Assembly (NCBI RefSeq): GCF_005503555.1
Contig: NZ_SCNG01000006.1
Span: 62,001 to 126,000 of the forward strand
DNA: 64,000 nucleotides
Source of the DNA: Rudaea sp. 3F27F6
GTDB lineage: Bacteria > Pseudomonadota > Gammaproteobacteria > Xanthomonadales > Rhodanobacteraceae
Direction of reading: 5' to 3'
How positions within the stretch are numbered: the stretch's first letter is position 1; every line of letters begins with the position of its first letter. A program made the translations under genes and the position numbers. Of the stretch, positions 1 through 64,000 are shown one piece after another. The notes beneath the pieces were generated by a model, which did not search any database, had not been told where the DNA came from, and saw nothing but the letters and a program-made list of their open reading frames with translations.

Positions 1-2
1 GC

Positions 3-458
3 AACGAGCTCGAAATCGACATCCTGCGCGAGCTGTTCAAGCGCTGGCCGCACGTCGATCGCGAACGCGCGGTGTCGGGCCCCGGCCTGCTCAATCTCTA
101 CGAATGCATCTGCATCCTGCACGGCGTGCCGGCCCTGCTGCGCACGCCGGCCGACGTGACCTCGGCCGCGCTCGCGAACGCGAATCCGCAGGCGGTGACC
201 GCGCTCAACGTGTTCTGCGGCCTGCTTGGCAGCCTCGTCGGCGATCTCGTCCTCGCCTACAACGCGCGCGCCGTGTTCCTCGCCGGCGGCATCCCCTCGC
301 GCATCCGCTCGTTCCTGCCGACGAGCAAGTTCGTCGCCCGTTATCACAACAAGGGCGCGCTCGGCGAAGTGATCAAGCACGTGCCGATCTGGCTGATCGA
401 ACACGGCCAGCTCGGCCTGATCGGCGCGGCCGCGTGGTACCAGGATCACAACGCGTAA
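3..458 (+). CDS. glk: Glucokinase, C-terminal part (gene begins before the window)
   Basis: This is the 3' end of a glucokinase (ATP + glucose to glucose 6-phosphate, cytoplasm); the reading frame is open from base 3 and the start lies upstream of the window. About 151 residues remain. The visible part has the family's VSGPGLLNLYE segment, a FCGLLGSLVGDLVL stretch, an AVFLAGGI nucleotide-site motif and the closing HGQLGLIGAAAWY. The same landmarks recur in the complete glucokinase at 14222, so the window carries two paralogues. It sits upstream of an epimerase and the nag genes, which suggests a role in hexose or amino-sugar use. Which of the two phosphorylates glucose and which, if any, GlcNAc cannot be read from sequence. 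Confidence 0.9.
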   Translation, partial: NELEIDILRELFKRWPHVDRERAVSGPGLLNLYECICILHGVPALLRTPADVTSAALANANPQAVTALNVFCGLLGSLVGDLVLAYNARAVFLAGGIPSRIRSFLPTSKFVARYHNKGALGEVIKHVPIWLIEHGQLGLIGAAAWYQDHNA

Positions 459-474
459 ACCGATGCGGCAGCCC

Positions 475-504
475 CGCTCTCGAATCCTTATGCAGTCGAG
501 AGCG
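475..504 (+). other. Perfect 9-bp hairpin after glucokinase
   Basis: CGCTCTCGA at 475-483 pairs perfectly with TCGAGAGCG at 496-504 around a 12-nt loop, 16 bases after the glucokinase stop. There is no run of T after the stem, so it is a weak candidate terminator or an RNA-stabilising hairpin. Confidence 0.4.
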
Positions 505-617
505 CAGAAAAGCGGATCGGTTCCGCAAAAACGCAAACCCAAGATCGAACCCTGTTGCCTTATTCGCGCGCATCGATTCTGATCCGCATCGCCCGCCTCC
601 CAACGTTTCTCGATCGC

Positions 618-1601
618 ATGAAAATTCTTGTCACCGGCAGCAGCGGCCATCTCGGCGAAGCGCTGATGCGCCGCCTGCGCGATTCGAACCACGAAACCGT
701 CGGTATCGATATCCTGCCTTCGGCGTACACGGACGCGGTCGGCTCGATCGCCGACCGCGATTTCGTCCGGCACTGCATGCGCGGCGTCGATGCTGTGCTG
801 CACGCGGCGACGCTGCACAAGCCGCACGTCGCCACGCACGCGCGCCAGGATTTCATCGATACCAACATCAGCGGCACGCTGAACCTGCTCGAAGAAGCCG
901 TCGCCGCGAAGGCGAAGTCTTTTATCTACACCAGCACGACGAGCGCTTTCGGCGACGCGCTCACGCCGCCGCCCGGAGCGCCCGCGGCATGGATCACCGA
1001 AGACGTCGTGCCGATTCCGAAGAACATCTACGGCGTCACCAAGGTCGCTGCGGAGAATCTTTGTCAGTTGTTCCGGCGCAAGTTCGGCCTGCCCTGCCTC
1101 GTCCTGCGCACCTCGCGGTTTTTCCCCGAGGCCGACGACAACAAGGAGATGCGCGACCGCTTCGTCGACGCAAACATCAAGGCGAACGAATTCCTCTACC
1201 GCCGCGTCGACGTCGCCGACATCGTCGATGCGCATCTGCTCGCGATCGACAAGGCGCCGCAACTCGGTTTCGGCCGCTACATCATCAGCGCGACCACGCC
1301 GTTTGCACGCGCAGACCTGGCGGAGCTGCGCAACGACGCGTCCGGCGTTCTGCACCGGCTGTTTCCCGACTACGCCGACGAATATGCGCGCCACGGCTGG
1401 CACATGTTCGATTCGATCGACCGCGTCTACGTCAACGAACTGGCTCGGCGCGAACTCGGCTGGGAGCCGCGCTACGACTTCGCCTACGTGCTCGACCGGC
1501 TGCGCGCGAACGAGGATTTCCGCAGCCCGCTCGCGCAGGCGATCGGCGCGAAGGGCTATCACGAAGAAGTGTTCGAGGAAGGGCCCTTCCCGGTCGATTG
1601 A
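618..1601 (+). CDS. NAD(P)-dependent epimerase/dehydratase (extended SDR)
   Basis: A 327-residue extended short-chain dehydrogenase of the NAD-dependent epimerase family. It opens with the Rossmann motif TGSSGHLG (residues 7-14) and has the catalytic YxxxK pair in IYGVTK (Tyr138, Lys142), with a serine/threonine-rich YTSTTS strand before it. The ATG at 618 puts the Rossmann fold at the very N-terminus; an in-frame TTG at 555 would add an unlikely 21-residue leader. The substrate is probably a nucleotide sugar or another carbohydrate, but this is not determined by the motifs. It runs in the same direction as the upstream glucokinase and converges on nagA, with only 9 bases between them. Confidence 0.8.
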   Translation: MKILVTGSSGHLGEALMRRLRDSNHETVGIDILPSAYTDAVGSIADRDFVRHCMRGVDAVLHAATLHKPHVATHARQDFIDTNISGTLNLLEEAVAAKAKSFIYTSTTSAFGDALTPPPGAPAAWITEDVVPIPKNIYGVTKVAAENLCQLFRRKFGLPCLVLRTSRFFPEADDNKEMRDRFVDANIKANEFLYRRVDVADIVDAHLLAIDKAPQLGFGRYIISATTPFARADLAELRNDASGVLHRLFPDYADEYARHGWHMFDSIDRVYVNELARRELGWEPRYDFAYVLDRLRANEDFRSPLAQAIGAKGYHEEVFEEGPFPVD

Positions 1602-1610
1602 GCCGCAGGC

Positions 1611-2759
1611 TCAGGCGTACTCTTCGACGGCGCCGCCGATCCAGGTCGCACTGACCTGCGAATGCTCGTCGAGCGCGACGAGATCGGCCGCGTAGCCCGG
1701 CGCGATGCGCCCGTGGCTCGCACCGAGGCCGATGAACTCCGCCGGATACGTCGACGCCATGCGCACCGCTTCGTCGAGGCTGACGTCGAGCCAGGCCACG
1801 GTATTGCGCACCGCCTGAGCCATGTCGAGTACCGAGCCCGCCAGCGTGCCGTCCGGCACCGTCAGCAGGCCGTCGCGCGCCGTGGCGATCTCGCCGTTGA
1901 TGCGAAATGACGGATTGTCCGAACCGACCGGCGGCATCGCGTCGGTGACGAGAAAAATCTTGCCGCGCGGCTTGGCGTCGAGCGCGACGCGCAGCGAGGC
2001 TGCATGCACGTGATGGCCGTCGACGATCACGCCGCACCAGCTCGCGGCATCGTCGAGCGCCGCGCCGACGACGCCGGGTTCGCGGCCGGTCAATGGTGTC
2101 ATCGCGTTGTAGAGATGAGTGAAACCGCGCACGCCGAGATCGAGCGCCGCGCGCGTTTCCGCGTAGCTTCCCGCGGTATGGCCGGCGGCGACGATCACAC
2201 CGCGCGCGACGAACTCGCGGATCACTTCCGCGGGCACGCGGTCGGGCGCCAGGGTCAACAGCGTCTTGCCATTGCGCAGCGAAGAAGCCATGTCGATCTC
2301 GGCTGCGCCGGGCACGCGGAACTTGCTCGCGTCGTGCACGCCCTTGCGCGCCGGCGCGAGATACGGACCTTCCAAATGGATGCCGAGAATACCGGGCACG
2401 CCCTGCGCGATCGCCGCATCGACCTCCTCAATCGCCTGCTGCATGACCGCGGCATCGTCGCTGATCAGGGTCGGCAGCATGCCGGTCGTGCCGAAGCGGC
2501 GGTGCGCATGCGCGATGCGACGCACCGCCTCGACATTCGGCTCGTCGTTGAACAACACGCCGCCGCCGCCGTTGACCTGGGTGTCGATAAAGCCCGGCAC
2601 GAGACTGGCGCCACGCAAATCCAGGGTCTGCTGCGCACGTCCGCCCGCTTCGGCCGCAGCAACGATATCGACGATGCAGCCGTCCTCGATCAGCACCGCC
2701 AGCCCGTCACGAAAACCGTCGTCGAGCAGCACTCTGGAATTGACCAGCGCGGTCACCAT
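1611..2759 (-). CDS. nagA: N-acetylglucosamine-6-phosphate deacetylase
   Basis: NagA (382 aa) hydrolyses GlcNAc-6-phosphate to glucosamine-6-phosphate and acetate in the cytoplasm. Family landmarks are in order: PGFIDTQVNGGGG near the N-terminus, the metal-binding HLEGPYL, AGHTAGSY, the THLYNAM loop, DGHHVH, and the catalytic aspartate in LVTDAM. The start ATG overlaps the stop of the upstream SIS-domain gene as ATGA, so the two are translationally coupled and nagB-II is upstream in the operon. This order and pairing match GlcNAc catabolic operons of Xanthomonadales and other proteobacteria. Confidence 0.93.
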   Translation of the reverse strand: MVTALVNSRVLLDDGFRDGLAVLIEDGCIVDIVAAAEAGGRAQQTLDLRGASLVPGFIDTQVNGGGGVLFNDEPNVEAVRRIAHAHRRFGTTGMLPTLISDDAAVMQQAIEEVDAAIAQGVPGILGIHLEGPYLAPARKGVHDASKFRVPGAAEIDMASSLRNGKTLLTLAPDRVPAEVIREFVARGVIVAAGHTAGSYAETRAALDLGVRGFTHLYNAMTPLTGREPGVVGAALDDAASWCGVIVDGHHVHAASLRVALDAKPRGKIFLVTDAMPPVGSDNPSFRINGEIATARDGLLTVPDGTLAGSVLDMAQAVRNTVAWLDVSLDEAVRMASTYPAEFIGLGASHGRIAPGYAADLVALDEHSQVSATWIGGAVEEYA

Positions 2760-3793
2760 CACACCGTCCTCGTCACCTTGTTGAGATGCGGCGGCACGTC
2801 GGGATTGCGCCCGCGTGCGATCGCCAGCGCGTTCGCCGCCTTGTAGAAGCCCTGCACCGCGATCAACGGCGCGCAGGCCGGATGCGGCGCAGCGGCGACC
2901 GGCAGCGCATGCGCCTGACCGGGGTCGCTCGAAGTGATCCACACCTTCGCGCCGCGGCCGGCGAATTCGTCGGCGACTTCGCGCGTGCCGGCCAGCGACT
3001 CGTCCTGCTGAGTCAGGAACAGCACCGGGAAATCGCGCCCGACCAGGGCCATCGGGCCGTGTTTCACTTCGGCCGAGCTGAACGCCTCGGCATGCAGTCC
3101 GCAGGTTTCCTTGAGTTTGAGCGCGGCTTCCTGCGCGGCACCGAGTCCGAGTCCGCGGCCGACGACGAACAAATTGTTCGCGCCGACCAGTCCATCGACC
3201 AGAGGCGTCCAGTCCATCGCCCAGGTCGCGCGCATCGCCGCGGGCGTAGCACGCAAAGCATCGAGCAACGCTTCGTCGCCTTTCCAGCGCGCCGCGATAT
3301 GCACGAGGGCGGACAACGAGCAGATGTAACTCTTCGTCGCGGCCACGCTGAGTTCGGGCCCGGCGCGTACCGGCACGACGGTGTCGGCAACGGCGGCAAG
3401 CGGCGAATCCTCGACATTGACCAGGGCGACCACGTGCGCGCCGGCCTGCTTCGCGCCCTGCGCCGCACGCACCAGATCGGGACTGCCGCCCGACTGCGAA
3501 ATCGCGATGTAAAGCGCGCCGTCGAGCTGCTGCCGCGAGTGATAGATCGAGCTGATCGACGGCGACGCCGACGCGGTCATCAGGCCGACCTGGGTTTCAA
3601 AAACATATTTGCCGAACGTGGCCGCATGGTCGGAGCTGCCGCGCGCGCAAGTGACGATAAAGCGCGGCGGCGTCGCCTGGAGTTTTTCGACGAGACGCAA
3701 AACGATGTCATCGTTGGCGGCGAACTGGCGCCCGACGGCGTCGGCGCTCTCGCCGGCCTCGTGGTACATCTTGGTCTCGTTCGGCTTCAGCAT
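2759..3793 (-). CDS. SIS-domain glucosamine-6-phosphate deaminase (NagB-II type)
   Basis: A 344-residue protein with two SIS (sugar isomerase) domains, similar to the isomerase half of GlmS but lacking the glutaminase domain. Visible motifs are CARGSSDHAA and AISQSGGSPDLV in the first domain, VGRGLGLGAAQEAALKLKE and EVKHGPMALV in the second, and a GlmS-like C-terminus (NPDVPPHLNKVTRTV). By family and position it should convert glucosamine-6-phosphate to fructose-6-phosphate and ammonia, replacing classical NagB. The ATG at 3793 begins MLKPNETKMYHE, the usual start of the family. It overlaps nagA by four bases. A palindrome-like operator lies six bases upstream, so it may have its own regulated promoter as well as read-through from the GntR gene. 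Confidence 0.9.
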   Translation of the reverse strand: MLKPNETKMYHEAGESADAVGRQFAANDDIVLRLVEKLQATPPRFIVTCARGSSDHAATFGKYVFETQVGLMTASASPSISSIYHSRQQLDGALYIAISQSGGSPDLVRAAQGAKQAGAHVVALVNVEDSPLAAVADTVVPVRAGPELSVAATKSYICSLSALVHIAARWKGDEALLDALRATPAAMRATWAMDWTPLVDGLVGANNLFVVGRGLGLGAAQEAALKLKETCGLHAEAFSSAEVKHGPMALVGRDFPVLFLTQQDESLAGTREVADEFAGRGAKVWITSSDPGQAHALPVAAAPHPACAPLIAVQGFYKAANALAIARGRNPDVPPHLNKVTRTV

Positions 3794-3798
3794 GGGCG

Positions 3799-3812
3799 TG
3801 ACATCGTTGTCA
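3799..3812. promoter_or_regulatory. Candidate LacI-family operator before nagB-II
   Basis: TGACATCGTTGTCA differs by one base from the perfect palindrome TGACAACGTTGTCA found at 14094 upstream of the second glucokinase. It sits in the 70-base gap between the GntR gene and the SIS-domain gene, six bases before the latter's start. The likely ligand is the LacI regulator at 12737. The match is seen directly; the role is inferred. Confidence 0.5.
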
Positions 3813-3863
3813 TTCGAGGCGTGGATAGTAGCCGGAATTCGTCGCAAAGCAATCGCCCGGCGC

Positions 3864-4616
3864 CTATTCGCCGTGCAGCTCAGCGACGAAATCGTAGGCG
3901 TCGCCGCGATACAGCGAGGTGGTGAATTCGACCACGCGGCCGTCGTCGAGAAACGCGCGGCGCTCGATCGCGAGTGCGGGATTGGCCGCCTCGCAGCCGA
4001 GCAGCTTGGCATCGTCTTCGGCGAGCGCGACCGCGCGCAGGCGCTGCAAGGCGCGCGTGGGACGGCAGCCGATTTTCTCCAGCGCGTCGTATAGCGAAAG
4101 TTTGATCGCGTTCGGATCGGCGATGACCGCCGCAGGCACGACCGTCGATTCGACCGCGAGCGGCTTGTCGTCGGCGAAACGCAGGCGGCGCAGGCGAATC
4201 ACGTCGGCACCCGGCGACAGATTGAGCGCCATCGCCTCTTCGGGAGTGACTTCGCCGACGCCGCGTTCGAGGAATTTAACGCGCGGCTTGAGCCCGCGTG
4301 CGCGCAGGTCGTCGGTGAATCCGGTCAGGCGCGAAAACGATTTGACGATGCGCTCCGCAACGAACGTGCCGGCACCATGACGCTGAGTGAGCAGGCCTTC
4401 TTCGACGAGGCCGCCGATCGCCTTACGCACGGTGACGCGCGAGAGCGCGAGCTTTTTCGCCAGATCGCGTTCGCTCGGCAAAGCCTGGCCCGGCGGAAAC
4501 GCGCCGGACTCGATCGTGTTCTGGATCGCGCGGCGCAGGCGCAGATAGGCGAGCGAGCGCTGCGCTTCACTGCCGCGGTCGAGTTTGCGATATTCGGCGT
4601 ACAGAGTCGCTTGCAT
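3864..4616 (-). CDS. GntR-family (HutC/NagR type) transcriptional regulator
   Basis: A 250-residue repressor-like regulator. The N-terminal winged helix-turn-helix includes LPSERDLAKKLALSRVTVRK. It is followed by a wing ending in RHGAGTFVAE and a C-terminal UTRA ligand-binding domain with a sugar-phosphate-type fold (LPLAVES-like DKPLAVESTVVPA). HutC/NagR members next to nagA and nagB usually sense glucosamine-6-phosphate or GlcNAc-6-phosphate. The ATG at 4616 (MQATLYAEYRKL) is preferred; an in-frame upstream ATG would add 12 atypical residues and run into the candidate operator. It heads the minus-strand nag operon and is divergent from zwf. Confidence 0.88.
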   Translation of the reverse strand: MQATLYAEYRKLDRGSEAQRSLAYLRLRRAIQNTIESGAFPPGQALPSERDLAKKLALSRVTVRKAIGGLVEEGLLTQRHGAGTFVAERIVKSFSRLTGFTDDLRARGLKPRVKFLERGVGEVTPEEAMALNLSPGADVIRLRRLRFADDKPLAVESTVVPAAVIADPNAIKLSLYDALEKIGCRPTRALQRLRAVALAEDDAKLLGCEAANPALAIERRAFLDDGRVVEFTTSLYRGDAYDFVAELHGE

Positions 4617-4625
4617 GCCACCATC

Positions 4626-4642
4626 ATACCAATGGAATACCA
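4626..4642. promoter_or_regulatory. Paired TGGTAT words (minus orientation), candidate GntR operator
   Basis: On the minus strand two TGGTAT words lie 11 bp apart (complements at 4637-4642 and 4626-4631). They begin 10 bases upstream of the GntR gene start. A mirror-oriented pair lies at 4716-4732. The 11-bp spacing, one helical turn, suits a dimer or two half-sites bound on one DNA face. Confidence 0.5.
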
Positions 4643-4715
4643 CTTTTGCCAAATTACCGATTTTTGACAGAGTCCACAGCCCGAAAATCGGCTATTCGGC
4701 GGCTATGGAATTCAG

Positions 4716-4732
4716 TGGTATGAAAGTGGTAT
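4716..4732. promoter_or_regulatory. Paired TGGTAT words (plus orientation), candidate GntR operator at zwf
   Basis: TGGTAT occurs at 4716-4721 and again at 4727-4732, with the same 11-bp period as the pair at 4626-4642 but facing the opposite way. It is 53 bases upstream of the zwf start, so it could control the Entner-Doudoroff genes in step with the nag operon. Confidence 0.5.
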
Positions 4733-4784
4733 CATTCGCGAACTGGACAAATTTTCCAAACAAAACAGGCTTCCGGAGTGCGCC

Positions 4785-6263
4785 GTGGCAGAAATGAAAG
4801 TGGTCGATCTGTTTGATCTCGTGATCTTCGGCGGCACTGGCGATCTCGCCATGCGCAAGTTGCTGCCGGCGCTGTACCGCCGCTACGCCGACGGCCAGAT
4901 TCCCAACGACAGTCGCATCATCGGCGTCGCGCGCACCAAGGACAACGACCAGACTTATCGCGACAGCGTGCGCGCCGCGCTCGCCGAGCATGTGAAGAAG
5001 GCCGATCCGGCGACCGTCGATCGTTTCCTCGAAAGCGTGCACTACTTCGGTCTCGACGCGACGCAAGACGCGGGCTGGAACGAATTCGAGACCGACCTCA
5101 AATCGCGCTCGGGCCGCGTGCGCGTGTTCTATCTGTCGACCAGCCCGAGCCTGTTCGTCGCGATCTGCGACCGCCTGCGCGCTCACGGCCTCAACGGCGA
5201 GGACGCACGCGTCGTCATCGAGAAGCCGATCGGCAGCGACCTCGCCAGCGCGACCGTCATCAACAACGACGTCGCCAGCGCCTTCGATGAAAAGCACGTC
5301 TTCCGCATCGATCACTATCTCGGCAAGGAGACGGTGCAGAACCTGCTTGCCCTGCGCTTCGGCAACGTGCTGTTCGAGCCACTGTGGAACGCGCGCCGCA
5401 TCGACCATGTGCAGATCACGGTCGCCGAAACGGTCGGCCTGGAAAAGCGCGGCGCCTATTACGACAACGCCGGCGCACTGCGCGACATGGTGCAGAACCA
5501 CATGCTGCAGTTGCTCTGCATGGTCGCAATGGAAGCGCCCGCCTCGCTCGACGCCGACGCGGTGCGCGACGAGAAGCTCAAAGTGCTGCGCTCGCTCAAG
5601 CCGATCAACCAGAACAACGCGATCATCAATACCGTGCGCGGTCAGTACCGTGCCGGCGCGAGCAACGGCGGCGCGGTGCCCGGCTATCTCGAAGACCTCG
5701 GCAAGCCCTCTTCGCACACCGACACCTTCGTCGCGATCAAGGCCGAAGTCGACAACTGGCGCTGGGCCGGCGTGCCGTTCTATCTGCGCACGGGCAAGCG
5801 CCTGCCGACGCGCGTGTCCGAGATCGTCATCCAGTTCCGCTCGATTCCGCATTCGATCTTCCATTCCTCGGCCGGACCGATCGCACCGAATCGCCTCGTA
5901 CTGCGCCTGCAGCCCGACGAAGGCGTGAAGCTGTGGCTGATGATCAAATCGCCCGGCCCCGGCGGACTGCGCCTGCAGGAAGTGCCGCTCGACATGAGCT
6001 TTGCCGAAGCCTTCGGCGTGTCGCAACCGGACGCGTACGAGCGCCTGCTGCTCGACGTCGTGCGCGGCAATCTCACCTTGTTCATGCGCCGCGACGAGGT
6101 CGAGGCCGCATGGAGCTGGATCGACCCGATCCTCGCCGCCTGGAAGGCCAACCCCGAAGCGCCCAAGCCGTACACGGCCGGCACCTGGGGACCGAGCGCC
6201 TCGGTCGCGCTGATCGAACGCGACGGCCGTACCTGGCACGACTCGGACACGAACGACGCATGA
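4785..6263 (+). CDS. zwf: Glucose-6-phosphate 1-dehydrogenase
   Basis: Zwf (492 aa) oxidises glucose-6-phosphate to 6-phosphogluconolactone with NAD(P)+. The N-terminal nucleotide fold has GGTGDLA (residues 16-22), followed by EKPIGSDL and the substrate-binding RIDHYLGKE (residues 174-182). Length matches the family. The GTG at 4785 is favoured because a GGAG ribosome site lies 7 bases before it; an ATG nine bases further in is a weaker alternative. The stop overlaps the start of pgl (ATGA). Paired TGGTAT words just upstream suggest shared control with the divergent nag genes. Confidence 0.95.
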   Translation: MAEMKVVDLFDLVIFGGTGDLAMRKLLPALYRRYADGQIPNDSRIIGVARTKDNDQTYRDSVRAALAEHVKKADPATVDRFLESVHYFGLDATQDAGWNEFETDLKSRSGRVRVFYLSTSPSLFVAICDRLRAHGLNGEDARVVIEKPIGSDLASATVINNDVASAFDEKHVFRIDHYLGKETVQNLLALRFGNVLFEPLWNARRIDHVQITVAETVGLEKRGAYYDNAGALRDMVQNHMLQLLCMVAMEAPASLDADAVRDEKLKVLRSLKPINQNNAIINTVRGQYRAGASNGGAVPGYLEDLGKPSSHTDTFVAIKAEVDNWRWAGVPFYLRTGKRLPTRVSEIVIQFRSIPHSIFHSSAGPIAPNRLVLRLQPDEGVKLWLMIKSPGPGGLRLQEVPLDMSFAEAFGVSQPDAYERLLLDVVRGNLTLFMRRDEVEAAWSWIDPILAAWKANPEAPKPYTAGTWGPSASVALIERDGRTWHDSDTNDA

Positions 6264-6967
6264 GCGCATTGGACTATCACCGCTACGCCGACGGCGCCCA
6301 ACTGGCCATCGCGCTCGCCGCGGCAGTCGCGAACGACCTTGCGCGCGGCATCGAAACGCGCGGCCATGCCCTGCTCGCGCTCTCCGGCGGCAAGACCCCA
6401 CTGCGTTTTTTCCAGGCGCTTGCGCTGCAGAAACTCGACTGGGCCAATGTCACCGTCACCCTCGTCGACGAGCGCTGGGTCGCACCGGACGATGCGCGTT
6501 CCAACGAAGGCTTCGTGCGCGCGAATCTGCTGCGCGGCGCCGCCGCGGCGGCGCGCTTCGTGCCGCTGTACAAAACCGGGGCGGCAACGCCCGAAGAAGG
6601 TCTGCACACAATCGCGGCCAGCATCGCCATGCTCGACCTGCCGTTCGACGCGCTCGTGCTCGGTATGGGCGAGGACGGACACACCGCTTCGTTCTTCCCG
6701 GACAGCGACGGACTTGCCAACGCCACCGATCCGAAGACCGACGCCATCGTCCTGCCGATCCACGCGCGCAGCGCCGGCGAGCCGCGCATCACCTTGACCC
6801 TGCCGACCATTCTCGACAGCCGCGCGATCTATCTGCACATCGAAGGCGAACGCAAGCGTAGCGTGCTCGAAACCGCGCGCTACGTCGCCGCGACGAATCG
6901 CGCCTATCCGATCAGCGCTGTGCTGCGCAATGCGCGCGCGCCGCTGCAGGTCTTTTGGTGTCCGTGA
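6260..6967 (+). CDS. pgl: 6-Phosphogluconolactonase
   Basis: A 235-residue SIS/NagB-fold lactonase that hydrolyses 6-phosphogluconolactone to 6-phosphogluconate. Motifs in order: ALSGGKTPLRFF, LVDERWV, NEGFVRANLL, LGMGEDGHTASFFP and a C-terminal LTLPTILDSRAIYLH segment. The start codon overlaps the zwf stop by four bases, giving translational coupling. The two enzymes perform consecutive steps, and edd and eda follow on the same strand, completing the Entner-Doudoroff route to pyruvate and glyceraldehyde-3-phosphate. Confidence 0.94.
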   Translation: MSALDYHRYADGAQLAIALAAAVANDLARGIETRGHALLALSGGKTPLRFFQALALQKLDWANVTVTLVDERWVAPDDARSNEGFVRANLLRGAAAAARFVPLYKTGAATPEEGLHTIAASIAMLDLPFDALVLGMGEDGHTASFFPDSDGLANATDPKTDAIVLPIHARSAGEPRITLTLPTILDSRAIYLHIEGERKRSVLETARYVAATNRAYPISAVLRNARAPLQVFWCP

Positions 6968-6987
6968 GTGGTGAAAGAAGAGCTATT

Positions 6988-7073
6988 GGCCACGGATTAC
7001 ACGGATGAACACGGATCAAAAACCACTTAAATTCAATTCGCTTTATCCGTGCATATCCGTGTAATCCGTGGCC
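6988..7073. repeat. Long extragenic inverted repeat between pgl and edd
   Basis: GGCCACGGATTACACGGAT at 6988-7006 is perfectly complementary to 7055-7073. A second ACGGAT word (7011-7016) pairs with ATCCGT (7045-7050), giving arms of about 29 bases around a central loop. The arms are built from repeats of ACGGAT. A related but more degenerate copy lies after edd at 8970-9071. It looks like a dispersed REP-type or palindromic element and could form an mRNA stem within the operon. Confidence 0.75.
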
Positions 7074-7136
7074 GAAACGCTCTTGAATATCCATCGTCGA
7101 TCAAATGCGATTGCAAGAAGATGAAGGTGTGAAGAC

Positions 7137-8957
7137 ATGCCATTGAATCCCGCCATTGCCCAAGTCACCGCCCGCATCGCCGAGCGCAGCCGCGCGACGC
7201 GCGAGGCCTATCTCGACAAGATCGACCGCGCGAAGGGGCACGGCCCGCATCGCAAGCGCCTGTCGTGCGGCAATCTTGCCCACGGCTTCGCCGCCTGCGG
7301 CAGCGACGACAAGGCGACGATCCGCGCCAACGTGCGCGCGAACATCGGCATCATCAACGCCTATAACGACATGCTTTCCGCGCACCAGCCCTACGAGCGC
7401 TATCCGGAGCTGATCCGGCGCGCGGCGCGTGCAGTCGGCGCGACCGCGCAGGTCGCCGGCGGCGTGCCGGCGATGTGCGACGGCGTGACCCAGGGCCAGC
7501 CCGGCATGGAGATGTCGCTGTTTTCGCGCGACGTGATCGCACTCGCCACCGCAGTATCGTTGTCGCACGATATGTTCGACGCCGCGCTCTACCTCGGCAT
7601 CTGCGACAAGATCGTGCCGGGCCTGATGATCGGCGCACTCACCTTCGGCCACCTGCCTTCGATCTTCGTGCCGTCAGGACCGATGCCGAGCGGCATCAGC
7701 AACGACACCAAGTCGAAGGTGCGCCAGCTTTATGCCGAAGGCAAAGCCAACCGCGAAGAATTGCTCGAAGCCGAGGCGGCTTCTTACCACGCACCCGGCA
7801 CCTGCACCTTCTACGGTACGGCGAACTCCAATCAGATGCTCATGGAGCTGATGGGCCTGCATCTGCCCGGAGCCAGCTTCGTCGCGCCGGACAGTGCGTT
7901 GCGTGATGCGCTGACCGTCGCTGCTGTCGAACGCGCTGCCGCGATCACCGCACTCGGCGCCGAGTACACGCCGATCGGCCGCATCGTCGACGAGCGCGCA
8001 GTCGTCAACGGCATTGCCGGCCTGCATGCGACGGGCGGTTCGACGAATCTGCTCTTGCACATCGTCGCGATCGCGCGCGCCGCCGGCATCGTCATCACGC
8101 TCGAAGATTTCGACGCGATCGCGAACGCCGTGCCGCTGCTCGCGCGCGTCTATCCGAACGGCAAGGCCGACGTGAACCAATTCCACGCCGCAGGTGGCCT
8201 CAACTTCCTGATCGCGCAATTGCTCGATGCGGGTCTGGTCCATGCCGACGTGCTCACCGTCAACGGCACCGGCCTCGACGGCTACCGCAAGCACGCCCTG
8301 CTCGATACCGAAAAGAAACTGGACTACGTGCCAGTCGCGCCGGCCAGCTACGACGAAACCGTATTGCGCCCCGCCGCGAATCCGTTCCGCCCCGACGGCG
8401 GCTTGAAAGCGCTCGACGGCAATCTGGGCCGCGCCGTAATCAAGATCTCCGCGGTCGCACCCGAACGCGCGGTGATTGAAGCGCCCGCGATCGTGTTCGA
8501 CGAACAGGACGACGTGAAGGCTGCCTTCGAGCGCGGCGAACTCGACCGCGATTTCATCGCCGTGGTGAGATTCCAGGGCCCGCGTGCCAACGGCATGCCC
8601 GAGCTGCACAAGCTGACGCCGACGCTCGGCGTGCTCCAGGACCGCGGCTTCAAGGTCGCTCTCGTCACCGACGGACGCATGTCGGGCGCTTCGGGCAAGG
8701 TGCCTGCGGCGATCCATCTGACGCCCGAAGCCGCTGCGGGCGGCGCGATCGCCAAAATCCGCAACGGCGACGTCGTTCGTCTCGATGCGAACGCCGGCAC
8801 GCTCGAAGTCAAAGTGGATGCGGCGACTTTTTCCGCGCGGCAGCCGGCAAGCGCCGACAACTTGGCCTCGCATCACGTCGGCCTTGGCCGCGAATTGTTT
8901 TCATTGTTCCGTGATACGGTCGGCGCCTCCGATGCGGGCGCTTGTGTGTTCAATTGA
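7137..8957 (+). CDS. edd: Phosphogluconate dehydratase
   Basis: Edd (606 aa) dehydrates 6-phosphogluconate to 2-keto-3-deoxy-6-phosphogluconate and belongs to the IlvD/Edd iron-sulfur dehydratases. Seen are [14 protein letters not shown], the cysteine motif [13 protein letters not shown] (Cys114), the second cluster-ligand region [16 protein letters not shown] (Cys223), and the conserved C-terminal [17 protein letters not shown]. Length fits the family. The 169-base gap after pgl is mostly a long palindrome, and a second palindrome separates it from eda. The gene order zwf-pgl-edd-eda is common in gammaproteobacteria. Confidence 0.95.
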
Positions 8958-8969
8958 TGAAAAGCGTAT

Positions 8970-9071
8970 TTCGACACGGATAAACGCGGATGAACATGGA
9001 CGGATGCAGAAACCATTTTGATTTACGGCTCTCTGCTTTTCTCCGTGTCCCTTCGTGTTGATCCGCGTCCG
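8970..9071. repeat. Degenerate copy of the inverted repeat between edd and eda
   Basis: The left arm (from TTCGACACGGAT at 8970) and the right arm ending at 9071 (GATCCGCGTCCGAA) are imperfectly complementary and contain the same ACGGAT/CGCGGAT words as the element at 6988-7073. The two elements bracket edd. It fills most of the 134-base edd-eda gap and ends before the eda ribosome site (GGAG at 9080). Confidence 0.6.
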
Positions 9072-9091
9072 AATTTTTTTGGAGTTCGTAG

Positions 9092-9748
9092 ATGACCACC
9101 CCCATCGAAAAGAAACAAGCTGAAGTCGAGAAAACCCTGCGCCTCGCGCCCGTGGTCGCCGTCGTCGTGATCGAAGATCTCGCCGCGGCCGTGCCGCTGG
9201 CGAAAGCGCTTGTCGCCGGCGGCATCCCCGCGATCGAAATCACCCTGCGCACACCGGTCGCGCTCGATGCGATCCGCGCGATCTCCGGCGAAGTCGAAAG
9301 CGCCGTGGTCGGTTCGGGCACGGTGCTCACGCCGAACGATCTGAAGGCTTCCGAACGCGCCGGCGCGCGTTTCGCCGTATCGCCCGGGGCGACCGACGCG
9401 CTGCTCGCCGCCGCCGACGCGAGCCTGCTGCCATGGCTGCCTGCCGCGGCCACCGCGTCCGAAGCGATGAAGCTGTTCGAGCGCGGCTATCGCTACCAGA
9501 AATTCTTTCCGGCCGTCCCGGCCGGTGGCGTCAATCTGATCAAGGCATGGGCTTCGCCGCTGCCCGCGATCAAGTTCTGCCCGACCGGCGGCATCCGCGA
9601 GAACACCGCGCCCGACTTTCTCGCCAGCCCGAACGTTGTCTGCGTAGGCGGCACTTGGCTGAGTCCGGCCGAACTGCTCAAGGCCGGCGACTGGAAGAAA
9701 GTCGAAGAACTGGCGCGGGCGGCCGCGGCGTTGAAAGCGACGGCCTGA
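9092..9748 (+). CDS. eda: 2-Keto-3-deoxy-6-phosphogluconate aldolase
   Basis: A 218-residue class I aldolase that cleaves KDPG to pyruvate and glyceraldehyde-3-phosphate. The catalytic glutamate is in IPAIEITLRTP and the Schiff-base lysine in YQKFFPA; VGSGTVL and the phosphate-binding CPTGGI are also present. The ATG has a GGAG ribosome site eight bases upstream. It closes the zwf-pgl-edd-eda run. Its stop is 18 bases from the end of a convergent gene, with no room for a separate terminator. Confidence 0.95.
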   Translation: MTTPIEKKQAEVEKTLRLAPVVAVVVIEDLAAAVPLAKALVAGGIPAIEITLRTPVALDAIRAISGEVESAVVGSGTVLTPNDLKASERAGARFAVSPGATDALLAAADASLLPWLPAAATASEAMKLFERGYRYQKFFPAVPAGGVNLIKAWASPLPAIKFCPTGGIRENTAPDFLASPNVVCVGGTWLSPAELLKAGDWKKVEELARAAAALKATA

Positions 9749-9766
9749 CCGATAGCGAGGGGAACG

Positions 9767-11209
9767 CTAAGAACAGGGCGTGCCGTCGGCGCTCAAGCAG
9801 GCGGCATGCAGTTTGTGCCGGTACAGCGACGTGTAGTTGGCGAGCACGCCTTTTCCGCCCGCGTCGCCATTGATGAGTTGGTTGATCCAGAAGCCGGTTA
9901 CTGGTTGGCCGATCAGCACGTTGCCATTTACTGCCGCAAGCCGATGAGTCGTTGCTTCCGGCATTGCGAGATCGAATTTCGCCCACCCGTTTTCTGCATC
10001 CGGAATCTGGAAATTCGCCGTAACCAGCCTCGACGCAACGATCTGGGAGGCGGATTGCTGCTGGCCAAAAGTCGCCACCTGCGTTTCATAGAACAAGCCT
10101 TTGCCCCAGACCGGAGGCAAGGTGACGATCTCCGGTGTGTTCTGCCCTTCCTCGCGATCGAAGATGGCTGCACGTATCGCACTTCCTGACGTCCCGCCGA
10201 GCGCCTTCGAGAAGGCAAGCTCGAACGGCGGCCGCACGGCACCGTTGATGTAGTAGGGATCGACATAGAAACGCTTGGTCGGATAGGTGATCACCCATTC
10301 CGATGCGGCCGCCACGCTGTTCGAAGTCCAGTACTCGTTGTGAATCTCGTTCGCCATGAACACAGCGGATACGGCATCGATGGGACGCGCGAAAGCCAGC
10401 GTCAGTCGGCCGGCATCGGTCATGACGTCCGCGGACAACGAGGTCGCATTCGAGACATTCGGCGTAAGCGCATCCGGCCGGCTGTGCTCGCCGCGGCCGT
10501 CTTTGACATAGAACTGTGCAATCGCATCGGCACCATAAGAGAACACCGTACCGTTGGCGACATTGAGAACCATGCCGTTGCCGACCAAGCCACCCGTAGG
10601 CGGACCGATGTCCTTGGTCGAATCGGCAACCCACTGACCGCCGGCCGCCCAGGCATTGACCGCACTCGCGCAATCGGCCGGAACGCCTTCAACATGAGTG
10701 ATCGCGTTCAAAGTCGCGCTCGGCCCAGTCACCGTTCCCATTTCGATGATTTCGATATGCCCTTCGCGTGTGCGTGAGACATCGGTCGGGCCACCATCCT
10801 TGCCTTGCATCGCACTGCCGTCGAAATTGGCCGTCGTCAGAGCCAACGCCGTCGCCGACGTTCTTGGCAATTTCGGCACCGTGCAACTGTTGTCGTTGGT
10901 GAAGATCGCCGCTCCGCCGTTTCCGGAGTCGACCACCGCGCCGACCCAGTAGTCATCCGGCGATAAATACAGATTGAAATCCTGCACGTCGCGGCCGTTG
11001 TAGCCTTCGAGCAGGCGCACCTTGATCGCCTTGCCTTGATTGGTCGTATTGAAGACGGCGAAGAACGTCGCGTAGCCGCCGTTGACCGTGTAATACGGAT
11101 AGACGAGCACCTGCCCCGCTCCATACGGGTTGAGATACATCGCCATTGCTGCGGGCGCGCAGAGACTCGCCGCAGCGCCGAAGAAAAAAGTACCGAGATT
11201 CCGTTTCAT
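9767..11209 (-). CDS. Secreted protein of unknown function, paralogue 1
   Basis: A 480-residue exported protein that I do not recognise as a named family. A signal peptide (residues 1 to about 23, ending APAAMA) is followed by YLNPYGAGQVLVYPYYTVN, which looks like a beta-rich domain start. Then come LLEGYNGRDVQDFNLYLSP and a C-terminal WINQLINGDAGGKGVLANYT segment. It ends in Cys-Ser. It is a tandem duplicate of the next gene, with near-identical N- and C-terminal thirds. The start has a GGGAG ribosome site. Convergent with eda. Similar proteins with a YYTVN...NTT.QGKA.KVR pattern occur in gammaproteobacteria as hypothetical proteins; a surface or extracellular role is a guess. Confidence 0.8.
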   Translation of the reverse strand: MKRNLGTFFFGAAASLCAPAAMAMYLNPYGAGQVLVYPYYTVNGGYATFFAVFNTTNQGKAIKVRLLEGYNGRDVQDFNLYLSPDDYWVGAVVDSGNGGAAIFTNDNSCTVPKLPRTSATALALTTANFDGSAMQGKDGGPTDVSRTREGHIEIIEMGTVTGPSATLNAITHVEGVPADCASAVNAWAAGGQWVADSTKDIGPPTGGLVGNGMVLNVANGTVFSYGADAIAQFYVKDGRGEHSRPDALTPNVSNATSLSADVMTDAGRLTLAFARPIDAVSAVFMANEIHNEYWTSNSVAAASEWVITYPTKRFYVDPYYINGAVRPPFELAFSKALGGTSGSAIRAAIFDREEGQNTPEIVTLPPVWGKGLFYETQVATFGQQQSASQIVASRLVTANFQIPDAENGWAKFDLAMPEATTHRLAAVNGNVLIGQPVTGFWINQLINGDAGGKGVLANYTSLYRHKLHAACLSADGTPCS

Positions 11210-11224
11210 GATCTTCTCCCCGGC

Positions 11225-12661
11225 TCAAGAACAAGGCGTGCCGTCGGCACGCTGGCAAGCGACGTGCAGTTTGTGCGGATACAGCGCCGTATAGTTCGCC
11301 AGCACGCCTTTTCCGTCGGCATTGCCGTTGATCAACTGATTGACCCAGAAGCCGGTCACCGGCTGTCCGAGAAGCACGTTGCCATTAGTGGCAACGAGAC
11401 GATGGCTCGGCGCGACGGTCGGAGCCAAATCGAATCGCGCCCAACCGTTGTCGAACTCGATGCCACCGACAGATCCCGCGACGAGACGAGACCCGAGCAA
11501 AAAAGATTGTGCAGCCGGCGGTTGCCTAAAAATCGGCACCTGTGTTTCGTACATCAATAGCCCGTCGCCCCCCAAAGACCCTACCGAGAAGTAGATCTTG
11601 CCTTGGATAGCTTCTTCGCGATCGAAAAAATCCGTGTCAATGGGGCTATAAGAACTATTGCCTACAAATTTCTGATCGAACGGCGGCAGCACTGCTCCCG
11701 TCACCCAATAGGGATCCACGTAGAACCGCTTCGTCGGGTAAGTGATCACCCACTCCGATGTCGCGCCGATACTCTGCAACGACCAGAACTCGTTCTGGAT
11801 CTTGTCGGCCATGAACACGGCGGAGACCGCATCGACGGGCCGCGCATAGGTCAGCGACAAGGGCCCGTCGTCGGTATAAACATCGGCGGTCAGCGAAGTG
11901 GCGCTCGAAATATTCGGCGTCAGTGCTTGCGGGCCACTGTGCTCGCCGCGATCACCGCGCGCATAGAACTGGGCGATGGCATCAGCCCCGTAGGAAAACA
12001 CGGTGCCTTTGTCGACATTGAGAATCACGCCGTTGCCGAACAGTCCGCCCGACGGAGGACCGATGTCCTTGCTCGCGTCGAGCGTCCATTGACCGCCGTT
12101 TCCCCAGGCATTGACGATGCTCGGGCAATCGGTGGGCACACCCTGTACGTGAGTGATGGCGCTCAAGGTCGCACTCGGATTGGCTACCGTACCCATTTCG
12201 ATGATTTCGATATGCCCTTCGCGCGTGCGCGAGACATCGGTCGGCCCGCCATCCGCGCCTTGTGTGCCCGTGCCGTCGAAGTTCGCGGTCGTCAGCGCCA
12301 ACGCTGTTGCCGACGTTCTCGGCAGCTTCGGCACCGTGCAGCTATTGTCGTTGGTGAAGATCGCTGCGCCGCCGTTTCCGGAATCGACCACCGCGCCGAC
12401 CCAATAGTCGTTTGGCGACAGATAGACGTTGAAGTCCTGCACGTCACGGCCGTTGTAGCCTTCGAGCAGGCGCACCTTGAGCGCTTTACCCTGGTCGGTT
12501 GTGTTGGTGATCGTGAAGAATGTGGCGTAGCCGTTGTTGACCGTGTAGTACGGATAGACGAGTACTTGACCCAGGCCGTTCGGGTTCAAGTGCATCGCCC
12601 TCACAGCAGGCGAAGAAAGGGCAGCCGTGGCGGCAAGAACCCCTATCGCAATTCCTTTCAT
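11225..12661 (-). CDS. Secreted protein of unknown function, paralogue 2
   Basis: A 478-residue exported protein, tandem paralogue of the gene at 9767 and first in a two-gene unit (15 bases between them). The signal peptide ends near SSPAVRA. MHLNPNGLGQVLVYPYYTVN, the CTVPKLPRTSATALALTTAN block with a conserved cysteine, and the ending HKLHVACQRADGTPCS are shared with its partner. The middle and the region after about residue 330 differ most, with an insert around SVGSLGGDGLLMYETQ. A GGGGAG ribosome site precedes the ATG. Function unknown. The duplication next to sugar genes hints at a role in surface carbohydrate capture, but nothing in the sequence proves it. Confidence 0.8.
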   Translation of the reverse strand: MKGIAIGVLAATAALSSPAVRAMHLNPNGLGQVLVYPYYTVNNGYATFFTITNTTDQGKALKVRLLEGYNGRDVQDFNVYLSPNDYWVGAVVDSGNGGAAIFTNDNSCTVPKLPRTSATALALTTANFDGTGTQGADGGPTDVSRTREGHIEIIEMGTVANPSATLSAITHVQGVPTDCPSIVNAWGNGGQWTLDASKDIGPPSGGLFGNGVILNVDKGTVFSYGADAIAQFYARGDRGEHSGPQALTPNISSATSLTADVYTDDGPLSLTYARPVDAVSAVFMADKIQNEFWSLQSIGATSEWVITYPTKRFYVDPYWVTGAVLPPFDQKFVGNSSYSPIDTDFFDREEAIQGKIYFSVGSLGGDGLLMYETQVPIFRQPPAAQSFLLGSRLVAGSVGGIEFDNGWARFDLAPTVAPSHRLVATNGNVLLGQPVTGFWVNQLINGNADGKGVLANYTALYPHKLHVACQRADGTPCS

Positions 12662-12736
12662 GACACTCCCCAGTAGCTATCTGCCCCCTGTCTGGAACCT
12701 ATCGACGCCCCCACCGTCAGGCAAATGAAAAAAAGT

Positions 12737-13822
12737 TTACTTTGCCTGCCCTCCTGAGGGCCGCACCGGCGCGGTCGAGCCGCGGATCACGAGGGTCGGG
12801 CTGAAGCCGACATTGTCGATGCTCTGCTCGGCATGACGCCCATGTTTTAGCTCGGCGATCAGGCGCTCGGTCGCGCGCCGCGCGATGTCCTCGGTCGCTT
12901 GCTTGGCGGTGGTCAGCGCAGGCCAGCACTGGCGCGAGAACGGGCTGTCCTCGAAGCCGGCAATCGACAGGTCGAACGGCACATTGAGGTTCGCCGCCTT
13001 GGCCGCAGCGAGCACGCCCGCGGCGATTTCGTCGTTCGAGCCGAAGATCGCGGTCGGCGGCGACTTGAGCGCCAACAGCCTGCGTGCACCGCGGAAGCCA
13101 TCGTCGAACGAATAATCGCCTTCGACGATCAGCGCCTTGTCGAGCGCAATGCCGTAGTGTTTGAGCGCATCCTCATAGCCCTGATAACGCTCGGGACTGG
13201 AACGGTGCGCCTTGCCGCCCCAGAGAAAACCGATGCGCTGATGGCCGAGCTGGATCAGATGCTCGGTCACCGCATAGGCGGCGTCGCGGTCGTCGACGAA
13301 GACGCAGGGGAAACCGTCGCGCGGATCTTCCGCCGCGGACAGAATGCGCACGAACTTGATCTTGTTCGTCGCAAGGAAATGGATCAATTCCATGCGCTCG
13401 GACATCGGCGGCGCGAGCACGAGGCCGGCCAGACGCGAACGCTGCACCAGTTCGCGCAGTTCTTCGGCCAGCTCGGGCGAATTCGAGTCGCAGGGATGGA
13501 TGTTGAGATCGAAGCCGGTCTCGCGGCAGACGGAAAGCACACCGTTCTGCATCGCGATGACGTAGTACGCGTTCGGGTTGTCGTAGACCATGCCGAGCGT
13601 GTACGACTTCGCACTGCGCAGGCTGCGCGCGGACTGATCGGGTTGATAGTTGAGCTCGGCAATCGCGCGCTCGACGCGCTTGCGCGTCGATTCGAGCACC
13701 GACTGCTCCTGATTGACGACACGCGACACGGTCTTCAACGACACCTTCGCGCGCAGCGCGACGTCCTTGATCGTGGCGCTGCGTTTGCGGGTCGTATCCA
13801 GCGTCGTTTGTCCCATCTGCAT
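12737..13822 (-). CDS. LacI-family transcriptional regulator
   Basis: A 361-residue LacI/GalR regulator. The N-terminal helix-turn-helix and hinge are clear (ATIKDVALRAKVSLKTVSRV, then LNYQPDQSARSLRS), followed by a periplasmic-binding-like effector domain with YQGYEDALKHYGI and AIFGSNDEIAAGVL. Two start codons are possible, ATG 13822 and ATG 13816; GAGG a few bases upstream serves either. It is divergent from the glucokinase-TonB receptor-GH20 genes, and a 14-bp palindrome typical of LacI operators lies in the shared upstream region. The likely effector is a sugar or sugar phosphate from this pathway. Confidence 0.92.
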   Translation of the reverse strand: MQMGQTTLDTTRKRSATIKDVALRAKVSLKTVSRVVNQEQSVLESTRKRVERAIAELNYQPDQSARSLRSAKSYTLGMVYDNPNAYYVIAMQNGVLSVCRETGFDLNIHPCDSNSPELAEELRELVQRSRLAGLVLAPPMSERMELIHFLATNKIKFVRILSAAEDPRDGFPCVFVDDRDAAYAVTEHLIQLGHQRIGFLWGGKAHRSSPERYQGYEDALKHYGIALDKALIVEGDYSFDDGFRGARRLLALKSPPTAIFGSNDEIAAGVLAAAKAANLNVPFDLSIAGFEDSPFSRQCWPALTTAKQATEDIARRATERLIAELKHGRHAEQSIDNVGFSPTLVIRGSTAPVRPSGGQAK

Positions 13823-14093
13823 TGTCCTCGTCTCATTGTCGCCGGAAAGCCATTTCGCGACCAGTTGAAATATCGCCGCATGGCGTGGCCCGCGACGACT
13901 TAGCGCAGTTCGCGCCCGCTATCGCTGCCGTCTTCGCCGAGCCGCCTGCGAGATTGTTGGCTCGATACCGTTATGCGCGTCACAAAATTTTCAATTTTCG
14001 TATCGTTGTCATTGGCGAATATACGGAAATTTGGCTCTGCAAAGCCATTCTCACCCGATATCCACGCTGAAAACAAATTTTGTCACACATTGT

Positions 14094-14107
14094 TGACAAC
14101 GTTGTCA
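14094..14107. promoter_or_regulatory. Perfect 14-bp palindrome, candidate LacI operator
   Basis: TGACAACGTTGTCA is a perfect palindrome in the 399-base gap between the LacI gene and the second glucokinase. It overlaps a consensus -35 word (TTGACA, 14093-14098), as expected for a repressor site; no convincing -10 was found. A half-site (CGTTGTCA) occurs at 14004-14011, and a one-mismatch copy lies at 3799-3812 before nagB-II. The rest of the gap holds nothing else I recognise. Confidence 0.65.
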
Positions 14108-14221
14108 TCATGCTGGAAACTCCGCCGCGACTGATGGGATTCGATCACTGTCGGCAGATACAAGGGGATTTCGGAGCGCACTCCGAAACGTTTCAGTCCT
14201 GAAGCGGGGAAGCTGTACACG

Positions 14222-15292
14222 ATGCAAGGCGCAAGTCCGCAATTCGTCGATCAGCCAGCGCAGCCTGCGTATGCAGCGCCCAGCGCACGCGCGCCGTTCC
14301 TCGCCGCCGACGTCGGCGGGACACATGCGCGCATCGGCCTCGTCCGCCCCGGACCGGATTCGGCCAACGGCCGCGACCGCCTGAGCATCCTGCAGTACCG
14401 CAAGTTCGCCTGTGCCGACTACGCCAGCCTGCACGACATCCTGCGCGAATTCACCAATACGGTCGGCGGCCCGGTCGCGGCTCACGCCTGCATCGCCTGC
14501 GCCGGACTGCTGCGCGGCGACGATCTGATCAATGCAAACCTGCCGTGGCGCGTGTCGATCTCGCGCCTGCGCAGCGAACTCGGCCTCGACCGCATCGTGC
14601 TCGTCAACGACTTCAAGGCGGTCGCCTACGCCGCTCACTTCCAGGGCACGGCGGGATCTACGCCGATCGCCGGACGCGGCGCGATCGATCACACCCAGCC
14701 GCGACTGGTCGTCGGCCCCGGCACGGGACTCGGCGCGGCCGTGTTGATTCCGGGCGCAGACCTTACGCGTCCCGGCATTCTCGCCACCGAAGGCGGCCAC
14801 GCGGCGCTCGCCGCGCGCACCGAACTCGAACTCGAAATCCTGCGCCGGCTCGGCAACGGTTCGGCACACGTGCCGAGCGAACAGATTTTCTCCGGCCCCG
14901 GCATGCTCGCCCTGTACCGCACGCTTTGCGCACTGCGCGCCGCGCATGCGCAGTTCGAGTCGCCCGCGCAGATCACTGCCGCGGCGCTCGCACAGAGCGA
15001 TGCGCTCGCACTGGAAACCGTCGAACTGTTCTGCGCCTGGTTCGGCAGTCTGATCGGCGATCTGGTGATGCTGCTCGGCGCCTACGGCGGCGTCTATCTC
15101 GCCGGCGGCGTGCTGCCGCAGATTGCGCCGCTGCTGCGCGACAGCGGCTTCGCCGCGCGCCTGAGCGACAAGGGTGCGCTGCGCGAGGTGCTCGAACGCG
15201 TGCCCGTGCACCTGATCGACCACGGCCAGCTCGGCGTGACCGGCGCGGCGCACTGGTTCCTCGATCACGAATACGAAGAAGGAAAACGCTGA
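14222..15292 (+). CDS. glk: Glucokinase (second paralogue)
   Basis: A complete glucokinase, 356 aa. The ATP-binding FLAADVGGTHARIGLV lies near residue 30 after a proline/alanine-rich N-terminal extension. It also has RLRSELGLDRIVLVNDF, GPGTGLGAAVLI, EGGHAAL and the closing HGQLGVTGAAHWF. It phosphorylates glucose and possibly related hexoses such as GlcNAc in the cytoplasm. The only ribosome-site candidate (GGGGA) is farther from the ATG than ideal, so the start is somewhat uncertain; the kinase fold begins about 25 residues in. It is first in a run with a TonB-dependent receptor, a hexosaminidase and NagX, which favours a role in using imported amino sugars or glucose. Confidence 0.9.
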   Translation: MQGASPQFVDQPAQPAYAAPSARAPFLAADVGGTHARIGLVRPGPDSANGRDRLSILQYRKFACADYASLHDILREFTNTVGGPVAAHACIACAGLLRGDDLINANLPWRVSISRLRSELGLDRIVLVNDFKAVAYAAHFQGTAGSTPIAGRGAIDHTQPRLVVGPGTGLGAAVLIPGADLTRPGILATEGGHAALAARTELELEILRRLGNGSAHVPSEQIFSGPGMLALYRTLCALRAAHAQFESPAQITAAALAQSDALALETVELFCAWFGSLIGDLVMLLGAYGGVYLAGGVLPQIAPLLRDSGFAARLSDKGALREVLERVPVHLIDHGQLGVTGAAHWFLDHEYEEGKR

Positions 15293-15443
15293 ATGGCTCC
15301 GCCGCGCGCGGACAGAGAACACGGGAGCAAAAATCGGTGCGGGACGCACGTATAAAAATAAAAAATGCAAATAAGTGGAAAAGAGCTGGAGATGCGGCTA
15401 CGCCAAGTCTTCCTGACCATACACACCATTGAGAGGGCCACCG

Positions 15444-18191
15444 ATGAAATCCAGAAAAACTCTGCTTGCGGCGAGTATCGCGGCAAGCCTATACGCCAGT
15501 GCGTTCGCCTACGCCGCCGATCCGGCAGCGCCGGCAGTCGATCCGCAACAAGCACCGGCCGACTCCAAGAAGACCGCCGAAGAACTCGGCACCGTCGTCG
15601 TCACCGGCATCCGCAACACGGAAGAAGCCTCGCTGCGCCTGAAGCAGGCGTACGACTCGCACGTCGAAATCGTGACTTCTGAAGACGTCGGCAAGCTGCC
15701 GGCGAAGAACGTCGCCGACTCGCTGCAGCGCCTGCCCGGCATCAACATCGCCAGCGCGTCCGCGAGCGAAGGCGGCTTCGACGAAAACGACCGCGTCTCC
15801 ATCCGCGGTACCGCGCCGAGTCTCACCCAGACCTTGATCAACGGCCACAGCGTCGGTACGGGCGACTGGTTCGTGCTCAGTCAGGTGCAGACGATCGGCC
15901 GCAGCGTCAGCTACCTGCTGCTGCCGTCGGAGATCGTCAGCGAAGTTGTCGTACACAAATCGTCCGAAGCGAAGATCGTTGAAGGCGGCGCCGCCGGCAC
16001 GGTCGACATCCGCACGCGCAAGCCGCTCGAATACTCGAAGCCGCTCACCGTCGAGGCAAGCGTCGGCGGCGTCTATTCCGATCTGCCCGGCGACACCGAG
16101 CCGCAGTTCTCCGGCCTGGTCAACTGGAAGAATGCGGACAACACATTCGGCGTGATGTTCCAGGCGTTCTACGAGAAGCGCAGCCTGCAGCGCAACGGCC
16201 AGGAAGTGGTCAACGGCTATCAGCAGATCCAGGCTACCGATCAGATCGCCAAGGACCACCCGGATCTCGCCGGCAAGTACTATCCCGACGAAATCGGCTC
16301 GGTGTACTTCACCCAGAAACGCGAACGCAAAGGCGGCGTGTTCGACATCCAGTACAAGCCTACCGACGACCTTTCGTTCGACCTCAACGGCTTCTTCTCC
16401 AAACTCAAGGCCGACAACTACAACCGCAACTACATGGAATGGGGCAGCCACTCGTTCATGAAGAGCGGCGCCGGCCTGCAGAGCTACAAAGTCGACGGCA
16501 ACCTGATCACCGCGGCCAACTTCGCGCCGGTGCCGGGCAGCACCGACTCCTACGGCGTCTACGACATGATCTCGCGCCCCGGCGCGTCTTCGCAGACCCA
16601 GTTCCTCACCGCGGAAGCGAAGTGGCGCACGAACGACCATCTCAGCTTCACCGGCCAAGTCGGCACGACCAAGGGCAAGGGCGACAGCCCTGAACAGAAC
16701 GTCCTCGAAGTCGGCACCCAGGCCGGCGCTGGCGCGAGCTGGCAGATGCAGGGCCTCGGCCGTCCGATCAACTGGAATCTCGGCGGCGACAACACCACGC
16801 CTTCCAACGTGCAGCTCGGCCAGGGCTGGATCTTCGGCGACCAGAACATTCACGTCACCGACAAGGAAAACTGGCTGCAGGCCGACGGCGAGCTGGCGTT
16901 CGACAACAGCGTGCTGTCTTCGCTCGACTTCGGCGTGCGTTACGCCAAGCACACGCGCGAAAACAGCAGCGACATCGGCCAGGGCCCGACCGGCGACTGG
17001 ACCAATCCGGCGAACCTGCCGGGCTCGTTCCAGCGCTACCCGGGCGACTTCCCGAGCACCATCGGCGGCAGTTTCCCGATCGCCTGGTATCTCACGCCGG
17101 AGCAGCTCGCCGAGTTCAACCGCAAGTTCGCCAATCGCGATCCGGTGCAGCGCTTCAACTGGCAGAACATCTACCGCGTCGAAGAAAAGGACACGGCGGT
17201 GTATCTGCAAGCCAACTTCACCGGCGACCGCTGGAGCGCCAACGCCGGCGTGCGCTACGTCAACACCGATCAGGACATCAACTACAACACGACGACGCCG
17301 GAGAAGTACACCGTCGGCGGGCCGTTCACCGGCTCGGCCTTCGGCCCGTACTACACGAGCAACTACAGCAACTCCGACGGCAAGTTCCTGCCGAGCGCGA
17401 ACTTCAAGTTCGAGCTCGCCCAGGACCTCATCACCCGCTTCTCTGTGTCGCAGACGCTGACGCGCCCCGACTACTCGGCTCTCGCCGGCTCGGTCTCGCT
17501 CGACGACCTGACTCACACGGGCAGCGGCGGCAATCCGCAGTTGCGGCCCATCGTCTCGACCAACTTCGACGCCGCGCTGGAATGGTACTTCGCGCCGCGC
17601 GGCCTGCTGTCGGCCGGCGTGTACACGATGGACCTGAAGGACTACGTGAACTTCGCCAACCAAGTGCGCACTTACAAGGACGTGCAGGCGAGTCAGAACG
17701 CGGGACACGATGTGTTCGTCGACTACAAGGTCAGCGTGCCGAGCAACGTCGGCGGCAGCATGAAGGGCGTCGAGCTGAACTACATCCAGCCGATCGGTGA
17801 AAACTTCGGCGTCGCGCTGAACTACACCTACGCCAACGGCCACGCCAACGACACCGACCGGCCGTGGCTGCAGGGCGCGTCGAAGAACACGGTCAATCTG
17901 TCCGGCTACTACGAGGACGACCGTTTCAGCGCACGCCTGACCTATACGTACCGTTCCTCGTTCTACGCGGGGGTGAGCCGTTCGGACAGCTACTTCCAAC
18001 AGGGCATCGGCAACCTCGCCGCGGCGTTCGGCTTCAAGGTCAACGACTGGGCGACGGTCACGCTCGACGCGCTGAACCTCAACGACCCGAAGATCAAGTA
18101 CTACACGCAGAACCCGGTGCTCGGCAAACAGCCGTACGCGATCTACACGAACGGACGCCAGTACTACGTCAATCTGCGCCTCAAGTTCTAA
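15444..18191 (+). CDS. TonB-dependent receptor (Xanthomonas/Caulobacter type)
   Basis: A 915-residue outer-membrane receptor. A signal peptide (ending near AYAADP) is followed by the TonB box/plug region (LGTVVVTGIRNTEEASLRLK, KLPAKNVADSLQRLPG, VSIRG) and a 22-strand barrel ending in YVNLRLKF with the terminal Phe needed for barrel insertion. There is no N-terminal signalling domain. The family takes up large or scarce nutrients using TonB energy. Between a glucokinase and a GH20 hexosaminidase, the substrate is most likely a chitooligosaccharide, GlcNAc-containing glycan or glucoside. The ATG at 15444 has GAGAGG seven bases upstream. The 151-base gap after glk contains AT-rich sequence that may hold a separate promoter. 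Confidence 0.93.
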   Translation: MKSRKTLLAASIAASLYASAFAYAADPAAPAVDPQQAPADSKKTAEELGTVVVTGIRNTEEASLRLKQAYDSHVEIVTSEDVGKLPAKNVADSLQRLPGINIASASASEGGFDENDRVSIRGTAPSLTQTLINGHSVGTGDWFVLSQVQTIGRSVSYLLLPSEIVSEVVVHKSSEAKIVEGGAAGTVDIRTRKPLEYSKPLTVEASVGGVYSDLPGDTEPQFSGLVNWKNADNTFGVMFQAFYEKRSLQRNGQEVVNGYQQIQATDQIAKDHPDLAGKYYPDEIGSVYFTQKRERKGGVFDIQYKPTDDLSFDLNGFFSKLKADNYNRNYMEWGSHSFMKSGAGLQSYKVDGNLITAANFAPVPGSTDSYGVYDMISRPGASSQTQFLTAEAKWRTNDHLSFTGQVGTTKGKGDSPEQNVLEVGTQAGAGASWQMQGLGRPINWNLGGDNTTPSNVQLGQGWIFGDQNIHVTDKENWLQADGELAFDNSVLSSLDFGVRYAKHTRENSSDIGQGPTGDWTNPANLPGSFQRYPGDFPSTIGGSFPIAWYLTPEQLAEFNRKFANRDPVQRFNWQNIYRVEEKDTAVYLQANFTGDRWSANAGVRYVNTDQDINYNTTTPEKYTVGGPFTGSAFGPYYTSNYSNSDGKFLPSANFKFELAQDLITRFSVSQTLTRPDYSALAGSVSLDDLTHTGSGGNPQLRPIVSTNFDAALEWYFAPRGLLSAGVYTMDLKDYVNFANQVRTYKDVQASQNAGHDVFVDYKVSVPSNVGGSMKGVELNYIQPIGENFGVALNYTYANGHANDTDRPWLQGASKNTVNLSGYYEDDRFSARLTYTYRSSFYAGVSRSDSYFQQGIGNLAAAFGFKVNDWATVTLDALNLNDPKIKYYTQNPVLGKQPYAIYTNGRQYYVNLRLKF

Positions 18192-18281
18192 GCCCTGCAA
18201 GAAGAAGTCCCGCTCCCGGCAACGGGAGCCGGGACCGGCCTCCGCCGGGCGCAATCCCTTTCAAGGCGTTCTCCAGCCGTT

Positions 18282-18314
18282 GCGGGCCTTGTGTCATTCG
18301 AGGCCCGCTTTTTT
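18282..18314 (+). terminator. Rho-independent terminator after the TonB receptor
   Basis: GCGGGCCT (18282-18289) pairs with AGGCCCGC (18301-18308) and is followed by six T. A second strong hairpin without a T run, CTCCCG/CGGGAG extended by TCCCG/CGGGA, lies at 18208-18234 directly after the stop. Together they separate the receptor from the hexosaminidase, which therefore needs its own promoter or read-through. Confidence 0.85.
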
Positions 18315-18368
18315 GTCCGCCAAAAGAAGAACGGTATGATCGAGCATCGTTTGAACGAGCGCAGCACC

Positions 18369-20777
18369 ATGCAGGACATGCCGCGCCTTGCGCACAAAAT
18401 TCTCTACGCGATGGGACTTCTGCTGACGTTGACGCTGGTCAATTGCCGCAGCCCGAATCCCGCGCCGCCCAAGACCGAGCCGACGGCTACCGTTTCGGCC
18501 ACCGCGAACGACAATATTCCGCTTTCCATCATCCCTGCGCCGTATTCGCTGCAGCGCAAACCCGGTTACTTCGAACTGCGCGACGGCGCGGCGCTGCGCG
18601 TGCAATCGTCGGAGCCCGAGGCCATCGCGGCTGCGGAATGGTTGCGCGACATTGCACTGCGCACGCGCGGATTGCATCTGAAGGTGGAAACCTTCGACCT
18701 GAAAAAAACGGGATCGAATTTCAGCAGCGATCCGGGGATCGACATATTCCTGCTGAAGCCGCCGCCCGACGGCAACGAACACGACGAAGACTACTATCTC
18801 GACGTCACTGACAAGGGCATCACGATTGGCACGTCCTCGGGTCACGGCGCCTTCAACGCCGCGACGACGTTGTGGCAATTGCTCACGCTCGACGGCAAAA
18901 CCTCCGGCCCAGCCCGCATTCCGAATCTGCATATCCAGGACCAGCCGCGCTTCAAGTGGCGCGGGCTGATGCTCGACTCGGCGCGGCATTTCCAGCCGCC
19001 CGAATACGTCAAGCAATTCATCGACTGGATGGCCCTGCACAAATACAACGTGTTGCACTGGCACCTGACCGACGACCAGGGCTGGCGCATCGAGATCAAG
19101 CAGTATCCGAAGCTGACCGAGATCGGCGCCTGGCGCACGCCGGCCGGCAATCCCAAGGATGCCAACGGCAAACCGGTGCGCATCGGCGGCTATTACACGC
19201 AGGAACAGATCCGCGACATCGTCGCTTACGCACAGGCTCGCCGCGTCACGATCGTGCCCGAGATCGAGATGCCCGGCCATGCGCAGGCGCCGATCGCGGC
19301 GTATCCGCAGCTCGGCGTCACCGGAAAGAATCCCGGCGTGTCGCCCGACTGGGGCGTGCACACCTATCTCTACAATGTGGAAGATTCCACTTTTACCTTT
19401 TTGCAGAACGTGCTGACCGAGACGATGGCGCTGTTTCCGTCGCAGTACATCCACGTCGGCGGCGACGAAGCGGCCAAGGATCAGTGGCAGGCGTCGAAGC
19501 GCGTGCAGCAGCGCATGCGCGCGCTCGGCGTGCACAACGAGATGGAAATGCAGAGCTGGTTCGTCAAGCGCATCGAGAAGTTCCTCGCCGCGCACGGACG
19601 CAAGCTGATCGGCTGGGACGAAATCCTCGAAGGCGGCCTGCCGCCGCAAGCCACAGTGATGTCGTGGCGCGGCGTCAAGGGCGCGGTCGAGGCGGCGAAA
19701 CAGGGCCACGACGTCGTGCTGTCGCCCGATCCCGATCTCTACTTCAATCATCTGCCGACCGATCTCGCCGAAGAACCTGCGGGTCGTCCCGATCCGATCA
19801 CTTTGAAGAGCGTTTACGACTTCAATCCGATCCCGAAAGAACTCAGCGCGGACGAAGACAAGCACGTGCTCGGCGCCCAGGCCAACCTGTGGAGCGAGTA
19901 TCTGTCGACGCCGGACAGCGTGACGCGCGCCGCCTATCCGCGCGCCGCCGCGCTCGCCGAAGTGCTCTGGTCGCCCGCATCGACGCACGACTGGCATGGT
20001 TTCCTCGAACGTCTTGTCACGCAGACCGAGCGCTATCGTGTGCTCGGTCTCGGCTACGCGCAGACGCCGTTCGCCGTCGATATCCGCCGCGACTACGACG
20101 CGAAGACGAAGCAAGTCGGGATCGAAATGTCGAACCAGATCGCCTTCGGCCAGATCCGCTATACGCTCGACGGCAATGCGCCGACGCCGCAATCGACTTT
20201 GTATCAGGCGCCGTTCAAGACGCCCGCGCACGGAGAAATCCGTGCCACGGCATTCGAGCGCGGCATTGCGTTGGCCGATGCGCGTGTGCGCAAGCTCGAT
20301 GCGCAGGCTCTGCTCGAACGCAGTTCGGCGGAACTCGCCTCGTGCCGCGCCAAGCCCGGCCTGCCGCTGAATCTGCCGGCACCGGTCGGCGGTGCGCCCG
20401 ACAAAGTGTATGCGGTCGATATCTTCGAACCGTGCTGGGTGTGGCGCCACGCCGATCTCGACGGCATCGCACGCATCGAAATTTCCGCGGCGAGCCTGCC
20501 GTACAACTTCCAGCTGTGGAAGGACATCAAGCAAGTCGTCGAGCACAAGCCGGAGAGGTATCCCGCGGGCGAACTGCAGGTGCACCTCGATCGCTGCGAC
20601 GGCGAACTGCTCGCAGTCGCTCCGATCGCGTCCCTGCTCGCACGACCGAACGGCGCCGAATTCGATCTCGCTCTGCCGCCGCGGACGGGTGCGCACGATC
20701 TCTGCCTGCGCTTCGCGAGCGGCAAGCACAATCCCCTGCACGTGATCGACTCGGTGCGGCTGGTGCCCGGCCCGTGA
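18369..20777 (+). CDS. GH20 beta-N-acetylhexosaminidase, exported (probable lipoprotein)
   Basis: An exported family 20 hexosaminidase of about 802 residues that removes terminal GlcNAc/GalNAc from oligosaccharides. After the leader comes the GH20b domain, then the catalytic barrel starting RFKWRGLMLDSARHF. It includes HWHLTDDQGWRIEI and the catalytic Asp-Glu pair in HVGGDE (about residues 366-367). A C-terminal extension contains a chitobiase-type segment (IRYTLDGNAPT) and another beta domain. The leader ends LTLTLVNC, resembling a lipobox but with Asn at -1. The start is uncertain: ATG 18336 and 18378 are alternatives; anything upstream of 18315 would lie in the terminator. It ends as GTGA with the next gene. 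Confidence 0.92.
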   Translation: MQDMPRLAHKILYAMGLLLTLTLVNCRSPNPAPPKTEPTATVSATANDNIPLSIIPAPYSLQRKPGYFELRDGAALRVQSSEPEAIAAAEWLRDIALRTRGLHLKVETFDLKKTGSNFSSDPGIDIFLLKPPPDGNEHDEDYYLDVTDKGITIGTSSGHGAFNAATTLWQLLTLDGKTSGPARIPNLHIQDQPRFKWRGLMLDSARHFQPPEYVKQFIDWMALHKYNVLHWHLTDDQGWRIEIKQYPKLTEIGAWRTPAGNPKDANGKPVRIGGYYTQEQIRDIVAYAQARRVTIVPEIEMPGHAQAPIAAYPQLGVTGKNPGVSPDWGVHTYLYNVEDSTFTFLQNVLTETMALFPSQYIHVGGDEAAKDQWQASKRVQQRMRALGVHNEMEMQSWFVKRIEKFLAAHGRKLIGWDEILEGGLPPQATVMSWRGVKGAVEAAKQGHDVVLSPDPDLYFNHLPTDLAEEPAGRPDPITLKSVYDFNPIPKELSADEDKHVLGAQANLWSEYLSTPDSVTRAAYPRAAALAEVLWSPASTHDWHGFLERLVTQTERYRVLGLGYAQTPFAVDIRRDYDAKTKQVGIEMSNQIAFGQIRYTLDGNAPTPQSTLYQAPFKTPAHGEIRATAFERGIALADARVRKLDAQALLERSSAELASCRAKPGLPLNLPAPVGGAPDKVYAVDIFEPCWVWRHADLDGIARIEISAASLPYNFQLWKDIKQVVEHKPERYPAGELQVHLDRCDGELLAVAPIASLLARPNGAEFDLALPPRTGAHDLCLRFASGKHNPLHVIDSVRLVPGP

Positions 20778-21847
20778 ACGCGCCGGCGGCGCGTCTGCTG
20801 TCGCTCGATGCACTGCGCGGCTGCACGGTCGCGGCGATGTTGCTGGTCAACGATCCCGGCGACTGGGATCACGTTTACGCGCCGCTCGAACACGCAGCGT
20901 GGCACGGCTGCACGCCGACCGATCTGATCTTCCCGTTTTTTCTGTTCGTGATGGGCACTTCGGTCGGCCTCGGCATCGTGCCGCGCGTCGAACAGGGCGG
21001 CGATGCGCACGCCTTGTTCCGCGCCGCCTTGTGGCGCGCGCTGCGCATCGTCGCACTCGGCCTTGCGATCAATCTGCTCGCCGCGTGGCTCTTGCCGGGC
21101 GCGCATTGGCGCATTCCGGGTGTGCTGCAGCGAATCGGCCTGTGCTTCGCCGCGACGGCCGCGTTCGCGATCTGGGGCAAGCCACGCCTCTGGTGGATCG
21201 CCGCCGCAGTGCTGCTGCTCGGCTACTGGGCCCTGCTGCTTGCGGGCAGCACGCTTGCACCGTGGGACAATATCGTCAGCCGCATCGACAGCGCCGTGTT
21301 CGGGCCGACCGTGTATTCGATCGACGCGGCGAGCGGCCGCGGTCACGATCCCGAAGGGCTGATCGGCACCCTGCCTTCGCTCGCGACCAGCCTGCTCGGC
21401 CTCTATGCCTCCATATGGCTGCGTCGCGAACAGCGTACGCATCTGTTCGTCGCCGGTGTAGTGGCCGTACTGGCCGCGTGGCTGTGGTCGTATTCGCTGC
21501 CGTTCAACAAGAATCTGTGGACGCCGTCGTTCGCACTCTGGTGCGCGGGTTGGTCGACACTGGCGCTGCTGGCCTTCCACGTTGCCGTCGATCTGCGCGG
21601 CTGGCCGGCGCTCGGCCGCCGCTTCGGCGTCAACGCGATTGCCGCCTACGCGGGCTCGGAGCTGATGCAAATCTTGTTGCCGGCGCTTGGCTTGCAGCAG
21701 CCGATCTACGATCGTGTATTCGCGAGTTGGATCGTTCCGCTCGCCGGCCCGAACGCAGCATCGCTGGCATTCGCCATCGCATTCGTCGCGCTGTGGTGGG
21801 CGATCGTGTTCTGGATGGACCGGCGGCGCTGGTACATCAAACTCTGA
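20774..21847 (+). CDS. nagX: NagX-like inner-membrane protein (heparan-alpha-glucosaminide N-acetyltransferase-like, DUF5009)
   Basis: A 357-residue polytopic membrane protein starting with a GTG that overlaps the hexosaminidase stop. It has the acyltransferase-like opening LLSLDALRGCTVAAMLLVN, the PTDLIFPFFLFVMGTS motif, about ten hydrophobic segments, and a C-terminal WMDRRRWYIKL. NagX proteins accompany GlcNAc-use genes in Xanthomonas, Shewanella and Caulobacter relatives; they resemble lysosomal heparan N-acetyltransferase. Their activity in bacteria is not well established; a role in acetylating or transporting amino sugars is suspected. The overlap with GH20 indicates co-translation. 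Confidence 0.85.
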   Translation: MNAPAARLLSLDALRGCTVAAMLLVNDPGDWDHVYAPLEHAAWHGCTPTDLIFPFFLFVMGTSVGLGIVPRVEQGGDAHALFRAALWRALRIVALGLAINLLAAWLLPGAHWRIPGVLQRIGLCFAATAAFAIWGKPRLWWIAAAVLLLGYWALLLAGSTLAPWDNIVSRIDSAVFGPTVYSIDAASGRGHDPEGLIGTLPSLATSLLGLYASIWLRREQRTHLFVAGVVAVLAAWLWSYSLPFNKNLWTPSFALWCAGWSTLALLAFHVAVDLRGWPALGRRFGVNAIAAYAGSELMQILLPALGLQQPIYDRVFASWIVPLAGPNAASLAFAIAFVALWWAIVFWMDRRRWYIKL

Positions 21848-21876
21848 AAAACCGGTCCGCGTTCAAAGCACGGGCC

Positions 21877-21924
21877 AAAAAAAAGCCCGCCATTCCGACC
21901 GCCGAAGCAGCCGGAATGACGGGC
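21877..21924 (-). terminator. Terminator of the RND efflux operon (possibly bidirectional)
   Basis: GCCCGCCATTCCG (21885-21897) pairs with CGGAATGACGGGC (21912-21924), with one bulge. Read on the minus strand the stem is followed by eight T (21877-21884), so it best terminates the efflux operon; it also lies just after nagX. The GGAATGACGGG core resembles short repeats common in xanthomonads. Confidence 0.8.
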
Positions 21925-21934
21925 GTGATAGCGA

Positions 21935-24900
21935 TCAAGCCGTTGCCGGCTCCGCTTCTTCGAGATCCTTGCCGACATCCTTCGCCGCTTCGGCGTGGTG
22001 ATCGGCCGCGATCATCATGTAGAACGCCGGCACCACGAACAGGGTGAACAGGGTGCCGATCGCGAGGCCGGTCGAAATCACCAGACCCATCGCGAAGCGA
22101 CCCGCCGCACCCGCACCGGAGGCGATCACGAGCGGCAGCACGCCGAGCACCATCGCCGCGGTCGTCATCAGGATCGGACGCAGACGCACGCCGGCCGCAT
22201 GCTGGATCGCTTCGAGCTTGTTCATGCCTGCGCGCTGCGATTCGTTGGCGAACTCGACGATCAGGATGCCGTGTTTCGAGACGAGGCCCATCAAGGTGAC
22301 GAGACCGACCTGGGTGTAGATGTTCAGGCTCGAAATCAGGTTGACGAAGATCAGCGCGCCGAACAGCGCCATCGGCACCGAGACGAGGATGACGATCGGG
22401 TCGCGCAGCGAATTGAACTGCGCGGCGAGCGCGAGGAACACGATGATCACCGCGAACAGCAAGGTCGTGCCGAAGCCGCCCGACTCCTGCACGAACTGGC
22501 GCGACGGACCCGCATAGTCGACGCTGTAACCGCTAGGCGCCGCCTCGAGCACCGCATCGCGCAGGAACTGCAACGCCTCGCCCTGCGACATGCTGCTGGC
22601 GCCCTGGATCGTGGTCGAGTTGAGCTGCTGGAAGTGGTTGATCGAACGCGGCACGACTTCGTGCTTCACGCCGGCAACAGTCGACGCCGGAATCACCGAG
22701 CCGTTCGGCGCACGCACGTAGTAGTCGAGCACCTGGTCGGGATTGAGGCGGTCGGCCTGCAACACCTGCGGGATCACCTTGTACGAACGTCCGGCGATCG
22801 AGAAGTAATTGACGTAGCCGCCGCCGAGCGCCGCGCCGAGCGCGCCGCCGACGTCCTGCTGAGTCAGGCCGAGCGTCGTGATCAGGTCACGGTCCATCGT
22901 CACCGTCGATTGCGGCTTGTCGATCTTGAGGTCCGCGTCGATAAACCAGAACTTGCCCGAGTCCTGCGCTTTCTTCAGCACGGACTGGACCACTTCGTTG
23001 AGGTTCTGGAACGGCTCGGTGGTCTTGATCACGACCTGGATCGGCGCGCCCTGCGCACCCGGCAATGCCGGCAGCGCGAACACGAACACCTGGCCGCCGG
23101 CGATCTTCGCCCACAGCTCCTGCAGTTCCTGCTGCAGGGTGTGCGCGGTCTTCGAGCGCTCTTCCCACGGCTTGAACGCAATGCCGCCGAAGCCCGTACC
23201 CGGCTGGGTGATCTGGAACATCATGTCGGTTTCGGGCAGCTTGCTGCCGATGTCGTACATCTGCGAGGTGTACTGCAGCATCTGCTGCGACGTCGCGTTC
23301 GGCGGGCCGTTGAGCGAGTAGAACAGGAAGCCCTGGTCTTCCTCGGGCGCCAGTTCGGACTGCGCGGTCATGCCGAGCAGCATGGTCGCGCCGAACAACA
23401 GCACGCCCATCACCACGATCACGCTCCACGACGTGAGCGCGCCGCGCAACAGACGCTCATAGCCGTGACGAACGCGCTCGAACACGCGGTCGATCGTCTG
23501 CACGAAGCGATTGCTTTCCTGCTCGGCCTTGAAGAACTTCGCGCACATCATCGGCGACAGAGTCAACGCGACGACCGCGGACACGGTGACCGCGCCGGCG
23601 AGAGTGAACGCGAATTCGCTGAACAGCGCGCCGGTCAGACCTTTCTGGAAACCGATCGGCACGTAGACCGCGACCAGCACCACCGTCATCGCGAGAATCG
23701 GCCCGGCCAGCTCGCGCGCGGCGAGCAACGAGGCCTGGAACGGCGATTTGCCCTCTTCCTTCATATGCCGGTCGACGTTCTCGACGACGATGATCGCGTC
23801 GTCGACGACAAGGCCGATCGCAAGCACCAACGCGAGCAGGGTCAGCAGGTTCATCGAGTAGCCAAGTGCCAGCATGATGAAGAACGTGCCGATCAACGAC
23901 AACGGCATCGCGATCACCGGGATGACTACCGCGCGCAGCGAACCGAGGAACAGGAAGATCACCAGGGTGACGATGATCAGCGCTTCGACCAGCGTATGCA
24001 CGACCTCGCTGATCGAGGAGCGGATGAACGTGGTCGAGTCGTAAACGACCTCGCCGTGCAACCCGGCCGGAAGCTGGGCGACGATGCCGGGCATCGTTTC
24101 GTGCACACGCTTGGCCACGTCGAGCACGTTCGCTTCGGGCGCGACCTTGATGCCGATGAACAGCGCCTGCTTGCCGCTGAAAGCGACGTTCGCGTCGTAG
24201 TCTTCGGCGCCGAGCACGACGTTGGCGACGTCGGACAGGCGCACGATCGCGCCATCCTTCTGCTTGACCGAGAGCTGCTTGAACTCCTCGACCGTGTGCA
24301 GATCGGTGCCCGCGGTCAGCTCTACGCTGACCATCTGACCCTTGGTCGTGCCGACCGCGGCGAGATAGTTATTCGCCGACAGCGCGGTGTAGACGTCGCT
24401 GGCAGTAACGTTGTGTGCGGCGAGCCGGCGTGGATCGAGCCAAGCGCGCAACGCGAACTGGCGCGTGCCGAACATTTCCGCGTTCTGCACGCCCTCGATC
24501 GAGTCGAGCTTCGGCTTGACCTCGCGCGCGAGGTAGTCGGTGATGCTATTGGCCGGCAGCACGTCGCTGCGGAAGCCGAGGTACATCGCGTCGATCGATT
24601 CGCCGACCGCGACGGTCAGCACCGGCTGCTGTGCCTGCGGCGGCAACTGGTTGCGCACCGAGGTGACCTGGGTCTGAATCTGGGTCAGCGCGCGGTTCGC
24701 ATCGTAGTTGAGGCGCAGGGTCGCAGTGATCGTCGACACGCCGCTGACCGAAGTCGAGGTCAGGTAGTCGATACCCTGGGCCTGCGCGATCGCCTGCTCA
24801 AGCGGTTGAGTGATGAAGCCCGCGATCGTCTGCGCGTCGGCGCCGTAATAGGCCGTCGACACGGTGACCGTGGCGTTCTCGGTCTTCGGATACTGGCGCA

Positions 24901-25000
24901 CGACCAGATCGAACACCGCCTTCACGCCGAGCACGAGGATCAACGCGCTGACGACGATCGCAAGGACCGGTTTTTTGACAAAGGTGTCGGTGAAATGCAT
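21935..25000 (-). CDS. RND efflux permease (HAE1 family)
   Basis: A 1021-residue inner-membrane proton/drug antiporter. The N-terminus (FVKKPVLAIVVSALILVLG) is the first of twelve helices. The proton-relay pair sits in GLVVDDAIIVVENV (Asp400-Asp401), and two large periplasmic domains are present. The last gene of an OMF-MFP-RND operon on the minus strand. The proteins should form a tripartite envelope pump for drugs, dyes, solvents or secondary metabolites. The C-terminal tail is acidic (DLEEAEPATA). A 187-base gap rich in palindromes separates it from the membrane-fusion gene. Confidence 0.94.
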   Translation of the reverse strand: MHFTDTFVKKPVLAIVVSALILVLGVKAVFDLVVRQYPKTENATVTVSTAYYGADAQTIAGFITQPLEQAIAQAQGIDYLTSTSVSGVSTITATLRLNYDANRALTQIQTQVTSVRNQLPPQAQQPVLTVAVGESIDAMYLGFRSDVLPANSITDYLAREVKPKLDSIEGVQNAEMFGTRQFALRAWLDPRRLAAHNVTASDVYTALSANNYLAAVGTTKGQMVSVELTAGTDLHTVEEFKQLSVKQKDGAIVRLSDVANVVLGAEDYDANVAFSGKQALFIGIKVAPEANVLDVAKRVHETMPGIVAQLPAGLHGEVVYDSTTFIRSSISEVVHTLVEALIIVTLVIFLFLGSLRAVVIPVIAMPLSLIGTFFIMLALGYSMNLLTLLALVLAIGLVVDDAIIVVENVDRHMKEEGKSPFQASLLAARELAGPILAMTVVLVAVYVPIGFQKGLTGALFSEFAFTLAGAVTVSAVVALTLSPMMCAKFFKAEQESNRFVQTIDRVFERVRHGYERLLRGALTSWSVIVVMGVLLFGATMLLGMTAQSELAPEEDQGFLFYSLNGPPNATSQQMLQYTSQMYDIGSKLPETDMMFQITQPGTGFGGIAFKPWEERSKTAHTLQQELQELWAKIAGGQVFVFALPALPGAQGAPIQVVIKTTEPFQNLNEVVQSVLKKAQDSGKFWFIDADLKIDKPQSTVTMDRDLITTLGLTQQDVGGALGAALGGGYVNYFSIAGRSYKVIPQVLQADRLNPDQVLDYYVRAPNGSVIPASTVAGVKHEVVPRSINHFQQLNSTTIQGASSMSQGEALQFLRDAVLEAAPSGYSVDYAGPSRQFVQESGGFGTTLLFAVIIVFLALAAQFNSLRDPIVILVSVPMALFGALIFVNLISSLNIYTQVGLVTLMGLVSKHGILIVEFANESQRAGMNKLEAIQHAAGVRLRPILMTTAAMVLGVLPLVIASGAGAAGRFAMGLVISTGLAIGTLFTLFVVPAFYMMIAADHHAEAAKDVGKDLEEAEPATA

Positions 25001-25099
25001 GGCTGCCTACCTTTGCGATCGTCCGTGATCGCGAATTCAAAGCGGACTCCGTGTCCGCGCTTATCGTGAGCCCCTCTCCTTTCAGGATCGGAGTTGGCG

Positions 25100-25178
25100 G
25101 TGAGGATTCGCGATCGACCGATCGCGGCGACAACAAATCCTCACCCGGCGCTGCGCGCCTGCTCTCCCGCGGGAGAGC
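25100..25178. repeat. Nested palindromes in the MFP-RND gap
   Basis: GTGAGGATT (25100-25108) pairs with AATCCTCAC (25136-25144) and encloses a second perfect hairpin CGCGATCG/CGATCGCG (25109-25126). It is followed by an 18-bp perfect palindrome GCTCTCCCGCGGGAGAGC (25161-25178). This looks like a REP/BIME-type repeat inserted within the operon and may reduce or protect downstream mRNA. Confidence 0.65.
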
Positions 25179-25187
25179 CTTGCAAAA

Positions 25188-26420
25188 TCAATGCTCCTGC
25201 GGCTTCGGATTCGCCGCATCCGTCGGCTGTATCTTGTTGTCGATCGTGATCGGCGCGCCGTTCTTCAACTTGATCTGGCCGCTCGTGACCACTTCCGCAC
25301 CGTCGTCGACGCCCTTGGTGATCGCCACCTGGTCGCCGCGCGTTCCGTCGGTCGTGACGAAAGCCTGGGTCACGACGAGCGCATCGGCCGGAATCGGCGG
25401 TGCGCCATTCGCCGCTGCCGGCGCGGCGGCCTGCTTGCCGCCGTCCTTCTTCGCCTGCTCGGCCGCTTCCTTGTCCGCATCGGCTTTCTTCTTGACGATG
25501 TAGATCGTGGCGCCGTACGGGTTGTAGACGATCGCGGTCTGCGGCAGGGTCAGGTAGCGCGTCTTCGTGCCGACGTCGATCGTGACGTCGGCGAACATGC
25601 CCGGCGTCAGCAGCTTGTCGGGATTCGGCACCTTCGCTTCGATCATGACGTTGCGCGTATCGCTGTCGACCTTCGGATTGATCGCCGAAATCTCGCCCTC
25701 GAACGTCTTGCCCGGGAACGCATCGAGCTTGAGCAGCGCCTTCTGTCCGACCTTCACGTCGGCCAGATTCTTCTGCGGCAGATGGAAGTCGACGAAGACC
25801 GGATCAAGCTGCTGCAAGGTCACGATCGTCGTACCGGGATTGAGAAACGTGCCCGGAGTGATCGTCACAATGCCGGCACGGCCCGTGAACGGCGCGCGCA
25901 ACTGCTTGCGCTGGACGTTGACCTGCTGCTGCGCGACCGCGGCCTGCTTGGCCTTGAGATCGGCGGCGGCCTGGTCGTAATCGGCCTTGCTGATCGCCTG
26001 CACGGCTAGCTGCTGCTTGGCACGGCCGAAAGTGACTTCGGCGAGCGCAGCGGCGGCCTCGAGTTGATGCAGTTGCGCCACGTCTTCACTGTCACGCAGT
26101 TGCAGCAGCAACTGACCTTCTTTGACCTCGTCGCCGGACTGCACGTTGACCTTGGTCACCAGACCCGACAAATCGAGCGAGAGATCCGCACCGCGCGCGG
26201 CACGCATGCTGCCGACCGCACTCAACTGCGGCTGCCATTCCTGATAGGCCGCCTTCGCCGTACTCACGGTCGCCGGCGGCGGCGGCTTCATGCCAGCGAT
26301 CATCTTCATCACGAGCATCACTTTGATACCGGCGATCGCTGCGATCAGCAACAATACCAAGAGGATCATGATGATCATCTTCTTGGTCGTGCTCCACTTC
26401 TTCTTTTCCACGGCAGCCAT
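25188..26420 (-). CDS. RND efflux membrane-fusion (periplasmic adaptor) protein
   Basis: A 410-residue HlyD-type adaptor linking permease to outer-membrane channel. The start ATG 26420 has AGGAGAG upstream. A lysine-rich N-terminus is followed by one membrane helix (MIIMILLVLLLIAAIAGI, about residues 15-32). Then come the lipoyl halves (GLVTKVNVQSGDEVKEGQ and LRAPFTGRAGIVTITPG), a helical hairpin between them, and beta-barrel segments. Unusually, the C-terminal domain contains a Lys/Ala/Glu-rich insert of about 35 residues (KKKADADKEAAEQ onward). Middle gene of the operon. Confidence 0.92.
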   Translation of the reverse strand: MAAVEKKKWSTTKKMIIMILLVLLLIAAIAGIKVMLVMKMIAGMKPPPPATVSTAKAAYQEWQPQLSAVGSMRAARGADLSLDLSGLVTKVNVQSGDEVKEGQLLLQLRDSEDVAQLHQLEAAAALAEVTFGRAKQQLAVQAISKADYDQAAADLKAKQAAVAQQQVNVQRKQLRAPFTGRAGIVTITPGTFLNPGTTIVTLQQLDPVFVDFHLPQKNLADVKVGQKALLKLDAFPGKTFEGEISAINPKVDSDTRNVMIEAKVPNPDKLLTPGMFADVTIDVGTKTRYLTLPQTAIVYNPYGATIYIVKKKADADKEAAEQAKKDGGKQAAAPAAANGAPPIPADALVVTQAFVTTDGTRGDQVAITKGVDDGAEVVTSGQIKLKNGAPITIDNKIQPTDAANPKPQEH

Positions 26421-26556
26421 GTGCTGCTCTCCTCTAGTCTGTAATTGTTCCCGCATCCGCTAACCGGCGCGCAGGCCGGCAGACGGACAATTCACTTCGC
26501 GCCCCGCTATGCGGCGCGAAAATCAGAGAGGCTTTGCGCCTTCGCGACCCGCCCGG

Positions 26557-28053
26557 CTATTTCGCCGCCGCATCGGCGACTTTCTCCGCTGCCCCTTCCT
26601 GCCAACCGCCGCCGAGCGCGGTGTAGAGCGCCGCCGTGTCGGCGAGACGCGCCGCCCGGGCCTGGATCAGGCCGAGCCGCGCCTGCTGGTACTGACGCGT
26701 CGCGTCGAGTTCCTGCAGATAACTTGCCGCGCCGTCGCGATACTGAATCTGCACGAGTTCGAGGCTCTTGGCCGCCGACTGCTCGGCCTGCGCCTGTGCC
26801 TTGAGGTTCTCCGCGTCGAGTTCGAGCGCGCGCAGCGAGTCGGCGACGTTCTGGAACGCGCCGAGCACGGTGAGCTGGTAGTCCGCGGCGGCCTTGTCGA
26901 GGCCCGCTTCGGCCGCACGCTTCTGCGCGCGCAACGTGCCGCCGTGGAAAATCGGCTGCAGGATGTTCGCACCGATGCTCCACGCTTTCGTGCCGCTGGA
27001 GAACAGGTCGTCCGAATGCAGCGCCGACGAGCCGAAGCTGCCCGACAGGGTGATCTGCGGAAACAGATTCGCCGTCGCCACGCCGACCTGGGCCGTCGCC
27101 TGATGCAGCGTCGCTTCGGCCGCGCGCACGTCGGGGCGCTGGCGCGTCAACGTGGACGGCAACGACACCGGCACCTCGCGCGGCAGGCTCAGCGCATCGA
27201 GATCGAGCGCGGCGAGTTCGGTTTCCGAAGGGAACTGGCCGAGATAGACCGCGAGCTGAGTCTGCGTCTGCGCCAACTGCTGACGCAGCGGCGGCAAGGT
27301 GGCCTGCGCCGCCGCGACCTGGGCGCGGATGACGAGCACGTCGGCCAGCGACTTCGCGCCGATCTGGTTCTGCGCTTCGACGAGATTGAGCGCCTTGCCA
27401 TAGGCACCGATGATCTCTTCGGTTGCGCGGATCTGGCCGCGCAGCGACGCTTCACGGAAGCTCGCGGTCGCGACGTTGGCAGCGAGCGTCTGATAAGTGC
27501 CTTCGAGCTGGAAGCGCTGATAGTCGGTCAACGCGTTCTGCGCTTCGACGCCGCGGCGCACACTGCCGAACAAGTCGAGCGTGTAGTTGACCTTGACCCC
27601 GGCGTTGTACAGCGTGAACACAGAGCCTGCACCGGGCACTGCCGTACCGACACCATTCTGGTTGCCGCGCGTTGCACCGACGTTCGCATCAACGCTCGGG
27701 AACAGCGAGCCGCGCGCGGCGTTCGTGTTTTCCTGCGCCTGACGCAAAGCCGCCTGGGCAGACGCGATGCTCGGGCTGTGCGCGAGCGCCTGGGCAATGC
27801 GCCGATTCAGTTCGTCGTTGCTGAAGCCGGTCCACCATTGCGCCGGCACGTCGGCACCGCTGACGAAGCGCTGCGCATCGCCGGTGGGCACCTTGGTCTC
27901 GACGGTCGTGGCCGGCAGCGGATCCTTACGGTATCCACCGACGCCCGGAGCCGCGGGCGAACGGAAATCCGGCCCCGCTGCGCAGCCCGCCAACATGGCG
28001 AACAAAGCTCCGCCCAGCACGCCGCGGCGTGCGCTTGCATCTTTCAGGGTCAT
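26557..28053 (-). CDS. RND efflux outer-membrane channel lipoprotein (NodT/OprM family)
   Basis: A 498-residue TolC-like channel. The ATG at 28053 gives a lipoprotein signal with lipobox LAGCAAGPDF. Two OEP repeats follow, the first with ALAHSPSIASAQAALRQAQ, the second beginning near RPDVRAAEATL; the end is alanine-rich. An in-frame upstream ATG would add 28 residues before the signal and is unlikely. First gene of the three-gene efflux operon; the 308-base upstream region carries two small dyads that may be operator sites. Confidence 0.92.
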   Translation of the reverse strand: MTLKDASARRGVLGGALFAMLAGCAAGPDFRSPAAPGVGGYRKDPLPATTVETKVPTGDAQRFVSGADVPAQWWTGFSNDELNRRIAQALAHSPSIASAQAALRQAQENTNAARGSLFPSVDANVGATRGNQNGVGTAVPGAGSVFTLYNAGVKVNYTLDLFGSVRRGVEAQNALTDYQRFQLEGTYQTLAANVATASFREASLRGQIRATEEIIGAYGKALNLVEAQNQIGAKSLADVLVIRAQVAAAQATLPPLRQQLAQTQTQLAVYLGQFPSETELAALDLDALSLPREVPVSLPSTLTRQRPDVRAAEATLHQATAQVGVATANLFPQITLSGSFGSSALHSDDLFSSGTKAWSIGANILQPIFHGGTLRAQKRAAEAGLDKAAADYQLTVLGAFQNVADSLRALELDAENLKAQAQAEQSAAKSLELVQIQYRDGAASYLQELDATRQYQQARLGLIQARAARLADTAALYTALGGGWQEGAAEKVADAAAK

Positions 28054-28096
28054 GTGGCAATCCAAAGATTTTGTACTTGTCCGTTCAATATTAGAT

Positions 28097-28151
28097 GAGT
28101 TGCGAATGCGACTCAATGACTGACGGATGAACCTCATCAGGGTTCGTTCAT
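28097..28151. promoter_or_regulatory. Dyad symmetries upstream of the efflux operon
   Basis: GAGTTGCGAATGCGACTC (28097-28114) is a near-perfect dyad, and ATGAACC (28127-28133) faces GGTTC with an adjoining GTTCAT (28141-28151). They lie 44-98 bases upstream of the channel gene, where a repressor would act. The rest of 28054-28361 shows no gene I can support. Confidence 0.35.
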
Positions 28152-28361
28152 TTGCGCGTGCTTTCTAACATGGAGCCCCATGTCGTCCGCAACGCCCGAA
28201 AGTCATTTCCCTTGTAGACGAGTGAGCTCACGCGAAATCGACACCGCGCATGCGGAAGATTTCATGCGCCATTCTCAAATCCTGCGAATCGATGATCTGA
28301 ACGCATCGAGACAGCATCACTTCTCCGATCAGCGCGTCCTAGAGTGATCTGTCTCTCACTC

Positions 28362-29282
28362 TCAGCCCACGGTTCTCACGAGCAAGCTCTTAGCCAGCGC
28401 TCCCTGAAACCGGCCTACGCCGCGCGCAAGGTGCAGCAAGCAGAACAACAATGCGATGCCGAGCACGAACAACAGCGGTTCGGCGATAACGGAAGGCACG
28501 ATGTTCGTCCCCTCGATGTTGATGCCCACAGAGAAGTCGTTCGGCAATCCCAGCGCGACCACGTGCACGAGCGGAACGAAGATGAAACTCAGCGACAGAG
28601 CAATGCCGGTGACCGCGATGGTGAAATAAACGATCCCGAGCGGCAGCATCAAGACAAAGTAGAGCAAGGTGGACCATGTGCGCGGATCGGTGAACATGTC
28701 GCCGATGCGGCGCCAGAACGACTGGTTCGGCGGCGTGTAGACCGGACGCCGCGGCATGCGCTCGCCAAGCATGGTCTCGATGATGCGCGACTCGACCAGG
28801 GCGAGCACGCGCGTCGTGCCGAAGAACAGCAGCGCGAACAGCACGCCGAAGATCAGCAGCGACAGTCCGAACGACAGGGTCACGCCGACCACGGTCCAAG
28901 TGAAATAGAAAATCCCGGTCGCCAGCGACAGCAGCATGTAAAACAAGCCGGCATAGGCGCGCGGATCGGCACCGACGGCGAAGAAGCGGCCCCATGCCGT
29001 CCTGCGCGGCCGCGGCGGCGGCGGGCGCAGCGCCTGCTGCACCTGCACTTCCTTGTCGACATAGATTTCGGCGACCTCTTCCGGCGCGCCGTAGCTGCCG
29101 ACGATCTTGGCCAGCACTTCGGCTTCGGACTTGCCCGGGTTGTCGTGCATCTCGCCGCGCAGATGCTCCTCGGCATCGTAGTGCGCGTCCTGGATCAGGG
29201 CGGGATCGGCTCCCCTGCCCTGCAAAGTCGCGCGCAGTTGGTCGAGATATTCGGCGATGGTTTGCGGTGTGCCTGCGTTCAT
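28362..29282 (-). CDS. HAAS-domain (DUF1700-like) membrane protein with sensor-type domain
   Basis: A 306-residue membrane protein. The N-terminal 75 residues form a charged helical domain (YLDQLRATLQ, AEEHLRGEM, IVGSYGAPEEVAEIY) of the HAAS/DUF1700 type. This is followed by two pairs of hydrophobic segments typical of the putative sensor domain (about residues 105-160 and 205-285). Such proteins are encoded with PadR regulators and are thought to work with them; the upstream gene here is a PadR regulator. The exact signal is unknown. Ends about 300 bases before the efflux operon on the same strand. Confidence 0.75.
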   Translation of the reverse strand: MNAGTPQTIAEYLDQLRATLQGRGADPALIQDAHYDAEEHLRGEMHDNPGKSEAEVLAKIVGSYGAPEEVAEIYVDKEVQVQQALRPPPPRPRRTAWGRFFAVGADPRAYAGLFYMLLSLATGIFYFTWTVVGVTLSFGLSLLIFGVLFALLFFGTTRVLALVESRIIETMLGERMPRRPVYTPPNQSFWRRIGDMFTDPRTWSTLLYFVLMLPLGIVYFTIAVTGIALSLSFIFVPLVHVVALGLPNDFSVGINIEGTNIVPSVIAEPLLFVLGIALLFCLLHLARGVGRFQGALAKSLLVRTVG

Positions 29283-29356
29283 GCCCAGTCCTCACGTATT
29301 CGTTTGTGCCGTCGTCCTTCGCGGCGAAAGTCGGAAAGCGAATATCCCCGTTCGTG

Positions 29357-29722
29357 CTACTCGATCAGAACCGAGTCGACGAAGTCCCGCGTGTCGATCC
29401 AGGCCAGGCTCCATTCGCGCAATACGCGCCGGCCCAGCGCGGTGATGCGGTAGTAGCGTCGTGGTGGCCCCGTCACCGACGGCTCGACGATGCTTTCGAG
29501 CAACTCGGCCGCGGCCAGATTGCGCAGTACCGGATACAGCGCGCTCTGTTTGCCGCTCAGCACGCCGCCGCCGGTTTCTTCGAGCCTTTTCGCGATCTGG
29601 TAGCCGTACATCGGTGAACGCGCCCGCGCGAGTACGCCGAGCAGCACCAGCGACACCGTGCCGGCGGAAAGCTCCTTTTGGAATTTCCACAGATGGCCGT
29701 CCGTATCGCTCACGCAAGCCAC
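29357..29722 (-). CDS. PadR-family transcriptional regulator
   Basis: A small winged-helix regulator (up to 121 aa). Landmarks are LLGVLARARSPMYGYQIAKR, SALYPVLRNLAAAELL and the wing GPPRRYYRITALGRRVL, with a short C-terminal helix. GTG starts at 29722 and 29713 are both possible; no strong ribosome site discriminates. Seventy-four bases separate it from the HAAS-domain gene, so they are probably co-transcribed. PadR proteins commonly repress their own operon and transport genes. Upstream, 29723-29890 is non-coding and includes an AT-rich stretch (TAGTGTTTACTTGATAA) that could be its promoter or operator. Confidence 0.85.
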   Translation of the reverse strand: MACVSDTDGHLWKFQKELSAGTVSLVLLGVLARARSPMYGYQIAKRLEETGGGVLSGKQSALYPVLRNLAAAELLESIVEPSVTGPPRRYYRITALGRRVLREWSLAWIDTRDFVDSVLIE

Positions 29723-29890
29723 ACCCTCGCCATAGTCACAGGTGAAGGATAGTGTTTACTTGATAATAGCGAATGCGCCAAAAGTCATGGCCCGACGGAA
29801 CCCGCCGGGCCATGAAAGTCATCGTTCGATGAAACCGCCTCCGCTCGTCACTCCTGCGGCTGCGGGAATGACGGAATCAGCAGGTGAGGC

Positions 29891-31783
29891 TCAGTTTGCG
29901 AGCAACTCGTAGCTCGCGATCAGCTCGCATATGCGGCGCACGTCCTGATCCATCGCGCGGTCGCGCTGCATGAAGCCGATGCGCTCGCGGATCTTGGCGA
30001 ACGCCGTGCGTACCGCGGAGCCTGCACGGAATTCCGAGCTCGCGACGAGTGCGGCCATGAGCTTCTTCACTTCGTCGACGAATTGCGCATGGCTGTCGTG
30101 ATCGGGCTTCGGCGCGCCGGAAACCTTCGCGGCGACACTCTGCCAGTCACCGCGTGCGGCCAGAGTGCGCGCCGCATTGAGCATGTCCTGCCGATATTCG
30201 AGCGCCTGCGCCGCGGTATACATTTCCAACGCGAGCACGTGCCCCAGGTCGTCGATCATGTCGAGCACATGGCGCGCTTCGTTGGTACCCATCGAGACAT
30301 GGTCCTCGGCGTTCGCACTGGTCGGCACCGAGTAGACCGAAGCGGGATGCGCGCGCGTGGCAAGGTCGTTGACCAGCGCAGCCGCCGTGTACTGCACGAT
30401 CATAAAGCCCGAATCGGTCGCGTCCTCGTTGCCGATCAGGAACGCCGGCAGGCCGTCGTTGGTTGCCGGATCGACGAGCTTGTTGAGACGTCGCTCGCTG
30501 ATCGAGGCCAACACGGGAATCGCCGCCTTGATGTAACTCATCGCGAGCGCGAGTGGCATACCGTGGAAGTGGCCGGCCGAAATCACCTGGTCCTCGATCA
30601 CCTTCGCGTCCGCCGCGTCGGGAAAGATCAGCGGATTGTCGGTGACCGCATTGAGTTCGATGTCGATCACGCGCTGCGCCTGCGCGAGCGCGTCGCGCAC
30701 CGCACCGTGCACCTGCGGAATGCAGCGCAGACTATAAGCGTCCTGCGGCTGATGCTTCTTGCCGCCCTTGAACGGCATAAAGCGCGCATAGAACGCTTCC
30801 TTGCCGTGCCGTTGCGACGGCGGCACATAATCCCAGCCGATGTCGAAGCGGTGGCGCTGGTCTTCTGCGTCACTCCACGAATCGGCAAGCCAAGTTTTGA
30901 AGCGCGGCACGAGATGGTACGGAATGTCGACCAGGGTCGATTCGGCGAGCAAGCCGCGCAGATTCGCTGCGGTCTGCACCTGCCCCGGATGCGGGCGCAG
31001 CGCGTGGACTTCGGCCTTGAACGCGGAGCTGCGGCCGGCGAATGCGTCGAGCGTCATCGCCGCGGCGAGATCGGCGGTCGCGAGCAGTTTTTCCAGCGCA
31101 TCGCAGGCAAGCGCTCCGCTCGCCAACATCTGCGCGGTGCCATTGTTGAGCGCCAGACCTTCCTTGAACGACAGGCGCACCGGCACGAGTCCGGCGCGCT
31201 TCAATGCCTCGGCGCCTTGCACGCGCTCGCCGCGATAGAACGCTTCGCCCTCACCGAGCAGCACGATCGCAAGATGCGACAGCGGCGCCAAGTCGCCGCT
31301 CGCACCGACCGAACCCTTCTCCGGGATCACCGGAATCACGTCGCGATTGAGCAGCTCGGCAAGCGCCTGCAGCGTTGCTGTACGGATGCCGGAATGTCCG
31401 CGCATCAAGGTATTGACGCGGATCGCCAGCATTGCGCGCACGACTTCGACCGCGAGCGGCTTGCCGACGCAGACCGCATGCGTGACGACGAGGTTGTGCT
31501 GCAGCTCTTCCATCAGCGTGCCTTCGCGCTGCTCCGGATTGCCGCCGGGCAGTTCGTCGCGCACGCGATGCGCGCCGAGCAGTTTGTCGGCGTTGCTGCC
31601 GAAACCGGTCGTCACGCCGTAGATCGGTTCGCCGCGCTGCACCTGCTGGGCGAGAAAATCCGCGGTGCGCTGCACCTTGGCCAATTGCCCGGCGTCGAGT
31701 TCGATCTTGCGGCCGTTCTTCGCGATCGCGACGAGCTGGTCGCGGCTCAGGCTGGAGCCATCGAGGCGGATCGGGGAATTCAT
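29891..31783 (-). CDS. hutH: Histidine ammonia-lyase-like MIO enzyme, enlarged
   Basis: An aromatic amino-acid ammonia-lyase of 630 residues, about 120 longer than typical histidine ammonia-lyase. The self-forming MIO cofactor is encoded by Ala161-Ser162-Gly163 in [14 protein letters not shown]. The catalytic Tyr55 is in YGVTTGFG. The substrate-selecting pair in [11 protein letters not shown] is Thr-His, closest to the Ser-His of histidine-specific enzymes and unlike the His-Leu or Phe-Leu of tyrosine or phenylalanine lyases. Extra sequence lies after YGVTTGFG, at about residues 283-346, and at the C-terminus. The ATG overlaps the hisS stop. No hutU, hutI or hutG is nearby, so a role outside histidine catabolism is possible. 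Confidence 0.85.
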
Positions 31784-33171
31784 ATTTTCATCGCCTCGGC
31801 TTGTTCGAGTTCCACGCGGAGAGTGCGCACCAGCTCGGTGCGCGGCACCTCGAATTGGTCTTCCTTGCGCATGTCCTTCACCGTCACCGTGCCCTTGGCG
31901 ATCTCGTCGGTTCCGAGCACGACGACGAAGCGGATGCCCGCGCGGTCGGCGTATTTGAATTGCTTGCCGAGCTTGCCGCCGTCGAGCACGACTTCGGTCG
32001 CAATGCCGCCGTTGCGCAACTGGGTCGCCAGTTCCAGATAGGCCGGCAACTGTGCCTCGTCCATCTGGGTGACGAGCACTTTCACCGTCGATTGCGCGGT
32101 GTCGATCAGCTTCGCTTCGCGCAACTGCCAGAACAGGCGCGTCGCGCCGATCGAAATGCCGACGCCGGGCAGATGCGATTTCGTATAGTTTTCCGCAAGA
32201 CTCTCGTAGCGGCCGCCCGAGCAGATCGAACCGATCTGCGGATGCTCGTTGAGCATGGTCTCGTAGACCGTGCCGGTGTAGTAGTCGAGGCCGCGGGCGA
32301 TCGACAGGTTGATCGCGTAGTGCGTCTCCGGCACGCCAAGCGCGTGGATCATCGTCAGCACTTCGCGCAGTTCGGCGATGCCTTGATTGAAGATTTCCGT
32401 GCCCTGCCCGAGCGCGTCCAGCTTGGCCAGCGCGTCGACGTGACCGTGCGAGCGGATCTGCACGAAGTCGAGAATCTTCGCCGCCGCCTGCGCCGACAGG
32501 CCGAAGCCTTCGCCGGTCAAGGTGTCGCGCACATAGTCCGCACCACGCTTGTCGAGCTTGTCAACCTCGCGCAGCGCGAGCGCCTGCTTGTCGCCGTCGG
32601 TGATGCCGAGCCCCTCGAAGAAGCCGCGCATGATCTTGCGGTTGTTGAGCCAGATCGTGAACGGCCCGATCGCGAGGTCGCGGAACACGCTGTAGATCAC
32701 CGCCGGAATTTCCGCGTCGTAGCGGATCGACAGCGAATCCTTGCCGATCACGTCGATGTCGCACTGGTAGAACTCGCGAAAACGCCCGCGCTGGGCGCGC
32801 TCGCCGCGATAGACGCGCTGCATCTGGTAGCGGCGGAACGGGAAACTCAGGTCGTGCTCGTGCTCGGCGACGTAGCGCGCGAGCGGCACGGTCAGGTCGA
32901 AGCGCAGCGCGAGTTCGGGCAGCTTGCCCGCGTCCTTGTCCGCCGCGGCGAGCGCGCCGGTCGACTGCACGAAATACACCTGCCGTTCGGTTTCCCCGCC
33001 CGACTTGGTCAGCAGCACGTCGGAGTATTCCATCACCGGCGTTTCGATCGGCAGAAAGCCGAAGCGTTCGTAGTTGCGCCGGATGGTGTCGAGCATCTCG
33101 ACGAAGGCGATCTGATCGAGCGGCAGCAGTTCCATCGCACCGGGCATGGTGCGGGCTTGGGTCAACGGCAT
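31780..33171 (-). CDS. hisS: Histidyl-tRNA synthetase
   Basis: A class II synthetase of 463 residues that charges tRNA-His. It has motif 2 ([20 protein letters not shown] followed by EFYQCDID), the histidine-A motif [22 protein letters not shown], and motif 3 around [11 protein letters not shown]; a C-terminal anticodon-binding domain follows (VKVLVTQM onward). The start ATG 33171 has AAGGAA five bases upstream; an upstream start would add 15 poorly conserved residues. Its stop codon overlaps the hutH-like start as ATGA, an unusual coupling of tRNA charging to a histidine-consuming enzyme. Confidence 0.95.
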
Positions 33172-33273
33172 GGGTTTCCTTGCGCGAAACAGCGGCGGAA
33201 CGCCGCGAGCGCGCATTTTATCACGCAGCCGCGCCGAGCCCGATATGCCTGCGGCGCGGCGCGGTGGAACGCT

Positions 33274-34098
33274 CTAGAGCGTCTTGCCGACTACATCGTC
33301 CTTGAGCTTGAAGCGCGAATCGAGGGAGAGCGACTCGCCGTTCTGCAGGTCGGACAGGCTCTGGTTGTCCGCGACCTGTTCCTTGTGCATCCACGGCGCG
33401 GGAGTGACCGGGCCAGGAATGTAGCCTTTCCAACGCCCGTCGTGCGGCCCATTCCGATCGAGCCAGAACTCTACCGGCACAATTGCCGAAGTGCCGATCG
33501 GCTTGCCATTGATTGTTTCGGTCAAGTCGTATTGCCAACGCTTCGCGGCATCGATGCTGGCGCTTTCCAGCAGCTTGCGCCATTCCTGAGCTTCACGTTC
33601 GTTGCTCGTGCGGACGTCAAGGCTCGTCTGATACGGCATCGCTTCGACGACCTTGCCTGTCTCGTCCAGACGCACGCTCAGCAGCACTTTGCCGCCGACA
33701 TGCGCGCGCACCGCGGACGGTGGATAGCGCGGCGGTCTGATCTGGGCGCGGCTCTGCATCGGGCTACCGAAATGCACGCCAACAATGCGAACTTTGTACT
33801 GATCACCGGTTACGGGCTCAGCCTTGAGCTGCATATTGACAGCAGTCTTGGCCGTCACGGCGTGTCCGTCAACTTGAATCGGCTCGAACGTCCAGCCGCG
33901 AATATTTTTGTCGACCAGCGTTGCGATTTCATTGGGCAACTGGCTGCGCAGCTTGTAATCGCTGACATGCCCGTCGGGGGAAATCTGAATCTCGCCCACC
34001 GCACTCATCGCATAAGTAGCATCCGGCTGCGCACCCTTCGCCGTCACTGCCCCTGCCACAAACAGAATCACCGCCAACAACGATCCGCGCGCAAGCAT
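33274..34098 (-). CDS. Secreted protein with TonB C-terminal-like domain
   Basis: A 274-residue exported protein. The ATG at 34098 has GGAG six bases upstream, and the signal peptide ends near VTAKGAQ. A segment at about residues 125-165 (RPPRYPPSAVRAHVGGKV then LLSVRLDETGKV) resembles the beta-strand domain of TonB/energy-transducer C-termini. However, there is no N-terminal membrane anchor or proline-rich linker, so it is probably a free periplasmic or secreted protein. Two stretches of the VGEIQISPDGHVSDYKL type suggest repeated strands. Function unknown. It is 102 bases from hisS on the same strand. Confidence 0.65.
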   Translation of the reverse strand: MLARGSLLAVILFVAGAVTAKGAQPDATYAMSAVGEIQISPDGHVSDYKLRSQLPNEIATLVDKNIRGWTFEPIQVDGHAVTAKTAVNMQLKAEPVTGDQYKVRIVGVHFGSPMQSRAQIRPPRYPPSAVRAHVGGKVLLSVRLDETGKVVEAMPYQTSLDVRTSNEREAQEWRKLLESASIDAAKRWQYDLTETINGKPIGTSAIVPVEFWLDRNGPHDGRWKGYIPGPVTPAPWMHKEQVADNQSLSDLQNGESLSLDSRFKLKDDVVGKTL

Positions 34099-34177
34099 GC
34101 TCATCTCCGAACACTGCAGAAGCCGCAATTTATGAGCAAATCGCGACCAAGGCAAGACAAAGGCTCCGCCGTCCGTT

Positions 34178-35404
34178 TTAGTACCCGCCCTGCTTGCCGA
34201 TCTTGTATTCGAGCGTGGCCCAGAGCGAGCGCGTCGACGCGCCGAAGGTGTTGCGGTGGTAGTCCGCGTAGTCGAGCTGGATGCTCAGGTCTTTGCGCAA
34301 AGCATAGTTGACCATCGCATTGAGTTCCGAGCCGTAGCGCTGGCTGATGTGCTCGGCGAAGAAATTGTGAAAGGTCACGCTCCAGGTCAGGCGCGAGGCG
34401 ACTTTGCCGAATGCGGCGACGTAGCGGTCCTCGAGCCCGTTCGGCGGGGTGTTCTTGAACTGGCTCGTCCAGCCGTCGAAGTTGTGGTTCGAGCCGTACG
34501 GCGAGGAGAACGCCGCCTTGCCATTGCCGCCGAGCACTTCGTCGCCGAGCTTGAGGCTGGCCCAGGCGAAACCGTAGCTCAGTTCGAGCATGCGGTAGTC
34601 GGCCGAATAGTGCAGTGGATTGTTGCGCCAGCTCGATTGGCGAGCCCCCTCCGCAACCCAGCCCAATGCGGTGCCCGTTGAACCGAACGAATACTTGCCG
34701 GTCCAGCGCAGACCCGAGGTGCGCCAGGAGTATTTCGCACTCGTATCGTTCTCGACGAAGTAGCCGTAGCCGGTCAGCGTGCCGAGCGGTAGCGTCTGGT
34801 CGACGTGAATGAGATTGGCGTCGAGTTGCCATTCGCGCTGGGTCGGGTCGGGATAGTCGTGGCCGACCGAACGCTGAGCCTCGTCGAGATGGTAGTACTT
34901 GATTGTCGTGCCAGTATCGAGCTTGAGCGCGGCGGCAATCGCGTCAAACGACTGCGGATTCTGCCGCCACAAACCGGGGGTGAAGAAACGATCGTTGTCG
35001 AGACTGACGTACTGGCGGCCGAGCCGGGTTGAAACCGTGCCGTTGTCCCAGGCGATCCAGGCGCTAGAGATTTCGCTCGACGGCGGATCGCCTTCGGACG
35101 GCAGATGAGTATTGCCGTTCGCGCCGGTGTTGTAGTGCTCGCCGAACAGGGCGAAGACACGCGTGCCTTCGATGTAGGCGCTCCATTGCGGCGCGAACTT
35201 CCACAGGTAGCCGAGGGTGAAGCGCAGCGTGTTCGCGTTGGCCGGCTTGGCATAGCCGACCTGATCAATGTGCGCCGAACGGTAGCGCAGATCGACGACG
35301 AGACCGTCGGGCGGGTACTCCAGGGCATAGGCGCCGCCGGCCTGTGCCGCAAACACGCCGCTCACGAGCCATCTTGCCGCAAATACTCTGCGCGCCTTCC
35401 CCAT
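34178..35404 (-). CDS. Outer-membrane porin-like protein (alginate-export type)
   Basis: A 408-residue exported beta-barrel. The signal peptide ends near GGAYALEY. Strand-rich sequence follows with LGRQYVSLDNDRFF, a motif of alginate-export/AlgE-like porins. Regular aromatic-ended strands run to the C-terminus (LWATLEYKIGKQGGY). It probably forms a passive channel; the substrate is unknown. Aromatic residues flanking turns and the R-rich GLRWTGKYSFG segments fit the class. The C-terminus ends in Tyr rather than Phe. Confidence 0.75.
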   Translation of the reverse strand: MGKARRVFAARWLVSGVFAAQAGGAYALEYPPDGLVVDLRYRSAHIDQVGYAKPANANTLRFTLGYLWKFAPQWSAYIEGTRVFALFGEHYNTGANGNTHLPSEGDPPSSEISSAWIAWDNGTVSTRLGRQYVSLDNDRFFTPGLWRQNPQSFDAIAAALKLDTGTTIKYYHLDEAQRSVGHDYPDPTQREWQLDANLIHVDQTLPLGTLTGYGYFVENDTSAKYSWRTSGLRWTGKYSFGSTGTALGWVAEGARQSSWRNNPLHYSADYRMLELSYGFAWASLKLGDEVLGGNGKAAFSSPYGSNHNFDGWTSQFKNTPPNGLEDRYVAAFGKVASRLTWSVTFHNFFAEHISQRYGSELNAMVNYALRKDLSIQLDYADYHRNTFGASTRSLWATLEYKIGKQGGY

Positions 35405-35532
35405 TCGAAAGTCCCCGGAGTTATGTCGGGAAGCAATGTAAACGTCACAATCGCGGCGACCAAGTTCCGTGCGCGCATTTGCTTATGCGGCGCCGCGACA
35501 TATGCAAACAAGCAGGCCGGCCTTGACCGGGC

Positions 35533-35566
35533 AAAAAAAAAGAAGGCCGGATTGCTCCGGCCTTCT
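35533..35566 (-). terminator. Rho-independent terminator (minus strand)
   Basis: AGAAGGCCGG (35541-35550) pairs perfectly with CCGGCCTTCT (35557-35566). On the minus strand the stem is followed by eight T (35533-35540). It terminates transcription coming from the glycosidase-like gene at 35699 and insulates the porin-like gene. Remaining bases in 35405-35698 show nothing else. Confidence 0.85.
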
Positions 35567-35698
35567 GGGAACACACGCCGCTCGGGCGGCGATTCGATTG
35601 TCAAACAACAGGGCTGATGTTCGTCGATGCTTAAAACTGAAGACAGATGCCAGCCATCGCCAGCACTTAAATTTCACAATAATTTTTATTAAATTATT

Positions 35699-36715
35699 TT
35701 AGAATCCATATTTTTCATAAATATTAAACGGAGAAACGTCGGAGACGGTACAACTGGAATTATTAGATAAATGAGGCCATTGCATAAGATACAGAGGAGG
35801 ATTATAACCATTGCCATTCCATGTATAATCATAAAACATTCCATTTATCTCCTGCGATATTGCATCAGCTTCGGCTTCGTCATTGAAATTAGCCTCCCCA
35901 ATATACCAAGGCAAAGGGAAGCGAAGCAACCCAGTTGCAGCATTCGCAACGAGAAGCTGCGCGCTATTTCCTGCGTACGGATAAATATGAATTTCAATTG
36001 CCGCCGGCGGCGTCGTATGACCAAAGACCGCCCCAATGTTGTCAATACCGCCAGCAATCTCCCCAGATGCAAAGCTGAATCCTACGCTATCTGCCGTGCC
36101 GTATATAGAACGATATTTCGGCCATATATACTTCATATACTGATATCTCGCATTGCTCTGACTGCCAGTCATCAGCTCATTACCGAGGTCATAGTATATT
36201 TTGTCAAATCCACGCGTTCCGCCTATAGCTTGATGAACCGAGCTTATTACACCCCAGTTTTCGTCCGCCATGGCCTGATTAAATCCACCCCAATTTGTCG
36301 GATCATTCGACCCCAAGGCACCAAAAGAAATGTGCAGCACGGAAAACCCGAACGAGTGTATGTCATCGATCAGATTCACCAAATTACTCATATTCTGAGA
36401 ACTTAGGGAACCACCCGCAGAATCCATTACTGTTCCACTACTTAGACCGTGGCCAAAAAACAGCATTATGCGAATCTTGTCCTGCCCGGCATTTCGCATA
36501 TTTTGCAGCGCCTGACGAATCGCGATTGTTTGCGTATTGTAATTCACAATTACGCCAAACGGCTCCTGCCCTCCCGGCGGATACTGTGTGCAATCAGTTT
36601 TATACCAATTGAAATTACTACCTCCGCGTGCAATCGGAGGCGTCGGCGGCGCTATTTGAGCATTCGCGGCAGCTACCAGCAATAAATATATAACAAATGC
36701 CACTATTGCTTTCAT
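35699..36715 (-). CDS. Putative exported glycoside hydrolase, clan GH-A fold, AT-rich
   Basis: A 338-residue exported protein with markedly lower GC and different codon use from its neighbours. The ATG at 36715 has AGGAG upstream and a clean signal peptide (ending AAANAQ). A TIM-barrel glycosidase pattern is visible: strand IRIMLFFGHG, the likely acid/base Glu180 in YDLGNEL, His243 and Tyr in EIHIYPYA, and the likely nucleophile Glu274 in YIGEANFND. That spacing (NE at strand 4, GE at strand 7) is characteristic of clan GH-A. The family and substrate are unknown. Composition and isolation between a terminator and a long non-coding stretch suggest horizontal transfer. Confidence 0.6.
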   Translation of the reverse strand: MKAIVAFVIYLLLVAAANAQIAPPTPPIARGGSNFNWYKTDCTQYPPGGQEPFGVIVNYNTQTIAIRQALQNMRNAGQDKIRIMLFFGHGLSSGTVMDSAGGSLSSQNMSNLVNLIDDIHSFGFSVLHISFGALGSNDPTNWGGFNQAMADENWGVISSVHQAIGGTRGFDKIYYDLGNELMTGSQSNARYQYMKYIWPKYRSIYGTADSVGFSFASGEIAGGIDNIGAVFGHTTPPAAIEIHIYPYAGNSAQLLVANAATGLLRFPLPWYIGEANFNDEAEADAISQEINGMFYDYTWNGNGYNPPLYLMQWPHLSNNSSCTVSDVSPFNIYEKYGF

Positions 36716-37418
36716 AAAATCTCCTAGATTTGACAAATCTCTGCGAGAATGAACAAGCAACGAATCAAGTGTTATTGATTCGCACATCTTCTAACAGGTT
36801 TATATGACAGGTGAACGATCCTGCTTAAGAGCGAAGGCTTCGGATTACGGCTACGGCATGCAACGATTGTGTGGCAGGAACCAGATGGAAGTCGATTCGA
36901 GCCTGAGCCACATTTCGGCGCCGGCAGGAAAGTTGTGACATCTGTACAGCGCCACAACGAAGAGAAAAGTGCTCAGCACACCTCACGGCATACAGTTGGG
37001 CAATCGCGCGACGCGCGACCGCGCATCTTGCGCGATCCGTCAAGTGATCTGATATGAAAGGAGCTTTGCTCGATTTGGGGAACGCGCGTCCAGCCTCGGG
37101 CGTTCTATACAGCTTCGCAAATCGCTTCATGCCGCAATGCGGACAGTTGCAAGCACATGCAACATGGCTGTACTGCGTGCGCGGCCTATCGGTGCGTCAG
37201 TCACTACAGTGATTGTTCGACTTCAATTGATGATAGATCTCAATACTCTTCCATCATCGCTCTTCGTCATCTCGATTGATGATTTCAGAGTCACACCGAC
37301 ATAGCACTAACTAACTCAGCCTCAATGAATTCCCCCGGCAGAGCCGGGGGGGGGCTTACTCGATACTCAATTATGTAATTAAACGCTTTTCCAACGAAAG
37401 GAAAATTTCTTACGCCGC
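36716..37418. other. AT-rich non-coding stretch with a GC hairpin
   Basis: About 700 bases with no supported gene. It continues the low-GC composition of the adjacent glycosidase gene. A perfect hairpin CCCCCGGC-AGA-GCCGGGGG lies at 37332-37350, just after the porin gene's stop on the minus strand; it lacks a T run but may act in termination. Short direct repeats of TTGATGAT occur around 37228 and 37275. Confidence 0.4.
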
Positions 37419-38864
37419 TTAGAACTGAAAGCGAATACCTACCGCCGTGCTGATCACCGAAGCGCTGGTCTTGGTCTGAACCGTGCTGCCGGCCGTGGGG
37501 CCGGGGCCAATCGCCAGCTGGTAGCCGTTGGCGAGACCGTCCGACACCTTCGAGTACATCGCACCGCCGTACACGTCGAAGTACTTGTTGAAGCGGTAAT
37601 CGAGAACCGCCGAGAACGCGTCGAGGCTGCCGCTGCACGAACCCGCGCTGGCGTCCGAGCACGGAGCGCGCACGACTTGACCCGAGCTGACGGTCGTGTG
37701 GTAGTCATTCTGGTCGTAATGGTAGTAGCCGACGCCGAGGCTCAGTTCCTTGTTGAAGTTGTACTTGCCGCCGACCCACGAAACCTGCAGCACCTTATCG
37801 CGCGGATAGGCGTTGTTGTTGACGAAGGCGATGTGGTAACCGCCAATCGTCTCGAAGTTGGCCGCAAGCGGGTTCGACGGATTCGAGTAGGTGATGCGCT
37901 CGTAGCCGCCGGAGAGCTTGAGGGCGTCATTGACCTTGTACGAAGCCGCCAAGGTCCACGACTCGTTGTCCGAGATCGTCGCGGCGAGCGAGTCATGCGA
38001 CACGCCCGGAGTGATGAGCTGAGCGGCGCTCAGCGACGCCGCTGCGATCGACTGGTTCTTGAACGCATACACGCCGTCGATCGACAAGCCGCCGAAATCC
38101 GCACCGACGTTGACCTGACCGCCATCGCCCGGGCTGCCGCTGTTCTTGCCGAACTGCCACAAGCCGCCAACGTGGAAGTTCTCGTACTTGTACATGTACT
38201 TGATCGAGTCGTCGGCGCGCGTGTTCTCGGTGTTGCCGCCGCCGGCGGTCGCACCCGAGTAACCGATGACCGAGAACGCGTAGGCACCGCCCTGCGGGTC
38301 GTACTTGTTGATCGTGTCGGTGAGCAGGGTGACGTGGCGGCCAAGGGTCAGCGTACCGAACTGCGCGCTGCTCAGACCGGCCCAGCCCTGACCATTGAAG
38401 ATCTGCCCGGCGCGAGCGCCGTCGGCAGCTGTTTTCTGGTCGCTAAGTGCACGGCCGTTGTTGTACGTGAGCGACTTCACCGCGTCGGAGATGCTGCCCG
38501 AAGCCGGGTTGAAGCCCATTTCGACGTTGAACACGAAGTTGAGGCCTTCGGCGATCGGCTCGGTGCCCTTGAGGCCGACCTTGGACTGGCTCATCGCGTT
38601 GTTGGTGACCGACGTGACAGATTTATTGCTGTTCTTCGAAACCAGGTATTCCATGCCGACGTACATGTCGTGGCTGTAGTCGGTACCGTGGTTCTGATAG
38701 GCCACGCCGACGTCGACGGTGCCGTACAGCGTGATGCCGTTCCAGGTGAGATTGATGTCGTCCGCAGCCAGCGCGGAAGTCGACGCGCCGATAGCGGCGA
38801 GTACGGCGGCGCAAAGCAGCGTTTTCTTTGCAGACACAAACGCTCGCGTATGAATGTGCTTCAT
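37419..38864 (-). CDS. Gram-negative porin, paralogue A
   Basis: A 481-residue trimeric-porin-type outer-membrane barrel. The signal peptide ends STSALA. The mature start LTWNGITLYGTVDVGVAYQN, the LGRHVTL segment and the loop-3-like region follow, and the chain ends in IRFQF with the terminal Phe. It is about half identical by eye to the porin at 47498, sharing SITSV/SVTSV, GGAYAFSVIGYSG, YSNPSNPLAA and DVYGGAMYSK. A GAGG ribosome site precedes the start. Downstream of a two-component system on the same strand; the 229-base upstream region has clustered CCAAT/ATTGG words. Confidence 0.92.
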   Translation of the reverse strand: MKHIHTRAFVSAKKTLLCAAVLAAIGASTSALAADDINLTWNGITLYGTVDVGVAYQNHGTDYSHDMYVGMEYLVSKNSNKSVTSVTNNAMSQSKVGLKGTEPIAEGLNFVFNVEMGFNPASGSISDAVKSLTYNNGRALSDQKTAADGARAGQIFNGQGWAGLSSAQFGTLTLGRHVTLLTDTINKYDPQGGAYAFSVIGYSGATAGGGNTENTRADDSIKYMYKYENFHVGGLWQFGKNSGSPGDGGQVNVGADFGGLSIDGVYAFKNQSIAAASLSAAQLITPGVSHDSLAATISDNESWTLAASYKVNDALKLSGGYERITYSNPSNPLAANFETIGGYHIAFVNNNAYPRDKVLQVSWVGGKYNFNKELSLGVGYYHYDQNDYHTTVSSGQVVRAPCSDASAGSCSGSLDAFSAVLDYRFNKYFDVYGGAMYSKVSDGLANGYQLAIGPGPTAGSTVQTKTSASVISTAVGIRFQF

Positions 38865-39020
38865 GGGAATTCCTCGGGGTAGTTATGTGGGAAAGGCTGA
38901 AGTCTGTATGGCCGCGCGTGCGCCAGAACACGCAGAGTCCCTGCTCGTCGGCGCACATGTTAAAAATTCAATGTGACAGTTATTTGACGGCGGCAATGGT
39001 TCCAGCCTCCCCGCCCGAGT

Positions 39021-39065
39021 CCAATTGGACCAAGGTACCAATGGCATCCCATTGATCCCAAATGG
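39021..39065. promoter_or_regulatory. Clustered CCAAT/ATTGG words upstream of porin A
   Basis: CCAATTGG (39021-39028), the direct pair ACCAAGGT-ACCAATGG (39029-39044) and CCATTGATCCCAAATGG (39049-39065) are packed in 45 bases, 160-200 bases before the porin start and just past the end of the kinase gene. This could be a multi-site regulator target; no known family is assigned. Confidence 0.3.
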
Positions 39066-39093
39066 TTTTTACTCCAGCGGCCGGCGCCGGGAG

Positions 39094-40467
39094 TCAGCCG
39101 GGAATATGTTTCCGCCAGCAAAGCAGCCGCGCGCGCGTGCCGCCCTCGGCCGATTCGTCGATGACGAAGCCGAAATCGTGCAGACGCGCGATGGCATCGA
39201 CGAGACTCAGCCCGAGCCCGCTGCCGGGCACGTTGCGCGCCTCATCGGCACGATAGAAACGCTGCAGCACCGACTTGCGCTGATCGGGCGCGATGCCCGG
39301 CCCCGAATCGCTCACCGCGATCACCGCGCCCTGCTCGACGCTGCACAGCGACACGCCGATCGTGCCGCCGGGCGGCGTGAACTTGATCGCATTGTCGATG
39401 AGGTTGCCGACCGCCTCGAACAACAATTCGCCATCGCAGGCCGCGGTCGGAGTCGCTTCGATGTCGAGCAAGAGGCGCACGTCGCCCTGCGCCGCGAGCG
39501 GCTCGTAGAGCCCGACCAGCTTGCGCAGTATCGGCTCGAGCGGCGTCGGCGACACGCCGGCGCGGCGGCGCTTGCTCTCGATCTCGGAGATGCGCGACAA
39601 GGCGCGGAAGCGCGTCAGCAGCAGGTCGGTCTGAGTCAGCGCGTGATTGAGCGCCACGTGATGCGGCGACGCGTCTTCGAGAGACTGCACAGTGCGGTAG
39701 ATCGACGCGCGCAGACGCGTGAGCGGCGTGCGTAGATCGTGGGCGATATTGTCGCTCGCGGTCTTCACCTCGCCCATCAGACGTTCGGTTTCGTCGAGCA
39801 TCGCATTGACGATCTGGGCGAGCGCGTCGAGTTCGCGGTTGCGCCGCCCTAGCGGCAGGCGCTGACTGTAATCGCCGTCGGCAATGCGCTTTGCCGCGCG
39901 GTCGATCTCGCGGATATGGCGCACGGCCGGCAGGCTGTAGAACACACCGCCGAGCACGCCGAGCAACAGAATCACCCCGGCGATCAGAAAGCAGCCGCGC
40001 AGCAGCGATTGGCGGATCTGTTCAAGCAGGGCGACGTCGCGCGCGACGACGAGCACGTTGCCGTTGTCCAGTTTCTGCCCGAGCGCACGGACTTCGAGCG
40101 CCTGCGGGAACAGGTCGGCACTGCCCTCGGTCTGCAGCGCCTGCGGTTTGCCGTTCACCGTCAATCCGCGCGGCACGCGCGCCAGGTTGCCGACCAGCGC
40201 GCGGCCGTCGGGCGCATACACGCCGAAGTAGCTGATATGGCGCACGTCGCGAGCGATTTCGTAAGCGATGTTCTGATCCAGTTGGCCCGGCGTCGCCGTC
40301 GAGAACACGTGCGCCTGGCTGCGCAGGATCTGGTCAACCTGCTGGTTCTGGTAGCGCGCGGTCTGCCAATAGATCAACCCAAGCAGGCCGACCACGGCGA
40401 GGGCGAACAGGCCGCCGTACAGTACGGTCAGGCGGAAACTGGTAATGCGCCAGAGTTCAGCGAGCAT
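39094..40467 (-). CDS. Sensor histidine kinase
   Basis: A 457-residue membrane kinase. Two membrane helices (about 11-33 and 157-179) flank a periplasmic domain, and a HAMP linker follows (to about 232). The phosphorylated His243 is in DNIAHDLRTPLTRL. The ATPase domain has N-box NLIDNAIKF, G1 DSGPGI and G2 GSGLGL. The start overlaps the response regulator by 11 bases, so the two are co-translated. Genomic position, divergent from an RND operon, suggests it controls efflux or copes with an envelope stress; the signal is unknown. Confidence 0.94.
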   Translation of the reverse strand: MLAELWRITSFRLTVLYGGLFALAVVGLLGLIYWQTARYQNQQVDQILRSQAHVFSTATPGQLDQNIAYEIARDVRHISYFGVYAPDGRALVGNLARVPRGLTVNGKPQALQTEGSADLFPQALEVRALGQKLDNGNVLVVARDVALLEQIRQSLLRGCFLIAGVILLLGVLGGVFYSLPAVRHIREIDRAAKRIADGDYSQRLPLGRRNRELDALAQIVNAMLDETERLMGEVKTASDNIAHDLRTPLTRLRASIYRTVQSLEDASPHHVALNHALTQTDLLLTRFRALSRISEIESKRRRAGVSPTPLEPILRKLVGLYEPLAAQGDVRLLLDIEATPTAACDGELLFEAVGNLIDNAIKFTPPGGTIGVSLCSVEQGAVIAVSDSGPGIAPDQRKSVLQRFYRADEARNVPGSGLGLSLVDAIARLHDFGFVIDESAEGGTRARLLCWRKHIPG

Positions 40468-41161
40468 CGCCGAACTGATACCCGGAGCCGCGCACCGTGT
40501 GAATCAGCGCGGGACAGCCGGCTTGTTCGAGCTTCTTGCGCAGGCCGGCGATATGCACCTCGATCAGATTCGTGCCCGGATCGAAGTGATAGCCCCACAC
40601 CGCCTCGAAGATCATCGTGCGCGTCAGCGTCTGCCCGGAGTTGCGCATGAGGAATTCGAGCAACTGATACTCGGTCGGCTTGAGGCCGAGATCGAGATCG
40701 CCGTAGAACGCATTGTGCGCGACGCGGTCGAGCGTCACGCCCTGCACGCGCAGTTGCGTCGACTCCACCGACTGCGTCTGCCGGCGCAGCAGGACCTCGA
40801 CGCGCGCGGCCATTTCATCGGAAGCGAACGGCTTGGTCAGATAATCGTCGCCGCCCGCGCGCAGTCCGCGCACGCGTTCGTCCACGTCGGACAAAGCGCT
40901 GATCATCAGCACCGGCGTGTGGATGCGCTGCGCGCGCAGGGCACCGACCACATTGAGCCCGTCGATGTCGGGCAGCATGCGGTCGAGCGTGATCACGTCG
41001 TAGTCGCCACGCAGCGCGAGCTCCAGGCCCTCGCTGCCGTTATCGGCGCGGTCGACCTCGAAGGCGTGCGCGGCCAGTTCGGCGACGATTTCGTTGGCCG
41101 TGCTGTCGTCGTCCTCGATGACGAGGATTCTGCCCTGCACGGTGGTGGTGGTGGCAGTCAT
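40457..41161 (-). CDS. OmpR-family response regulator
   Basis: A 234-residue regulator. The receiver domain has acidic pocket Glu17-Asp18, phosphorylation site Asp60 in ITLDRMLPDIDG, and Lys110 in YLTKPF. The C-terminal winged helix has KPTEYQLLEFLMRNSGQTL and LIEVHIAGLRKKLE, followed by HTVRGSGYQF. The ATG at 41161 is preferred over upstream in-frame starts, which would add a non-conserved basic leader. It is paired with the kinase at 39094 and divergent from the RND operon at 41418; tandem TTAA boxes in the gap may be its sites. Confidence 0.94.
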   Translation of the reverse strand: MTATTTTVQGRILVIEDDDSTANEIVAELAAHAFEVDRADNGSEGLELALRGDYDVITLDRMLPDIDGLNVVGALRAQRIHTPVLMISALSDVDERVRGLRAGGDDYLTKPFASDEMAARVEVLLRRQTQSVESTQLRVQGVTLDRVAHNAFYGDLDLGLKPTEYQLLEFLMRNSGQTLTRTMIFEAVWGYHFDPGTNLIEVHIAGLRKKLEQAGCPALIHTVRGSGYQFGDAR

Positions 41162-41300
41162 TGTGTCGTGCCCAAAGGAACCGTACGGGCTGCGTCGAAC
41201 CCGGCCTTTGCCCATCCGAACCGGGCGTGCCGGTCGGATCGCATCGGCGCGCGCCCCTACAGTGAGCCACGAAGCCGCAGCGATCACAACCGGAAGTTGT

Positions 41301-41349
41301 CGATATTAAGAACCTTTAATCGCTGCGCCCGATATTAAAAAACTTTAAA
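41301..41349. promoter_or_regulatory. Tandem OmpR/PmrA-like boxes between regulator and RND operon
   Basis: CGATATTAAGAACCTTTAAT (41301-41320) is repeated as CGATATTAAAAAACTTTAAA (41330-41349), a 29-bp period. Each has two TTAA cores ten bases apart, close to the spacing of direct half-sites used by OmpR-family regulators such as PmrA. They lie 69-117 bases before the permease gene in the 256-base divergent gap. Confidence 0.55.
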
Positions 41350-41417
41350 CACCGGGCCCCGGAACATTGACCTAGCATGCCGCATCCGTAACGGCACCAC
41401 GGCCGCAACCGAAGCCC

Positions 41418-44400
41418 ATGAATTCGCTGATCCGCATCGCCCTGTCCCGCCCGTACACGTTCATCGTGCTGGGCATCTTGATCCTCATCATCGGCCCGCT
41501 CGCGATCCTGCGCACGCCGATCGACATTTTCCCGAGCATCAATCTGCCTGTGATCAGCGTGGTGTGGACCTACAACGGCCTCGCCCCGGACGACGTCTCC
41601 GACCGCATCGTCACCTACTTCGAGCGGCAGATGACGACGACGGTCAACGACATCGAGCATATCGAGTCGCAGTCCCTGCCCGGCGTCGGCGTGGTCAAGG
41701 TGTTCTTCCAGCCCGACGTCAACGTCAACGCGGCGATGGCCCAGGTGACCGCAATCGCCCAGGTCGTTCTCAAGCGCCTGCCGCCCGGCATCACGCCGCC
41801 GCAGATTCTCTCGTACAGCGCGTCGAGCGTGCCCGTGCTGCAGCTCGCGCTGACCAGCAAGACGCTGACCGACCAGCAGCTCTTCGACCTGTCCAACAAC
41901 TTTATCCGCCCGCAGCTCGCCCAGGTCGAAGGCGCGGCGATTCCTTCGCCCTACGGCGGCAAGAACCGTCAGGTCGTGGTCGATCTCGATCCGAACGCGC
42001 TGCGCTCGAAAGGACTCTCGCCGTCCGACGTGACCACGGCGATCCTCGCGCAGAACCTGATCCTGCCGTCCGGCACACAGAAGATCGGCACGTTCGAATA
42101 CAACGTCACCCTCAACAACAGCCCGAAAGAACTCGACGAACTCAACGAGCTGCCGATCAAGGCGATCGGCGGCAGCGTGATCAAGCTCAGCGACGTCGCC
42201 CACGTGCGCGACGGCTACTCGCCGCAGCAGAACCTCGTGCTCGTCAACGGCCAACGTTCGGTGCTGACCACGATCCAGAAGAACGGCAAAGCCTCGACGC
42301 TCGACATCGTCGCCCACGTCAAATCGCTGCTGCCGACGATCCAGGCCGGCGCGCCGAAAGGCCTTGAGATCGGCAAGCTGCTCGACCAGTCGATCTTCGT
42401 CAAGGCCGCGGTATCGGGCGTGATCCGCGAAGGCGTGATGGCGGCGGCACTCGCGAGCCTGATGATCCTGCTCTTCCTCGGCAGTTGGCGCTCCTCGCTG
42501 ATCATCGCGGTATCGATCCCACTGTCGATCCTCTGCTCGGTCGCCGCGCTGTCGGCGATCGGCGAAACGATCAATGTGATGACCCTCGGCGGCCTCGCGC
42601 TCGCGGTCGGCATCCTCGTCGACAACGCGACGGTGACGATCGAGAGCATCAACTGGCATCTCGAACAGGGCAAGGAAGTGCCGGTGGCGATCGTCGCCGG
42701 CGCAGGCCAGATCGCCATCCCGACTCTCGTCTCCACCTTGGCGATCTGCATCGTCTTCGTGCCGATGTTCTTCCTCAACGGCGTCGCCAAGTACCTGTTC
42801 GTGCCGATGGCCGAGGCGGTCGTGTTCGCGATGATCGCGTCCTACATCCTGTCGTTCACCCTGGCGCTGACCCTGTCGAAGTATCTGCTCAAGCCGCACG
42901 TCGATCCACACGCGCCGACTGCGCATCCAATCGAGGACGCGATGCGCGAAGACCCGACCGAACACATGGCGGGTGGCTACGGCAATCTGCTCGCGCGCTT
43001 CCAGCGCCGCTTCGAGCGCGCATTCGAGAGCGTGCGCGAGCACTACCGCGGCCTGCTCGCACTCGCGCTCGCTGCGCCGAAGAAATTCGCGGTCGGCTTT
43101 CTCGGCATCGTGTTCGCGTCCCTGCTGCTGATTCCGTGGCTCGGCGAAAATTTCTTCCCGAGCGTCGATGCCGGCCAGATCAAGCTGCATATGCGCGCGC
43201 AGACCGGTACGCGCATCGAGGAAACCGCGCGTCTCGCCAGCCAGGTCGAGAAGACGATCCGCCGTATCATTCCGGCCGACGAACTGAAGAGCGTGGTCGA
43301 CAACATCGGCCTGCCGGTCAGCGGCATCAACATCACTTATTCGAATTCCGCGCCGATCGGCCCAGCCGACGCCGACATTCTCATCTCGCTCAACGAAGAG
43401 CACGGGCCGAGCGATGAATACATCGCCGCGCTGCGCGAAGCGCTGCCGCGCGAATTCCCCAGCGCGACGTTCTCGTTCCTGCCGGCCGACATCGTCAGCC
43501 AGATCCTCAACTTCGGCCTGCCCGCGCCGATCGACGTGCAGGTGGTCGGCTTCAAGCGCGAGGAGAACCGCGCCTACGCCGAAGAACTGCTGCACCGGAT
43601 GAAGCGCGTGCCCGGCCTCGTCGACCTGCATCTGCAGCAGGCCTTCGACCAGCCCGAGCTGCACGTCAGCGTCGATCGCGCGCGCGCGCAGCAGATGGGC
43701 TTCAGCGAGCGCGACGTGGCCAACGACATGCTCGTGTCGCTGTCGGGTTCGGGCCAGGTCGCACCGACCTTCTGGGTCAATCCGAAGAACCACGTTTCCT
43801 ATCCGATCGTGGTGCAGACGCCGCAGTACAAGCTCGACTCGCTGAGCAATCTGGAGAACATTCCTATCACCGGCCCCGGCAGCAAGCAGCGCCAGATTCT
43901 CGCCGGCGTCGCCAGCGTCACGCGCGGCCAGGGCGACGGCGTGGTCTCGCATTACGACGTACAGCCGACCCTCGACATTTTCGGCGCCGTGCAGGGCCGC
44001 GACCTCGGCGCGGTATCGCGCGAGATCGATGCGATCCTGCGCGACACGGAGAAAGACGTGCCGCCCGGCTCGACCGTCGCCCTGCGCGGTCAGGTGCAGA
44101 CGATGGAGGAATCCTATTCGAGCCTGTTGTTCGGCCTCGCCGGCGCGATCGTGCTGATCTATCTGCTGATCGTGGTCAATTTCCAGTCGTGGCTCGATCC
44201 GTTCGTCATCGTCACCGCCCTGCCCGCCGCGATCGCCGGCATTGTCTGGGTGCTGTTCCTGACCGGCACCACGCTGTCCGTGCCCGCGCTGACCGGCGCA
44301 ATCATGTGCATGGGCGTCGCCACTGCGAACAGCGTGCTCGTGGTCAGCTTCGCGCGCGAGCGCATGGCGCAGGGTGCCGACGCGTTGACCGCGGCGATCG

Positions 44401-44657
44401 ACGCCGGCTACATCCGCTTCCGCCCGGTGTTGATGACCGCGCTCGCGATGCTGATCGGCATGCTGCCGATGGCCTTCGCCATGGGCGAAGGCGGCGAGCA
44501 GAACGCGCCGCTCGGCCGCGCGGTGATCGGCGGCCTGATCTTCGCCACCTGCGCAACACTGTTCTTCGTGCCGGCGGTGTTCGCCATCCTGCATGCGCGC
44601 GACCGGCACGCAGAAACAGATGGCGCACCGCTTGATGCCCAGCCTGCCGGGGCCTGA
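41418..44657 (+). CDS. RND efflux permease with Asp-Asn relay motif
   Basis: A 1079-residue inner-membrane RND transporter. Twelve helices and two large periplasmic loops are present; the N-terminus is IRIALSRPYTFIVLGILIL. The usual Asp-Asp pair of drug/proton permeases reads Asp402-Asn403 here (VGILVDNATVTIESI), as in a distinct RND subgroup. Transport presumably relies on Asp402 with other helix residues. First gene of an RND-MFP-OMF operon, divergent from its probable two-component regulator. Confidence 0.93.
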   Translation: MNSLIRIALSRPYTFIVLGILILIIGPLAILRTPIDIFPSINLPVISVVWTYNGLAPDDVSDRIVTYFERQMTTTVNDIEHIESQSLPGVGVVKVFFQPDVNVNAAMAQVTAIAQVVLKRLPPGITPPQILSYSASSVPVLQLALTSKTLTDQQLFDLSNNFIRPQLAQVEGAAIPSPYGGKNRQVVVDLDPNALRSKGLSPSDVTTAILAQNLILPSGTQKIGTFEYNVTLNNSPKELDELNELPIKAIGGSVIKLSDVAHVRDGYSPQQNLVLVNGQRSVLTTIQKNGKASTLDIVAHVKSLLPTIQAGAPKGLEIGKLLDQSIFVKAAVSGVIREGVMAAALASLMILLFLGSWRSSLIIAVSIPLSILCSVAALSAIGETINVMTLGGLALAVGILVDNATVTIESINWHLEQGKEVPVAIVAGAGQIAIPTLVSTLAICIVFVPMFFLNGVAKYLFVPMAEAVVFAMIASYILSFTLALTLSKYLLKPHVDPHAPTAHPIEDAMREDPTEHMAGGYGNLLARFQRRFERAFESVREHYRGLLALALAAPKKFAVGFLGIVFASLLLIPWLGENFFPSVDAGQIKLHMRAQTGTRIEETARLASQVEKTIRRIIPADELKSVVDNIGLPVSGINITYSNSAPIGPADADILISLNEEHGPSDEYIAALREALPREFPSATFSFLPADIVSQILNFGLPAPIDVQVVGFKREENRAYAEELLHRMKRVPGLVDLHLQQAFDQPELHVSVDRARAQQMGFSERDVANDMLVSLSGSGQVAPTFWVNPKNHVSYPIVVQTPQYKLDSLSNLENIPITGPGSKQRQILAGVASVTRGQGDGVVSHYDVQPTLDIFGAVQGRDLGAVSREIDAILRDTEKDVPPGSTVALRGQVQTMEESYSSLLFGLAGAIVLIYLLIVVNFQSWLDPFVIVTALPAAIAGIVWVLFLTGTTLSVPALTGAIMCMGVATANSVLVVSFARERMAQGADALTAAIDAGYIRFRPVLMTALAMLIGMLPMAFAMGEGGEQNAPLGRAVIGGLIFATCATLFFVPAVFAILHARDRHAETDGAPLDAQPAGA

Positions 44658-44771
44658 TCGACAGAGACGGGCCCTTCGCCAAGAACGACTGCACTGTCTG
44701 CGAACAAACCAAGCTGAAACCGGGCGCGGCCGGTCCGATCGATACCGACGCGCCTTCATGAGAGAAGAGAT

Positions 44772-45998
44772 ATGTCCGCCAACCGTTCCGCCGCCACTCC
44801 CTCGCCGCGCCGCCTGAGACTCGTCGGCATCGTCGCCCTGGTCGTCGCGCTTGCTCTCGCGATCACCGGCATCGGTGCGCGCACTCACCGCGAACACGCG
44901 CTCAAGCAGAAGGTCGATACCGACTCGGTGCCGACCGTGACCCTGATCGCCCCGGCGGCCGGCGAGTCGAAACAGCAGCTCGTGCTGCCGAGCAATGTGC
45001 AGGCGTACTACGACGCGCCGATCTACGCGCGCGTGCCCGGCTATCTGAAGAAGTGGTACGTCGACATCGGCGGCAAGGTGAAGGCCGGCGACGTGCTGGC
45101 CGATATCGAGACGCCCGAACTCGATCAGCAGTTGCAGCAGGCGCGCGCAGACCTCGCCACTTCGGTCGCCAAGCTCAAATTGGCCGAAACGACCAACCTG
45201 CGCTGGCAGAAAATGCTCGCGGCGACCTCGGTGTCGAAGCAGGAGGCCGACGAAAAATCCAGCGATTTCGAGGCGCGCAAGGCGGAAGTCAGCGCGCAAC
45301 ACGCCAACGTCGATCGGCTGCAGGCGCTGGCCGGGTTCAAGCGTGTGGTCGCACCGTTCGACGGCACCGTGACCGCACGCAAGACCGACATCGGCGCGCT
45401 GATCAATGCCGGCAGCGGCAGCGGTCCCGAACTGTTCCGCGTCGCCGATACGCACAAGCTGCGCGTCTACGTCGACGTGCCGCAGGCCTATGCGGAGCGG
45501 ATTGCGATCGGCATGCAGGCCGCGCTGCAACTGCCGGAACGGCCCGGCAAGACCTACCCCGCCGCCGTGGTCAGCACGGCGAACGCGATCAATGAATCCT
45601 CACGCACCCTGCTCGTCCAGCTCGAAGCGGACAACGCCGACGGCAAGCTGATCGCCGGCTCTTACGCCGACGTGCATTTCGATCTGCCGGCCGCAGCGGG
45701 GTCGCTGCAGCTGCCGGTCACCGCGCTGATCTTCCGCCAGAACGGCCTGCGCGTGGCGACGATGGGCGGCGACGGCAAAGTGGTGATGAAGAGCATCCAG
45801 ATCGGTCGCGACTACGGCACCAAGGTCGAAATCGTCGACGGCCTCGCGGCCAGCGATCGCGTGATCGACAGCCCGCCCGACTGGCTCGCCCAGGGCGACA
45901 AGGTGCGGCCGCAGCAGGCCGCGCAAGGCGATGCGAAACTCGCTGCTGCCGCGGCGCAGCCGGCCAATGCGCAAGCCCAGGCGGGAACGCACGAATGA
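44772..45998 (+). CDS. RND efflux membrane-fusion protein
   Basis: A 408-residue periplasmic adaptor with one N-terminal membrane segment (LVGIVALVVALALAITGIGA). The first lipoyl half is VPGYLKKWYVDIGGKVKAGD, followed by a helical hairpin rich in Gln/Ala/Asp, the second lipoyl half (VVAPFDGTVTARKTDIGALI) and a beta-barrel domain. The C-terminus is Ala/Gln-rich. The stop overlaps the start of the outer-membrane gene by four bases (ATGA). Confidence 0.92.
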   Translation: MSANRSAATPSPRRLRLVGIVALVVALALAITGIGARTHREHALKQKVDTDSVPTVTLIAPAAGESKQQLVLPSNVQAYYDAPIYARVPGYLKKWYVDIGGKVKAGDVLADIETPELDQQLQQARADLATSVAKLKLAETTNLRWQKMLAATSVSKQEADEKSSDFEARKAEVSAQHANVDRLQALAGFKRVVAPFDGTVTARKTDIGALINAGSGSGPELFRVADTHKLRVYVDVPQAYAERIAIGMQAALQLPERPGKTYPAAVVSTANAINESSRTLLVQLEADNADGKLIAGSYADVHFDLPAAAGSLQLPVTALIFRQNGLRVATMGGDGKVVMKSIQIGRDYGTKVEIVDGLAASDRVIDSPPDWLAQGDKVRPQQAAQGDAKLAAAAAQPANAQAQAGTHE

Positions 45999-47476
45999 AC
46001 GCGCTCAAACCCCTGCTGCGCACGCTCGCGCTCGCCGCAGCGACGGCGGCCTTCGCCGGCTGTTCGTTCGCGCCGAACTACGAAAAGCCCACGACCGACG
46101 TGGCCGACACCTACAAAGAAATCGGCCCGTGGAAGAACGCGGCGCCGTCCGACCAACTCGAGCGCGGCGACTGGTGGCGCGATTATCGCGACCCGACGCT
46201 CGCCGAACTCGAAGCGAAGATCGACGGCGCGAATGCCGATCTCGCCGTCGCCGCCGACCGCTACGACCAGGCGCGCGCTTATCTCGCGCAGACACGCAGC
46301 GGCGAGTTTCCCGAAATCAATGCCGCCGGCCTCGCCACGCGCAACCGCCAGTCCGATCACCGCGCGCTGCGCTCGGCTTCGCAGCCGGAGTACTACGGCG
46401 ACAATATCGTTGGCGCCGCCCTGAGTTACGAGCTCGATCTCTGGGGCCGCGTGCGCAACACGGTCGCCGCGGGCAAAGCAACGACGCAAGCCGCGGCGGC
46501 CGATCTCGCCTCGGTACGCCTGTCGTTGCACGCGCAACTCGCCGACGACTACATCGCACTGCGCGGACTCGATGCGCAGGAGAAACTTCTCGTCGATACC
46601 GCGCATGCCTACGAGGATGCGCTCAAGCTGACCCAGAGCCGCTTCGAGGGCGGCATCGCCTCGGGCCTCGACGTTGCGCGCGCGCAGACCCAGCTCGACG
46701 CGTCGCACGCACAGATCACCGACGTGCGTGCGCAGCGCGCGCTCTACGAACATGCGATCGCAAGTCTGGTCGGCGTGTCTGCGTCGAAATTCTCCTTGCC
46801 GGCGCAAGTGGTCGATCTGCCTTTGCCGGCAATTCCGGTCGCGCTGCCGTCGACCCTGCTCGAACGCCGCCCCGACGTCGCCGCGGCCGAACGCCGCGCC
46901 GCCGCGGCGAACGCGCTGATCGGCGTCGCCCGCGCCGCGTTCTTTCCGTCCATCAGCCTGACCGCGAGCGGCGGCTTCGAGAATACCGGGCATGCGGACT
47001 GGCTGACCGCGTCGAACGGCTTCTGGTCGATCGGCCCGCGCTTCTCGTTCGCCCTGTTCGACGCCGGCAAGCGCCACGCCATCGACGCGCAGGCGCATGC
47101 CGTGTTCAACGAAGCGGCCGACCGCTACCGCAGCACCACGCTGACCGCGTTCCGCGAGGTCGAGGACAATCTCGCCCTGCTGCATCTTCTCGACGAAGAA
47201 GCGAAGCAGGAAAACGCCGCAGTCGCCTCGGCGCAGAACACTCTGCATCTGGCGATGGACCGCTACGAAAACGGCGCAGTGAATTATCTCGATGTGGTCG
47301 CCTCGCAGACCGCGGCATTGCAGGCGCAGCGCACCCTGCTCGTCCTCCATGACCGCCAGTTGCGCGCCAGCGTCGGCCTGATCCGTGCGATCGGCGGCGG
47401 CTGGTCGGACGCTGAGATGCCGAAAGACCTGAGCGCGGAACTGGCCCACGCCGGCACAGCGACAAAGGCCGAATGA
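45995..47476 (+). CDS. RND efflux outer-membrane channel lipoprotein (NodT family)
   Basis: A 493-residue TolC-like channel. Signal peptide with lipobox AFAGCSFAPNY; the first repeat has DWWRDYRDPTLAELEAKI and the second LLERRPDVAAAERRA. It completes the second tripartite pump of the window. It converges with porin B at 47498 (21-base gap). The start overlaps the adaptor's stop, indicating translational coupling. Confidence 0.92.
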   Translation: MNALKPLLRTLALAAATAAFAGCSFAPNYEKPTTDVADTYKEIGPWKNAAPSDQLERGDWWRDYRDPTLAELEAKIDGANADLAVAADRYDQARAYLAQTRSGEFPEINAAGLATRNRQSDHRALRSASQPEYYGDNIVGAALSYELDLWGRVRNTVAAGKATTQAAAADLASVRLSLHAQLADDYIALRGLDAQEKLLVDTAHAYEDALKLTQSRFEGGIASGLDVARAQTQLDASHAQITDVRAQRALYEHAIASLVGVSASKFSLPAQVVDLPLPAIPVALPSTLLERRPDVAAAERRAAAANALIGVARAAFFPSISLTASGGFENTGHADWLTASNGFWSIGPRFSFALFDAGKRHAIDAQAHAVFNEAADRYRSTTLTAFREVEDNLALLHLLDEEAKQENAAVASAQNTLHLAMDRYENGAVNYLDVVASQTAALQAQRTLLVLHDRQLRASVGLIRAIGGGWSDAEMPKDLSAELAHAGTATKAE

Positions 47477-47497
47477 ACGCCGCTCGGGCCGCGGCGC

Positions 47498-48886
47498 TCA
47501 GAAACGAAAGCGCATGCCGACCATCGGGCTGAGATTGGAATGGTGCAGATAGCCTGACGCCTGCCCACCCGCCGCCTTGGAATACATCGCGCCTCCGTAC
47601 ACATCGAAGCGCTTGCTCAAACGATAGTCCGCCACCGCCGAATAAGCATCGTAGGTGCCGCTGCATGTCGGCACGCTCGTGTCCGAACAGGACTTCACCC
47701 CGTAGCTGTTCTGGTCGTAGTGATAGAACGCGCCGGTGATGTCGAAGTCGTTCGTGATCCGATACTTCAGCCCGCCCCATGAAGCCTGCAGCACCTTGGG
47801 CCGCGGAAACGCGGCGTTGTTGCTGAAGCTGAAAAAGTAGCCGCCGAGACCGGTGAATCCCGCCGCGAGCGGATTCGACGGATTCTCGTAGCGGATGTGC
47901 TCGTAGCCGAGGAACGCCTTGATTGCGCCAATGAGGTAACTCCCGGCCAACGTGTACGACGTGTTGTCGGAAATCGTCGCTGCGAGCGAATCCTGCGGTG
48001 CGGTAGTGGCCTGCGCCGGACTCAGCGAAGCGGCACTGATCGCATCATCCTTGTGCCCGTAAATGCCGTCGACCGAGAGTCCCGCATAGTCGAAACCGAT
48101 ATCGCCTTGCCAGGCCTTGCCCGGACTGCTGTCGGTCTTGCCGGGCTGATAGAGAACGCCGGCACGGAAACCGTCCTGCTTGTAGAAATACTTCAGCGAA
48201 CCGTCGAGGCGCGCGTCCTGCGTCGCGCCCATGCCGGCGACGACGCCCGACAGGCCGATCACCGAAAACGCGTACGAGCCGCCCATCGGGTCGTACTTGA
48301 GAATATTGTCGAGCAACAGCGTGTTGTTGCGGCCGACGGTCAGCGTGCCCCAGGTGGGCGAACTCAAGCCGGCCACGGCCGGCCCGTTGAAAATCTGGCC
48401 GGCACGCGAGCTGTCGCCTGCGGAAGTCTGGTCCGCCAATGCCTTGCCGTTGTTGTGCGCGAGCGACGCAAGCGCGTCGGCGAGGCGCCCGGACTGCGGA
48501 TCGAAGCCCATCTCCACGTCGAACACGAACGACAGATCGTCGGTCAGCGCTTCATTGCCGCGCAGTCCAAGCTTGGATTGGCTCAGCCCGTTCGGCGCGA
48601 CCGACGTGATCGACTTGTTGCTGTTCTTCGCAATCAGGTATTGCACGCCGACGAACCAGTCCTGACTCAGCGGCGCACCGTGCGACTGATAGGCGACGCC
48701 GATGTCGAACGCGCCGTAGAGCGTGATTCCGTTCCAGGTCAGGCTGTCGTCCGCATGCGCCACGCCGGCCCAAGCGCACACAAGCAAGGCCAGTCCGGCG
48801 GCGATGCGCCGTCGCGCAAGAATCAATCGGGAAGCCGGCGTGCGAATGGTTCGGGCAAATCCGGCGCTGCGGGCGTAGGTGACCAT
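47498..48886 (-). CDS. Gram-negative porin, paralogue B
   Basis: A 462-residue outer-membrane porin. The signal peptide ends GVAHADDS and the mature N-terminus is LTWNGITLYGAFDIGVAYQS. Shared blocks with porin A are NSNKSITSV, GGSYAFSVIGLSG, YENPSNPLAAGF and DVYGGAMYSKA; the chain ends GMRFRF with terminal Phe. ATG 48886 has a TGGAG ribosome site; the open frame continues 13 residues upstream without support. The porins flank the two-component/RND block, suggesting duplication of an outer-membrane gene around an efflux cassette. Confidence 0.91.
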   Translation of the reverse strand: MVTYARSAGFARTIRTPASRLILARRRIAAGLALLVCAWAGVAHADDSLTWNGITLYGAFDIGVAYQSHGAPLSQDWFVGVQYLIAKNSNKSITSVAPNGLSQSKLGLRGNEALTDDLSFVFDVEMGFDPQSGRLADALASLAHNNGKALADQTSAGDSSRAGQIFNGPAVAGLSSPTWGTLTVGRNNTLLLDNILKYDPMGGSYAFSVIGLSGVVAGMGATQDARLDGSLKYFYKQDGFRAGVLYQPGKTDSSPGKAWQGDIGFDYAGLSVDGIYGHKDDAISAASLSPAQATTAPQDSLAATISDNTSYTLAGSYLIGAIKAFLGYEHIRYENPSNPLAAGFTGLGGYFFSFSNNAAFPRPKVLQASWGGLKYRITNDFDITGAFYHYDQNSYGVKSCSDTSVPTCSGTYDAYSAVADYRLSKRFDVYGGAMYSKAAGGQASGYLHHSNLSPMVGMRFRF

Positions 48887-49379
48887 CTGGCGGCTCCAGG
48901 AATCGTCTTCGCGCAAACAATGCAAAAGCCGTGCGCGCGAACCGCATTAGCATGCGATCTGCGGCGGCATTCGTTGCTGACTCTCCCCGCGCCGAGTGGA
49001 CGATATCCATGCGATATAGTCAAGGAAACACATCGGATTTCTCGACACCAACGAAGGCATGCTGCGGTGCAGAAAAAGATTCCTATCCGGCGCGGCGTTT
49101 CTCACGAACGAAAAATTTCTGCGCGAATCGGCATCATGCCTGTAAGGAAATTCGCGCGAAGGCCGTCTTATCGTTGAACGCAGCGCAACATCGATTTGTC
49201 TTGCCTGCGCCACAGCCGGGTCATAACGTAGGGAAAGGAAGAGCCAAGGCACCGCGATGCGGTTTTTTTACGCATGCCTTATGACTTTTCCCTCACAACG
49301 ATATGCACCGGTCGAAGCGCCGAACCAAGGCGCCAATGCAGTCGCCGTAAAAACTTTCACCCACGCAACGGAGCACACC
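48887..49379. other. Divergent non-coding region before the RiPP operon
   Basis: Nearly 500 bases with no supported gene. It must hold promoters for porin B and for the cysteine-repeat precursor. A short intrinsic terminator on the plus strand (ACCGC-GAT-GCGGT then seven T, 49251-49269) lies 110 bases before the precursor start and may be a leader attenuator. No ECF sigma or anti-sigma gene, common near bufferin operons, is present in this window. Confidence 0.5.
49251..49269 (+). terminator. Short hairpin with T run in the precursor leader
   Basis: ACCGC (49251-49255) pairs with GCGGT (49259-49263) around GAT, followed immediately by a run of seven T. No plus-strand gene ends nearby except the channel gene 1.8 kb upstream, so this may terminate a leader transcript or small RNA ahead of the precursor gene. 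Confidence 0.45.
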
Positions 49380-49766
49380 ATGACCAACAAACTGATCAAA
49401 CCGCTGACCCTCGCCATCGGCACGGGCCTCGTCGGCTCGCTCGCGCTCGTCCAGATCGCCCAGGCGAATCCGACCTTCCAGATGAACAGCCTGGTCGCGG
49501 GCTACGCCCTCGCCGGCACCGAAGGCAAGTGCGGCGAAGGCAAGTGCGGCGCCACCAAGGGCAAGAAGTGCACGGAGATGCCGGACAAGGCCGCGCAGGA
49601 CAAGTGCGTCGCCGAAGCGCACGCCGACAAGGCGAAGGGCAAGGAAGGCTCCTGCTCTGCCGACAAGAAGGGCAAGGAAGGTTCTTGCAGCGCGGACAAG
49701 AAGGGCAAAGAAGGTTCCTGCTCCGCTGACAAAAAGGGCAAGGAAGGCTCCTGCAGCGGCCACTGA
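49380..49766 (+). CDS. Cysteine-repeat RiPP precursor (HvfA/bufferin type)
   Basis: A 128-residue exported precursor peptide. ATG 49380 has GGAG six bases upstream; a signal peptide (cleavage near Ala29) is followed by [10 protein letters not shown] (residues 48-57), the motif modified in HvfA-type metallophores. Further cysteines are at 64 and 76. The C-terminus is an unusual array of an 11-residue unit [11 protein letters not shown] repeated from residue 86 (cysteines 92, 103, 114, 125), the last copy ending SCSGH. In known systems an MNIO enzyme converts such cysteines to copper-binding heterocycles (oxazolone-thioamide or thiooxazole). The MNIO gene begins five bases after the stop. Here the EGSC array is the departure: whether those cysteines are modified or only bind metal is unknown. 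Confidence 0.85.
49635..49763 (+). repeat. 33-bp tandem repeat encoding [11 protein letters not shown] units
   Basis: Three full units and a fourth truncated unit of 33 bases in frame. Third positions vary between units (for example TCC TGC TCT, TCT TGC AGC, TCC TGC TCC), so the protein repeat is kept by selection or is old enough to have drifted at silent sites. Tandem copies can expand or shrink by slippage, so copy number may differ between strains. Confidence 0.9.
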
Positions 49767-49771
49767 GTACG

Positions 49772-50674
49772 ATGCTTCGTCCAGCCGCCATCCATGGCGC
49801 CGGACTCGGCCTGCGGCGGTCCCTACTGGGGCCGCTGCAGGACTGGCGAGCGGCGCAAGAACGCGACGCCGACGCTGCGGGCGCGATCGATTTCTTCGAG
49901 GTCGCGCCGGAGAACTGGATCAACGTCGGCGGCCGGCTCGGCAAGACGTTCCGTTCATTCACGGAGCGATTTCCTTTCGTCTGTCACGGCCTGTCGCTGT
50001 CGCTCGGCGGCCCCGCGCCGCTCGACGAAACGCTGCTGCACAAGATCCGCCGTCTGCTCGATGAGCACGGCATCGCCACTTACAGCGAACACCTTTCGTA
50101 CTGTTCCGACGACGGTCATCTCTACGACCTGCTGCCGATTCCGTTCACGCAAAGCGCGATCGATTATGTCGCCGCGCGCATCCGTCAGGCGCAGGACATC
50201 CTAGGCCGGCGCATCGCAATCGAGAACGTGTCGTCCTACGCCACGCCGGGCCAGGAAATGAGCGAGATCGATTTCACCAACGCCGTGCTGCGCGCCGCCG
50301 ACTGCGACCTGCTGCTCGACGTCAACAACGTCTACGTCAACAGCGTGAATCACCGCTACGACGCGAAGGCGTTCATCGATGCGGTGCCGGCCGAACGCGT
50401 CGCCTACATGCACATCGCCGGTCACTATGACGAAGCGCCCGACCTGATCGTCGACAGCCACGCCGCTGCGGTGATCGACCCGGTCTGGAATCTGCTCGAT
50501 CACGCCTACGCGCATTGCGGAGTGAAGCCGACCTTGCTCGAACGCGATTTCCGTTTTCCTCCGCTGGCCGAACTGCTCGGCGAGCTCGAACACATTCGCG
50601 CCATCCAACTGCCACGTTCACCCGCAGCGTCTGCACCGCCGCGCCGGGAAAACGCCGCGCGCAGCGCGCGCTGA
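49772..50674 (+). CDS. MNIO (DUF692) multinuclear iron oxidase, HvfB/BufB type
   Basis: A 300-residue TIM-barrel enzyme of the multinuclear non-heme iron oxidase family. Candidate metal ligands appear in the usual order: Glu43/Glu47 in FEVAPENWI, His72 in CHGLSLSLG, Glu106-His107 in SEHLSY, Glu151-Asn152 in AIENVSS, Asn185-Asn186 in [10 protein letters not shown], His214 and His218 in MHIAGHY, Asp228/His230 in VDSH and Glu257 in LERDF. It should oxidise precursor cysteines using iron and oxygen. It begins five bases after the precursor, without a clear own ribosome site, suggesting coupling. The C-terminal tail is Arg/Ala-rich and poorly conserved. Confidence 0.93.
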
Positions 50675-50708
50675 AAGCGCGGCATTCGACCGTAACCGCA
50701 CAATCCCC

Positions 50709-51473
50709 ATGCTCGATCTGAACGCGACGCAGTCCCTGCAATACCGCTTCACCGCGCATCTGCGCGATCCCGCGCGCGCGTCCGCGCCGGCCGGGATCGA
50801 GGACCGCCGCCTGGAGGTGTATCGCGACCTGGTCTACGCGAACATGGAGAGTTTCATCTCGTCGAACTTTCCGATCATCCGCAGCCTGTACGCCGATGCC
50901 GAATGGGAAGTCCTCGCCCGCGCATTCCTGCGCGAGCATCGCTGCCATACGCCGCTGTTTCCCGAATTCGGCCGCGAATTCCTGCGCTGGCTGGAAACGC
51001 GGCAGGCGCAGGGACACGACGATCCGCCGTTCCTGCTCGAACTCGCGCACTACGAATGGGCGGAACTCGCACTGTCGCTCGATGAGGCGGATATCGGCGC
51101 GGTGCCGCACGATCCCGCGGGCGATCCGCTCGTCGGCATTCCCGTGATCTCGCCGCTCGCCTGTGTGCTCGCCTATCGCTTTCCGGTACACCATATTTCG
51201 GCGGACTGGCGTCCCGCCGAAGCCCCCGCCGAGCCGACCCTGCTCCTGCTTGTGCGCAACCGCGACGACATGGTGCGCTTCCACGAGATCAACGCGCTCA
51301 GCGCGCTGCTGATCGAACGCCTGCAGCAGAACCAGACGGCGAGCGGAGCCGAATGTCTCGATGCGCTGCTTGCCGGCTACGATCCTGCCACCGCCGAGAA
51401 CTTGCGTCCTGCCGGTATAGCCGTCCTGCACGAACTGCGGGAACACGAAGCGATTCTCGGCACGCGGCTTTGA
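50709..51473 (+). CDS. DUF2063 partner protein of the MNIO enzyme (HvfC/BufC type)
   Basis: A 254-residue protein of the DUF2063 family; these bind the precursor leader and present it to the MNIO enzyme. The N-terminal helical region carries RRLEVYRDLVYANMES and the conserved FPIIRSLYADAEWEVLARAF. Then come LARAFLREHRCHTPLF, the LLELAHYEWAELAL segment, and a C-terminal alpha/beta winged-helix-like domain (VLAYRFPVHHISADW). Third gene of the operon, 34 bases after the MNIO gene. Confidence 0.9.
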   Translation: MLDLNATQSLQYRFTAHLRDPARASAPAGIEDRRLEVYRDLVYANMESFISSNFPIIRSLYADAEWEVLARAFLREHRCHTPLFPEFGREFLRWLETRQAQGHDDPPFLLELAHYEWAELALSLDEADIGAVPHDPAGDPLVGIPVISPLACVLAYRFPVHHISADWRPAEAPAEPTLLLLVRNRDDMVRFHEINALSALLIERLQQNQTASGAECLDALLAGYDPATAENLRPAGIAVLHELREHEAILGTRL

Positions 51474-51589
51474 GTTTCACAGCCTGCCGTTTGCCTCGGC
51501 TTGGATAACGACGCAAGGCGGCGTTTTTTCGTGTAAGGATCGGCGTTCGGCTTCGTCCAATCCCCAACTCGTACACAAGGAACGCTGCC

Positions 51590-52243
51590 GTGACCAATCT
51601 GATTTCTGTCTGGGAATCGCTTACCGCACGCCTGCGCGGCGTCGGCGAATCGCTGCCACCGCTCGTGCTGCGCCTGATCATGGCCTGGGAATTCTGGGAA
51701 TCGGGCTCGGAAAAATATTTGGGCGACAACTGGTTCACCGATATCCAGTCGAAGTTCCCGTTTCCGTTCAGCGCGATCCCCGCTGACATCAGTTGGGCTT
51801 TGGCGACCTATCTCGAACTTGGCGGCGCGGTATTGCTTCTGTTCGGCCTGTTCACGCGCTTTGCCGCCTACAGCCTGATCGTACTGACCTTCGTCGCGAC
51901 CGCCGCAGTGCACTGGCCCGACATGATTTCGATGTGGAGCGATCTGGCCAAGGGCTATGCGATCACCGACATGGGCCATGGCAACTTCAAGCTGCCGCTG
52001 CTGTTCGTCGTCATGTTGCTGCCGATCGTTTTTTCCGGCCCGGGCAAGATCAGTCTCGATCACCTGCTCTCGCGCATCTTGCGTTCCGGGAAAAATATCC
52101 CGCCCGTTGCCGACGCCTACGCCTGGGCTCTGGCCAGTCTCGCTCTGGCGATCCCATTCCTCTTGTTGACTCCCTTTTTCGGCGCGACCTTGCTGCTTAT
52201 CGCTATCGCGCTGGGCCTGTTCGGTCGGTTCGCGCGCGCGTGA
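51590..52243 (+). CDS. DoxX-family membrane protein
   Basis: A 217-residue membrane protein with four hydrophobic segments. The DoxX signature lies near LPPLVLRLIMAWEFWESGSEKYLG and LGGAVLLLFGLFTRFAAYSL. The GTG at 51590 is supported by AAGGA nine bases upstream. DoxX proteins often accompany bufferin/HvfA operons; they are thought to act in redox or quinone chemistry at the membrane. The 116-base gap before it contains a weak dyad ending in six T (about 51508-51530), so part of the transcription may stop there. Confidence 0.82.
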   Translation: MTNLISVWESLTARLRGVGESLPPLVLRLIMAWEFWESGSEKYLGDNWFTDIQSKFPFPFSAIPADISWALATYLELGGAVLLLFGLFTRFAAYSLIVLTFVATAAVHWPDMISMWSDLAKGYAITDMGHGNFKLPLLFVVMLLPIVFSGPGKISLDHLLSRILRSGKNIPPVADAYAWALASLALAIPFLLLTPFFGATLLLIAIALGLFGRFARA

Positions 52244-52250
52244 CGCGGCC

Positions 52251-52715
52251 ATGTCCGAACATTCCACCGACGCAACGACGCCGCGCAGCCATCCGCTGCG
52301 CGAAGGGGTTCGCCGCAATGCGGTGGCCCTGATCAGTCTCACCGTCGCCCTGTTCGCCACGAGCTACAACACGTGGCGCAACCAAACGACCGAGGCGCAC
52401 CGCAACGTGCGCGAAGCATCGTTCAAGCTGCTCGAAGCCTGCGGCGAACTGCAGCAGCTCGCGCAGCACCGCTACTACGGCGGCGATCACTCGCAGATGA
52501 ACTGGATCGCCGGCTGGGGCAAGGCCACGCTGATCCGCGATATGGCGCCGCTCGTGTCGCCGGCGACACAGGCGCACGCCGACACGCTGTTCGCGGTATG
52601 GAAGGAAAATGCCGGCGAACTCGAAAGCGGCAAGGGCAACTCGGAACAGGCCGTCGAATCCGCACTCGATGCGGTCGCCGACGCGGCGCGGGCGGAGTTG
52701 CTGGCTTTGCATTAG
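52251..52715 (+). CDS. Uncharacterised membrane-anchored protein, last in the RiPP operon
   Basis: A 154-residue protein I do not recognise. One membrane segment (about residues 25-42, [18 protein letters not shown]) leads to a predominantly helical soluble domain with [18 protein letters not shown] and a C-terminal Ala/Glu-rich helix. It starts 7 bases after the DoxX stop, so it is probably co-transcribed. The hydrophobic segment is preceded by basic residues, consistent with an anchored periplasmic or cytoplasmic domain. No function can be assigned. Confidence 0.6.
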
Positions 52716-52785
52716 CCGCTCGCGCTCGTTGCAGGCCTCGATCCATCGGATTGAGATCGCCGACGCGGGCACGTATGCTGCGGCC

Positions 52786-53418
52786 ATGTCTGCAACCAGC
52801 ACTATCAAATACGCCGAGCGTTTCCGCGGCTTTCTTCCGGTCGTCGTCGACGTCGAGACCGGCGGTTTCGACAACGAGCGCGACGCGCTGCTCGAGATCG
52901 CCGCGGTCGTCGTGCGCATGGACGAGACCGGCATCGTGCATCCCGATCCGGCCGTGTCCACGCACGTCGTGCCGTTTCCGGGCGCGAACATCGATCCGCG
53001 CGCACTCGAAATAACCGGCATCGACCCGACTCATCCGTTCCGCGCGGCGGTCGAGGAGCGCGAAGCGCTCGATCTGATCTTCCGCCCGATCCGCCGCGCC
53101 CTGCGCGAGTACGAATGCTCGCGCGCGGTGCTCGTCGGCCACAACGCCTCGTTCGACCTCGGCTTTCTCAACGCCGCGATCCGCCGCACCGGCTACAAGC
53201 GCAGTCCGTTCCACCTGTTCAGTTGCTTCGACACGGCCACGCTAGGCGGCCTCGCCTACGGCCAAACCGTGCTGAGCCGCGCGGTGCAGGCGGCCGGCTT
53301 CGAGTGGAACGAGAACGAGGCGCATTCGGCCGTCTACGACGCCGAGCGCACCTCGCTGCTGTTCTGCGACATCGTCAACCGCTGGCGGACGATGAGCGAG
53401 GCCTGCGCTACGCGTTAG
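52786..53418 (+). CDS. rnt: Ribonuclease T
   Basis: A 210-residue DEDD exonuclease that trims 3' ends of tRNA and other small RNAs. The three exo motifs are [22 protein letters not shown] and [11 protein letters not shown], including the catalytic Asp/Glu/Asp/His residues. The ATG at 52786 begins [16 protein letters not shown], matching the family start; upstream in-frame starts would add unrelated residues. Length fits. It follows the RiPP operon with a 70-base gap and is probably a separate unit. Confidence 0.93.
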
Positions 53419-53470
53419 GTATTGCTAACATTCTGCATCGCAAACTGTTCTCTTTGCCGGAGGTTCGACC

Positions 53471-54088
53471 ATGACCCTGTCGCGAGAGCCGCGCCTGCAT
53501 CCCGTCGCGATCGCCGACCTGCGCCCGACCCAGATCACGGTCGGCATGCGCGAGGTCGAGGCCAAGCGCAAGAGCTGGAAAGATCATCCCGACTACAAGA
53601 AGGCGGAGTTCCTCGGCAAGCATCTGATCCCGGTCATCTGGGGACTGGATGAGCGCTACTACGTGATCGATCATCACCACCTGTCGCTCGCACTGCACAA
53701 GGAAGGCGTCAAGCACATCGCCGTCACCGTGGTCGCGGATCTGCGCCGGCTCGACGAAGAGGCGTTCTGGTTCAATCTCGACAACCGCGGCTGGATGCAC
53801 CCGTTCGATGCCAAGGGCCGACGCCGCGGCTACGAGGACGTGCCGAAGAAGATCATCGATCTGGTCGACGACCCCTACCGCAGCCTCGCCGGCGAACTGC
53901 GCCGCCTCGGCGGTTTCGCCAAGGACACGACGCCTTTCAGCGAATTCCTCTGGGCCGACTTCCTGCGCCGCAGGATCAAGCGCAAAGCCATCGAGGCGGA
54001 TTTCGACAAGGCGCTCGACAAGGCGCTCAAGCTCGCCAAGAGCGAAGACACCGACTACCTGCCCGGCTGGTGCGGACCGATCGTCTGA
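53471..54088 (+). CDS. ParB-like nuclease-domain protein
   Basis: A 205-residue protein of the ParBc_2 type. A short N-terminal segment (HPVAIADLRPTQITVGMREV) is followed by VIDHHHLSLALHKEGVKH, a ParB-fold histidine cluster, and a C-terminal helical region with DFLRRRIKRKAIE. Strong GGAGG ribosome site eight bases before the ATG. Not the chromosome-partition ParB: no parA neighbour and no helix-turn-helix is obvious. The function of such stand-alone proteins is unknown; some of this fold have nucleotide-hydrolysing activity. Confidence 0.8.
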   Translation: MTLSREPRLHPVAIADLRPTQITVGMREVEAKRKSWKDHPDYKKAEFLGKHLIPVIWGLDERYYVIDHHHLSLALHKEGVKHIAVTVVADLRRLDEEAFWFNLDNRGWMHPFDAKGRRRGYEDVPKKIIDLVDDPYRSLAGELRRLGGFAKDTTPFSEFLWADFLRRRIKRKAIEADFDKALDKALKLAKSEDTDYLPGWCGPIV

Positions 54089-54215
54089 GGCTGCGCTGCC
54101 GGCCGCATGCGGTCTTAGCTGAACGAAACCCGCACTGTCCGCCGCAGCGATGTCCGCGCCGCGCCATCGTCGGCGTTATTGGAGTTGCAGCATCCAATCA
54201 CTTGCGGAGAAATCC

Positions 54216-55238
54216 ATGAACGTTGCAGGGTCCACTCGTCGTATTCCGCGCACGCGCGTCTGGCTTGCGCGTTCGCTCGTCGCTCTCGCCGCCGCGACCG
54301 CGCTCAGCGCCGTCACCGCGCCGGCGGCGCATGCCGGCGTATTCGTCTCGGTCAACATCGCTCCGCCGGTACTGCCGGTCTACGCGCAGCCGGCGATCCC
54401 CGGGCCGGGCTATATCTGGACGCCGGGCTACTGGGCCTACGATCCGGTCAGCGGCTACTACTGGGTGCCCGGCACCTGGGTCATGCCGCCGTATACCGGC
54501 GCGTTGTGGACGCCGGGCTACTGGGGCTGGGGCGACGGCGCCTACGTCTTCCATGCCGGCTACTGGGGCATGCACGTCGGCTACTACGGCGGCATCAACT
54601 ACGGTTTCGGCTACGTCGGCGTCGGCTACGCCGGCGGTTATTGGGGGCCGCACGGCTTCTACTACAACCGCGAGGTCAACCACATCACCAACGTCAACAT
54701 CACCAACGTCTACAACAAGACTGTGGTGGTCAACAACGTCAACCGCGTGAGCTACAACGGCCCGGGCGGCATCAACGCGCGGCCGAACGCGGAAGAAATG
54801 CGCTACGAAGGCGAGAGACGCACGCCGGCCATCGCCGAGCAGGTGCGCCATCAGACGCTCGCGAGCCAGAACCAGGCGATGCGCGCCTCGGTGAACCACG
54901 GCACTCCGGCAATGGCGGCGACCGCGCGCCCCGGCGCCTTCGAGCGCTCGGCCAATCACACGGCGACGGGCGGCAATCCGACGGCGATGCGTTCGGCCAA
55001 CTACGCACCGCGCTCGGGCCCCGGACCGCAGGCGAATTTCGCCGCGCGCAACGCGGCCCCGCATCCGGGTGCGCCGCAGGCGAACTACGCGCAGCACAAC
55101 GGCGCGCCGCCGCATCCCGCGGCACCGATGGCACGCTCGGCTCCGCCGCAGCACGTCAACCAGGCGCCGCACCCGAACGCCGAACGCGCCGCGCCGCGTG
55201 CACCCGCGGGCCATGAAGCGAGATCCGAGCATCGCTGA
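54216..55238 (+). CDS. YXWGXW repeat-containing exported protein
   Basis: A 340-residue exported protein. ATG 54216 has GGAG seven bases upstream; the signal peptide ends near AAHAGVFV. Residues about 60-135 carry aromatic/glycine repeats (GYIWTPGYWAYDP, YYWVPGTWV, LWTPGYWGWGDGAYVF, AGYWGMHVGYYGG) of the YXWGXW family. Then comes an Asn/Val-rich segment (NHITNVNITNVYN), and a Pro/Ala/His/Asn-rich, presumably disordered C-terminus. These proteins are exported and of unknown function. A terminator follows at 55264. Confidence 0.85.
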   Translation: MNVAGSTRRIPRTRVWLARSLVALAAATALSAVTAPAAHAGVFVSVNIAPPVLPVYAQPAIPGPGYIWTPGYWAYDPVSGYYWVPGTWVMPPYTGALWTPGYWGWGDGAYVFHAGYWGMHVGYYGGINYGFGYVGVGYAGGYWGPHGFYYNREVNHITNVNITNVYNKTVVVNNVNRVSYNGPGGINARPNAEEMRYEGERRTPAIAEQVRHQTLASQNQAMRASVNHGTPAMAATARPGAFERSANHTATGGNPTAMRSANYAPRSGPGPQANFAARNAAPHPGAPQANYAQHNGAPPHPAAPMARSAPPQHVNQAPHPNAERAAPRAPAGHEARSEHR

Positions 55239-55263
55239 GCGAAACCCGGCTGACACCGCTACG

Positions 55264-55296
55264 AGAGGCCGTCCTTGCGACGGCCTCTTCGTTTGT
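55264..55296 (+). terminator. Rho-independent-like terminator
   Basis: AGAGGCCGTC (55264-55273) pairs perfectly with GACGGCCTCT (55279-55288) around CTTGC and is followed by a T-rich stretch (TTCGTTTG). It ends the YXWGXW transcript. Confidence 0.75.
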
Positions 55297-55387
55297 GCAG
55301 CGGCACGCCGGACCGCGTGCGGCTTGAGTTCATCGCACGCCGGGCCCATCATCTGCCTGCCATCGTTATCACGCTGCCGAACGCCTC

Positions 55388-55669
55388 ATGCCCATCTACG
55401 AATACGCCGCCGTCGAGCAAGGCTGCGCTTACTGCGAGGCGCATTTCGACCTGCGCCAGAAACTCGACGAGGCCGAACTGACTGCATGCCCGCAATGCGG
55501 CGCGCCGGTCAGGCGCGTGCTCAGCGCGCCGAACGTGGCGATCGGCAATGCACACGTGCTCAAAGAGAGCAACGTCGAGTCGAAAGGCTTCACCCAGTAT
55601 CGCCGTGCCGGCAAAGGCGTCTACGAGAAAACCGCAGGCAAAGGACCGAAGTACATCAGCGGCGATTAA
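55388..55669 (+). CDS. FmdB-family zinc-ribbon protein
   Basis: A 93-residue small regulatory-type protein. MPIYEYAAVEQGCAYCE and a second CxxC (CPQCGAPVRRVLSAP) give a four-cysteine zinc ribbon, the hallmark of FmdB. The C-terminal half is Gly/Lys-rich and likely flexible. Members are ubiquitous and of unclear function, with an early report as a regulator of formamidase. A 91-base gap after the terminator and no strong ribosome site are seen. Confidence 0.88.
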   Translation: MPIYEYAAVEQGCAYCEAHFDLRQKLDEAELTACPQCGAPVRRVLSAPNVAIGNAHVLKESNVESKGFTQYRRAGKGVYEKTAGKGPKYISGD

Positions 55670-55747
55670 CGCGTCTTCCGTATACTGCGCTGCCTTCCGT
55701 CGTTCCTACGAATGACGGGCCAAAAGACTTTGCAGCCTGGAAACGCC

Positions 55748-57970
55748 ATGCGCTTTTTGCCGACTCTTTGCGTTCTTTCCGCAATCCTGATGTGCGCGAC
55801 CTCGTTCGCATCCGATACGGCCAGACTCACTTACCCCGCAGCTAAAAAGGACGCACAGACCGACACGTATCACGGCGTGCAAGTCGCCGATCCGTATCGC
55901 TGGCTGGAAAATCTCGATAGCGCCGAAACGCGCACCTGGATCAGCGCGGAAAACAAACTCACTTCGGGCTACCTCGATGCGATCCCCGGCCGCGACCGCA
56001 TCAAGCAGCGCCTGTCCGAACTGTGGAATTACGAGCGCTACGGCGCGCCGCAGAAGTACGGCGAACGCTGGTTCTACACGCGCAATGACGGCCTGCAGAA
56101 TCAGTCGGTGCTCTACGTCGCCGACTCGCTCGACGCGACGCCGCGCCCGCTGCTCGATCCGAACACCCTGTCCAAGGACGGCACGATCGCGCTCAAGCAA
56201 TGGTCGGTCAGCGACGACGGCAAGTACGTCGCCTACGGCCTGTCCTCGGGCGGCTCCGATTGGGAGGAATGGCACGTGCTCGACGTCGACGCGGGCAAGC
56301 CGACCCAGGACGTGCTCAAGTGGGTGAAATTCTCGAATACGAGCTGGCGCCGCGACGGCACCGGCTTTTTCTACAGCCGCTACGATGAGCCGAAAAGCGA
56401 TGCGCTCAAGGCCGCGAACAAGTTCCAGAAGCTGTATTTCCATCGTCTCGGCGAAGACCAGGACGAAGACCTGCTGATCTACGAGAATGCCGAGCAGCCC
56501 GACTGGCGCTTCCAGGCCGAGGTCAGTGACGACGGCCGCTGGCTGGTGATCAGCGTAAACCGCAGCACCGAGCCGAAGAACCTCGTGCTTTATCGCGACC
56601 TCGCCAAGCCGTATCGGCAGAAAGGCGAAAAGAAAGTCGTGTCGCAAGTCAGCGCGCCGGGGCCCAACGTGCGCAATATGCAGACGCGGAAGGTCAAGAG
56701 CCCGTCGGTGATCACGCCGGTGGAAACACTGATCGGCGATTGGAACGCCGCCTACGAATTTCTCGGCAACAGCAAGGGCACGCTCTACTTCCTCACCGAC
56801 GCCGACGCGCCACGCTACCGCATCGTCGGCATCGACACCGGCAATCCGGCCAAGGCGAACTGGAAGGAAATCGTGCCGCAGGGCAAGGAGACCTTGCAGA
56901 ACGCGCGCATCGTCAACCGCAGCTTCGTCGCCACTTATATGCAGGACGCGCACAGCGCCGTGCGCCTGTTCGATCTCAAGGGCAGCTCGCTCGGCGAAAT
57001 CGCTCTACCGGGCCTGGGCGCGGCGGCGGGATTCAGCGGCCGGCCGCGTGATCAGGTGGCTTTCTATACTTTTTCCAGCTTCACCGCGCCAACCGCGATC
57101 TACCGTTACGACCTGAGCGCCGCGAGCGGCGGCGTATGGCGCGCGCCGAAAACCGCGTTCGACCCCAGCAGGTACGAGACTAAACAGGTATTCGCAACGA
57201 GCCGCGACGGCACGCGCGTGCCGGTGTTCGTGACTTCAAAGAAAAACCTGGCGCTGGACGGCAACAACCCGACGATCCTCTACGGCTACGGCGGCTTCAA
57301 CATTCCGCTGCAGCCATCCTACTCCGCGGCTGTCGCCGCGTGGCTCGACCTCGGCGGCGTCTATGCGGTCGCCAACCTGCGCGGCGGCGGCGAATACGGC
57401 CGCGACTGGCACGAGGCCGGAATCAAGACGCACAAGCAGAACGTGTTCGACGATTTCATCGCCGCGGCCGAGTTCCTGGTCAAGCAGAAGTATACGGCGC
57501 CGGCCAAGCTCGCGATCCGCGGCGGCTCGAACGGCGGCCTGCTCGTCGCCGCGACCGAGTTGCAAAGACCCGAGCTGTTTGCCGCGGCGATCGCGCAGGT
57601 CGGCGTGCTCGATATGCTGCGCTTCCGCGACTTCACCATCGGCAAGGCCTGGGAATCGGACTATGGCTCGGTCGACAACGCCGACGAGTTCAAGGCGCTC
57701 TACGCTTACTCGCCGCTGCACAACGTCAAGCCGGGCACCGATTACCCGGCAACCCTGATTCTGACCGGCGACCACGACGACCGCGTCTTCCCCGCGCACA
57801 GTTTCAAATTCGCCGCAGCGATGCAGGCGGCAAATCTGCAAGGCAAGCCCAAACTGATCCGCATCGAGACGCGCGCCGGCCACGGCCAGGGCAAGCCGAC
57901 CGCGATGCAGATCGACGAGGCGGCCGATGTCTACGCCTTCATTCTCAGCGCGATGGGCCTCGCGCGCTGA
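55748..57970 (+). CDS. Prolyl oligopeptidase family serine peptidase, exported
   Basis: A 740-residue S9A prolyl oligopeptidase. Signal peptide (ending near ATSFA), N-terminal strap [20 protein letters not shown], a seven-blade propeller region, and a C-terminal hydrolase domain. The catalytic serine is Ser594 in GGSNGGLLV, the aspartate is in GDHDDRVF and the histidine in RAGHGQGKP. It cleaves after proline in short peptides. ATG 55748 (MRFLPTL) is chosen over an upstream start because it begins the signal peptide. Its signal indicates a periplasmic or secreted enzyme. Confidence 0.94.
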
Positions 57971-57982
57971 GCCGAAATGCGA

Positions 57983-59083
57983 TCAGGCGGGGCGCATCGT
58001 GTCGGTCGCAATCGAGCGCCCGGTGATGCGGTCTCGCCAGCGCAGAATCGGCAGCTCGAAAAAATGGTAGACGAACGCGGCGCAGCCTATCGCCACGACG
58101 ACGAAAATCACGGCGGCCAGAGCACATTGCGCCGGTGTCGACCATTTCCACGGCGAGAATTCCATCATGCAACGCATCACGCCGAGCTGGCACAGGTATA
58201 GCGAGTAGGACCACAGCGCAACTCGGCGCACGCACGAGCGCAGCGACTGCGGCAGTTGCGGACCGTGCCAGCCGGCAGCAAACGGCAGCAGAGCCGCGAG
58301 ACTCGCGGAGACCAGATTGAACAGGAAAGTCCGGGCGAAGAAATTGTCGTCACGCGGCAGCAGAAGATAGGCCAGCGCAGAGACGGCGATACCGAAAAAA
58401 CCTGCAATGGCGATGAGTCGGCAGCTGCGCATCGACATGCCGCGGACCGCATAGAACCAGACAGCGATCACGCCATAAATAAAGGCATCCAGGCGAACCA
58501 GCGCAACCTTGCGCACGCCCGCGTCCCAAGACGGGTCGTACCACAGCACGTAGCCGATGCGGATCGCGCTGATGAAGGCGATCGCGAGCAGAAGCCAAGC
58601 AACGAGACTGCCGCGCCAGCGCACGCTGCGGCCCAGCGCGAGTACGACCAGCGGTGCGATGAGATAGAACAATTCCTCGACCGACAGGCTCCACGCCTCA
58701 GGGAACAATTGAGGATGCGGCCAGGCGAAGTTCTGCATGAAAACCAGATACGCGGCGAACTGCGGCCAGTCCTCGTGTACCGCTCGATAGAGCACGATGT
58801 TGAGCGCAAGGAAAAGAAAGTAGTTCGGCAGCGTGCGCAGCCAGCGCCGGGTCCAGAAACGCTTCAATCGGAAACGGCCGCTGCGGAACTCGTCGATGAG
58901 GATGCCGCCGATCAGGAATCCACTCAGCACGAAAAAGAGTTCCACGCCGAGCTGGCCCGCCAGCCACCAGCCGTCGAGCGCGGAAGTCAGCGGCAGGAAC
59001 ATGAAGGTGGCATGGCCTCCGAGCACCAGCAGCACGGCCAGCGCACGCAACAGGTCGAGGCCGAAAACGCGCTCGCGAATCAT
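57983..59083 (-). CDS. Acyltransferase family 3 (membrane O-acyltransferase), paralogue 1
   Basis: A 366-residue integral-membrane acyltransferase. The catalytic histidine lies in the VLLVLGGHATF segment; FFVLSGFLIGGILIDEF and WTRRWLRTLPNYFLF are the family landmarks, and some ten hydrophobic segments follow, ending FELPILRWRDRITG. Such enzymes transfer acetyl or other acyl groups to extracytoplasmic glycans, lipids or polysaccharides. It converges with the peptidase and is divergent from a second, similar acyltransferase at 59217. Confidence 0.9.
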   Translation of the reverse strand: MIRERVFGLDLLRALAVLLVLGGHATFMFLPLTSALDGWWLAGQLGVELFFVLSGFLIGGILIDEFRSGRFRLKRFWTRRWLRTLPNYFLFLALNIVLYRAVHEDWPQFAAYLVFMQNFAWPHPQLFPEAWSLSVEELFYLIAPLVVLALGRSVRWRGSLVAWLLLAIAFISAIRIGYVLWYDPSWDAGVRKVALVRLDAFIYGVIAVWFYAVRGMSMRSCRLIAIAGFFGIAVSALAYLLLPRDDNFFARTFLFNLVSASLAALLPFAAGWHGPQLPQSLRSCVRRVALWSYSLYLCQLGVMRCMMEFSPWKWSTPAQCALAAVIFVVVAIGCAAFVYHFFELPILRWRDRITGRSIATDTMRPA

Positions 59084-59216
59084 CACGCTATTGTACACTT
59101 CGGCCAGCAAACCCCGGACTTCTGATGCGACATTCCACCAAGCTGCAGATCGACGCCAAGCCGCATTTTCCGCGTGTACATTCCGGCGATCGCTGCGCAA
59201 CCCAGCACGAAATACC

Positions 59217-60374
59217 ATGAGCGGCGGCACACGCAATTTCGGCCTCGATCTGATGCGAACGACGGCGAGCATCTGCGTCATGGTCATCGTCCACGGCAGC
59301 TTCTGGTTCTATCACCTCTGGCCCGACCAGCGCGATGTCTGGTATCTCGGTTCGATGGCGATGGACACGTTCTTCGTCCTCAGCGGATTCCTGATCGGCT
59401 GGATTCTGCTCGACATGGCCGGCTCCGGCCCCGGCTGGGTACGCCGGTTCTGGATGCGTCGCTGGATCCGCACCTTGCCGAACTACTATCTGTTCCTGCT
59501 GATCAACGTCGCCATCTGGTTATGGACGCAGGGACCCGTGCCGCAATGGCCGAAATACCTGGTTTTCGTGCAGAACCTGGCGTGGATACAGTCGCCGTTC
59601 TTCCCGGAATCGTGGAGTCTTGCGCTCGAAGAGGCGTTCTACCTCTGCGCCCCGTTGCTGCTCGTCGCCACCGCATTCGACCCGAGCAAACCGCAACGCA
59701 CGCTGCGGATCTGTGCCACGGTGATCTTTCTCTCGATCGTCATGCGCACGCTATGGGTGGTATACACGAACCCGCAGTGGGACGATGGAGTGAAGAAGAT
59801 CGTTCTGGCGCGCGGCGATGCGATCCTTTATGGCGTCTTCGCGGTGCAGTGGCTGCGCTATGCGAAGCCTTCGACGGACTTGCGCTGGCGCCTCGCCCTC
59901 GGCGGCGTGGCACTCGTCGTGATCGCGGCGCTGCTTTTCCACTACAGCAACGAAAATACGAGTGTGCTCGCGCGCGTCGCGCCGTTCGCCCTCAACGGTG
60001 CCGGTTTCGCCATGATGCTGCCCTATGTCTCCAACCTCGACGGCAATCGCGCTCCGGCCGTCGTACGCTTGGTCTGCAACCGCATCGCGGTCTGGTCGTA
60101 TTCCTGGTATTTGACCCACTTGGCGGTAATGCGCATCATGCAGGCGCTGGTTCCGCAGAAATTCGGCTGGCTCGGCAGTAGCGTCGAGTTCGTGTTGTTC
60201 GTCGTGTTTGCGCTGATATGGGCGTGGGCGAACTACACCTTGTTCGAGAAGCCCGTATTGCGCTGGCGCGATCGGATACTCGGCGGCAGTGAATTCAAGT
60301 CGCTTAACCAAGAAAAGCCGGCGGCACAAGCCCAAGCCGAGCAGCCTTACAGACCCACAGCCGAGCATCCGTGA
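59217..60374 (+). CDS. Acyltransferase family 3 (membrane O-acyltransferase), paralogue 2
   Basis: A 385-residue paralogue of the preceding gene, in opposite orientation, 133 bases away. It shares GLDLMRTTASICVMVIVHGS (catalytic His), FFVLSGFLIGWILLDM, RRWIRTLPNYYLFLLINV, ESWSLALEEAFYL and FEKPVLRWRDRILGG, plus a longer hydrophilic C-terminal tail. ATG 59217 (MSGGTRNFGLD) is preferred over the long upstream open frame. The substrate is unknown; it lies upstream of a sterol-desaturase-like gene that could supply or alter lipid acceptors. Confidence 0.9.
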   Translation: MSGGTRNFGLDLMRTTASICVMVIVHGSFWFYHLWPDQRDVWYLGSMAMDTFFVLSGFLIGWILLDMAGSGPGWVRRFWMRRWIRTLPNYYLFLLINVAIWLWTQGPVPQWPKYLVFVQNLAWIQSPFFPESWSLALEEAFYLCAPLLLVATAFDPSKPQRTLRICATVIFLSIVMRTLWVVYTNPQWDDGVKKIVLARGDAILYGVFAVQWLRYAKPSTDLRWRLALGGVALVVIAALLFHYSNENTSVLARVAPFALNGAGFAMMLPYVSNLDGNRAPAVVRLVCNRIAVWSYSWYLTHLAVMRIMQALVPQKFGWLGSSVEFVLFVVFALIWAWANYTLFEKPVLRWRDRILGGSEFKSLNQEKPAAQAQAEQPYRPTAEHP

Positions 60375-60424
60375 AAGCCTTGGCTTCCGCCGATGAACCG
60401 CTTCAGACCGTGTGACGTTTCACT

Positions 60425-61285
60425 ATGCCGCAATACCTTCTCGATGCCTTGACCAATACGTGGACGATATTTCAATACGTCTGCCTGATTTACTGCGTCG
60501 GCATCGCCATCGAAACCCTGTTCTCGGCGGAAAAAGCGCAGCCGCTGCAGGCGATCGGCTTCAACATCGCGTACACCGCGCTGTTCCTGCTAATGACCAA
60601 CCTGCTCGTGCCGCCGCTCAGCGAACTGATCAAGCCGCTGACCGATCGTTATGCGCTGGCCATTCCGATTTCGTTTCCGGACAGTTTCCTCGGCCAGTTG
60701 GGCCAGACCGTCTGCTTCTTCTTTATCCTCGATTTCTTCTACTACTGGTTCCACCGCTTCCAGCATGAGTGGCCGTGGTTCTGGTCGATGCACAAGATTC
60801 ATCACTCCGAATACTCGCTCAACATCACTACGGGGAATCGCCATCATTGGCTTGAGGAAGCGTTTCGCGTCTTCTTTATCTGGCTGCCGATCGGTCTTCT
60901 GTTCAAGCAGAAGCCGGTGACGATAGGCTGGCTCTGGAGCCTGTTCCTGCTTTGGGGCTACTTCATCCATATGAATCTGCGCCTGCCGCTCGGTCCACTG
61001 ACCACGATCGTGAACGGACCGCAGGCGCATCGGCTGCACCATTCCAATCTGCCCGAGCACCACGACCGCAACTACGCGGCGTTCTTCCCGGTGTTCGACA
61101 TCGTGTTCGGCACTTTCTGCAAACCCAAGCGTGGCGAGTATCCGACGACCGGCCTCGACACCGGCGAAAATCTCAACGGGCTGCTGCGCGCCAGCACCGC
61201 CCCATTCACCGACTGGTACCGCCGAATCGTCGGGCTGTTCGCGAAAAAGACCCGCGACGATACGACCGACCACACCGCAACCTGA
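60425..61285 (+). CDS. Sterol desaturase/fatty acid hydroxylase-family membrane protein
   Basis: A 286-residue membrane di-iron oxygenase-type protein. Histidine clusters typical of the superfamily are WFHRFQHEW, MHKIHHSEYSLNITTGNRHH and HRLHHSNLPEHHDRNY, between four hydrophobic segments. The family hydroxylates or desaturates membrane lipids (alkanes, fatty acids, sterols, carotenoids); the substrate here is unknown. Start 60425 lies 50 bases after the acyltransferase stop, so the two may be co-transcribed. Possible role in lipid or glycolipid modification. Confidence 0.85.
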   Translation: MPQYLLDALTNTWTIFQYVCLIYCVGIAIETLFSAEKAQPLQAIGFNIAYTALFLLMTNLLVPPLSELIKPLTDRYALAIPISFPDSFLGQLGQTVCFFFILDFFYYWFHRFQHEWPWFWSMHKIHHSEYSLNITTGNRHHWLEEAFRVFFIWLPIGLLFKQKPVTIGWLWSLFLLWGYFIHMNLRLPLGPLTTIVNGPQAHRLHHSNLPEHHDRNYAAFFPVFDIVFGTFCKPKRGEYPTTGLDTGENLNGLLRASTAPFTDWYRRIVGLFAKKTRDDTTDHTAT

Positions 61286-61294
61286 GCGCAGGCT

Positions 61295-61330
61295 CCGCTT
61301 TCGCAAGCGGGCATCCCGCTCCGGAGCGGG
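61295..61330. other. Two adjacent hairpins after the hydroxylase gene
   Basis: CCGCTT-TCGC-AAGCGG (61295-61310) is followed by the 16-bp palindrome CCCGCTCCGGAGCGGG (61315-61330). No T run follows, so these are candidate RNA-stabilising or weak terminating structures for the upstream gene. Confidence 0.45.
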
Positions 61331-61495
61331 CACATGCATATGTTTGCGCGCTCGACGCTAAGCGGCCGGAATCGAATGGCCCGGCAAGCATGTGAAATAT
61401 TTTCATGTTGAAATCACCGCGACTACCTTCAGTCCGCGGGCATCGATCGTGTGCCGGTCTTATACTCCGACGGAATATCACACCGAGGTTCGGCC

Positions 61496-62434
61496 ATGAT
61501 CTACAACAGCATTCTCGACACCGTAGGCCGCACGCCGATCGTGCGCATCAACCGCCTGGCACCGGCCGGGGTGGAGATGTACGTCAAAGTCGAAGCGTTC
61601 AACCCGGGCGGCAGCGTCAAAGACCGCCTCGCCCTTGCGATCATCCTCGATGCCGAAGCCAAGGGCACGCTCAAGCCGGGCCAGACCGTGGTCGAGGCAA
61701 CGAGCGGCAATACCGGCGTCGCGCTCGCGATGGTCTGCGCGGCCAGAGGTTATCCATTCGTTGCCTTCATGACCGAAACTTTCTCCGTCGAACGGCGCAA
61801 GCTGATGCGTGCGTTCGGCGCCAAGGTGATCCTGACGCCGGCCGCGGCACGCGGAAGCGGCATGGTCGCCGCGGCGCGCGAATACGCCGAGAAGCACGGC
61901 GCCTTCCTCGCCCGCCAGTTCGAGAACGAAGCCAATCCCTCGTTCCATCGCAATACCACCGGCGCGGAAATCATCCAGGATTTTGCCGGCAAGCGGCTCG
62001 ACTGGTTCGTCACGGGCTGGGGCACAGGCGGCACCGCGACCGGCGCGGGCGAAATCATCCGCCTCGCGCGACCGGACACCAAGATCGTGCTGACCGAGCC
62101 GGCGACCGCCGCACTCGTCTCGGGCCAGGAGTGGAAGCCGCACAAGATTCAGGGCTGGACGCCGGACTTCGTTCCGGCCGTACTCAACAAGAACGTCGCT
62201 CACCAGATTCTGCCGGTCGACGAAGTGCTTGCACGCGACACCGCGCGCGCGCTGGCCAAGAGCGAAGGCATCTTCTGCGGCATTTCCTCCGGCGGCACTT
62301 TCGCTGCGGCGCTCGAAGTCGCCAAGCAGGCGAAGCAGGGCGACGTGATTCTCGCCATGCTGCCCGACACGGGCGAGCGCTATCTTTCGACCTTCCTGTT
62401 CGAGGGCGTCAACGAAGGCTCGGACGAAGCGTAA
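61496..62434 (+). CDS. Cysteine synthase (O-acetylserine sulfhydrylase, CysK/CysM-type)
   Basis: A 312-residue PLP enzyme that makes cysteine from O-acetylserine and sulfide. The PLP lysine is in GGSVKDRLA; SGNTGVALAM binds substrate; GTGGTATGAG is the phosphate-binding loop; the C-terminus has SGIS-like FCGISSGGTFAAAL. ATG 61496 has GAGG eight bases upstream. Which isoform (CysK versus CysM) is not certain from motifs alone. Confidence 0.92.
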   Translation: MIYNSILDTVGRTPIVRINRLAPAGVEMYVKVEAFNPGGSVKDRLALAIILDAEAKGTLKPGQTVVEATSGNTGVALAMVCAARGYPFVAFMTETFSVERRKLMRAFGAKVILTPAAARGSGMVAAAREYAEKHGAFLARQFENEANPSFHRNTTGAEIIQDFAGKRLDWFVTGWGTGGTATGAGEIIRLARPDTKIVLTEPATAALVSGQEWKPHKIQGWTPDFVPAVLNKNVAHQILPVDEVLARDTARALAKSEGIFCGISSGGTFAAALEVAKQAKQGDVILAMLPDTGERYLSTFLFEGVNEGSDEA

Positions 62435-62470
62435 CGACCGCGCATCGATCTCGCGACCGCACGGCAGCCT

Positions 62471-62986
62471 TCACGCTGCCGCGCACTTCTTCACCGTTTC
62501 CCAGGTGCGCGTCGTCAGTTCGGTGCCGAAAGTTTTTTCGATCAAGTTCATGAAGACGGGATTGCCCGCCTGCGGGACATAGGCGGTGAAGATTTCCTCC
62601 GCGCCGATCTTCAAGATGCGAGCACCCCGCACCTCCGCAGGCAAGGCCGGAGGTGACGCGAGCGGCGCACGCAGGAACGTCACCACCCGTTTCGCATTCG
62701 CCGGCAAGCGGAAGGCTGCATAGGGGTCGGCTTCGATCAACTCGCGCAGAGCAATGCTCGATCGGACGATCGTGCGGAACGTCCGGTCGAGATTCTTCGC
62801 CATCGCCGCCTCGATCCTGCGGGCCAAGGCGGCTTCGGATCCGGCACGCGCGTCGAACGCCACGTTGCCGCTGGAAAGCAGGGTTTTGACCGCGCCGAAG
62901 CCCGCGTTCTCGAAGCAGCTTTTCAGCTCCGGCATCTTGGCGTTCATCGGGCTTACGCCGCGCAGGAAGGCTACATAACGAGGCAT
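62471..62986 (-). CDS. DUF1697-family protein
   Basis: A 171-residue protein of the DUF1697 family of unknown function. Signature MPRYVAFLRGVSPMNAKMPE and the TLLSSGNVAFDA segment are present; the middle has VVTFLRAPLASPPALP. AGGAG lies seven bases before the ATG. It follows a small membrane protein on the same strand (38-base gap). Cytoplasmic, function unknown. Confidence 0.88.
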   Translation of the reverse strand: MPRYVAFLRGVSPMNAKMPELKSCFENAGFGAVKTLLSSGNVAFDARAGSEAALARRIEAAMAKNLDRTFRTIVRSSIALRELIEADPYAAFRLPANAKRVVTFLRAPLASPPALPAEVRGARILKIGAEEIFTAYVPQAGNPVFMNLIEKTFGTELTTRTWETVKKCAAA

Positions 62987-63024
62987 CGAAATCTCCTAAG
63001 CGGGCTCGGACGCGATGCAGCCGC

Positions 63025-63273
63025 TCACTCCATCTGCCGCATGCGCCAGCCGCGCACCATGCCGTAGATGCTGATTGCGACCCATACGGTTTCGACGATG
63101 AACGCCGACAAGTTGAAATTGTAGATCAGCGACAACACCACGGCTGCGGCGCCGACGGCATTCATCGCCTGATAGATGAAACCGGTGCCGTGCAGTTTTC
63201 CGGCCTGCAACAGGAAGAAGGCGGTCAAGGTGACGACGACGCCGAACATTCCCACCCAATCGTGCCACTGCAT
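63025..63273 (-). CDS. Small membrane protein (CBU_0592-like)
   Basis: An 82-residue hydrophobic protein. Three membrane segments are visible: VGMFGVVVTLTAFFLLQAG, AVGAAAVVLSLIYNF and AFIVETVWVAISIYGM. The ATG has GAGGAG upstream. It resembles small bacterial membrane proteins without a known role. Upstream of the DUF1697 gene on the same strand. Confidence 0.75.
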   Translation of the reverse strand: MQWHDWVGMFGVVVTLTAFFLLQAGKLHGTGFIYQAMNAVGAAAVVLSLIYNFNLSAFIVETVWVAISIYGMVRGWRMRQME

Positions 63274-63364
63274 TTTGTGCTCCTCATTTGGCCAGGACGC
63301 GATACATCGCGCCCGATTTCCGCGTGGGCAAAAGATCGAGCATCAAGCTCGATGAATCGGATTG

Positions 63365-64000
63365 CTACGAACGCTGGCGCAAGGCCTCGAACAAGGCCAC
63401 GCCGGTCGCGACCGAGACGTTGAGGCTTTCCACCCCACCCTTCATCGGAATCTTCGCCAAAAAATCGCAAGCCTCGCTCGTCAACCTACGCATGCCCTCG
63501 CCTTCGCTGCCCATAACGATGCCGAGCGGGCCTTTCAGGTCGAGCTTATAGAAATCCTGCGCCGATTCGCCCGCCAGGCCGACCAGCCAGACGCCTTGTT
63601 CCTTGAGCGCCTTGAGCGTGCGCGCGAGATTGGTCACGGCAAAGAAGGCGACACGATCGGCCGCGCCACTCGACGCACGACGCACAGTCGGCGTGATGCC
63701 CGCAGCGCGGTCCTTCGGCACGACGACCGCGGTGACGGCGGCCGCTTCCGCGCTGCGCAGGCAGGCGCCGAGATTGTGCGGATCGGTCACGCCGTCGAGC
63801 ACGAGGATCAAGGTGTCCTTCTGTGCCTTTTCCACGAGCTCGTACAGTTCGCTCTCGGTCCGCGGCGGCGGTGCGCGGTAGCGTGCGACCGCGCCTTGAT
63901 GGCGCGCGCCGCCGGTCATGCGATCGAGCGCTTCGCGCGGACGCGCGTGCGGCTTCAAGCCGAGTTCGCGCGCCTTCTCCGAGAGCTCCTTGATGCGCGC
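63365..64000 (-). CDS. rlmB: 23S rRNA 2'-O-methyltransferase RlmB, N-terminus outside the window
   Basis: SpoU-family methyltransferase that methylates G2251 of 23S rRNA. The start lies beyond base 64000; the visible 211 residues run from the C-terminal part of the N-terminal substrate-binding domain (ARIKELSEKARELG) through the catalytic domain. The three SpoU motifs are LDGVTDPHNLGACLRSAEA, GIVMGSEGEGMRRL and SLNVSVATGVALFE. The open frame continues to the window edge. Roughly 35-40 residues are missing compared with the usual length. Confidence 0.93.
   Translation of the reverse strand, partial: ARIKELSEKARELGLKPHARPREALDRMTGGARHQGAVARYRAPPPRTESELYELVEKAQKDTLILVLDGVTDPHNLGACLRSAEAAAVTAVVVPKDRAAGITPTVRRASSGAADRVAFFAVTNLARTLKALKEQGVWLVGLAGESAQDFYKLDLKGPLGIVMGSEGEGMRRLTSEACDFLAKIPMKGGVESLNVSVATGVALFEALRQRS

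Follow-up and report, generated by a model that had tools for sequence, protein, structure and literature searches.

The hvfABCX operon at positions 49380-52243 of the window (the whole stretch of 64,000 nucleotides that was analysed), in a Rudaea species (Rhodanobacteraceae), is, judging from its sequence, a member of the EGKCG (Lys-Cys) branch of the 5-thiooxazole copper RiPPs (oxazolin, fontiphorin; "captophorins"), a class which is already known and well described. The reading preferred here, with a probability of about 0.68, is that of an oxazolin/captophorin-type operon in which HvfB would modify both the EGKCG and the EGSCS cysteines of the precursor, leading to a Cu(I) peptide with six thiooxazoles. 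The gene content, the family membership of HvfB, HvfC and HvfX, the recurrence of the cysteine array in the genus and the covariation between the gate of the MNIO and the precursor motif are observed. The host is a soil bacterium. A preliminary description had listed a precursor, a DUF692/MNIO enzyme, a DUF2063 protein, a DoxX protein and a membrane-anchored protein, and this gene content was confirmed, all genes lying on the same strand:

49380..49766, + strand: hvfA-like precursor, 128 aa, 8 Cys (ORF from ATG 49380; similar ORFs precede the MNIO across the genus)
49380..49466, + strand: Sec-type signal peptide, residues 1-29, AQA|N, [10 protein letters not shown] (by inspection)
49476..49514, + strand: FxxxxLxxGYxxA segment, 3' of the signal (similar segment in many precursors of the order, by eye)
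49521..49550, + strand: [10 protein letters not shown], two putative canonical modification sites, the EGKCG pair (from the sequence)
49569..49607, + strand: CX11C insert with two further Cys (in 7/9 precursors of the genus)
49635..49763, + strand: four KGKEGSCS(ADK) units with 33-bp period and Ser-flanked Cys (unit comparison and pattern scan)
49772..50674, + strand: hvfB-type MNIO (DUF692), 300 aa (NCBIfam PRK05409, Pfam PF05114)
50453..50464, + strand: MNIO loop D228-S229-H230-A231 (DSHA), DTHG in most relatives (locus comparison)
50546..50554, + strand: MNIO gate D259-F260-R261 (DFR), taken as FonB D249-F250 by motif and position only
50709..51473, + strand: hvfC (DUF2063, RRE partner) (NF050145, PF09836, PF22106)
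51590..52243, + strand: hvfX (DoxX), GTG start as listed (NF050144, PF07681)
52251..52715, + strand: facultative protein of 154 aa, without family, with a single hydrophobic helix at its N-terminus (matches in 11/60 genomes)

Three of the four products pass the curated NCBIfam models: HvfB (PRK05409) with 427.7 bits against a cut-off of 360, HvfC (NF050145) with 286 against 142, and HvfX (NF050144) with 133.2 against 80; the hvfC product also matches PDB 3DEE (E=2.3e-12). The HvfA model NF050188 gives a weak score on the precursor (22.1 bits, E=1.8e-4), below its cut-off of 95, so that the latter is called HvfA-like only. The profile search suggested earlier succeeded for DUF692/HvfB and DUF2063/HvfC and fell short for HvfA. 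The precursor has no Pfam match and is therefore no DUF2282 protein, while the MNIO remains below the cut-offs of the models for bufferin 1 (MNIO_BufB, 260.5 of 310 bits) and methanobactin (MbnB, 48.5 of 325 bits). The AlphaFold model of the MNIO (pLDDT 85.9) has 3BWW as its best PDB match, the fold search leading to known relatives only (3BWW, TglHI and MbnB), and the alignment with 3BWW suggests that D228 and H230 correspond to HvfB D242 and H244; the DSHA loop would lie beside the putative ligands of iron site 3. Moreover, the features of the captophorin/HvfB-type Lys-Cys group were found together: an HvfB-type MNIO adjoining the precursor, a DUF2063/RRE partner (PME1), a repeated 5-mer Lys-Cys motif with a Sec signal (by inspection), and R15 and R16 with Phe at the MNIO gate. 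The FonB-type specificity residues of the window MNIO are R15, R16, D259 and F260 (RRDF), their equivalence being presumed from motif and position. Together with the precursors found before 172/198 sampled MNIO genes, the curated models and these residues bear out the earlier assignment to the MNIO-modified, HvfA/oxazolin-like copper RiPPs.

The chemistry, the role of the leader and copper binding are presumed by analogy with published relatives. In the available part of the literature, fontiphorin and oxazolin both carry 5-thiooxazole at the same EGKCG motif (PMC13097082), and the Sec signal acts as the leader in oxazolin, the same being cited for bufferin (PMC13419390). By this analogy, HvfC would dock the precursor, with the signal peptide as leader, and the iron enzyme HvfB would oxidise the repeat cysteines in turn to 5-thiooxazoles, with the loss of 4 Da each. 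HvfB would also modify EGSCS, by means of a changed gate (Phe260 with Arg/His/Lys at 261) and the DSHA loop, so that two EGKCG and four EGSCS sites would become six thiooxazoles. The peptide would leave via Sec and bind Cu(I) in the periplasm or outside, and HvfX may help at the membrane. The two cysteines of the CX11C insert are probably not thiooxazole sites, and more likely stay as thiols or a disulphide; the insert is absent in locus L008, and an EF-hand-like insert is seen by eye in genome G013 and in some relatives of the family. A role of the peptide with some other metal, or in oxidative stress, in place of copper is quite improbable. Such a role would agree with the MerC fusions described for the class and with its induction by gold or by oxidative stress (PMC12452194 and PMC13097082, as far as available), as well as with the EF-hand-like inserts noted by eye in relatives, but the products of the class generally bind copper, as shown for the EGKCG-type fontiphorin and gonophorin (PMC13097082, available part).

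The array of the window precursor has four units, the first three of them full (33 bp) and the fourth ending in SGH, and accounts for four of the six motif cysteines (EGSCS), the other two being EGKCG. The three full units are identical in protein and differ mostly at synonymous positions (pS 0.64, pN 0.05), although the selection of units by a protein regex keeps pN low. In six of the seven arrays examined pS exceeded pN between units, the units of the seventh (L004) being identical, and in other species of the genus, too, the same MNIO is preceded by an array of this kind; this synonymous bias and the recurrence before the MNIO indicate that the array is more than a product of chance. A pattern scan of genome contigs for KEGSCS...EGSCS at a 33-bp period yielded 13 stretches, nine of them with a homologue of the precursor and four without a homologue of any of the ten window proteins. 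The preliminary description had regarded the array of EGSC units as unlike the EGKCG repeats of such precursors. Novelty was rejected for the unit in itself, since among relatives only one motif is commoner than EGSCG (223/1263 Cys, counted from the first motif, with a small number of stray Cys 5' of the start codon); to judge from the motif counts, the unusual feature is the Ser after Cys, not the EGSC unit. With 0/1193 Cys in 163 sampled non-Rudaea precursors (L238 left out), EGSCS appears close to Rudaea-specific in the sample, and to this extent the novelty was retained.

It is rather unlikely that thiooxazole formation is confined to the two EGKCG cysteines and that those of EGSCS, left as thiols, serve as a metallothionein-like tail or a redox buffer. 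The EGKCG pair is indeed kept in 7/9 precursors of the genus, the window MNIO retains Phe260, and FonB refuses most of the residues tested after Cys: in the available part of PMC13097082 every double variant tested at position five was blocked except Ala, Ser perhaps being untried. However, the precursor of L008 (Rudaea) has no Cys-Gly and yet lies in a complete hvfABCX set with its own MNIO and HvfC, so that this enzyme has either Cys-Ser/Ala as its substrate or none at all; furthermore, the MNIOs of the genus are altered at positions 229 and 231 and, in most cases, at 261. S229 and A231 (DSHA) occur in 9/9 loci of the genus and in 0/101 of the other loci compared. The DFN gate, present in 147/150 loci with Gly-only precursors, is departed from in 8/9 MNIOs of the genus; L008 keeps the canonical DFN gate though its precursor lacks Cys-Gly. 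In the precursor of L006 one unit is decayed and lacks Cys (KGKQGTANADK), and Cys is preceded by Ala, not Ser.

Further evidence for the preferred reading, modification of both motifs, comes from a sample of loci. Matches at E 1e-80 were obtained in 182/299 genomes in one search and in 117/369 in another, and part of these were sampled: 198 loci (L002-L031 without L012, L040 from G013, L059-L078, L090-L149 and L151-L238) were chosen from the matches listed, by rank and by hand, L001, L012 and L150 being left out as duplicates of other rows. L238 (G316) entered the sample by way of its EGSCS array and the Rudaea loci through kinship; both are therefore biased for the trait, and the counts were repeated without them. 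A regex found a Cys-motif precursor before 172 of the 198 MNIO genes, so that the absence of any association with MNIO genes, named beforehand as an outcome that would speak against the system, was not seen. None of the other 26 loci entered the covariation counts. Canonical or near-canonical precursors lie further upstream in L171, L197 and L207; L186 has EGKCA with Phe260, L221 has Leu260 with a CGxFC-type precursor, L231 has Phe260 with a CGNIC-type precursor, L040 has an assembly gap, and on inspection no precursor was recognised in the remaining 19.

In the published model of FonB, Phe250, equated by motif and position with window Phe260, contacts the residue after Cys and has a role in reading the neighbours of Cys (PMC13097082, available part). 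Phe260 is replaced in 7/172 loci, and in all seven the precursor has a residue other than Gly after a motif Cys, as against 15/165 with Phe260 (p=2e-7, kinship ignored; one stray motif, in L009, is included here and was removed before the tree analysis). Without Rudaea the proportions are 6/6 and 8/158, column 260 ranking first of 218 columns, and without Rudaea and L238 they are 5/5 and 8/158, the column ranking first of 216; some of the eight non-Rudaea loci combining Phe260 with a non-Gly motif are regex noise. This covariation suggests that the Ser-flanked cysteines may be genuine substrates. That it reflects shared ancestry and divergence only, with the MNIO changes of Rudaea as neutral clade markers, has a real chance of being right, short of an even one: Rudaea is one clade, the six non-Rudaea MNIOs that lack Phe260 belong to the more divergent ones (54.8-58.8% identity), and a fast tree gives five changes at 260 with only two well-supported independent pairs (sign test p=1), and thus no power on supported branches. 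Nevertheless, column 260 also ranks first of 202 in the 48 non-Rudaea loci below 62% identity (L238 left out), and the role of the residue in FonB, cited above, is likewise at odds with ancestry only.

On the view that the covariation is functional, EGSCS may be a second class of modification site, evolved together with a re-tuned MNIO gate (260-261, DSHA). The gate would read the residue after Cys, a residue that would have switched several times in the family, and the Ser-flanked thiooxazoles would form a separate copper block of different affinity; this extension is put forward tentatively, at rather less than even odds. Rudaea represents a natural clade with Ser for Gly after Cys, and, along with the MNIOs that lack Phe260 and whose precursors have non-Gly sites, it offers ready pairs for testing the gate rule and would widen the motif used in precursor searches.

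The membrane-anchored protein at 52251-52715, included in the preliminary description, does adjoin hvfX in the window and in 4/14 fetched neighbourhoods; as a core part of the operon it was rejected, because in 5/11 genomes (G039, G045, G050, G054 and G059) gene and operon are on different contigs. The gene adjoins hvfX in another 5/11 (the own genome, G008, G011, G013 and G016), and in G002, which also has a match, the operon contig ends after the MNIO. The protein has no NCBIfam or Pfam match at E 0.1, and its AlphaFold model (pLDDT 59.8) does not have the quality that a fold search requires. As regards the surroundings, four aligned upstream regions share a conserved stretch with no nameable operator, and a copper-regulator box was rejected; a sigma-70 scan of 48900-53500 gave one site (52751) against 0.9 expected. 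A copper-specific RND neighbour was also rejected: the only models that pass are the generic ones for the adaptor (RND_mfp) and the outer-membrane component (NodT), those for the heavy-metal kinase, the regulator and CusA staying below their cut-offs.

Among the known systems, bufferin 1 (DUF2282) and Buf2 share with Rudaea the MNIO, the DUF2063 partner and a Sec-exported Cys precursor, but differ in that the Rudaea precursor lacks a Pfam match and the MNIO stays below the BufB cut-off. The Buf_EGKC|EF-hand_5 precursors (PMC12452194, available part) likewise have a short EGKCG block followed by another module; by eye, however, the EF-hand-like insert of some Rhodanobacteraceae relatives has Cys motifs on both sides, and CX11C stands in place of the EF-hand in most Rudaea precursors. 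Oxazolin (HvfABCX) of nontypeable Haemophilus influenzae has the same four genes, and its HvfB, HvfC and HvfX models are those passed by Rudaea, whereas its HvfA carries three [11 protein letters not shown] motifs (PMC13419390, available part) and the Rudaea precursor is below the HvfA cut-off. Finally, fontiphorin (FonABC) and the captophorins of the Lys-Cys group have, in the available part of PMC13097082, the same EGKCG pair, an MNIO with R15-R16 and the D-F gate, and a DUF2063 partner; Rudaea differs from fontiphorin in the EGSCS context of 4/6 motif Cys, in the CX11C insert that parts the two blocks, and in the DFR gate and DSHA loop of its MNIO.

The preliminary description had presented this DNA as a metal-binding RiPP operon with a cysteine-repeat precursor, and that description proved sound, HvfB, HvfC and HvfX being matched above their NCBIfam cut-offs. 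The genes are ordered as follows:

49380-49766, + strand: precursor (HvfA-like), 128 aa; NCBIfam HvfA 22.1 bits (E=1.8e-4), below the cut-off of 95
49772-50674, + strand: MNIO of the HvfB family; NCBIfam 427.7 bits, cut-off 360
50709-51473, + strand: DUF2063 protein, HvfC; NCBIfam 286 bits, cut-off 142
51590-52243, + strand: DoxX protein, HvfX; NCBIfam 133.2 bits, cut-off 80
52251-52715, + strand: fifth protein, 154 aa, last after precursor, MNIO, DUF2063 and DoxX

In a fold search, the predicted MNIO structure (pLDDT 85.9) was found nearest to 3BWW, followed by TglHI and MbnB, and PF05114 has one match in the window's own genome. The window belongs to Rudaea (Rhodanobacteraceae), a name that in all counts given here stands for the genus group g1. 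The hvf locus also occurs in Rudaea cellulosilytica (G008; contig NZ_KB899242.1), and a further locus of the genus stems from a Rudaea MAG. The fifth protein has no family match in NCBIfam or Pfam at E 0.1. Its gene adjoins hvfX in the window and in 4 of 14 fetched neighbourhoods and is matched in 11 of 60 genomes, in five of them on a contig other than the operon's; it is most plausibly a passenger or an optional partner.

An RNase T gene (52786-53418 in the window) lies downstream of the operon in 11 of the 14 neighbourhoods across the order, one of the remaining three (L033) being cut by the contig end. An endonuclease III-like ORF was seen by eye upstream in several loci from other families. 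Upstream in the window, at 39094-47476, lie a two-component pair and an RND efflux set; of the models matched there, the generic ones for an RND adaptor and a NodT outer-membrane protein exceed their cut-offs, and those for a heavy-metal kinase and regulator and for CusA stay under theirs. A possible promoter, TTGCCT-N17-TAACGT, lies 5' of hvfA (49200-49230) and is mostly conserved across four genomes from the genus.

The precursor starts, by inspection, with a Sec-type signal. Next come the segment [23 protein letters not shown] and a stretch of the form CX11C, then four KGKEGSCS units. The CX11C insert between the Cys blocks is present in 7 of 9 Rudaea precursors; L008 has none, and that of genome G013 appears EF-hand-like by eye, as do inserts at the same place in several family relatives. 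EF-hand-like inserts with Cys motifs on either side were also noticed by eye in L010, L015, L023, L059-L061 and L120, which differ from the layout described in the available part of PMC12452194 (an EGKCG block, then C-terminal EF-hands). A second precursor homologue stands at a contig end (L052:3871-4353), in the same MAG as L046.

The motif census covered 1263 Cys in 172 precursors recognised beside 198 sampled HvfB-type MNIO genes: EGKCG 782, EGSCG 223, EGACG 55 and EGSCS 32. The residue after Cys is Gly in 1185 cases, Ser in 42 and Ala in 18. At least two Cys-Ser occur in nine loci, eight of them from Rudaea and the ninth being L238, a Pseudomonadota MAG locus reached through its array; in the other 163 loci, EGSCS accounts for 0 of 1193 Cys and Cys-Ser for 5. 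A scan of genome contigs for KEGSCS...EGSCS at a 33-bp period, blind to other spacings and possibly omitting the window's own genome, gave 13 stretches, nine with a precursor homologue (two of these from one MAG) and four in which none of ten window proteins used as queries has a homologue. EGSCG and EGSCS are absent from the paper texts among the matches listed, the motif tables of PMC13097082, in which EGSCS may already figure, being in a supplement outside this search.

The window's three full 33-bp units encode identical 11 residues (pS 0.64, pN 0.05), pN exceeding zero solely because of two-step serine codon switches. The pS/pN of the other arrays are 0.375/0.133 in L003, with one Ala-to-Ser change, 0.246/0.064 in L005, 0.575/0.082 in L007, 0.667/0 in L008, 0.305/0 in L009 and 0/0 in L004, whose units are identical. 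With units chosen by protein regex, this comparison speaks for constraint on the protein; it leaves out L006, whose precursor has EGACS units plus one decayed unit without Cys.

As regards the enzyme, DSHA (MNIO residues 228-231) replaces DTHG in 9 of 9 Rudaea MNIOs, the combination of S229 and A231 being absent from the 101 other loci compared. By alignment to 3BWW, D228 and H230 should correspond to D242 and H244 of HvfB, reported as site 3 ligands in the available text of PMC13419390. In FonB, the MNIO of fontiphorin, an AlphaFold model places Phe250 in contact with both neighbours of the modified Cys, the preceding Lys and the following Gly; among tested variants, position five (the residue after Cys) tolerates Ala alone, and F250D broadens tolerance at position three (PMC13097082, available text). 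F260 of the window's MNIO is taken, from motif and position, as the equivalent of Phe250, in the gate of residues 259-261 (mostly DFN).

A gate link was first hinted at by Gly260 in L009 and Ile260 in L238's genome. Seven of the 172 loci have another residue in place of Phe260 (Thr in three, Gly, Leu, Asn and Ile in one each). In all seven the precursor carries one or more motif Cys without a following Gly, versus 15 of 165 with Phe260, seven of these 15 being Rudaea. Ignoring kinship, the association holds at 6/6 versus 8/158 minus Rudaea (p=1.2e-7; column 260 first of 218, 261 second), at 5/5 versus 8/158 minus L238 as well (p=1.4e-6; first of 216), and among 48 such loci below 62% identity (p=4.6e-4; first of 202). 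With Rudaea included, column 261 ranks first, 229 next, then 125 and 260 tied. DFN is kept in 147 of 150 Gly-only loci and altered in 14 of the 22 with a non-Gly site, some of which resemble regex noise (AGLCS in L162, SGDCD in L229); these counts omit 26 loci without a recognised precursor. Seven of nine Rudaea gates pair Phe260 with a basic residue at 261 (Arg, His or Lys), another has Gly260, and L008 retains DFN although its precursor lacks Cys-Gly, which a strict gate rule would not predict. On a FastTree tree, parsimony counts 5 changes of residue 260 and 10 changes of the motif trait, with only two independent pairs on well-supported branches (sign test p=1). Two further HvfB-like MNIOs, L221 (gate Leu) and L231 (gate Phe), have CGxxC-type precursors (CGTFC, CGNIC) rather than EGKCG.

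The main reading, given a probability of about 0.68, is an operon of the oxazolin/captophorin type (oxazolin being the HvfABCX product of Haemophilus influenzae), whose HvfB would modify EGSCS as well as EGKCG to yield a copper-binding product; confidence is slightly lowered by the regex-chosen units, the Cys lost in L006 and the finding of L238 through the trait itself. By analogy with published relatives, HvfC and HvfB would turn the motif Cys into 5-thiooxazoles, probably six in the window's precursor, four of them Ser-flanked; the signal peptide would act as leader (as in the available text of PMC13419390) and the modified product would bind copper (as in that of PMC13097082). The window's operon is a known system in a genus-specific variant, which is valuable as a pointer to an enzyme-substrate rule open to testing.
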